Origin: Gigantopelta aegis
Lineage: Eukaryota > Mollusca > Gastropoda > Neomphalida > Peltospiridae
Direction of reading: 5' to 3'
Assembly (NCBI RefSeq): GCF_016097555.1
Contig: NC_054701.1
Location: 31,788,008-31,852,007, forward strand
Length of the DNA: 64,000 nucleotides
Position 1 is the first letter of the stretch; the number at the start of each line of letters is the position of its first letter. Position numbers and translations under genes: made by a program. The notes under the pieces are model-generated. The model ran no database searches, was not told the origin of the DNA, and was given only the letters and a program-made list of their open reading frames with translations. Shown here in pieces: positions 1-64,000 of this stretch.

Positions 1-890
1 CATATATTTATTACAACACACATTACTAAAAACAAAAATGGACACGTGCTAACCCATGGGCCACCCTTATTAGTTTTTGCAATATAGACATTTATAAAAT
101 GGTAGTACATGGAATTATTTGGATATAGTATTTTGTGGGAAGCAGCAACTTTTGGAGGTTTTAGCGGCGGTAGCACCATGCAGAGGAAATCCACCAAACA
201 TTCGAAGGGAAAAGTGGCACACAGTTTTACAATAATAGGCGGCGTACATTGGAAGACTATTGGGCAGTAGGTACTTATGCTGTTCGAAGATATATTTGAA
301 TCTTCTGGTGAAGTCTTTTTGGGCTAAAAACATTATTAACTGTTGAACAGTGTGGATTGTGCCGGATGTTTTGTGTGTTGTAGTTCTTGTTAAAGCTGCT
401 ATATCCGGTTACCATGTTATAACATGAAAACCGGATATACTGTAGGAGCCTTAACTGCTGGATTTCAATAAAGTAATTTTAATTAAAAACTGACATTTCT
501 TTTTTGTCAACTCATGTATTATATTACTGGCCTATCCAGGTGCGGCCTGTATTATTATAATTATACTACTGGCCTATTCAGGTGTGGCATATGTTTTCAA
601 ATATCCACTCTTAAAAGGGAAATTATTATTGTTATATTATTTATATAATTATTTATTAATAGCATCACCCAAGCGTTTAAATTGTGACCACTGTAGAATG
701 TTCTTATATAAACATAGAAAACTACATGAATGATCGTTACAAACCGTTTAGGTTCCGAGATGCTTCAAACTGTACCTAAAGAGCAAACATTGGCGTTGCC
801 TGGGGAGGAGGAGGAGGATTATGCTCTCCCCAAGGACACATTTTTTCCCCCCAACTACATTGTTTATGTTTGTATGTCACCCTATTAATA
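1..890. other. non-coding stretch, no gene recognised
   Basis: AT-rich DNA. A 72-codon open frame on the minus strand (115-333) has no motif I recognise, and I could not join it to the J-protein exon at 2254. It could still hide a 3' exon of that gene or of a neighbour to the left. A short palindrome lies at 401-438. Confidence 0.4.
401..438. repeat. short palindrome
   Basis: The arms ATATCCGGTT...CATGTTA and AACATG...AACCGGATAT face each other around a central TTATAA, with two internal mismatches. It is probably the end or core of a small fold-back element, since no gene context explains it. Confidence 0.6.
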
Positions 891-895
891 TAGGA

Positions 896-1122
896 CCGGA
901 TCGTAGCTCAGTGATACAGTGCTCATTTGATGCACAATCGATCCCGGTTGGTGGGCTATTTTTCATTCCAGCCAGTGTTCCACAACTGATGTAATAAAGG
1001 CTGTGGTATGTAATATCGTGTCTGCTGGATAGTGCAGTAGCCCATGAAGTGTCGCAATATCTGTGTGATCCGTAACCATATGTCCAACACCATATAACCG
1101 TAAATAAAATGTTTCCTTCCTT
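896..1122 (+). mobile_element. tRNA-derived SINE, diverged
   Basis: The head resembles a tRNA promoter, with an A-box-like GTAGCTCAGTGATACAG and a B-box-like stretch ending ATCGATCC. The shared body (ATTCCAGCCAGTG, GGCTGTGGTATGTA) and the tail ACCGTAAATAAAATG follow. It lacks part of the middle section present in the 15.25 kb copy. Confidence 0.8.
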
Positions 1123-2173
1123 TCTTCACTATTGACAATCTCAAAAACAATGTGGTTGACCCTCCATGACATTGTGGTCCCCCACCAATATATGCCAATG
1201 CATGGGAGCCAACACGAGATGAATACAGTTGTAAACGAAATACAAGACAAATGGTATCTAACTGACACGAGAGCTAGAGAATGTAGAATTCTTTTTCTGA
1301 CATAACTTTTTCTTTAAAATCCAGGTTTAAGAGAAATTATAACGAATTTTGAACCAAGTTATATATGGCGCTCGCGTTTACGTAATAATACTAATATACA
1401 CTGTTGACCTGTACATCATCTGACAATAGAAATCGACGTCTGTAGCTTTAATCCCAGTGGATGGTTTGGATTTATATGAAAAAGCCAGTCAGATGCCTTT
1501 AAATTAATATATCCAACATGTACCATATTGTTGTGTCATAACATATATCTTACACTGTTGCCTTAAACGTTTTACACAGAGGTATGCTTAGTGATTACTG
1601 TAAATAATTCACATTTGTTTAGTGCATTTGACACTGTTCTTTTACAATTCTTCGTGATTATAGTTAGGTCTATAAACTTTCGGACTACTGAACCTTCGAA
1701 CTATTGAACCTTGGGACCATTGAACCTCCGGACCATTGAACATTCAGCCTATAGGGCTGTAACCATTCCTCAAGTAGTTGACACAATGTCAAATGGATGG
1801 GGCACAGACTCAGTGAGACCATAAAGATATACTTTCATACAGAGTACAAAAAACCTTGTTAATTTTTTTTCCTCAAGTGGAGAAGGGGCCACAGATCACA
1901 CTGCCCCCTCCCCTGGTTCCCATAGGCCCGGCATGTCATGTAATTTGTCACTACTGCTGGCCAAATGAATAGTCACAGAGACTTTCCCAATATATTGCTG
2001 TGGTTTCTCTATCAAATTTCATCATACCGATACATGTACATAGAGAGACGAAAACAAATATTACCAGGGCTAGCTCTGGGTGAGCAAAACATTTCACCTA
2101 ATCATCGCCAAATTAAAATAAAATTTACCAATTGTTTTTAACAACACTAAAACAAAACAAAACACACACACAT

Positions 2174-2228
<55 letters not shown>

Positions 2229-2253
2229 CACACACACACACGAAAGAACATAC
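1123..2253. other. presumed intron of the J-protein gene
   Basis: No exon was found in this stretch. It lies 3' of the minus-strand J-domain exon. I see only AT-rich sequence, a run of five near-identical phrases ending ATTGAACCT/TTGAACAT at about 1685-1745, and the microsatellite at 2178-2227. Confidence 0.4.
2178..2227. repeat. (GACA)n microsatellite
   Basis: About 12 copies of GACA are followed by (CA)n. The run ends 26 bp from the splice donor of the J-domain exon. On the coding strand it reads (TGTC)n followed inward by (TG)n, so it sits just inside the intron. Confidence 0.95.
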
Positions 2254-2482
2254 CTTCAGCTATTTCCATAAATTTCTTTTGGGCACCATCTTTGTCCTTT
2301 TTATTTTTATCTGGATGATATTTGAGAGCTAACTTCCTGAAAGCTTTCTTTATTTGCTTTTCTGTGGCATCTTTTTTAACACCCAAAATCTTATAATAAT
2401 CTTTCCCCGCTGAGGCAATATCCACAAAACTGAGAAACACAGTGCAATATACAGACATCAAAATCAGCTGATCACACTTCAT
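2254..2482 (-). CDS. DNAJB9: DNAJB9/ERdj4-like ER J-protein, first coding exon (partial gene)
   Basis: Seen: an ATG at 2482-2480, then a hydrophobic leader of about 25 residues ending in ASA. A J domain begins at once with KDYYKILGV, continues [20 protein letters not shown] with the HPD loop that triggers Hsp70 ATPase, and runs into helix IV (KKFMEIAE). The exon has 76 codons plus one base and ends at a good donor (AAG|GTATGT). Known: ER-lumen J proteins of the DNAJB9/ERdj4 type combine a signal peptide with an N-terminal J domain, stimulate BiP and act in the unfolded-protein response and ERAD. Inference: DNAJB9 fits best because of the KQIKKAF...KYHPDKNK helix. DNAJB11 has a Gly/Phe region and zinc-binding parts that cannot be checked here. 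Downstream exons were not found in the remaining 2.2 kb, so the gene runs off the window or its last exon escaped me. Confidence 0.82.
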
Positions 2483-3732
2483 GACTGCTGCAAAATGAGA
2501 AAGAATGAATATAATAATAAATAAAATAAAAATACAAGCACATTTATTTAATTATACGGTAGTAATTTTTTCAGGCTTATATCCAATTAAGGTTCAAGCA
2601 TGTCCTAGGCACACACCTCAGCGATCTGGACTGTCTGTCAGTAGGTTAGTGGTTAGAACTTTATTAGTGGTTAGTGAAACACACGTCTGTGTAGTGGCCT
2701 TACACCAACCATTAGCCCACCACTGAGCCCATAGTTAGAAAACAAATAGGAAAAGAACTAAGTAAATATCACCCTTTACAGATAGCAGTTGATGACATTT
2801 TCTTAGGTTTTGTTTTTCAATTTTTTTTTTTACAAAAAATCATAAATGCAATTTCAGACCCCTGCTACAACTGTATATTGAGGATAATGGTACATGTTCT
2901 TAAAATACATTCCAGTTCTTTTTACAGTGCCAATATTAAGACATAAATGCAAGTAAATAAATATGAAAAAAACACCGTAACACTGGGTATCGAGACTACT
3001 GATACAAATTATTAAAGTAACACCGTTGGCCTACACTTGGCTATAGTTCATAGATCTATGTAGTTCACCAAGGTAAACATCTACGGTCCGGGTTTTTAAA
3101 AACATTTTGACATCTATTGGACAGCAATAAACATCACAATAATAAATATCGTGCCAGAGACGTTTAACTTGATGAACTAAGATCTATGACTATGTAGTAC
3201 GTGATGTTATTAATTTTTACCCAAAATAACCCCAAAAAGTATTAAAATGTGGGTTACATTGAAATACTTAAATACGTGTTTAAGGAATATAACAGATAAT
3301 ATGTAAATGAACTAACAGCTGGAAAATATGTTTATCAACGAAAGCCAATACATCATTATTTTTGACATCAAGTTTTGACAGTTGTCAGCTGACCGATAAC
3401 AACAGGAATAATTTTAAATCAAAGCAATTTACAATAAAATACCGGAGTATAGTTGTTGATTATAACTTTGTATATTTGATTCACTCACCGTTTTTGAAAT
3501 ATGTTTTAAACCGTGTTCTTTTATCTGACACATGCAAGTAACTTCGTAAGTGGTGTAAGGCTTAAATACCATTAATATTGGACGTGTTCTTTAGAAATAG
3601 GAAGTACACGATTGATTCATTGATTGGCTACTTTAATCACGTGCTTCAAATTCCTCACTGGTCGGGCGCTTTCGGAATTTCACGGCTGAATCCGTATTCC
3701 GCCGAAATGTACCGAATGAAACTAGTTACAAA
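2483..3732. promoter_or_regulatory. shared 5' region between divergent J-protein and CRBN genes
   Basis: The start codons of the minus-strand J-protein (2482) and plus-strand CRBN (3733) are 1,250 bp apart, head to head. Near the CRBN start are an inverted CCAAT box (ATTGG at 3623-3627) and an E-box CACGTG (3638-3643), 90-110 bp upstream of the ATG. I saw no TATA box at a convincing place and no exact ERSE (CCAAT-N9-CCACG). Bidirectional promoter use is an inference from layout only. Confidence 0.4.
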
Positions 3733-3799
3733 ATGGCTGAAGATTTACTTCCGCTGCTTGGAATTAATATTGAAGAAAACGAAAGTGACAGTGAAGATG
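3733..3799 (+). CDS. CRBN: CRBN exon 1
   Basis: Encodes [22 protein letters not shown] and ends in phase 1 at G|GTAATG. The start context AAAATGG is favourable. The overlapping longer frame that begins at 3578 is in another register and stops in the intron. Confidence 0.85.
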
Positions 3800-6064
3800 G
3801 TAATGATTTTATTACTTGCGCTGTCACTTTTGTCATCATACTTTTTTAAAATATTATAGCAAGCATAAGCGTTAAAAATGGCCTTAGTTTAGTTGATACA
3901 ATGAATGACATACACTAATTTTGAAGGGATAGTTGCATAGTATCATACTATCATTATCATAATCATACATAGGCTACAATGATACATAGTAAACTCAAAC
4001 ATGAGCCTTACGGCTTATGTGTTGGAAAGATGCATACCCGGACCAGCAACATAACACTTTAAGAAATGAAAAACGTGTAATGGTAGGACTTTCCTTTTGC
4101 ATTGTCACATATAAGCAAGTTCAACATTATAAATACTTATCATAGAGTTAGGGTTAGTGACACACTGACACCGCCAAAGGAAAGTCCTTCTCCCAAGTGA
4201 TAATTTTCTTTTCTTTGGGACTAAGTAATTGATCAGTTTTTCTGATTTTAGATGGGAAAGTCTACTTAATCAAGGGGTTTTCAGAATTCTTTATGGTAAT
4301 AAAGCAGGACGCCTGATAATATCCAATACCATTTTAGGGGTGTCCAGTTATCCCACAATACACTGTGATATTAATAAAACAGGCACATATTTTGTTTGTG
4401 TCTAGATACCTTGACTGGTGACCTTCCAAATATACACCTGCCAATCAGGAATCACAAGTGCAGGTCACTAAAAGAAAAGAAGACCAATTAACTAAGAAAA
4501 CACTCTGATTATCATTTCAGTACATGGGTTAATGTATGTACAAAACATAATACAGTTATTTTGACACTTTGACACTGGTGGTTTATTTTTTATTACATAC
4601 CTATTCAATCTTACTATAGTGATAAAAACATTTTCAAACCGTGTGATAAACTTATTTTGTATCACACATATGTGTGATCTGGACCGGAACTTGGATTGTT
4701 ACTGCAATTAGCACCGTTTTGTTGTCTGCGTCGCCGCCCCCACCCCCGGGACCCGACCAACCAGTGCCAGCCGACGCAGATAACTCTGAACAGACTGAGC
4801 CAGTGGACCAGACTACGCCGCAGTTGGACACAGCGATCTGCGAAACTCCACGGCGTGCGACTCCCGTTCCAACCCCTTCGAGGCGGTCGGCGTCGAGTCC
4901 CCCACCCCCGGGGGGCTCCGCCAAGACCCCTATGGATGGCGCTGTTGCAAAGCGGAAGGCCGTCACCCCACCGAGTAGTGACCAGCCAGCCAAGGCCCGG
5001 CCTTCCGCGACCGACCGGGGCAGGGACGCCGCCTGGAGCCTAGCCATCTCCAAGATCAAGGGCCAGTACGCTCGATACTTGGTCGGGGACACCTTGGACA
5101 CCAGCTCACTGCCGGGAGGCATTCTTGAGGGCAACTTTAAGAAGTTTCCTGACGGAGTTGAGTGTGCCATCCACGCCATGGAACTACGAGACGGGAAGTT
5201 TGGACTTGTGGTGACGTCGTGCCGAGATGATCTCTACAGACAGGGAATACTCTTCGAAGACATGGACAACTACACCATCCACAGAGTACTGAAGATCATC
5301 GCCAGCGCCCAATACGTCAAGATAGCTAAGACCTTGCTAGCCCACCGTTGGAGGAAACTGGTGCCACAGTTCAACGCCAAGCACTTCATCTCGTCCCCGT
5401 AGTTGCCAACCGTTCCAAGGGCTTAGTTGGACTTTAATTTTTCTTTTTTTGTAAACAGTCCGACGCACTTTATTTTGGCAGCCCGTCTAAATTGCTCAAA
5501 TCACCTTAAAACCCTTTTGGTCGAGCAGTCTAATTTTGTTCTTTGGACTTTAATTTTTGTCCAGACATGAGTTGTATGAATGAGCTCATTTTGGCTTTAG
5601 GTCTTTGACCTAACTACTAAATTCGTATTCCAAATTCCGCCCACCTTAAACACACACACACACACACCCACCCCCCACCCCCGGCCCGGACCATTTAGAT
5701 TGGACTTTAAACTTTTAGACCTCCGTTCAAAATTATATGTCGAAATTATTCTCTCTTTTTTAATATTATTAAATAGTCCGATCCTCTCTTTCTCTTATTT
5801 ATTTTTGGACTGTCCATCTAAAATGGTCCAAATTATATAAATATTTGGCCGAGCAGTCAATTCTTTTTATTTTTGGCTTGTAACTTTTTATTATTATTAT
5901 TTTTTTAAATTCTATTAACTTTTTTACTAATAGCTATCTTCAAAATTCTGCCCATTTTCAACTCTATCCTCCCCTCATCCCGAGTCAGGCCACCGATCTT
6001 ATCGGAGGTCGGACTCTGGATGGGCGTGTTCGAAACCCTAGTGGTATATGGACACATTAAATTG

Positions 6065-6103
<39 letters not shown>

Positions 6104-9100
6104 CATCTTAATGGATAGGAGAAAAATAATAATAATAGGTGTCTCAGTACAAATTGTGTATGTTTTGGTTGTGAATATTTTGGTTTGGGTATGTATTGAC
6201 CAGCTTCTGGATTATGACCTGTAATTTATAGCCAGAAGGAGGTGATGACCTCTAGCTGTGTCATGACTCTTTCCATGGATCCGTGCCTGTTATAGTTTGT
6301 ATGTACATACACTTTAGATTCCAATCATAGTGAACACGAAGGTGAAGAAATTGAGGAACATGTAGCCCAGCCAGAGAAGAAGAAAAAGTCTAAACAAGAC
6401 AAGAAGGCTGCAGCGGCACTCCCTCTGAAACAGACCTTTGATAAGTCACTCCCAGGAACACACTCGGTAAGTTATCCCCTGTTTATTAGTTTTATAGCCA
6501 AATCTTTTCACCATGTTGTTGGTCATAAAATATCAGAACTTAGAAAATTATTAATAATGTTATTGACATTTTTCCTTTTGTGATCATGTTTTTCAATGCA
6601 CAGTTTCACTAGATTAAGCTCATCAGTCTAATATCAAATAGTTTGAAATGATTAGCTTGTATTGTAACAGTGGATTTTTTCCCTCACATTCTAGATCAAG
6701 ACTATTTTATCATGCAAGGCATATGTATAAATCGTGGTGAATGGTTCACTTTTGATAGTAATAACCACTGATTACAGTTGCAGTCTCATCTTCCAATCCT
6801 GTGACATCTGACCTCCTCATTTTGTGACATCTAACTTCCTCATTCTGTGATATCTGACCACCTCATTCTGTGACATCTGACCACCTCATTATGTGACATC
6901 TGACCTCCTCATTCTGTGACATCTGACCTCCTCATTCTGTGACATCTGACCTCATTCTGTGACAGCTGACCTCATTCTGTGACATCTCACCTCCTCATTC
7001 TGTGACATCTGACCATTCTGTGACATCTCACCTCATTATGTGACATCTCACCTCCTCATTCTGCGACATCTCACCTCATCCTATGACATTTCACCTCATC
7101 TCACCTCCTCATCCTATTACATTTAACCTCATCTCACCTCGTCCTATGACATCTCACCTCCTCATTCTGTGACATCTCACTTCCTCATCCTATGACATAT
7201 CTCACCTCCTCATCCTATGATATCTCACCTCCTCATTCTGTGACATCTCACTTCCTCATCCTATGACATATCTCACCTCCTCATCCTATGATATCTCACC
7301 TCCTCATTCTGTGACATCTCACTTCCTCATCCTATGACATATCTCACCTCCTCATTCTATGATATCTCACCTCCTCATTCTGTGTCATCTCACTTCCTCA
7401 TTCTATGATATCTCACCTCCTCATCCTATAATATCTCACCTCCTCATCCTATGATATCTCACCTCCTCACCTCCTCATCCTATGATATCTCACCTCCTCG
7501 TCCTATGATATCTCACCTCCTCATTCTGTGACACCTCACTTCCTCATCCTATGACATATCTCACCTCCTTATTCTGTGACATCACCTCTTCATCCTGTGA
7601 CATCTCATAACCTCATCCTGTGACATCTGACCTCCTCATTCTGTGACATCTCACCTCCTCATTCTGTGACATCTCACCTCATCCTATGACATTTCACCTC
7701 ATCTCACCTCCTCATCCTATTACATTTAACCTCATCTCACCTCGTCCTATGACATCTCACCTCCTCATTCTGTGACATCTCATTTCCTCATCCTATGACA
7801 TATCTCACCTCCTTATTCTGTGACAACACCTCTTCATCCTGTGACATCTCATCACCTCATCCTGTGACATCTAACCTCCTCATTCTGTGACATCTCACCT
7901 CCTCATCCTGTGACATCTCACCTCATTATGTGACATCTCACCACCTCATTATGTGACATCCCACCTCTTCATCCTGTGACGTCTCACCTCCTCATTCTGT
8001 GACATCTCACCTCTTCATCTTGTGACATCTCCCCTCCTCAACCTATGGCATCTCACCTCCTCATCCTGTGACATCTCACCTCTTCACCCTGTGACATCTC
8101 ACCTCCTCATCCTGTGACATCTTACCTCCTCATCCTGTGACATCTCACCTCCTCATCATGTGACATCTCACCTCCTCATCCTGTGACATCTCACCGCCTC
8201 ATCCTGTGACATCTCACCTCATTATGTGACATCTCACCTCCTCATTATGTGACATCCCACCTCTTCATCCTGTGACGTCTTACCTCCTCATTCTGTGACA
8301 TCTCACCTCCTCAACCTATGGCATCTCACCTCCTCATCCTGTGACATCTCACCTCTTCACCCTGTGACATCTCACCTCCTCATCCTGTAACATCTCACCT
8401 CCTCATCCTGTGACATCTCACCTCATTATGTGACATCTCACCTCCTCATTATGTGACATCCCACCTCTTCACCCTGTGACATCTCACCTCCTCATCCTGT
8501 GACATCTTACCTCCTCATCCTGTGACATCTCACCTCCTCATCATGTGACATCTCACCTCCTCATCCTGTGACATCTCACCGCCTCATCCTGTGACATCTC
8601 ACCTCATTATGTGACATCTCACCTCCTCATTATGTGACATCCCACCTCTTCATCCTGTGACGTCTTACCTCCTCATTCTGTGACATCTCACCTCCTCAAC
8701 CTATGGCATCTCACCTCCTCATCCTGTGACATCTCACCTCTTCACCCTGTGACATCTCACCTCCTCATCCTGTAACATCTCACCTCCTCATCCTGTGACA
8801 TCTCACCTCATTATGTGACATCTCACCTCCTCATTATGTGACATCCCACCTCTTCATCCTGTGACGTCTTACCTCCTCATTCTGTGACATCTCACCTGCT
8901 CAACCTATGGCATCTCACCTCCTCATCCAGTGACATCTCACCGCCTCATCCTGTGACATCTCACCTCCTCCTCCTATGATATCTCACCTCCTCCTGTGAC
9001 ACCTGTTATCTCACCCCTCATTCTGCGACATCTCACTTCCTCATTGTGATATCTCACCTCAACCAATGGCATCTCACCTCCTCATCCTGTGACATCTCAC

Positions 9101-12100
9101 CTCTTCATTCTGTGACATCTCACCTGTGACATCTCACCTCTTCATGCTGTGACATCTCACCTCATCCTGTGACATCTCACCTCCTCATCCTGTGACATCT
9201 CACCTCATCCTGTGACATCTCACCTCCTCATTCTGTGACATCTCACCGCCTCATCCTGTGACATCTTACCTCATTATATGACATCTCACCTCCTCATCCT
9301 GTGACATCTCACCTCTTCACCCTGTGACATCTCACCTCCGCATCCTGTGACATCTCACCTCCTCATCCTGTGACATCTCACCTCATTCTGTGACACCTCA
9401 CTTCCTCATCCTATGACATATCTCACCTCCTTATTCTGTGACATCACCTCTTCATCCTGTGACATCTCATCACCTCATCCTGTGACATCTAACCTCCTCA
9501 TTCTGTGACATCTCACCACCTCATTCTGTGACATCTGACCTCCTCATTATGTGACATCTCACCTCCTCATTCTGTGACATCTCACCTCATCCTATGACAT
9601 TTCACCTCATCTCACCTCCTCATCCTATTACATTTAACCTCATCTCACCTCGTCCTATGACATCTCACCTCCTCATTCTGTGACATCTCACTTTCTCATC
9701 CTATGACATATCTCACCTCCTTATTCTGTGACAACACCTCTTCATCCTGTGACATCTCATCACCTCATCCTGTGACATCTAACCTCCTCATTCTGTGACA
9801 TCTCACCTCCTCATCCTGTGACATCTCACCTCATTATGTGACATCTCACCACCTCATTATGTGACATCCCACCTCTTCATCCTGTGACGTCTTACCTCCT
9901 CATTCTGTGACATCTCACCTCTTCATCTTGTGACATCTCCCCTCCTCAACCTATGGCATCTCACCTCCTCATCCTGTGACATCTCACCTCTTCACCCTGT
10001 GACATCTCACCTCCTCATCCTGTGACATCTTACCTCCTCATCCTGTGACATCTCACCTCCTCATCATGTGACATCTCACCTCCTCATCCTGTGAGATCTC
10101 ACCTCATCCTGTGACATCTCACCTCCTCATCCTGTGACATCTCACCGCCTCATCCTGTGACATCTCACCTCATTATGTGACATCTCACCTCCTCATTATG
10201 TGACATCCCACCTCTTCATCCTGTGACGTCTTACCTCATCATTCTGTGACATCTCACCTACTCAACCTATGGCATCTCACCTCCTCATCCTGTGACATCT
10301 CACCTCTTCACCCTGTAACATCTCACCTCCTCATCCTGTGACATCTCACCTCCTCATCCTGTAACATCTCACCTCATTCTGTGACATCTCACCGCCTCAT
10401 CCTATGACATCTCACCTCCTCCTCCTATAATATCTCACCTCCTGTGACACCTGTTATCTCACCCCTCATTCTGCAACATCTCACTTCCTCATTGTGATAT
10501 CTCACCTCAACCAATGGCATCTCACCTCCTCATCCTGTGACATCTCACCTCTTCATCCTGTGACATCTCACCTGTGACATCTCACCTGTGACATCTCACC
10601 TCTTCATGCTGTGACATCTCACCTCATCCTGTGACATCTCACCTCCTCATCCTGTGACATCACCTCATCCTGTGACATCTCACCTCATCCTGTGACATCT
10701 TACCTCCTCATTCTGTGACATCTCACCGCCTCATCCTGTGACATCTTACCTCATTATATGACATCTCACCTCCTCATTATGTGACATCCCACCTCTTCAT
10801 CCTGTGACATCTTACCACCTCATTCTGTGACATCTCACCTCCTCATCCTGTGACATCTCACCTCTTCACCCTGTGACATCTCACCTCCGCATCCTGTGAC
10901 ATCTCACCTCTGTGATATCTCACCTCTTCATCCTGAGACATCTCACCTCCTCATCCTGTGACATCATCTCCTCATCCTGTGACATCTCACCTCTTCATCC
11001 TGTGACATCTCACCACCTCATTCTGTGACATCGTATCCCCTCATTTTGTGACATCTCACCGCCTCATCCTGTGACACGTATGTTATCTCACCCCTCATTC
11101 TGTGACATGTCACCTCCTCATCCTGTGACATCTCACCTCCTCATCCTGTGACATCTCACCACCTCATTCTGTGACATCTCACCCCCTCATTCTGTGACAT
11201 CTCACCTCTTCATCATGTGACATCTCACCTCTTCATCATGTGACATCTCACCTCCTCATCCTTTGACATCTCACCTCCTCATCCTTTGACATCTCACCTC
11301 CATTCCTGTGATATCTCACCTCCTCATCCTGTGACATCTCACCTCATTCTTTGACAGCTCACCTCCCCATCCTGTGACAGCTCACCTCCTCATTCTGTGA
11401 CATCTCACCTCCTTATCCTGACATCTCACTTCCTCATCCTATAACATCTCACCTCCTTATCCTGACATCTCACTTCCTCATCCTATGATATCTCACCTCC
11501 TCATCCTGTGACCTCTCACCTCCTCATTCTGTGACATCTCACCTTCACGTCCTATTGCATCTCACCTGCTAATCCCATGGCATCTCACCTTCTCATCCTA
11601 TGATATCTCACCTCCTCATCCTGTGATATCTCATTTCTCCATCCTATGACATCTCACCTCCCCATTCTATGCCATCACATTTCCCATCCTATGACCTCTC
11701 ATATTCCCATCTTTTGACATTTCATTCCCCCAGGGAACATTTTGTTTTCAAAATCTTGATTAGCAATATTTCTAGTCAACTGAAAATTGATTAGCAAATT
11801 CTATTTAATGTTTTAAAATTGTGTAGCAATCTCTGAAACTTCCATATCGAATCACGACGCGATACTAAACAAAATGTTCCCTGCCTCCTCCATCCAGTGA
11901 CATCATAGGGAAAAATGTAATTACATAAATAATGCTTAAATATAAAAAAGTACATATCCTAAAATCAGCAGCTTTGAACTGTGTGTTGAGGTCTTGTTAA
12001 ACATTTGTTTCTCTCTTTTTTTCAGTACCTGGGTAATGACTTGGAGGACATAAGTGGTCGGACTATACATGACGATGACTCGCTTGTAATTCTGCCCCTC

Positions 12101-15100
12101 CTCGCTCTGCCAGGAATTGTTCCTATTCCAGGGTTCACCATACCTCTACACCTGTTCCAGCACCGCATGGTGGCTATGATTAAAACCATTGCGGAAAATG
12201 ACCGCACATTTGGGATTATTGATTACAGGTAACCACACTTGAAGCTGCAATCATGTCTCCTTATCGAAATAGTATTGTTTACTAAATGCAAAACACACCT
12301 ACAGTTTTAATACATTTTTGCAACACCTCCCCATCCTATAATATTTACTAATGCAAATGTTGTTTTTGTAGCCTTATTATTTTCACTACTGATGGATATT
12401 ACATGTAACTGTGTTGGAATAATTACAAGTCTTCTTGTCTTTTTTTAGCACATTGTTCAACTAAATAGTCATGAAGCATCCCTCTTTGAGAGTTTTTATA
12501 AAAGTTAACAATGTATTTTTATATTATTAAGATAAATAATGGCACTTTCAGGATATCTAAGAATGACATGAACTATGGAAAATTTTAATGTGGATGATCT
12601 GTTTTAAAAGGTAAATTATAAAGATATACTCCCGATTGCAATTTGCAGCTTTAAAGGCAGATAGCTCTACTTTATTTAAAAACTGAACAGCTACTTTGGG
12701 AATGGAATGTTCAGCTTTATTATTAGCTGATGAGATTCACCAAATACCTCAGTCATGTGACAACCTGGTTTAATGGACATCTTATATAACAAAACCCTGT
12801 ATATACTGATGCTTCAGATGTATTTCTTCTGTCCACAGAGATTACTGTTTTACCTCTGAATATCTTTATAGAAAGGTTCATCTGTCAAAATCTTTTTTTC
12901 TTTTTTTTTTCTTTATGTTGCCATTTGTTGTCGTACTTACAACACTGTAGTTTTAATATGTATTTTATTTGTTTTGGTATTTGGTTTTAGATACGAGACA
13001 GATGAATCAACAACATCACTGGCTAATCTTGGGACAACAGCCGAAATCTACTCAATAAAATATGAAACCGATGATGTAACAGGCAATTCAACTGTGAGGG
13101 TCAAGGCAAAGGGTCGACAAAGATTCAGAGTAATAGAGACACGTCGTGAGATAACTGGGTCAGTATCACTATGTTCACAGAAGTAAAGGATATAATGATC
13201 CACAGTTTTACTGTCGTAAACTGACAGGATTCAGTTTACACAAAGATTTTATTCTTATAAGACCATGGACATTATTTAACAGTGATGTTTTAGATTTATA
13301 TTACAAAAACTTTGTGTCACTTGCAAAAACTAACTTTTTGGGGACCATGGGCCTTCGTTCCAATCTTCAAATTGACAAGATCCAAATTTTCAAAAGACAT
13401 GTATGTAATCCTTATAAGATCAACTATAGTAGTCATTTTTAAATGTAATTTTGAAATATTTTACACCTGTTTTTAGTTATTGGTACATATTCCTGCCTTC
13501 ACATCCAATGTAGACAGGTCTACTAAAGACTAACAGTATATTATAGGGCATTTGAAAAAGCGTTTCGATCATAGAACTGAATTCCCTTAGCAGATTCATT
13601 GGGCTTTTTTCCATCTCGGCTAGGGCTTGTGACTTGTGTATCAAAGACCAAGATATGTGCTGTCCTGTTTATGGGAATACAAAAGATCCCTTGATCCTAT
13701 TGAAAAAATGTAGTGGGTTTCTTCTGAACATAATGTGTAAGAATTGTCAAATGCTTGACACCTAAAAGCCAATAATTAATTAATTAATTAATTTACTTTA
13801 GTAATTTAATTTTTTTTGGACAATTTATGCTATTAAATTAAATAATACTTCTGTGCACATTGTTAAATGTTAGCTTATTTATTTCAGAATATTGATGGGG
13901 AAAGTTCGTATTCTTCCTGAATGTGTTCTGCCTGACTGCCTGGAGGGAGCCCGGCCCCCATCACACAGAAAGTTCTGTTGTTCCCCACTCGACCAGGACA
14001 TGGTGGTGAAAACTGCAGTCGACAGGCGCGGCAATACACTCACCAGTGTTAACATGGTGGTTAATCGCCAGGTGAGACTCCACACCAGCCATCAGATTTT
14101 TAAAGTTATTTTAGTGTTACAATATCATAAAACCATTATAGGCTATGATGTCAATATGACACTCACCATAGCCTATGTCGGTTTTATGATATCACAGAGC
14201 CAAGATAACAGCAAAAATATGTGCTCAGATCTGTATTCATTTGTTTAACAATTTAGTAAGTTTAATCATATCTGTTTATATTTGCCAAATTATGTTTTTG
14301 AATTCTGATTCCATTATTCATGACATTTTTATTCGCTTATGTTCGAGAAAGCTTGTCCATTGGTAAGTCAAGTTTTTGCAGTCTTTAGAAAACCCATCTT
14401 TGACCTGGGCCCCGTTCCATGAAGCGATCTTAGCGCTAAGATCACCATAAATGCATAACTACCTAATGCACTTAAGATGATCTTAGTGCTAAGATCACTT
14501 CGTGGAACGGGGCCCTGGACTATAACCTAAAAATACTCTTCAGTCTGAGGAAGTGAGACTTTTGACATTTTTACCTACATGCAATTAAAAGATAAGAATT
14601 ATATATAAAATCAATATGAACAACAACAGTAATAAAAACAATATGAGTGTTCAGGTCAGATGGAGACACATTTATTCAACCAATTTGTATGAAGTATACA
14701 AGCATTGACCAGTTGTACATCAAGTTATTAATGTAAAAAAATATAACATGATATTTAGTTAAACATTTTGCACTGCTGCTAAAAACATCGTTATTATATA
14801 AATTACCAGTGATCAATAAGCATGTTAAACTTTATAATATGCATCTCATTTTTCAGCTGGATAAATTCAGCCCTGCCAACTTAACATGGTGGCCTCCATG
14901 GGTGTACAGAATGTATGATTCGGTTAGTATGATTTCATCATTGTTATCAGCTGTGATTATGGAAAGTATTTTAAATACAAATGTACTTGTCCTAAATAGT
15001 CTTTGGTCCATTATTAAATGTTTATTTTTAAATGTGTTTTTTTCTAAGAATGTATTCTGCTAGAATCCAGTTTATAGTTGTGTTTATTTTGTGATGATTA

Positions 15101-18100
15101 TACACACAGGTACCTACTTCCGTTCAAACATTGCTTACGTATATTTTTATGTCTTTCACCACCAAATACCTAAACTAAAATAACTAGTGGTAGGGTGAGG
15201 GTGCAGTAAAAAATAGAATCAGGGCACAGTAATATAGGGTCTTCTCCACCTAGAGGGGCGGGACGTAGCCCAGTGGTAAAGTGCTTGCTTGATGCACGGT
15301 CGGTCTGGGATCGATCCCCTTCGGTGGGCCCATTGGGCTATTTCTCATTCCAGTCAGTGCACCACGACTGGTATATCAAAGGCTGTGGTATGTACTATCC
15401 TGTCTGTGGGATGGTGCATATAAAAGATCCCTTGCTGCTAATCAAAAAGAGTAGCCCATGAAGTGGCGACAGCGGGTTTCCTCTCTCAATATCTGTGTGG
15501 TCCTTAACCATATGACATATGACGCCATATACCATAAACAAAATGTGTTGAGTGCGTCGTTAAATAAAACATTTCTTTTTTTCTTTCTTTCTCCACCTAG
15601 ATGTATTTAAACAAAACCCTTCTTCACATTTTTCTAGGTAGGAGAGACAACTGCTTCTCCCTAGGTAAGTCTAGCCCATCTGACCATTCATCCATCTAGT
15701 TGTGAATTTAGAATACTGAGTTTTGATGTTTTGGGTTTATTGGTTTCAGAGAATCTTGTGTGACAAGATCATACACGAACTACAGAGCTGGAACGACACT
15801 TTGAAAACAGAATCGTTCCCCCAGGATCCACTGGAACTGTCCTACTGGGTGGCTCAGAACCTCCCCCTTGATGACAGTATGAGACTCCACTTACTGAGTC
15901 TCAACTCCAAGGAGCAGCGTCTACGCTGTGAGCTAGATATCATGAAGAAGGTGAGAGGTTATACACAGATATTAATATCAATATTATATAGAATGGAATC
16001 CAAAGATCTTTAAAATACTGGGAATAATATTTTCCATTCATTTAGAAGATATGACATCACTGAACTATGAAGGAAAGGTTTTGGAAATACAGCAAATTAT
16101 AAACAAATGGATGAAGAGAGCAGGGGTGGGGAAAAGCCCTTTTTTGCCGGTCTCGGACCGATTCACAATTTTTGAGACCGAAATAATTTTTTGAAAACAT
16201 GTGTTTGCCGGTCCCACTTTTATTATTTTTTCGGTCCGAAGCGTCTGTCCATTTTTATTATTGGAAACAACTTTAATTTGTTATTGATGTTTCTGCAACT
16301 CATTACTTACCTACTTCACTAACAGGTGTTTATTTTGAGTCGTGATACATTTAAACCGGTCACACGTTTAATACAAATCAATCGGTCATGTTTTGTTTTT
16401 CTATCAATGACCGGAAATAGAAACGTTGAACACGGTGAATGAGCTATTTGTGTCACTTCTCAGTTTGTTCCTGCACAGGTGTCGATCGGTACACAATTAC
16501 AATAGGTTTAATTAAGTCGGCCAGTAATCTTTAATAGCACTGTGATCAAATAACAAAATAATTACATCAATGGGATTAGCACCAAAAACCGCAATGAACA
16601 GTCGGTCACAACCGGTCACGAGATTAAAGGTTTACTTATTAGCGATGATACCATTTATTGGTGATAATGAAGGAAGGACGTATGCTTTAATTAAAACAAA
16701 GACCTAGAGTTCATCTTTAATCAAAGGGGATACTATTTTTGCAAATATGAATACGCTGCAGGTATGCCTATACTTGTCGACAAAAACAACAACTTTAAGT
16801 TTAACGTATGTATACTGTTTTGGGAAGCAAAATGGTTTACATCGGTTGTCATACACAGTAGCTCAAGTTCAAGGTGAACCAATCAGCGTCGACGTTATTA
16901 ATCGTTCAGTCGGCAACTTCTATCAATAGTATCATTGAATTAGGTGTCAAGTTGGTTGTTCAACGACACTTATCAGGACGCGTCAATAAAACAATATAGT
17001 AAGGAACCATAGCATAATATGAAATGAATTAATATCTTCCTTATTAGAAACATCATTTAATGTACAGATAAGTAGGTGTTTTAATGTACGTTGAGGGATT
17101 GGGTGTACGTGCAGTCGGATATTTTACGAGCAGTAAAGTCCCGTAAAACGATAATAAACTATAAATTCATCAAGTAGGCCTATAAAATAGTTTTAAATTT
17201 TTTTTAACCGGGGTGGGGGGGGGGGGGGGGTTTAGGCTACTAATTATGTCATAGGTGGGACCGATTGGCAATTTTTATTTTCCCCACCCCTGGAAGAGAG
17301 TCATAACTCCACTTGGTAGAATTGCTATTTTGAAATCTCTATTGATATCAAAGTTAAACTACCTACTCCTAACTCTGCCAAATCCATCAGATAATTACCT
17401 GAAAAGTCTTAACAGAATCTTGTTCAAATTTCTGTGGAACAATAAGCCGGATCGAATTAAAAGAAAAATAATTTGTAAGACAATTAAGGATGGGGGTCTA
17501 GGAATGATAAATATCTGTTGTTATGTAGAAGCTCTAAAATTAACATGGATAAGGACATTATAGGGCGGGACGTAGACCAGTGGTAAAGCACTCGCTTGAT
17601 GCTAGGTCAGTTTGGGATTGATTCCCGATGGTGGTTCCATTGGGCTATTTCTCATTCCAGCCAGTGCACCACAACTGGTATTTCAAAGGCTGTGGTATGT
17701 GCCATCCTGTCTGTGGGATGGTGCATATAAAAGATCCTTTGCTACTTATGGAAAAATACAGCAGGTTTCCTCTCTAAGACTATATGTCTAAATTACCAAA
17801 TGTTTGACATCTGATTAATAAATCAATGTCTCTAGTGGTGTTGTTAAATAAAACAAATGAACTTTCACGTTTAGGTTACTAATATGGTCTGTTGGTCATA
17901 ACTTATTTTACTTTGTCTGTCTACAGTGCACCATGTTGCTGTGTAAGGACTGTGGTTTGCAGATCGCCAACAAGACGGATGTGTTCAGCATGTCCGAGGA
18001 AGGTCTGCTTGGGGCATTCGTCAACCCGGGTGGCTACGTTCACGAGACTCTGACCCTACACAGTGCACAAAATCTCTCTCTGATTGGACGCCCATCTACT

Positions 18101-18898
18101 GAGCACAGCTGGTTTCCAGGGTAACATATCTGACATGGATCTATTTTTAGGGTTTAAGATAAATGAAATTGTTAGCAAGAATGGTGAATTTTGTTTGAAA
18201 ATGTAGAACTGAATTCAGTTTGTATTACCAAAGAAAATGTACTGTTGCAATGGGTATAAGGTCCAGCAATGTTTTTTGCCTTTTTAGTTTCAGTGTGATA
18301 ATAATAAATAATAATAATAACTATAAAATTAAAAAAACATATTAAAAAAACATACTACGAATTGCCTTAGTTAACTTGAAAATGTTCTTAAATATAACAT
18401 TATTAGGCTATTTTTAAATAAAAAGATAAAAATAACTACTGATCCCCCCTCCCCGATTTTTCATTATCAAGTATTAAATAATCATGATAGACACCACATA
18501 GCCATAATTTAAAATGTGCTGATCTGTCGTTTTTCATCTCTCTTTTTTTCTGTTTGATTAAAAAAACCAAAAAAACCCTGACTATTTATTGACAATGCTC
18601 TAGAAAAGGTGGAAAAAAACTCCCTAAAATATGTGAGATTTACCTAAGTATTAAAAAACACTGAATGACACATTTAATTTTTCTACACATCTAATTATGA
18701 ATATTTTCTGCTGATTTTTATTTCAGTTATGCATGGACTATTGCTCAGTGTAAAAACTGTATGAGTCACATGGGATGGCGCTTCACAGCAACTGACAGGA
18801 AAATGAGACCCCAGAAGTTTTGGGGTTTGTGTCGCGGATCTTTGATCACTGGTATTCAGAATGCAGATGAGAACGAAGAATGGTCCCCAGTCATGTGA
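3733..18898 (+). CDS. CRBN: cereblon, complete nine-exon gene (467 aa)
   Basis: Substrate receptor of the CRL4 (DDB1-CUL4-RBX1) ubiquitin ligase. Coding exons: 3733-3799, 6318-6466, 12026-12228, 12991-13158, 13888-14071, 14857-14922, 15750-15950, 17927-18120 and 18727-18898. All introns are GT-AG and the total is 1404 nt. Residues 1-72 are acidic and lysine-rich. The LON-like domain follows, with GRTIHDDDS and LPGIVPIPG near its start, then GTTAEIYS and [10 protein letters not shown] helical, DDB1-contacting part contains ELQSWND and [11 protein letters not shown]. The C-terminal CULT domain has zinc pairs C352/C355 and C419/C422. The aromatic cage W408, W414, W428 plus F430 matches human W380, W386, W400 and F402. 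N379, H385 and H406 of the ligand pocket are also present. Human CRBN is 442 aa. Odd points: the human V388 position is Ile (I416), and the stop codon lies in a short degenerate repeat. The sequence is intact, so this is almost certainly a working gene. Confidence 0.97.
3989..4605 (-). mobile_element. TTAA-family DNA element fragment
   Basis: This is the reverse complement of parts of the element at 45351-46837. Landmarks are TGTTGGAAAGATGCATACC, CCTTACGGCTTATG, GATGGGAAAGTCTACTTAAT and CACCTGCCAATCAGGAATCAC, each with a close mirror in the 45-46.8 kb and 37.9-38.6 kb copies. It is diverged, and its far end is lost next to the retroelement. Confidence 0.75.
4674..5402 (+). CDS. uncharacterised ORF of a retroelement (about 242 codons)
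   Basis: A frame without stops that opens at a non-ATG codon, so the 5' end may be missing. The first in-frame ATG is near 4932. The N-terminal 110 codons are Pro/Ser/Thr-rich and look disordered, with several poly-Pro runs. The C-terminal 120 are compact: [20 protein letters not shown], then [38 protein letters not shown] and [22 protein letters not shown] content is far above that of its surroundings. The frame precedes a LINE-type 3' end, so an ORF1-like nucleic-acid-binding role is a guess. I recognise no named domain. The antisense frame over the same bases is a by-product of the GC-rich composition. Confidence 0.55.
   Translation: MIWTGTWIVTAISTVLLSASPPPPPGPDQPVPADADNSEQTEPVDQTTPQLDTAICETPRRATPVPTPSRRSASSPPPPGGSAKTPMDGAVAKRKAVTPPSSDQPAKARPSATDRGRDAAWSLAISKIKGQYARYLVGDTLDTSSLPGGILEGNFKKFPDGVECAIHAMELRDGKFGLVVTSCRDDLYRQGILFEDMDNYTIHRVLKIIASAQYVKIAKTLLAHRWRKLVPQFNAKHFISSP
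6066..6103 (+). repeat. (ATCT)n tail
   Basis: About nine tandem ATCT units at the 3' end of the retroelement, typical of the simple-repeat tails of some non-LTR elements. Confidence 0.9.
6318..6466 (+). CDS. CRBN: CRBN exon 2
   Basis: Acidic then lysine-rich: [15 protein letters not shown], then [17 protein letters not shown], ending [10 protein letters not shown] just before the YLG that starts the LON region. It enters in phase 1 after CTTTAG and ends in phase 0 at TCG|GTAAGT. Confidence 0.9.
6797..11726 (+). repeat. intronic minisatellite, about 22 bp unit, 4.9 kb
   Basis: Well over 200 degenerate copies of a unit close to CTCATCCTGTGACATCTCAC, filling most of CRBN intron 2. Variants (CATTATGTGAC, CAACCTATGGC, CATCCTATGAC) recur in fixed order, so there is higher-order structure. 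One block repeats about 384 bp apart (8153 and 8537) and another about 1.9 kb apart (7858 and 9776). In the CRBN sense the array is pyrimidine-rich with almost no AG dinucleotide. It is not a CRISPR array: there are no unique spacers and the host is eukaryotic. Confidence 0.97.
11731..11883. mobile_element. 153 bp MITE, family A copy 1
   Basis: It starts CAGGGAACATTTTGTT and ends AACAAAATGTTCCCTG, a perfect 16 bp terminal inverted repeat. Internal phrases (TTCAAAATCTTGATTAGC, AAATTGTGTAGC, AATCACGACGCGATA) recur at 58525-58655 and 59954-60107. It abuts the end of the minisatellite. Confidence 0.9.
12026..12228 (+). CDS. CRBN: CRBN exon 3
   Basis: First LON-domain exon: [37 protein letters not shown] and [10 protein letters not shown]. 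It matches the human YLGADMEEFHGRTLHDDDS region position by position. It enters in phase 0 after TTTCAG and leaves in phase 2 at CAG|GTAACC. Confidence 0.95.
12229..12990 (+). other. CRBN: CRBN intron 3
   Basis: An AT-rich intron in which I see no exon or complete mobile element. A short echo of the minisatellite unit (CACCTCCCCATCCTATAAT) occurs at about 12324-12342. A long T/C run precedes the acceptor at some distance. Confidence 0.6.
12991..13158 (+). CDS. CRBN: CRBN exon 4
   Basis: LON domain continued: [20 protein letters not shown], then [19 protein letters not shown]. It matches human FGTTAEIYAYREE and VKAIGRQRFKVLE. Phase 2 in and phase 2 out (GG|GTCAGT). Confidence 0.94.
13597..13795 (+). 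mobile_element. SINE, degenerate, 5'-truncated
   Basis: Contains ATTGGGCTTTTTTCCATCTC, ATATGTGCTGTCCTGT, AAAGATCCCTTG and AAATGCTTGACACCTAAAAGCC, in the same order as the better SINE copies. It ends in (AATT)n. The tRNA-like head is missing. Confidence 0.7.
13888..14071 (+). CDS. CRBN: CRBN exon 5
   Basis: Begins [16 protein letters not shown], matching human [13 protein letters not shown] divergent loop follows ([18 protein letters not shown], then [13 protein letters not shown]) that differs from the vertebrate linker in sequence. Phase 2 in, phase 0 out (CAG|GTGAGA). Confidence 0.92.
14407..14515. mobile_element. 109 bp fold-back MITE
   Basis: The outer arms begin GGGCCCCGTTCCATGAAGCG and end CTTCGTGGAACGGGGCCC. 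Each arm is about 38 bp and carries its own small palindrome (GATCTTAGCGCTAAGATC). It can form a nested hairpin. It lies in CRBN intron 5 and no coding content is seen. Confidence 0.9.
14857..14922 (+). CDS. CRBN: CRBN exon 6
   Basis: 22 codons, [20 protein letters not shown] plus DS. Matches human FHCANLTSWPRWLYSLYD. Phase 0 on both sides, acceptor TTTCAG, donor TCG|GTTAGT. Confidence 0.92.
15254..15590 (+). mobile_element. full-length tRNA-derived SINE (type B tail)
   Basis: The best reference copy in the window, about 335 bp. The head GGGCGGGACGTAGCCCAGTG carries the A box and GGTCTGGGATCGATCC the B box. The shared core (ATTCCAGTCAGTGCACCACG, GTGCATATAAAAGATCCC) follows, then ATATCTGTGTGGTCC and the tail GTGTTGAGTGCGTCGTTAAA with a T-rich end. 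It sits in CRBN intron 6. Confidence 0.95.
15750..15950 (+). CDS. CRBN: CRBN exon 7
   Basis: 67 codons: [20 protein letters not shown], then [20 protein letters not shown] and [14 protein letters not shown]. Matches human LREWDENLKDDSLPS and [13 protein letters not shown], the helical part between LON and CULT that contacts DDB1. Phase 0 on both sides. Confidence 0.95.
15990..17561 (+). mobile_element. LINE fragment split by a hAT element
   Basis: Two pieces (15990-16120 and 17293-17561) read as one continuous frame when the hAT element and one copy of its 8 bp target duplication are removed. The first includes [20 protein letters not shown] and ends KWMKR. The second includes [36 protein letters not shown] and [20 protein letters not shown]. 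This is the segment after the reverse transcriptase in L1/Tx1-like non-LTR elements. The 3' part is lost at the SINE junction. Confidence 0.85.
16121..17292. mobile_element. non-autonomous hAT element with 8 bp target duplication
   Basis: The ends CAGGGGTGGGGAAAA and TTTTCCCCACCCCTG are inverted. The flanks are GAAGAGAG at 16113-16120 and again at 17293-17300, an exact 8 bp duplication as expected for hAT. The 1,172 bp interior has no convincing transposase. It carries GGTCTCGGACCG-like phrases near the left end, mirrored as GGGACCGATTGGC near the right, and a G-run at 17211-17230. Confidence 0.93.
17562..17858 (+). mobile_element. SINE (type A tail)
   Basis: Head GGGCGGGACGTAGACCAGTG, core ATTCCAGCCAGTGCACCACA and GTGCATATAAAAGATCC, tail TTTGACATCTGATTAATAAA ending GTGGTGTTGTTAAATAAAAC. 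It abuts the broken LINE frame directly. Confidence 0.93.
17927..18120 (+). CDS. CRBN: CRBN exon 8
   Basis: First CULT exon. Zinc pair CKDC (C352, C355), then [14 protein letters not shown] with pocket residues N379 and H385, and [14 protein letters not shown] with H406 and cage residue W408. Phase 0 in, phase 2 out (CCAGG|GTAACA). Confidence 0.97.
18121..18726 (+). other. CRBN: CRBN intron 8
   Basis: 606 bp of AT-rich intron with homopolymer A and T runs. I see no exon, SINE or inverted repeat. Confidence 0.6.
18727..18898 (+). CDS. CRBN: CRBN exon 9 (C-terminal)
   Basis: [20 protein letters not shown] holds cage residues W414 and W428, F430, the second zinc pair C419/C422 and I416. Then [17 protein letters not shown] and an acidic tail ending WSPVM. 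The TGA is at 18896-18898. Confidence 0.96.
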
Positions 18899-19060
18899 TC
18901 AGCTTGTGTGATCCGGCTGCAGTGTCATGTGATCAGCAAGTGTGGTCAGGTGATCAAACAATGTAGTCAAGTGATCAAGCAATGGTGTCTTGTGGCCAGG
19001 CTGTTTAGTCAGGTGATCAGGCAGTGTGATCATGTGATCAAAACTGGTCATGTGACAATG
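18885..19060 (+). repeat. degenerate repeat across the CRBN stop codon
   Basis: Phrases like GTCATGTGATCAGC recur about eight times every 20-27 bp (GTCATGTGATCAGCA, GTCAGGTGATCAAAC, GTCAAGTGATCAAGC, ATCATGTGATCAAAA). The first copy contains the last codons and TGA of CRBN. Confidence 0.8.
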
Positions 19061-20300
19061 GTGACATTTTCTGTTTAAGTGATTAGACAGTATGATTTTG
19101 CAGACAATATGGAGCTCAAGCCAAAATGTTCAATAGACTAAATACTTTTTTCAGGTAGTAGAAATACTAATACAGTGAAACCTGTCTGTAAAGGCCACAC
19201 CTAGAAGGTTAAAAAAAGATATTTTTAAGGTGTCCCTCATTCACATGAACTGTGTTCACACTTACAGTTTAAATAGAGAATAACTAGTTGATGTCGATAT
19301 CTGCTTTATATATGTGACGGTAAAAATGGGAAATCCCACGAGGCTCTGCCAAACAGAATTTCTCATTTGGCCTGAATAGGATAAAGCAGATATCCGACGT
19401 CATTAACTGATTATTATCTTTATCCTGCAGACCATAAAAATGAAGTTGAAAAGCTATTATTTCTTTTATTTCAGCCACATTGTACAATGACCTAGGGTCA
19501 AATGAGCAATTTTGTAATGTAAGCTATGCATGTGATGTCACTCATATCCTGCTAGTAGCTTTTTATGACTTTGCTTTATCCGTCATCATATTCTGTCAAT
19601 AGAAACGGTGGTTGCAGGATAAACTGGTTTAACTATATTGGTTTATTTAAAACACATTTGGTTAGAAATGATGAGCTTTCACACATGCAATAGCTATATC
19701 AGTATAAGGCGAAGTGTAGTTATCTGCCCTTGTCTGTTATGCCTTGGCTAACACTCTTACTGTTTATTCTAACTATGACGTCATGGTCACTTCTGCCTTA
19801 TACTAGTTTAACTAAAACAGTTTTCTTTCACACTTACATTTTAGACTGTTTAAGTTATACCAGTTTAAGTAAACCACATACTGAAGTCTTTTAGTTATAC
19901 CGGTATGGTGAAACAATCGCAATCACACTTACATTTTAAACTGGTTTAGTTATACCAGTTTAAGTAAACCACATACTGAAGTCTTTTAGTTATACCGGTA
20001 TGGTGAAACAATCGCAATCACACTTACATTTTAAACTGGTTTAGTTATACCAGTGTAGTCATACTAGTTTAAAGTGTATGTGTGAATGCAGCTATGTTAA
20101 AATATGTGTATGTGTGTGTTTCTATGCAGAAGAGTTATGCTTGAAATAATTATGCAAGGTATCATTTCAGCTACAACTGGAATTCCTTAATGGACTCCAG
20201 TTTTCTATATTCTATACTTTGACTTAATATGTTATATTTTTTGTCTTAACAAGCTGGTGTGCACCTCAACAAGCTTATTAGCTGTTTACTGAGTGTTTTA
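18899..20300 (+). other. CRBN: CRBN 3' UTR and downstream DNA
   Basis: Holds the short repeat just above, a piece resembling the end of the element at 35184 (CAGTGAAACCTGTCTGTAAA at about 19176), and two 95 bp tandem units. I saw no AATAAA before about 20560, where one lies inside a SINE (TTAATAAATC). Another is at 20821-20826. The true cleavage site cannot be fixed here. Confidence 0.5.
19859..20048 (+). repeat. two 95 bp tandem units
   Basis: Two almost identical copies starting ACCAGTTTAAGTAAACCACA and containing TTATACCGGTATGGTGAAAC. Each carries facing TAAACTGGTTTA and TATACCAGTTTA phrases, so the array may derive from the end of an inverted-repeat element. Confidence 0.9.
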
Positions 20301-20604
20301 GGGGCGCGAAGTAGCCCAGTGGTAAAGCACTCGTTTGATGCGCGGTCGGTTTGAGTTTGGTCCCCCATCGGTGGGCCCATTGGGCTATTTCTCATTCCAG
20401 CCAGTGCACCACAACTAGTATATCAAAGGCCGTGGTATGTACTATCCTGTCTGTGGGATGATGCATATAAAAGATCCCTTGCTACTAATGGAAAAATATA
20501 GCGGGTTTTCTTTCTATGACAGTAAAAAATGACCATGTCTGACATCCAATAGCCGATGATTAATAAATCAATGTGATCTAGTGGTGTCGTTAAACAAAAC
20601 AGAT
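20301..20604 (+). mobile_element. SINE (type A tail)
   Basis: Head GGGGCGCGAAGTAGCCCAGT, core CAGCCAGTGCACCACAACTA and GATGCATATAAAAGATCCCT, tail CATCCAATAGCCGATGATTA ending GTGGTGTCGTTAAACAAAAC plus a T-run. Confidence 0.95.
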
Positions 20605-21058
20605 TTTTTTTTTTGCTGAGTGGTTTGTTGGTTATTTGTTGATTTTAATGAACATGTCACAAGTTTCCTGAGTACCACTGTGCTCAATGCTTAACAGTGA
20701 ACAATATACAAAATAATAAACAATTGACACACACATTTGGGATAGGAATGATTCCCAATTTGATGTACTAGTATTTGACCAAAATGAAGGGTCAACAGCC
20801 AACGCATCTCCCACTTAGTGCAATAAACATTTTACACCCAGCCTTTTTCATATATCTGTATCTGCCCCTGTGTAAGGCACTGTTTACACCAGAAATAAAG
20901 AATACTTAGTCTTGCACTACATAGTGGCAAGATTGAAAAACAAGAGGAATGTCAGAATTAGTGAAGAGACCGACTTCAGCAATAAAATAATGTTCCGGTG
21001 TGAAATAACACGTTAGGGTTTTTCTCTTCATATTTCAGAATTATTCAACTAAGGTCAA

Positions 21059-21610
21059 TGACAGTCATTCTTCGCACCCTTGTTTTGGCTTCATACACAA
21101 TAAATATAACATCCAATGGTAATATTTTGATAGAAATAAAAAGTACCTTTTGTAAAATATATCATTTCATCTTTTAAAATTTAAACTTAATATTTTGTCC
21201 AAAATTATGAAAAATAAAAACATACTGACCTGAAAACAATGTCGTGAGCTGGTTATAGAATTTTAACAGGGGGTCAATGTTAGTAGACCAGTTTTTATTT
21301 TTACTATGGTGAAGCATTGTAATAGTACAGCTAATTTTTAATTTGAATGACGTCAGTATTCCAGTGACGTCACTTTATAGCTCCTTACAATAATAGTTTC
21401 CATTTTCAGAATGCTGGAAAAATTCCAATGCAAAATTGCTATTGAATTTATTTATTTTGGAACATTATTAGTGCACTGGATGTCTTTGAAGAAAATCTTG
21501 TAATTAAAAAATTGTACCATTTATAAAATTTGGTTTTCAAGTAAAATTGTGGTGAGGTATGCTATATTGATTGTGAACGAAGCCAAAACAAGGGTACGGA
21601 AAGTGACAGC
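21059..21610. mobile_element. 552 bp inverted-repeat element (MITE)
   Basis: The left arm includes CACCCTTGTTTTGGCTTC and CACAATAAATATA. The right arm includes TATATTGATTGTG and GAAGCCAAAACAAGGGT. The arms are about 47 bp with a handful of mismatches. The interior is AT-rich and non-coding. Confidence 0.88.
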
Positions 21611-22481
21611 CATCAACTTTAAATTCATTTGTTTTCATTAATTACATGGATTGAATAATTTGTTCTCAGTTTGTCATGAAAAAAAAATAATTCAAAAGTA
21701 ATATTTGAAATAAATTTGTATAACCAAACATAACCAAATTTAAATGTGAAATTATACATTATACATATATCATTGATTTATCCATATCAATTAAAACATG
21801 AAATGCAAGCAAACATGCATTTTATCAAAGATTAGACATGACAAAACTCTTTAATTTCCACACCTACTGCATTCTAACTTAAGTAGAATAGAAATTCGTT
21901 TGAACATTGTAAATATTATGATTAGTGAATGAAAAGCATTTTCTGTGATACACTGAGCATCTTCAAATATACACAAGAACTGTATGTTCATAGCCGAGTC
22001 ATTATTCTGTAAATTAGTTTAGCTGTAACATGACCCACTATTTTAGTAGTGGTTTGGTATGAAAGTTTAATATTGTGTTTAAAAAATGGTAGATGAATAT
22101 GATTGGGGGAAAATGCACATAGGCTAGTCTTTATACTGAAAATACGAACTGGAATTAAAACAAACAACATTTTGGGGAAGTTATTTATATAGAAGTAACA
22201 GAATTTTGGGTTTACACCATGAATGAGATTAAAAGTTGGTTGCTTATTTGATGTTGTGAAAAGGGGTGTTTGTTTGTGGGATTTAAAAAAAAAGAAAAAA
22301 AAGATTCAGTACTTGTTGGCAAGTTATATTTCTTTCCAGCTAGTTAGATTTCTTATATAGGCTATTTATATTTTGTATAATTATCATTTGTATAAACTAG
22401 TTTATGTTTCTCACAGGCTAGTACATTGAATTTTTTTGTTAAACCGTTAATAAAATAGAGAGAATTTTGAATTGGGGTGTG

Positions 22482-22785
22482 CAGGGTTCTTACACGTCCT
22501 TGAATGTCCTTGAATTTTGTGATTTTAAAATCTAGTTCTGGAATGTCCAGGAAAAAGCATTAAATTTTATTGTGTCCTGGAAATTTAAGCCAAACATTTT
22601 GTGGTTTATTATTTTTTTGCATCTTTACTTTTGTTGTCCTCATAACCTGTCTAAATTCTGACAACAATTTGTTATAAAAACATTCATTGATTCAACATTT
22701 CATATCCAGGAAAATATTTTAAAATGTCCTGGAAAAGTTTTGGAAATGTACTTGAATTTTATTGGTTATTTTCAAGTGTAAGAAA
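22482..22785. mobile_element. MITE with CAGGGTTCTTACAC ends
   Basis: It starts CAGGGTTCTTACACGTCCTT and ends TTTTCAAGTGTAAGAA. Internal phrases such as GTCCTTGAATTTT and GTCCTGGAAAAG repeat in both directions. A related half-copy is at 27850-27972. Confidence 0.8.
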
Positions 22786-22865
22786 GCTGGAGTGGCATAC
22801 TAACACATGCAAATATGACAATTGAAAGTTACAAACGTTTTAGGGGAATGGGGTGAGCAGGAGTT

Positions 22866-22912
22866 AAAAATGTTATGCTACAACCTACTATAGGTTGTAG
22901 CATAACATTTTT
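22866..22912. repeat. perfect 22 bp palindrome with 3 nt loop
   Basis: The arm AAAAATGTTATGCTACAACC plus TA is followed by CTA and the exact reverse complement. With so short a loop it would extrude as a cruciform or act as a terminal palindrome. It abuts the repeat at 22913. Confidence 0.97.
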
Positions 22913-23240
22913 AGTTCAACCAGAGGGAACTATATAGGTTTTGTCTCCGCCCTTCTGTCTGTCTGTCTGTCTGTCCATCTATCCTACATGTAATTTTCCA
23001 GATTTTTTTTTTGCAATGCCTCGAGATATGCGGTTGAAATTTTGTACATAGCTTTATTATGTAGTTACGGGTCAAGTTTGAGTTTTGTGGGGATTTACAA
23101 AATTTTTGACAAGAGTTATGGTCAGATCCAGTTTGACTTTCACTGGAAATGATTGTCAAAAATAGAATTTATCCATTTTTGACGGTTGTGGTCCTTAAAT
23201 TTAGAAAGGGGACATGTTGTGCTTTAGCAGTCCTCTCATA
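22913..23240. repeat. interspersed repeat with (TCTG)n start
   Basis: Begins GTTCAACCAGAGGGAACTAT and runs through TTTTGTCTCCGCCC and (TCTG)n, ending near GGGGACATGTTGTGC. It has the look of a dispersed non-autonomous element, and no coding is seen. Confidence 0.5.
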
Positions 23241-23484
23241 ATGCTTCTTTCAATATAAATTGTTTATTATTATTATTATTATTATTAATCTTTAAATATG
23301 ATTGTGGCAGTAAATGTGTATTTTTAAATATTGATATTATGATATCATATAATAAATTCTGTGAAAGTTAAAGCCACCCCTCCCCTAAAATGTTTCAGTT
23401 GGTTCATTCCCCCAGTTGTAAAACATTTTATATGTTGAATTAAAGCTCAAACATCGTGCTTTAAAACTATATATTTTTTAGTCA

Positions 23485-23768
23485 TGGGACAGGATTTAGC
23501 TCAATCTTTGAGTGCCTGCATCGCAGGATCGAACCACCTTGGAGGATCCATTCAACTAATTAGATTTTTTCTCGTTCCAACTAGTGCGCCACAACTGGTC
23601 AACGGCCGTGGTATGTGCTTTCCTGTCTGTGGGAAAGTGCATATAAAAGATCCCTTGCTGCATTAGGAACATTGTAGCAGGTTTGATGACTATCAGTCAG
23701 AATTAACAAATAGTTGATGATTAATCAATGTGCTCTAGTGGTGTCGTTAAACAAAACAAACTTTAACT
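23485..23768 (+). mobile_element. SINE, variant head (type A tail)
   Basis: Variant head GGGACAGGATTTAGCTCAAT with a B-box-like GATCGAACCACC. Core AGTGCGCCACAACTGG and GTGCATATAAAAGATCCC, tail TTGATGATTAATCAATGTGC ending GTCGTTAAACAAAACAAACT. The same subtype is at 30219. Confidence 0.92.
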
Positions 23769-24157
23769 TTATTCACAAAGCTCTCTTAGGCTCTCTTAAG
23801 TAACATCGCATTCTCCATGCAAGTCTTTTTGCATTGCACTGCGAGATCACAAGTTTAGTTTAGTTAACTGGGCCCCAGACTTTTGAAGTTTTAACCTTAG
23901 TCCAGTTTAATAACAGTTCTGCCATCCCCTTTGATTAAACGAATACATGTATGTTTTTATTTTTGGAAATAGCTGTGATATTAAAATGGGTGAGTAATAC
24001 ACCCTGTGACAGTGTATTTGCATGGTTTGGGTTGCTTGTTTGATTAAAAATTCTGTACAAAATGTATGAAGACCCAACCCCAACCCAATGTTTTGCTTGT
24101 TGGATTAAAAATACTTAATGCTAAAACATTTGTGTATTGATTTTTCTGCCAAAAGTG

Positions 24158-24345
24158 GTGGGATGTAGCTCATTAATAAAGTGTTTGTCTAAGCTTAATG
24201 CAGTGAGTCCCAGCATCAGTGGTCATTCCCAACCATTGCCACACATGATGTTCATCATACAAAGGCTGTGCATGTAGTCCTTTCAATAACAATGTACATA
24301 TAAAAGATCACTAATTGCTATTGTTTGGAAGAAGTAGCCTGTGTG
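24158..24345 (+). mobile_element. SINE, strongly diverged
   Basis: GGTGGGATGTAGCTCATTAA head, CAAAGGCTGTGCATGTAGTC and GTACATATAAAAGATCAC keep the SINE order, but many positions differ. Confidence 0.65.
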
Positions 24346-24408
24346 ACAGAGGTGAGTTTGCTCAGGACAAAATAGCCATAGTTTAAAATGTGCTGGCATA
24401 TTGTTATC

Positions 24409-24503
24409 ACTGGCTATCCAGAGATCGGGCCCGGGACAGACATGCTTGAAATTCTAGTGGTATATGAGCATGTAAATAAATATTGGTAATGGTAATGGCA
24501 TAT
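24409..24503 (+). mobile_element. non-LTR element 3' end
   Basis: GGGCCCGGGACAGACATGCT then CTAGTGGTATATGAGCATGT and a (GGTAAT)n tail. Same family end as 5990-6103 and 25675-25800, here almost wholly 5'-truncated. Confidence 0.7.
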
Positions 24504-25022
24504 TGTTAAAATGGGGATTAAAATTGGCCAACATTCTTGCCAGATACTAGGTCCAGTAAGCTACAAATTCTGCTGGCCTGAATCAAAACTTTCAAGACCA
24601 AACATGATTGACTTTAAACTAATGTGTGAATATAAATGTAAAATAATATCTGGTTTGTTAGGATGACAGGGGGAAAAATTCTTCCCAGCTTCTGCAGTCA
24701 TGCCGACAGCAGTATTTCAGCCCATTAAATAAATATTCCTTTCCTTGCTGTGAATATACCGTTTAAAGCTGTAGGCCTACATGCAATTATCAATTAGTGT
24801 TGCTAGAACTTAGGTTTGTTGTTTCTGGCTAGACAAAATGTTTAATGTATATTTGCAATGTGTATACATTTTAGTTTTAGTAACAAGAATGGAATGGATA
24901 AAGATGACAAAACATTCAATATGGTGTTGTTTTCTTTTACTTTGTTATTGTGTTTTTACTATGTAGTTCAAGACTTAGGCTCAACACACCATGTTTGGGT
25001 CTGGTCTGGTGAGTGTGGCAAA

Positions 25023-25148
25023 CATGGGCGTACGACCGGGGGGGGGGGGGGGGCAATTGCCCCCCCAAATTCGAGGAAAACTGGATAAAATTTCGGGCAA
25101 ATCAATCCCTCCAGCCCCCCTAAATCAAAGAGTCCCCATACGCCCATG
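25023..25148. mobile_element. 126 bp MITE with CATGGGCGTACG ends
   Basis: The ends CATGGGCGTACG and CATACGCCCATG are inverted with one mismatch. A 17-18 base G-run and a C-run lie inside. Confidence 0.85.
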
Positions 25149-25674
25149 GTGGCAAAGACATGTCTGGCATATTTTGACATCTGGTTCTGTAACTGTTATG
25201 TGTTTTCAACTAGGGCCTTCACGAGTACAAAATATTGGACTCTAGTACTCGAGGGTCACACTCGACCCAGACCAGAGTACCCGACACTTACACTAAATGA
25301 TAATGATAAAGTAAAATAGCATTATGTATCTTAATTCCAGCATTGAACATTGATGCCAAATCAAGCCATTGTATTGTATTCCACACATTCGACTTTTGTT
25401 TTCCTCCATATCCCATAACCCTATAATATAACCGGCGGCAAGCATGTGGCAAAATGACATAAAAAATATAATTAATTGAGAGTGCTTTTCCTTGCATGGG
25501 TACTAGAATCCTGTGAACGGACTTTAGCCTTGCTATACACTTTTCATGCCCGAGTAGTCGTGGAGACCCTATTTTCAGTTGTTATATATTACCCGGTAAC
25601 TGCATGCATATATTTAGATATATTTTTTTCTATAAACACCAACAATAATTATGAGAATTCTACTTTGATTGATA

Positions 25675-25800
25675 TATATATATATATCTTTCCGGGTCGG
25701 GTAAGACTTTAACATGCTCGTGTACCACATAGGTTTCGAGCATGTCTGCCCCAGGGTTCGGCCTATGGAGGCCAGGGACCCAATCCGGGGCAGATATATC
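25675..25800 (-). mobile_element. non-LTR element 3' end, inverted
   Basis: Read on the minus strand it has GGGGCAGACATGCTCGAAAC, then GTGGTACACGAGCATGTTAA and ends in (TA)n. It matches the tail at 24409. Confidence 0.75.
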
Positions 25801-25965
25801 TTTTCTGTTATTTATTATGAAACTACAGCTGCCAGTGTAAAAAATATAGAGCATATTGCCAGCACAGACGTGGTATGTTTTATCACATTTGATACAGTGC
25901 GTTTCATTTTCAAATGGTACCATACTCTCCAGACCCAGCTTCAGTGTGACCTTAATGCTGTTTAG

Positions 25966-26268
25966 GGGTGGCATGCAGCCCAGTGGTAACTTTCACCTGA
26001 TGTGTGTTTGGTCTGGGATTGATCCACGTTGGTGAGCCCATTGAGTTATTTCTCATTCTAGCCTTTGCACCAAGACTGGTATATCATAGGCCGTGGTATG
26101 TACTATCCTGTCTGTTGGATAGTGTATATAAAAGATCCCTTAAAATTGCTACTACTGGAAAAATGTTGTGGGTTTCATCACGAAGAAAATTACAAAATGT
26201 TTGACAACCAATAGCCGATGATTAATAAATCAATGTGTTTTAGTGGTGTAAAACAATTTCTTTTTTTT
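25966..26268 (+). mobile_element. SINE directly upstream of ATP23
   Basis: GGGTGGCATGCAGCCCAGTG head, GATTGATCC B box, CTGGTATATCATAGGCCGTG core, GTATATAAAAGATCCC and CAACCAATAGCCGATGATTA tail with a T-run. It ends about 90 bp before the ATP23 start codon, so it probably overlaps the promoter or 5' UTR. Confidence 0.92.
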
Positions 26269-26357
26269 ACACAATATAATAATGCTCCTTTAAATTTTAT
26301 AAAAAGAGTTATTCAACGTTTGGAACTCTTTATTAAAAAGAAAATACAAAAAGTAAA

Positions 26358-26595
26358 ATGGCACAAAAGTCACATGGAGAAAAGAATGATGTCAACGAAA
26401 ACAAAACTACTGAATCGAGCGTCAGACAAAAATACCAAAAGTCGTCAAATGAAGATTATGGGTTTTATTTCTTTCCAGAACGAAATACCGATGATCCAGC
26501 GAAAGTACAAAAAACATACTGGGAAAAATTCTGGAATAGAGGGCAACGTCAAACGCTGAAGTGTGAAACGAATGTCGTTTGGTGCGCTAATAAAA
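26358..26595 (+). CDS. ATP23: ATP23 exon 1
   Basis: Hydrophilic N-terminus, then YGFYFFPERNTDDPAKVQKT and WEKFWNRGQRQTLKCETN. The donor AAAA|GTAGGG is chosen because it gives the NPMVKL join seen in human (NPYVKL). GTCGTT at 26572 would break it. Ends in phase 1. Confidence 0.85.
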
Positions 26596-29500
26596 GTAGG
26601 GACCGCGTACACATTTCATATTCATTAGATAATATTCCATCATCCATGTTAAAATGACATTACTCAAAGAACAATTTGTATATCACAATGACTTAAAAAC
26701 ATGTCTGTTTTATATTTTTTGTTTTAAAATTAAAAATAGTTTTTGTGGAAGGGGAGGTAATTAATTTCGGCAAACTTTTACAATTTGTTAAAGGTACGCA
26801 CTCCTTCTGTCATGATGCTACTGTTGAAATTCAGTGGGTATCAGGTTGTTTTGTTCTTATCCAGATTCGCTCAGTGTGTGCCAAAATGTGAATGATATGT
26901 TATAATTTGTTTTTTCCACGAAACTTTTATAAATACATCCTTTTGAATGAATGAATGAATGAATGAATGTTTAACAACACCCCAGCACGAAAAATACACC
27001 AGCTATTGGGTGTCAAACTATGGTAAAGGCAAAATATGAAGTGATGATCAACATTAGTATAAAAATTCAATAGTCAAATAAAAACACAGTGTAAAGAACT
27101 GTACAAAAATATAAATATCACAGATAGATAAAATTAAAATTAACAATAAAAGTCAGTATCATACAAAAACTGTAATATAAGTTCTGGATGTAATCGAAAT
27201 GATTCCATCACAGATCGTTGTCCAAATATATCTTTTCTAGTTTCCTTGAGCTGAGTACACTCCACCAAAATGTGTACTGTCAGAAGACACTGACAGTACT
27301 CACACTGAGGTGGAGGATCATTCTTAAAGTTCAAGAGAAATGAATGGGTCAAGTACGTATGACCGATGTGAGCATTACAAAACTATTTCATCCTTCCTGC
27401 ACTGTCTATAGGAGGACTGCCACTCTCCCAAGACCAGCTTGATAGCATGAAGCTTGTTCGCAATCACACCATCCCAATCATGTTGCCAAGTTGAAAAGAT
27501 AAATTGGTTGATACTGTGTTTAAAATCAGTAAATTGACAGTATAAGGCACACCAACAGTGTTAATTACCCGGTAATCTTGACCAAAAATAATTGAAACCC
27601 TTAAAAACATTTCCACAATGTGGTTAGATATGTATTATGGTTATGGAGTGTTTTGCTGTAAGATCCAGCATTGAGACACAGATGCATGCACATCCGCACA
27701 CACACAGTTAAAAAAAATCTGCACACTACAATATTTTTTTTTAAATGTATTTTTACAACTTTAGCATCCATGTGATATATCTAGATTAGGTGTAGCTTAT
27801 GTTTGAGACATAACAATCACTGAATAAACAGTTTACTGGGGTGCCGTTAAAAAATATTTTCCAGGTAATATATTCAGACTTCTGGAAAAATGTAAAAAAA
27901 GAACTGGAAAATGAACCAAAATGGTGCTTAAAAGTCTTGGAAAGTGAAAATGTTTTAAGTGTATGAACCCTGAACACATCCTTTTGAATGATACTTGGGA
28001 TGATTAAAATCCAGCACTGCTGAATCCTGTAATATATTTAGAATGCAGAATAATGTGAATGTTTTTAAAGATTTAAAATTATTACTGATTACTTGCTGTA
28101 ATTCATTTGTGCAATTACATATAAATATTTGTTCTGGTATCGTCTCTTTTTTTTTCTTTTTCTTTTTCTTTTTTCCTTTTTTTTTTTCACCAAGGAGCCA
28201 ATCCTAATGTCTAATAATCCAGATCAAAAGTTTAATATTTTCATTCATTTTGTTTGTTCTTTGTAGATCCAATGGTGAAGCTAATGATGAGAGCCCTGAA
28301 AAGCCGTGGATGGTATATTTAGTTTATTTTATACACGTTGTACACAAACACACACACACATGCACACAAACACACACATATATACACACCTACAATTCTT
28401 TGTTGAATAATTCACTACTAATATGAAATGCTTATTAATAATATATAATTATAGGCAGTTCAGTTGATTAATAACTTGAGTGTTTGTAAGTTTGTGAACT
28501 TATTTTGCAGTGAGGTAAATTTAAGACGTCACATCTCTTGTGAGAAATGTTTGCAGAGAGTTAATGGTGGCTTTGATCCAACTACTAGTCAGGTATGTTG
28601 TAAAATTTATCAGAATTTAATATTACTCATCCAATACTTAACAAATACAGAATTTTATGCATTACAGAAATTATGTGGAATTAAATGCCTCACCTATCAT
28701 ACCAGTAAACTGTTTTTCTTTGCTTCATTAATAATTTAATTTAGCTAGTCTGAAAAAAAAACCCTGTTAAAAGATTACAATGTTTCTTTAGTTTGCCTTA
28801 AGATCCACAAGTATAACTGTCTTCAACTTTTATTGATCTAGTACTTAAAGTTTGTGATAAAAAGTTACGGTAAAACTAAATGCAAAGTCTGTATAATTTT
28901 CACCATCATCAGAAAAGTAAAAGTAAAGTTTGTTTTGTTTAACAACATCACTAGAGCACATTGATTTATAAATCATCAGCTATTGGATGTCAAACGTTTG
29001 GTAATTTTGACATAAGTCTTAGAGAGAAAACCCACTAATTGTTTTCCATTAGTTGCAAGGGATCTTTTATATGCACGATCCCATAGATAGGATAGCACAT
29101 ACCACAGTCTTTGATATACCAGTCGTGGTGCACTGCAATAACGTGAAATAGCCCAGCAGTGTTTCTGCCAAAAATGTTTTTTTGGGATATGGCGCTATAA
29201 AATTGAATGCAACCATAGTCAACATCCTTACATCTCCCCATTGAGCTGTTAACACTGCATCTGGATGGGAGGTGAAACTAGGATGAGAACCCCAAAATTA
29301 CCTGATTTAAGTCCAGTAGCTTGACAACTATACTAAGCTTGTAACCAATGCTTGAGTAATTGGTATAAATGGTGTAATGGTTAAGTCAGTGGCTTTAAAG
29401 CTGTTAGTTCTGAGATAGTATCCTAGAGTGTGTTTACTGCAAAGTGCTGAGGTGCAGGTCTGCTTCTTTCACAAATCATTACTCTGGACAGACAGCAAGG

Positions 29501-31277
29501 TTTGTGCCCAGGTCAGCATACCTGAATGTACACCTAAAAATAAATGATTAAACTGAAGTAGTATCTATAGTCATCTATATTTAAACACAGTATTCAGAAA
29601 GTTTGATGTATCTATTTTATGTACATTTTTAATTTATTGTAGATTGTGGTTTGCCAGAATACAGCAACAAAGAGAAGTATATTATGTAGTGTACTCGCTC
29701 ATGAGTTGATCCATGCCTTTGATTTGTGCCGCGCCAAACTGGACTTTGAAAATCTTGAACATCTGGCCTGTACAGAGGTAATAGACTGTTTGTTATGTTG
29801 TAATAGCTGTCATAAATCGTCATGCTATTGTTGGATAGGCAAGTTGAGTTATAGTTATATTTATTACATATAAAATGGAGTGACTTTTATAATGTTATCA
29901 ATATCAGGCACGTGTGCAGGGGGTGTTTCTGGGGTCAACTCCCGGCTTTTTGCAATACATTTTCCAGCCGTCTAGACGCTCCCTACTGAATACGCACTTG
30001 CACATTTGAGAAATTGAGGAAACTATTAAACAACTTGTTAGGTTTAATGAGTAAAGGGACATAGAAGTGAATTTCAAAGTTGCTTATTTTAATATTTTAA
30101 TGTTTAGTTTGAAATTTTTCAGTGATGTGATTTTTTTCCTCCCCCACTTTTTCAAACCAGTGTTACTCCCTATGAAAATATTAAAGTTTTATGTTTTTCT
30201 GTGTTAATGTTCATTTCAGGGGCAGGATTTAGCTCAGTCAGTTGAGTGCTCACTTGAGGTGCTTGCATCATAGGATCGAACCACCTCGGTGGTGATTGGG
30301 GTTTTTCTCATTTCAGCCAGTGCACCACAACTGGACAAAGGCTGTGATATGTGCTTTCCTGTTTGTGGGGAAGTGCGTATAAAAGATCCATTTCTGTATA
30401 AGTTAAAATGGAGCGAGTTTCCTCTGAAGACTACATGTCAGAATTACCAAATGTTTGACATCTAATAACCGATGATTCATTAATCAATGTGCTTCAGTCG
30501 TGTTGTTAACAAAACAAACTTTTTGTTAATGTCATTTCACGGTATTTTGTGTTTCTTTTTAGATTCGTGCATCTAATTTTACACACTGTTCATATCTAGC
30601 AGCTGTATCGGCAGGGGATGCCTCACCATTCCATATTAAACAGAGACATGTAGTGAGTTGAAGCTGATTTTCCTCAACATAAATTAAAAATATTTTTTCT
30701 CCATGTAATTAATAACCTTTGTTATTGGACATTTTTGTTTGCTTATTGTTAAGTTAATTTTTTAATGGAGGAGAAAATTATTCTAAAACAATATAACTTA
30801 ATGCATTATTAAATCAGAAAATTTTCTAATTGGATTTGTTTTCTTTTTTTAATTCAATGCAACCTGACTGCTACCAAGCCTGATGTTTTAGTGTCACATG
30901 ACCATTTGGTGGCAGGGTCCAACAATAAAAATTATTTTGACAAATAGTACCTATCCTAAATATCTTAATTATGGAAAATTGTGAATACTTTTAAAACTAA
31001 TTAATTACAGGTAATATGTGGCAATGGATTTATTTCAAATTAACTGAAATAACAAAATAATTTCAAACTTCTGTTGCAGGAATGTGTAAAAAACAAGGCC
31101 CTGCTTTCAGTGTTAATGGTTCGTAATATTTCACGAGAAGAAGGAATGGAGATTGTGAATCGGGTATTCGATAAGTGTTACAGAGACTTGGAGCCATTTG
31201 GACGTTACCCAAGAAGGGGTTCGAAAGATCCAGAGAAAGCACTTATTGATGGCGTATATTATGGCTACACTGATTAG
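26358..31277 (+). CDS. ATP23: ATP23 metalloprotease homolog, complete six-exon gene (262 aa)
   Basis: Mitochondrial inner-membrane-space metalloprotease and chaperone, needed in yeast to process Atp6 and assemble the F1Fo ATP synthase. The animal homolog is also called XRCC6BP1/KUB3. Coding exons: 26358-26595, 28267-28312, 28511-28592, 29643-29777, 30563-30652 and 31080-31277. All introns are GT-AG and the total is 789 nt. The active-site motif HELIH is at 142-146, followed by AFDLCRA. Family marks are NPMVKLMMRALKSRGC, CEKCLQRVNGGFDPTTSQ, VVCQN, HLACTEIRASN, LSVLMVRNISREEG and CYRDLEPFGRYP. Human ATP23 is 246 aa. The start is favoured because an in-frame TAA lies at 26334-26336. A SINE ends 90 bp upstream and a LINE relic lies in intron 1. 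Nothing suggests a pseudogene. Confidence 0.96.
26944..27500 (-). mobile_element. LINE 3' fragment (post-RT/RNase H region)
   Basis: Minus-strand reading gives NKLHAIKLVLGEWQSSYRQC, then NAHIGHTYLTHSFLLNF and CEYCQCLLTVHILVEC, the H/C-rich stretch that follows RNase H in many I/Jockey-type LINEs. The 3' end is GGTGTTGTTAAACATTCATT with an (ATTC)n tail. It lies in ATP23 intron 1 and has lost its 5' part. Confidence 0.85.
27850..27972. mobile_element. half MITE related to 22482
   Basis: Contains TTCTGGAAAAATG and TCTTGGAAAGTG and ends TTTTAAGTGTATGAACCCTG, the inverted form of the CAGGGTTCTTACAC end at 22482. Confidence 0.65.
27973..28266 (+). other. ATP23: 3' part of ATP23 intron 1
   Basis: AT-rich, with a long T/C tract at about 28143-28188 that lies 80 bp before the acceptor TTTGTAG. 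No other content seen. Confidence 0.6.
28267..28312 (+). CDS. ATP23: ATP23 exon 2
   Basis: A 46 nt mini-exon encoding PMVKLMMRALKSRG plus split codons. Phase 1 in, phase 2 out (GGATG|GTATAT). Matches human PYVKLLLDAMKHSG. Confidence 0.9.
28511..28592 (+). CDS. ATP23: ATP23 exon 3
   Basis: Encodes CEVNLRRHISCEKCLQRVNG then GFDPTTSQ. Matches human FSCEDCNGNVSGGFDASTSQ. The CxxC pair is kept. Phase 2 in, phase 0 out (CAG|GTATGT). Confidence 0.95.
28593..29642 (+). other. ATP23: ATP23 intron 3
   Basis: 1,050 bp holding an inverted SINE (28921-29155) and otherwise unremarkable AT-rich DNA. Confidence 0.6.
28921..29155 (-). mobile_element. SINE, inverted, 5'-truncated
   Basis: On the plus strand it starts at the tail (AAGTTTGTTTTGTTTAACAA, CATTGATTTATAAATCATCA) and continues CAAGGGATCTTTTATATGCA and ATATACCAGTCGTGGTGCAC. 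The tRNA-like head is absent. Confidence 0.9.
29643..29777 (+). CDS. ATP23: ATP23 exon 4 (catalytic)
   Basis: 45 codons holding VVCQNTATKRSILCSV, the zinc-binding HELIHAFDLCRAKLDF and LEHLACTE. Phase 0 on both sides. Matches human VVTHELIHAFDHCRAHVDW and RHLACSE. Confidence 0.97.
29778..30562 (+). other. ATP23: ATP23 intron 4
   Basis: 785 bp. The second half is the SINE at 30219-30524. The first half is plain AT-rich sequence. Confidence 0.6.
30219..30524 (+). mobile_element. SINE, variant head (type A tail)
   Basis: GGGGCAGGATTTAGCTCAGT head with GATCGAACCACCTCGG, core CAGCCAGTGCACCACAACTG, GTGCGTATAAAAGATCC, tail CCAAATGTTTGACATCTAAT. Same subtype as 23485. Confidence 0.92.
30563..30652 (+). 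CDS. ATP23: ATP23 exon 5
   Basis: IRASNFTHCSYLAAVSAG then FHIKQRHV, matching human VRAANLSGDCSL and GLKQHHQ. The donor GTA|GTGAGT is preferred over the weaker GTAGTG three bases earlier because it keeps the human spacing to CV. Confidence 0.88.
31080..31277 (+). CDS. ATP23: ATP23 exon 6 (C-terminal)
   Basis: ECVKNKALLSVLMVRNISRE, then FDKCYRDLEPFGRYPRRGSK and a short tail ending YGYTD. The TAG is at 31275-31277. Matches human LSILAVRNISKE and DHEPFGRIP. Confidence 0.96.
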   Translation, partial: ECVKNKALLSVLMVRNISREEGMEIVNRVFDKCYRDLEPFGRYPRRGSKDPEKALIDGVYYGYTD

Positions 31278-31512
31278 CTACGTGTTGAAGGCTCTTGATT
31301 CTCTTACAATAGTATAGGGTATTTCTGGTTAACATTTTGTATGTTTCCTTGAATATCAATTTGTGCGAAATTCTCCATCACAAAATTTTCAGATTTTATC
31401 TGGAAATACAGGGCTCATATTAGAATGAATTTCGGTGTAGTCAATATTCAGATATGAGCATTTCCTTGAAAATTTAATGAAATATGGTTAATTTAAGGAA
31501 TATTTTATTAGC

Positions 31513-31670
31513 CAAAGATTGGCCGTTTCCAAAAATTACTTTGAAAAATACCAGTACTGTATCATCAAAGGTTTGGTGCTTGCCAAATGGTTATGTCTAA
31601 AAATTACTTTGAAAATACCAGAACTTTATCATCAAAGTTCTCATGCTTTTCAAACGGTCATGTCAAAATA
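31513..31670 (+). repeat. imperfect tandem pair, about 75 bp
   Basis: AAAATTACTTTGAAAAATACC and ATCATCAAAGGTTTGGTGCT in the first unit return as AAAATTACTTTGAAAATACC and ATCATCAAAGTTCTCATGCT in the second. Confidence 0.8.
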
Positions 31671-31799
31671 GTCTCGAGGTTCTGTAAATATTGGGACAAC
31701 CAAAAACATATTGGATTTACACAAATTAATATTCTATGCAAGAAGTACTATACAGTATTGCAAGAGAAACAAGGACCTTTAACAGTCTAAGCTATACTG

Positions 31800-32075
31800 G
31801 TTAGCTATGTGTTAAAATATTGTATAATTTTGTGTTCACCGTGTGATAAATTAAATGTGTGAGTTGGGTGACTAGAGAATGTATTATTGGCCATTTTGAT
31901 ATGTGTAGTACAGAGTTCTTTTATCAGGTAGGTTCAGAATGTGTTAACATCTTATATAACTATGTATTCACTGGGTGATAAAAGGAATATGTGAGTTGGG
32001 GTGACTAGACAATGTAATGTTGGCCATTTTAACACAAATAGTGTAGTGTTCCATCATCGATAGATTCAGAATGAT
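31800..32075 (+). repeat. imperfect tandem pair, about 140 bp
   Basis: GTGTGAGTTGGGTGACTAGA with TATTGGCCATTTTGAT in the first unit and TATGTGAGTTGGGGTGACTA with GTTGGCCATTTTAAC in the second. Confidence 0.8.
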
Positions 32076-32718
32076 TAGGGTTAGGACAGTACACTTGCCA
32101 AATTCACCAATTGCAAATTTTGAAAGCATTTGGGGATTTTTATTTTAATTTGCCGAAATAATTTCAGGTAATAATTAACATTTTAAAGAAAATATATGTT
32201 GATTTCTGCAATTTTTTAAGTTTAATAGACAATTTTCCGAAATGTTTTGCTCGCCCATAGCAAGTCCTGATACAAGTTTATTGTCATTTCTTGGATAGAA
32301 ACAAACTGTATGTAACCACTTGGTGATCTACGAAAACAAGCATTCATATCACGGAACCTTTATATTAGCTTATTAAACAAGCTCATACTCATTCTGTTAA
32401 AATGGGATCCTACTGACACATCACTTTTAAAGTAGTTATTACTGGATCTGACTAAATCCTGTGTTGGTCCATGTCCAGATGACCTTTTACTTGGCTATTC
32501 AAAAACTGCTTTTTTATAATCATGTTAAAATCGGAACACATTTGGAATCGTGATTCACAATGAATTTTTGTTTTAATGCGTTTAATGACACGACTAGATC
32601 ACATTGATTTGGTTCACAATGAAAGATTATCTGAACAACAAATAGTGTTGGTTCATATCAGATCTATAAATAAATACATCCCAGTGGAAGTGACTGTCGG
32701 ATCTGTCTCCTTGCTTAC

Positions 32719-32955
32719 ATGCTCCAGCTAGTGCACCACGACTGGTAACATCAGAGGCTGTGGTATGTGCTATCTTGTTTATGGGATGGTGCATATAAAA
32801 GATCCCTCTGCTGCTAATCGAAAAGAGTAGCTTATGAAGTGGCAACAGCGGGTTTCCTTCCTCAATATCTGTGTGGTCCTTAACCATATGCACGACGCCA
32901 TATAACCATTAATAAAATGTGTTGAGTGTGTCATTAAAATAAACTCATTTCCTGC
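32719..32955 (+). mobile_element. SINE, 5'-truncated (type B tail)
   Basis: Starts at CTCCAGCTAGTGCACCACGA and continues GTGCATATAAAAGATCCCTC, ATATCTGTGTGGTCCTTAAC and AAAATGTGTTGAGTGTGTCA. The head is missing. Confidence 0.92.
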
Positions 32956-33780
32956 TTGCTTACAACAGATGAATGTCCAATGTGGAGATTTTAGCAGTCT
33001 TGAACTACATGCCTATGGGCAAGACTTCAATGAAGCCTTGAGACTAGACTTTTAAAACATTGATAAGCATGGGATTTGATTTCAGTAAACTCGATCGATG
33101 TTGTATAAGAATGATCAAACAAGTTGTGTTTCATAATAAAGTTGCAGTGAGTTCCACAGTAGGCTACACATTGAAGAATGATTATTTGTTTACCAGAATG
33201 CTGATGTGTGTAAAGAAATGGGAAAATATTTTAATTTTCATATCATATGTATGTCATACTCTCAACGTCTTTTAAAGTGTATTATATACAATGTTTATTA
33301 GGCCTACCCATGAATATGGTTCAAAAATATCTTGGTTCATTTTAGTGGTATGTCCCACGAAACACCACCATTGAATTTGTAAATATGCAGTCAATTGCCA
33401 TTCCTAATTGCACTGGGCTACATTGTTTAAATAAAACATGATTATAGGCTAATAAATAAAATATAAAAACTCTTCACCATTACATATTATGTTCTGTCCT
33501 TCATAAAATAATAGTTTTTGTGGACAGAAACTTTACAAGAAATATTTGAAAACACATTTGGTTGGTAAAAAAAAAAGGAGAGAGAGAGAGAAATTCATAT
33601 CTGCCTCTAGACTATTGTCTTCCATATATTTTTATTTTATTTTTTTAGACCGATAAAGCAATGTTGAATATATTTTGCCAATAACTTGTGAATACTTTGT
33701 GGAAATGCTGTCCATATGAATACATTTGTAATAAAATTAATAGCAACTATCTGTTTTGTGGAATTTTTGTTATTTAATTC
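32956..33780. other. intergenic, nothing recognised
   Basis: AT-rich sequence with a short (GA)n at about 33575. No gene, inverted repeat or SINE seen. Confidence 0.5.
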
Positions 33781-34092
33781 TTAGCCCAGTGGTAAAGCGT
33801 TCGCTTGATGCACGGTAGGTCTAGGATCGATCCCGTCGGTGGACCCATTGGGCGGTTTCTCATTGCAGCCAGTGCTCCACAAACTGGTGTAACAAGGTTG
33901 TAGTATGTACTATCCTGTCCTGTGGGATGGTGTATATAAAAGATCCCTTGCTGCTAATCGAAAAGAGTAGCCCACAAAGTGGTGACAGCAGGTTACCTTT
34001 CAATATCTGTGTGGCCATAACCATGTCGGGACACCATACAACCTTAAATAAAATGTGTTAAGTGCATCGTTAAATAAAACATTTCCTTCTTG
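33781..34092 (+). mobile_element. SINE (type B tail)
   Basis: CTTAGCCCAGTGGTAAAGCG head, GGATCGATCC B box, GTGTATATAAAAGATCCCTT, ATATCTGTGTGGCCATAACC and GTGTTAAGTGCATCGTTAAA tail. Only the first few bases of the head are missing. Confidence 0.94.
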
Positions 34093-34315
34093 TTTTTGTT
34101 TTAAACTGGGACGTGATGTGAAATGAGATGAAAATGTCCTGTTCTGTTTAAAAAAATCAATTAATTCTTATATTGTTAGGTGGTTTTGTTCTTCAGTTTT
34201 AACGTCTCAAGTTGATACGAAAAACATATTGGTTTAACACCTTAATTTTCAAGACCTTTAAACATACCAGTAAGTCAATTGCAAGATTTGGTCTAAAAAT
34301 TTTGAAAGGAATTTC

Positions 34316-34474
34316 AGGGCTGTAGCTAGCAGGGGGCAAGTGTCCCCCTGAAAAAAATCGGGAAGGGGGGATTCTAGAAAGTTAAAGAAAATTCTCTTCT
34401 GAACTGTTTAAGAAGTTTTAGACTATTTACTCAGTTGCTCCCCACCACCAACAAAAATCCTAGCTATGGCCTTG
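34316..34474. mobile_element. 159 bp MITE
   Basis: Left end AGGGCTGTAGCTAGCAGGGG, right end CCTAGCTATGGCCTT, inverted with a few mismatches. An internal GGGGGCAAGTGTCCCCC palindrome sits near the left end. Confidence 0.75.
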
Positions 34475-35183
34475 AATTTACCTGCTTTCTGTCTTCTTTT
34501 TTTTGTTCTTTACACGTGGCAAGAAAGGGTCTTTTTTATATACCAGTACAGACAGTATACCATTGTTGTTAATTGGAATTTCATCATCAGTCATTGGTTA
34601 CAATTGGTTGGTAACCAACCAATCAACTTTCATTTACGTCTTTGGTAAGAATTACATGAACAAAGGATTTATAAGGACCATACACCTATTATCGTGTTCA
34701 CCAGGATTTAGACCCTACAAATGATTAATTTTACTTTTAAAAACCATTTAATATCTTTCTTTTTTTTCTTTATAAAAATGAATCCCAACCAATTTTTTTT
34801 TTACTTCAATTCCATCATCTAAACTGGAGGAACAGACAGTTAACATTGTCCACACAATCAATTATGGATTTTTTTAATGGATCATCCCATTCGTACACAC
34901 AAGCCAATCAATTTTCAATTATAATTAATACATCACTAGTATATATACCATGGTCACAAATGTATTAGGTATGGAACACTGGAACAGGAATTTTTTTATT
35001 TGGTTCATAGAAATTAACTGTATAATTTTTAGTAATGTGGAAATGCAACCGATCATTATAAATACCATTTAAAAACAACACAACACATTATAGTATGCAA
35101 AATATTTACTGAACCAGCAGTAAAAGTTTTTTATGAAATAATGTTATACAAAAATATCACAAATTGTTTAATATGATAAAACA

Positions 35184-35344
35184 TGTAGTCCAACCTGTAT
35201 TAAGCAGCCACCCGTCTTAAAAGGACAATTTTGCTCTCAAATCACCTGATTTGGTATAAACTGACCTGTATTATGCAGCCACCTGTCTAAAAAGGCCACC
35301 TTTTGAAACTGCCTTTGGTGGCTGGTTAAACAGGTTTGACTGTA
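35184..35344. mobile_element. 161 bp MITE
   Basis: Left end TGTAGTCCAACCTGTATTAA with GCAGCCACC, right end GGTGGCTGGTTAAACAGGTT then TGACTGTA. CCTGTATTATGCAGCCACCT recurs inside. A partial relative lies near 19176. Confidence 0.82.
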
Positions 35345-36194
35345 TATTTATGTTGTAAGAACTGGAATGAATAATACCAAAACAAAACCAAAAGCCAGCC
35401 AGTGTTTAAGCTGTCAGTTTTAAAGGCTATCGGGGAACAGGAACTACATGTACACATATATGTTTTCATTTTTTTTTTTTTTTTTAAAGTGGTTACCTTA
35501 TCCACTGATGTTCATGTATATTCTAGGTATGAGCTCTGACTTAGTTCCTTCACTTAGGACATTCAACTGCTGTTTGGAATGTACGTTGTAATAATTGTTT
35601 ATTGTTTGGCTAAGACAAACTGAATTTGAATTCACCTTTTCAATAAAGATTTGTTTTTTTAAATCTGCCAAATTGCTAACAATTTAAGTTTTGTCCAGCA
35701 TAAAACCCTGGTAGGTCACAAGTTTTAAAGGTAGACATTTATGTTACTGTTTTACTTATAGGAACACAACTACTTCAACATACAAAGTACAAAACATCTG
35801 TAAAATAAGAACACATTATAAAAAATATTGAAGTACGATGGATACAATACACTGGTATAAATAAAAATATTGTCCTACAATAGATATAACAACACGGATT
35901 TTAATTTGTTTTTTAAATTTCTTGCTTTAAAAGCACCGTGAAACAAACAAACAAAGTTTTGCTACTAAAGGTTCACTTTCCTATACACTGTATAAACAAA
36001 AACAAAAACCAATCCTCCAGGAATTTCTGTTTGCACAATCTAATTTTGTTGCTTTTTTTCTTTTTCTTTTCTTATTTTTGACATACAGTGTCAGTTTGTG
36101 TGAGGGTTAGATTAATTAACTTTGGATAATTATGCCAAACATTTACAACAAAGTTGAAGTTTGTTTTAATTTAAAACATTTGTAACTTTTAACA

Positions 36195-36426
36195 CAAAGT
36201 GTTGGAGGAAACCTGCTACATTTTACTCATTAACAGCAAGGATATTTTATGTGCACTTTCCTACAAAAAGGACAGCACAGCACATACCACAGTCTTTGAT
36301 ATACTAGTTGTGGGGCATTGGCTGGGACACTAAAAAAGCCCAACAGAGAACGGTTCCTCTGAGGTAGTTCGATCCTATGACTTACAGCTCAGCCAAATGC
36401 TCTACCGACTGGGCTAGATCCCACCC
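36195..36426 (-). mobile_element. SINE, inverted, variant head
   Basis: Plus-strand landmarks are TGTTGGAGGAAACCTGCTAC, CATACCACAGTCTTTGATAT, GTTCGATCCTATGACTTACA and GAGCTGGGCTAGATCCCACC-like head sequence at 36400-36426. The head is of the 23485/30219 subtype. Confidence 0.85.
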
Positions 36427-37353
36427 CAACATTCACAACAAATGCTAAATTAATGTCTGCTTTGATTATGAAATTTTTAATTTTGATAATTTTGTTAGTA
36501 GACTAGCGCAAACAAACAGACTGGGGTAACAACACTAAACTGACAGAAACAATCGGCTGCTTTTGTACACATACATGAAATATTTCAACCACAATATCAT
36601 CACATAACTAAAACTCAACACGGTATACATTATTATTACCCATATGGTTAAAACTATCTTGGTACATATCAAAATGATATGTCCCACTAGAATGCCAAGT
36701 GGGATGTAACACTTTGACGTCATCGACTGGTGCACTACAGCCGTACAGGAACACCAACCAAACGAGTTGAGTGATATACATTAAAAAATATTATGGGTAA
36801 TAAATAGGATATTAACTTGCTACCATTTCGAATCATGTTATTGTCACTCGTGAAATAATTTTCATTGTCACTCGCTAAAGATTGTGACAACTGAACATTA
36901 TTTCACTCGGGACATAAACACAAAATTAAATGGAAGCTCATTTAATATCCTATAATTATGTATCAATAATTATAATGTAACCATGACATATTGCATAGAT
37001 TATATATACTAATGGAAAAAACCATTTACATCCACAAAAATGTAGGACTGAACCAGCAATCTCTACTTTAAAAAAAATGTATATTAAAGGAAACATGACA
37101 CGAGACCATATTATAGCTCATTTTAAAAGAAAAATGATATAAAAATAATATACAAATAACTTTATAACAATAAAATACGTGTAGTTAACTTAAAATGAAG
37201 AAATTACGCTAATCAGTATCAAAGTACGATTTATGCATATTTCTTCGTGAACGTTCGGAAAAAAGGGAAGTGACATCAGAGCCGCTGTACTCTTCCATTG
37301 TTGTTAACTGTTTATATATGGAGTAAGGGGCTTACGATCTTTTCAGTCCAACA

Positions 37354-37773
37354 GTGCCGTACTGCGCGGCCTTTGGGTGTAAAAATAAACAGTTTAAACG
37401 ATCGGGATTGTCTTTTTATGGTTTTCCAAAGGATTGTATCCGAAGAAAGACACGTGTATTTTATCGCAAAAGAAAAGACTGGACACCAACACCGCATAGT
37501 ACTTTGGTGTCAGCCTATTTACAGCCCGGAGCCCGAACGTTACCTGGAGACAAAAACAGTACTCGGTTGCGAATGCCGAGGTGTACATTGTACATATTTG
37601 GTACAAAGATACACCTCAGCATGATGTATTTATATATGTTAAAACAAAAATGTAGAATTTTTTATTTATTTATTTTTTTTGGAAAAAAAAAGATTTTTCA
37701 TGTTAGGGCTGTAGGCCTACATAACAAAATCTGTATTCACCGTCCGAAGAAGGAAACGTCAATAAGTAATTAA
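37354..37773 (+). CDS. THAP-type zinc-finger fragment in the TTAA element
   Basis: Starts PYCAAFGCKNKQFKRSGLSF and continues YGFPKD and RKDWTPTPHSTLVSAYL. This is the pattern of a THAP domain N-terminus (C-x4-C, then FP, WTP and S). The later C-x2-H zinc ligands expected near LCSxHF are lost here (LVSAYL). The first codon is GTG or an upstream splice is used. I read it as a relic of the transposase N-terminal DNA-binding domain. The last 60 codons are low-complexity and probably not real. Confidence 0.6.
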   Translation: MPYCAAFGCKNKQFKRSGLSFYGFPKDCIRRKTRVFYRKRKDWTPTPHSTLVSAYLQPGARTLPGDKNSTRLRMPRCTLYIFGTKIHLSMMYLYMLKQKCRIFYLFIFFGKKKIFHVRAVGLHNKICIHRPKKETSISN

Positions 37774-38776
37774 ATATGGCATATACAAACATGGGATTTG
37801 GCATGAGGATACATCTCAGTACGATGTATTTAAATATGGTTTTAAAAAACGTGTAGAAAACAATAATAATTTTAAATAATGTTTTTAATCTTTGGGCGGA
37901 ATACGTCACAAAACGTTCCTCATCGCCCGAAGCCCCAAAGCAACACGAAGTTCAATACAAAATAAACCACTACTGTCGGTGTCGAAATAACTATTATGTT
38001 TCATCCACGGGCTGACTTGAGAATCGGAGTGTTGTTTTAGTTAATTGGTCCTTTCTTTCCGTGGCCTGCACATGTGATTCCTGATTGGCAGGTGTATATT
38101 GCAGGGTATCGACCAGGTAAGTGATTACCACGGTCTAGACATACGTACAAAATACGTGCCAGTTTTTTTAAGATCACAGGGTATTGTGGCGTAACCTGTC
38201 GCGACTATAGTACAATGTTAATGGACATTATCAGCCGCCCTGCTTCATTACTGTAAATAATGCTGTAAAACCCTTAATTAAGAAGACTTTCCCATCTAAA
38301 ATTACAAAACTGACCAATTACGTAGTACCAAAGAAAAGAAAATTATCATTTGGGTATCGTGAGTGGTCGTTTTCACTCTAACGCACCCTACCAATAGGCC
38401 TAATAATATGCTACTTTTTTTATGAGAGAAAAATACTATAACCCCATTTCGTTCTATTGATGCAAATAGAAATATATTTAGTTTAAAAGTTGATTATACT
38501 CTCAAGTCATTTATGTTGTTTTACAAGTCAGGTTAATGAAAGTGAAGCGCCTTGTCGTAAATTAGAGCGTTTGTTTACACTGTGCATACAGATTTCATTA
38601 TGTACAGCCCGAACATAAAAAATGCGATATTTTCTAAAAAAAACACGCCAAATTTTTTTGTCCTACATTTATATTTTTTACATATTTAAATACATCATAT
38701 CGAGGTGTATCTTTATGCTAAATATGAACAGTATACACCTCGGCATTAGCATCCGAGTTTTGGTTTTGTCTCCGGG

Positions 38777-38959
38777 TTACTTTCGGGCTCCGGGCTGTAA
38801 ATTGGTCGACCGGTCTGGTCTGGCACCATCAGTTTCTCCACCCTCCGACTCGCTATCCGTTTTTTCTTCAGTATCACTGTTGTAAGTAATTGTGTGTCTT
38901 TCTTCATTTACTAACAGCTCATATTGATACGGCAAAACGTTTTGCGAACGAACACTCAT
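38777..38959 (-). CDS. minus-strand ORF of the TTAA element
   Basis: About 60 codons with an ATG start: MSVRSQNVLPYQYELLVNEE, then an acidic run TEEKTDSESEGGETDG, ending LQPGARK. The VLPYQYE-plus-acidic pattern resembles the start of P2X7-tail-like proteins often seen in repeats, but this is a weak impression. The last residues come from the inverted duplication shared with the THAP frame. Confidence 0.35.
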   Translation of the reverse strand: MSVRSQNVLPYQYELLVNEERHTITYNSDTEEKTDSESEGGETDGARPDRSTNLQPGARK

Positions 38960-39244
38960 TGTTTTGGTAAGCTGTGCAAGTCTTAGATTCTTTATGAGTG
39001 GTACGGACTAATGCTTTTAAGTGTAAGGCTTCAGATCAAGCGACGCGTCTCTGACGTCACGGACCTCGTGATTGCCCTGCTCATTAAAGATCGGCAATTT
39101 CCGCTAAGAGCTCGTATCTGGGGTTCTTTTATGGAGATATTTTAAGTAATTAATTTTTTATAAAAAAATTTTTAGGTGATTCAATTTATAATTAATTGTA
39201 CATGGTTGGTGCCAAATATGGTTTACGTGACATGTTTCCTTTAA

Positions 39245-39340
39245 ACCTCACATAATATAGATAATAGTAAATTTAAATATTTGGTAAAAAAAAAAAAGTA
39301 CGAGAAGAAGAAAACCCATTATATACAACATGTACAAAAA
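39245..39340. other. spacer between TTAA element and tandem array
   Basis: A-rich sequence, no feature seen. Confidence 0.5.
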
Positions 39341-39953
39341 AACTTGTCGTAAACACATTTGTTATTCAATATATAATATTTACAAGAGGACATTTGAAAT
39401 GAGCACATGGGGGTGGGTTTAGGGAAATAAAGAAGATAAAAACTTGTCGTGAACACATTTGTTATTCCAATATATAATATTTACAAGAGGCCATCTGAAA
39501 TGAGCACATGGGGGTGGGTTTAGGGAAATAAAGAAGATAAAAACTTGTCGTGAACACATTTGTTATTCCAATATATAATATTTACAAGAGGCCATCTGAA
39601 ATGAGCACATGGGGGTGGGTTTAGGGAAATAAAGAAGATAAAAACTTGTCGTGAACACATTTGTTATTCCAATATATAATATTTACAAGAGGCCATCTGA
39701 AATGAGCACATGGGGGGGGTTTAGGGAAATAAAGAAGATAAAAACTTGTCGTGAACACATTTGTTATTCCAATATATAATATTTACAAGAGGCCATTTGA
39801 AATGAGCACATGGGGGGGGGGGGTTTAGGGAAATAAAGAAGATAAAAACTTGTCGTGAACACATTTGTTATTCAATATATAATATTTACCAGAGGCCATT
39901 TGAAATGAGCACATGGGGGGGGGGGGGGGGTTTAGGGAAATAAAGAAGATAAA
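39341..39953. repeat. six tandem 101 bp units
   Basis: Units start AACTTGTCGTGAACACATTT and end GGAAATAAAGAAGATAAA, at 39341, 39441, 39542, 39643, 39743 and 39846. Units differ mainly in the length of a G-run after GCACATGGGG (5 to about 14 bases). It lies 3' of the DD3-3-like gene. Confidence 0.97.
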
Positions 39954-40291
39954 CATGCAGCTATCTTAGGTCCAGGGACATACTTCTCTAGGATATGTTG
40001 AAATGTTTAATAAACTTAATTGATTTACACCTGAAGTACACAATTTACAATTATTTCATAATAACATTTAAGGAGTTAAAAAACAATGAATTATTAAACA
40101 ATTATTTGGGGCTATTTCAAATTATTTAAAAACTTGGCGAAAAGAAACATGGTGCTGAATATTCACCTGTCCAATGAGTTAGCATATTTTTATCACAATT
40201 TTTGTTTTTTAAATCCCATTTAATAATGTCGATATACTTACTATAATTGTGGTTTGTTCACAAATTTTTATTAATTTTAATATAATACTGA

Positions 40292-40297
40292 TTTATT
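40292..40297 (-). terminator. candidate polyadenylation signal of the DD3-3-like gene
   Basis: AATAAA on the minus strand about 120 bp after the stop codon. A second candidate lies nearby at about 40267. No transcript evidence is available. Confidence 0.45.
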
Positions 40298-40415
40298 TGT
40301 TAAATAAAATACTTTAAAATAATGCTATATGTCACTACCAATTCCATTTTACATGATGAGTATTTCGCATTCTAAGAATACTCTTAATGGAATTGACACC
40401 AGAGGTCAAAGGTCA

Positions 40416-61825
<21,410 letters not shown>

Positions 61826-62805
61826 GTTAAAGTAGTTTTCATCAAAGGTTCGATCACAAACTTGTTTACGTAAAACACTTCGTAATGTGCATTGTCGTAC
61901 CTTGTCACCAACCATGAATCATATACGCGCGTAATACTCTACTGTCGCTTAACACATTAACAATACGCTTTGTAACATAGTTCGTCAACAAAAGTGGTGT
62001 TAGTTGAACATTAAGGAGTGAAATCTTTGTATAAGAGAGTTATACTAGTACTTATAGTTATATTTATAACATTTATTAAAAAAGAAAATAACTTGTGGAG
62101 TCTAAATCTTACATCCACTTGCAAATAGACACTCCGAAAACTGACGTCAGTCAGTGACAAGGAAAATCTGTAAACATTACAGTAAACTGTAAAGGACATG
62201 TGAGTAACATTTTTAATAGACATCATTAATTGTACACTATTTTGGTAATCATATTCTTTGTATATGTATCGTTTCAAAGACGATCCTAACTGATTATTTT
62301 ATATTTACAGTTTAATCGTTATTGTCAGTCTTAAAATTAGCCCGAGTACTCTGACTGTAAGAGAGCTAGACGGACATTTGGACATAAACACGCTCTCATT
62401 AAGGAATTGCCAAAAAAAGACATAGGTTGGTCTCTGACTGTAATGAGAGCGTGTTTATGTCCAAATGTCCGTCTAGCTCTCTTACAGTCAGAGAGCTCGG
62501 GCTATCTTAAAATATAACTGAACCATTGTTAATTTCTTCTACATTACTATTAATAGTTCCACGATATGCACGTGCAATGTTGCATGACGTTCTTCTGGCT
62601 AATTAAAGGGGCTATCTCAGCTTTACATAATGACCTAAAATACCGAAGTACACATTTATGGTGTGAAATTTAAAGAGTATACTTTGAATTGTTCCTCTAA
62701 AAATCATTTGCAACCAAATAATTATATTACTTAGCAAAATGTAAAGGAATGCTCTAACAGCTAGACCTAGTCATTATTTTCTTTAGTGGAGTAATTAATT
62801 GCTCA
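61826..62805. promoter_or_regulatory. upstream region of the DD3-3-like gene
   Basis: The promoter is expected here on the minus strand, but no TATA or other element stands out. It contains the fold-back element at 62338-62504. Confidence 0.35.
62338..62504. mobile_element. 167 bp fold-back element with 64 bp arms
   Basis: The left arm TAGCCCGAGTACTCTGACTG onward is matched by the right arm ending CAGAGAGCTCGGGCTA. 62 of 64 positions pair, with a 39 nt loop. No ORF. It is a recent MITE or hairpin source. Confidence 0.96.
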
Positions 62806-63189
62806 AAGAAATGCTAAAGCAAGGCGTTTGGACTGGTATGCATATTCAATGATACATAATGCACATTATTGCTTAATATCAACAAATATAATTCTATAGT
62901 TAATTAATAAAACGGTTAAATGTGACGGCTTGTCGTAAATTAGAGCGTTTGTTTACGCTGTGCATAATAGAGAAGTTGGACATAGCTGACGTCACTTCGC
63001 CCCAAGCTATACCACCGGACGTCACAAAAACGAAACAAAATGGCTGCCCCCAGTTAGCAGGAATAGTCATGTTTGTTTTATTAATTCTAAAATTATGCGT
63101 TTTTCATTTGTTAAAGTGTCAGTATGTGTTGGTGGTCCGGATATGCATCTTTCCAACACGTAAGGCTCTTGTTGGAGTTTAGTCTACCT
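62806..63189. mobile_element. short internal-deletion copy of the TTAA element
   Basis: AATGCTAAAGCAAGGCGTTT to GTGACGGCTTGTCGTAAATT joins what in the 45.3 kb copy are two parts about 1.1 kb apart. It then runs to TTGGAGTTTAGTCTACCT with TTAA at 63190-63193. The left TTAA has changed to TCAA. Confidence 0.85.
62997..63044 (+). promoter_or_regulatory. CRE plus YY1-like motif, second copy
   Basis: TGACGTCA at 62997-63004, GACGTCAC again and AAAATGGCTGCC at 63037. About 1.2 kb upstream of the DD3-3-like start codon (61825). Confidence 0.45.
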
Positions 63190-64000
63190 TTAACTTATAA
63201 GATTATAGGAAGCCATTTAAGATATTACCATAATGATCATTGATTATTTAATCTTGTAATACTTAAAAAAAAAAACCTTTACATGCTAAAGGGATATAAA
63301 ACAAAATGACTGTCCTAAGTGCTAGGCAAGTGATGGGGAGCTGTAAAGATACATGTAGCTCCCCTTGAACAGCAAGGTCTACTGTGGGAAGCAAATTGAA
63401 TATATTAAAACTAAAGAAAAACAAATGTAGCACAGTTAACCTGGCTTGAAATATACTATCACCAAACACTTTCATCCAAGTAAAGTGGATCAGCCTCATT
63501 ATATTTGGATTGTTTTAATGGTGAAACAATTTTGGGAAGTAAACAAAAGTGCAACAACGGTAATGATACTTTGTATTCCCAAATGAGTAAAAAGTGTTAT
63601 TCCTGCTTTAGCTTTCACATAAGTGTTGCAAATTAGAGATTATGAAATATGTACACTAATTCATCCAAATGAAGAACACCTTATATGTAACAAAATTCTG
63701 TTTTCGTTATATATATGTATGTATGTATGTATATATACAGCAAGTCAAACAAATCATGTCACTATTGAAGAGAAAAATCATATAAACTATGTCACTATAA
63801 AAAAGAGTTTCTTTTCTTTTTAAGCCAAACAGCAATTTTAATGCAGAGTTTTCAATATGTTTTTAATAAAATCGAAATATTCTTTATTGGAAATGGAAAC
63901 ATGTAATCTCATCTCCTGATATTTGAATACGACTTGGCAAAACAAATAAAAAATTCATCTGGTTTTAATTTTACTTTATTATTAAGTAACTTTTAAATAA
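63190..64000. other. right end of window, no gene recognised
   Basis: AT-rich with a (GTAT)n run near 63715. A 78-codon minus-strand frame at 63263-63499 has no domain signature. Confidence 0.5.

Follow-up and report, generated by a model that had tools for sequence, protein, structure and literature searches.

The cereblon (CRBN) gene of the gastropod Gigantopelta aegis is very probably an ordinary orthologue, the protein of which is predicted from its sequence to bind imides through the tryptophan cage, with an isoleucine (I416) at the place of human V388 that is likely long-standing in animals and that, by analogy with mouse, would hinder the recruitment of classical neosubstrates. Within CRL4, cereblon acts as the substrate receptor, and it recognises glutarimide drugs. 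Recognition of C-terminal cyclic imides has also been reported (PMC11974815).

Gene model and domain architecture

The window, by which we mean the whole stretch of 64,000 nucleotides that was analysed (C3:31788008-31852007), contains no N and belongs to an assembly of 1.149 Gb in 5216 contigs. Its forward strand carries a nine-exon CRBN gene, of which 18727-18898 is the last coding exon. The model was built from the DNA and comprises 467 codons plus a stop in a single open frame, with GT-AG borders at all eight introns. The part of the model that precedes the second half of exon 2 was placed by frame, splice signals and presumed likeness to the human protein, exon 1 resembling the acidic N-terminus of human CRBN. 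The features are as follows, in positions of the window.

3733..3799, + strand: exon 1, with the ATG at 3733 (open reading frame, GT donor, frame, presumed resemblance to the human N-terminus)
6318..6466, + strand: exon 2 (gene model; the second half lies within the human alignment)
12026..12228, + strand: exon 3, start of the LON domain (gene model, human alignment, Pfam LON_substr_bdg at 1e-21)
12991..13158, + strand: exon 4 (gene model, human alignment)
13888..14071, + strand: exon 5 (gene model, human alignment)
14857..14922, + strand: exon 6 (gene model, human alignment)
15750..15950, + strand: exon 7 (gene model, human alignment)
17927..18120, + strand: exon 8, with C352 and C355 (first zinc CxxC), N379, G381 (human H353), H385, E405 (human E377), H406 and W408 (gene model, alignments)
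18727..18898, + strand: exon 9, with W414, I416, C419 and C422 (second CxxC), H425, W428, F430 and the stop (gene model, human alignment)
18740..18742, + strand: codon ATT of I416, opposite human V388 (gene model, human alignment)

Exon 8 ends at 18120 inside a split Gly codon (GG/T), the acceptor tttcag of the last exon ends at 18726, and the frame passes from HSWFPG into YAWTIAQC and on to the stop TGA at 18896-18898. The interval that the initial annotation had assigned to the isoleucine-bearing feature is exactly this exon, from acceptor to stop, and its residue numbering, I416 included, agrees with the 467-residue model. In the spliced protein, residues 38-459 align with human CRBN (E 1.1e-121), which amounts to a full-length match, and Pfam places LON_substr_bdg at 95-346 (1e-21) and Yippee-Mis18, the CULT domain, at 349-449 (7.2e-8), both above the curated cut-off. 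A single protein thus carries a LON-like domain at its N-terminus and a CULT domain behind it, as human CRBN does, along with a pair of CxxC zinc motifs and the Trp cage (human W380, W386, W400, F402); over the CULT stretch the two proteins are 61% identical.

The ligand pocket and residue I416

The CULT pocket residues are present in the spliced protein (N379, H385, H406, W408, W414, W428 and F430, with the zinc cysteines C352, C355, C419 and C422), as had been claimed, with the qualification that C352, C355, N379, H385, H406 and W408 are encoded at 17927-18120, in exon 8 and outside the interval originally given. From this conservation, the domain would be expected to bind glutarimides and C-terminal cyclic-imide degrons via its three-tryptophan cage. 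The alignment to the human CRBN chains runs without a gap from VNP to FWGL and sets I416, within Y412 A413 W414 T415 I416, opposite the Val of human YAWTVAQC (V388); the possibility that the two residues are not homologous was checked against this alignment and does not hold. Of the three residues sought as marks of a human-type, IMiD-responsive CRBN, the Glu at 377 is found (E405), whereas Val at 388 is replaced by Ile and His at 353 by Gly (G381).

Neosubstrate recruitment and positions 353 and 377

Published V388I and mouse data bear out the premise that the isoleucine of mouse blocks the degradation of IKZF1/3 and CK1alpha. The V388I exchange abolishes the degradation of IKZF1, IKZF3, ZFP91 and CK1alpha, and also of SALL4 in human cells (PMC7046148), and mouse CRBN, which has Ile at this place as does the mollusc protein (I391 in mouse), is reported to bind the drugs while failing to recruit IKZF1/3, ZFP91 or CK1alpha. 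By the same analogy, zinc-finger and CK1alpha degrons offered by classical IMiDs would be expected to collide with the bulkier Ile416, and such pairs would be poor in the mollusc. The initial annotation went further and predicted no recruitment of the human neosubstrates, which is too broad: the V388I block is reported for the five proteins above, whereas loss of GSPT1 degradation is reported for E377V (PMC7046148), a position at which the mollusc keeps Glu, and PDE6D is degraded by the Ile-bearing mouse protein. The latter effect was seen with FPFT2216 in mouse cells and was CRBN-dependent. That study also found for CK1alpha a much smaller drop in proteomics and no degradation by western blot, and the mouse line CT26 showed no effect of the two GSPT1 degraders tested (PMC10285648). 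Some zinc-finger degrons, obtained by evolution or by design, do function with mouse CRBN (PMC11203266, PMC10285648); another designed degron gave modest degradation only in mouse cells (PMC12645437). Since mouse CRBN supports both PDE6D degradation with FPFT2216 and such degrons, Ile-388 screens out certain degron-drug pairs and is not a general block, and glues or degrons relying on different contacts could remain effective in the mollusc.

The genome encodes at least two of the loops known from human neosubstrates, and any recruitment of them would depend on CRBN. The glycine loop is preserved in CK1alpha-like matches (L027 with INITSGEEV, L030 with INISNGE, L029 and L031 with NGE), and DKKSGEK is preserved in a GSPT1-like exon (L032); a weaker match of the GSPT1 search (L033, 34% identical) reads DRRSGKK. 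The zinc-finger search, in which the best 150 of 2685 candidates were scored, gave 114 matches at 37-50% identity, and no IKZF orthologue could be told apart from other C2H2 fingers among those listed. The PDE6D matches cover query residues 41-144, and the Gly28 loop lies outside them.

A second difference on the neosubstrate-facing surface, unmentioned in the initial annotation, is the replacement of human H353 by G381. In docking, H353 and neosubstrate residues together line the space taken up by the 6-position substituents of the drug (PMC10439208), and H353 packs against an evolved degron (PMC11203266). Gly in place of His could shift the response to glues either way. Mouse CRBN carries Val at the human E377 position as opposed to Glu405 here, and human CRBN has Val388 and His353 as opposed to Ile416 and Gly381; with Glu kept, unlike in mouse, and His353 absent, unlike in human, neither protein is an exact guide to the mollusc one. 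It is conceivable, if on balance rather doubtful, that Ile416, Gly381 and the kept Glu405 together form a neosubstrate surface of the mollusc's own, with a set of glues unlike that of human or mouse CRBN. G381 and E405 are read directly from the DNA, and this idea draws further on the contacts described for H353 and, through the reported effect of E377V, on the GSPT1-like exon with its glycine loop. It is weakened by the bacterial CULT domains (below), in which the H353 place is occupied by Ala, Ser or His across 12 loci, which suggests that this place, too, may be a tolerant one.

Distribution and ancestry of Ile-388

Our reading of I416 as an inherited animal state rests on the comparison with other species. 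Ile at the V388 site is reported for mouse, rat, greater bush baby, zebrafish and chicken, and Val for human, the sensitive non-human primates and rabbit (Donovan 2018, PMC6156078); zebrafish and chicken thus agree with the mollusc, but are vertebrates. The mouse and chicken states are those given in papers: in PDB searches aimed at mouse and chicken chains, all alignments among the matches listed read Val at the site. A hand count on the usual mammal tree, covering primates, rodents and rabbit only among mammals, requires two changes to Val (in higher primates and in rabbit) if Ile is the older state, and three changes if Val stood at the base of primates, rodents and rabbits, which supports Ile as the older one. 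The suggestion that Ile is ancestral and Val a change towards primates is therefore supported in its first half, by the printed species and the mollusc gene, whereas its second half is too simple, as rabbit has Val and the bush baby has Ile. Ile is also not a clean predictor of insensitivity, since zebrafish and chicken carry it and yet limb or fin defects are reported in them after thalidomide or Crbn knock-down (PMC6156078).

Other surveys of CRBN and CULT sequences are in print. Among 64 mammalian CRBN sequences, position 366 was found to be positively selected, with no mention of 388 in the accessible text (Onodera 2019); a CULT alignment figure covers zebrafish, fly, worm, plant and others (Lupas 2015); and CRBN is described as conserved in insects and plants, the accessible part of that paper having nothing on the 388 site (PMC12531867). 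No paper treating cereblon, a mollusc and thalidomide together was found in the literature searched.

As an outgroup, bacterial CULT domains leave the ancestral state undecided, since Ile, Val, Ala and Tyr all occur at the site. One pattern scan of genome contigs matched 47 stretches, of which 12 encode a relative; these read Ile six times, Val four times and Ala and Tyr once each, a count to be taken with the reservation that one of the two search patterns itself contains [IV] at the V388 site. In the 9 of 12 loci found with the pattern that does not cover the site, the numbers are four Ile, three Val, one Ala and one Tyr. The rows are partly non-independent, one Ile locus (L004) being almost identical to MsCI4 of Magnetospirillum (PDB 4v2y), the wild type of which has Ile at the aligned site. 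MsCI4 shares the tryptophan cage and the zinc cysteines with the mollusc protein as well, but consists of a CULT domain only, is 40% identical, and has Phe where CRBN has His357 and His378. Viral contigs were scanned twice for CULT relatives and none were found.

An exchange of Val and Ile is mild and common, and I416 by itself therefore tells little beyond homology. On that ground the V388 site might be thought to tolerate both residues and to drift to and fro between them, which would make the mollusc Ile silent on ancestry and selection. The mixture of I, V, A and Y in bacteria speaks for such drift, as do the differences within mammals, of rabbit from mouse and of the bush baby from other primates (PMC6156078). 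We regard drift as less likely than not. Against it, Ile is found in 5 of 5 non-mammal animal sequences (the window gene, zebrafish, chicken and two further sequences of the assembly, a gene on contig C1572 and an exon on C7), with the reservation that five are few and that the origin or type of the two from C1572 and C7 is uncertain. Judged from few species, Ile at the V388 site is most likely a long-standing animal state, retained in this mollusc, in fish and bird and in rodents, and giving way to Val in some mammals.

Other CULT sequences in the assembly

Searching the genome with the protein gave, among the best candidates scored, six matches: the two exons of the window, a pair of exons on C1572 that belong to a second CRBN-like gene, a lone CULT exon on C7, and L021, a weak match (E 0.265) that contains stops and was dropped. 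Only a single place, the window itself, reached 93-98% identity. A genome search with Pfam Yippee-Mis18 returned three places, the window not among them. A mis-assembly of this final exon, or a pseudogene, either of which would make the residue meaningless, is extremely improbable: no supporting evidence was found, and this single high-identity place, the lack of N, the open frame over nine exons with GT-AG introns and, over the CULT stretch, 61% identity to the human protein all speak against it.

The C1572 gene reads WTI at the site, and so does the C7 exon. C1572 is a contig of 33 kb, on which the intron between the two CULT exons measures about 60 bp, whereas that of the window gene has 606 bp, and by eye the frames of the C1572 gene appear shifted in places. 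The observed/expected ratio of CpG is 0.33 on C1572, lower than in the window (0.52) or in the C7 stretch (0.44). We considered the C1572 gene as a paralogue, but the short intron and the lower CpG count stand against this; its GC content (0.33-0.36) is close to that of the window (0.354) and lends no help to a foreign origin. A compact PDE6D likewise lies on a small contig, C1146. The C1572 gene and this PDE6D are probably foreign animal DNA; that their source is sponge-like, as the style of the genes might indicate, is a guess. The C7 sequence, of which a single exon was found, may belong to the group of secreted CULT proteins described by Lupas 2015.

Significance of the residue combination

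I416 is a correct observation on an ordinary CRBN orthologue, real and unsurprising. That Ile occurs in several animals and hinders the classical neosubstrates is already reported (PMC6156078, PMC7046148), and the mollusc residue is one more consistent data point, which fits the printed species pattern and extends it. What deserves to be retained is the combination of I416, G381 and E405, which offers a test case different from mouse. More tentatively, we consider it a serious possibility, though one that falls short of probable, that Ile-388 has been the default in animal cereblon since before the bilaterians; that Ile416, Gly381 and Glu405 confer a glue specificity unlike that of mouse or human, poor with IKZF1/3 and CK1alpha and open to GSPT1-type or other glues, Gly381 being the residue that would shift the preference; and that Val-388, and with it classical thalidomide sensitivity, is a repeated late mammalian change. 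If this is true, the mollusc gene would add an invertebrate point to the story of species differences that is relevant to thalidomide safety testing and to the choice of animal models for degraders; CRBN-based degraders may behave differently in invertebrates, and position 353 would merit attention beside 388.

Second CRBN-like gene and PDE6D copies in the assembly

Besides the nine-exon cereblon gene (CRBN) of the window, the same Gigantopelta aegis assembly carries CRBN-related and PDE6D sequences on other contigs:

C1572, 21593-21991 and the rest of this 33-kb contig (loci L022, L024-L026): second CRBN-like gene
C7, about 34.6 Mb (locus L023, 3385-3459): lone CULT exon, reading as 25 residues
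C1146, 27179-27572 (loci L044, L045): compact PDE6D copy

The CRBN-like gene on C1572 reads YQWTI, has an intron of about 60 bp within CULT, and shows apparent frame shifts in places; at the N351-P352 place, by eye, its own frame gives IL and the frame one base over gives VNP. An ankyrin-repeat ORF lies on this contig as well, and the contig's CpG is lower than that of the window at similar GC. Probably, C1572 is foreign animal DNA within the assembly. The PDE6D copy on C1146, composed of two matches some 40 bp apart with internal stops, exists in addition to a spread-out PDE6D copy on C15. Since the compact copy shares its style with C1572, both perhaps derive from one common foreign source. 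The lone exon on C7, with Ile at the place of human V388, is possibly a member of the family of secreted CULT proteins in animals.

Other features of the window

Two further coding features and the repeats within the CRBN introns are the following:

2150-2551, minus strand: DnaJ-domain exon (Pfam, 1.4e-20), upstream of CRBN and on the opposite strand to it
6796-11701: array of tandem repeats, nearly 5 kb long, built of units of 23 bp and multiples thereof and taking up a large part of CRBN intron 2
15253-15590 and 17564-17860: a pair of similar element copies in CRBN introns
48038-48946, plus strand: Tc5/pogo-type DDE transposase ORF (Pfam DDE_1, 1.1e-20)

By eye, the two intronic copies look like a tRNA-derived short interspersed element.

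Bacterial CULT proteins and PDB chains

Among the bacterial CULT loci, L004 comes from a metagenome-assembled genome labelled Stygiobacter, and its CULT protein is nearly identical to that of Magnetospirillum; the locus is likely a mis-binned contig. In the PDB comparison, the CULT stretch of the window CRBN also matched 8a22_Xd, a chain named mL123, weakly (E 0.13). Chain 6r0q_A is a Magnetospirillum CULT with several differences from the wild-type structure 4v2y, including NPHG and a Val at the V388 place, and has the look of a version engineered to resemble the human one. It provides a ready comparison for the effect of Ile versus Val on ligand binding.
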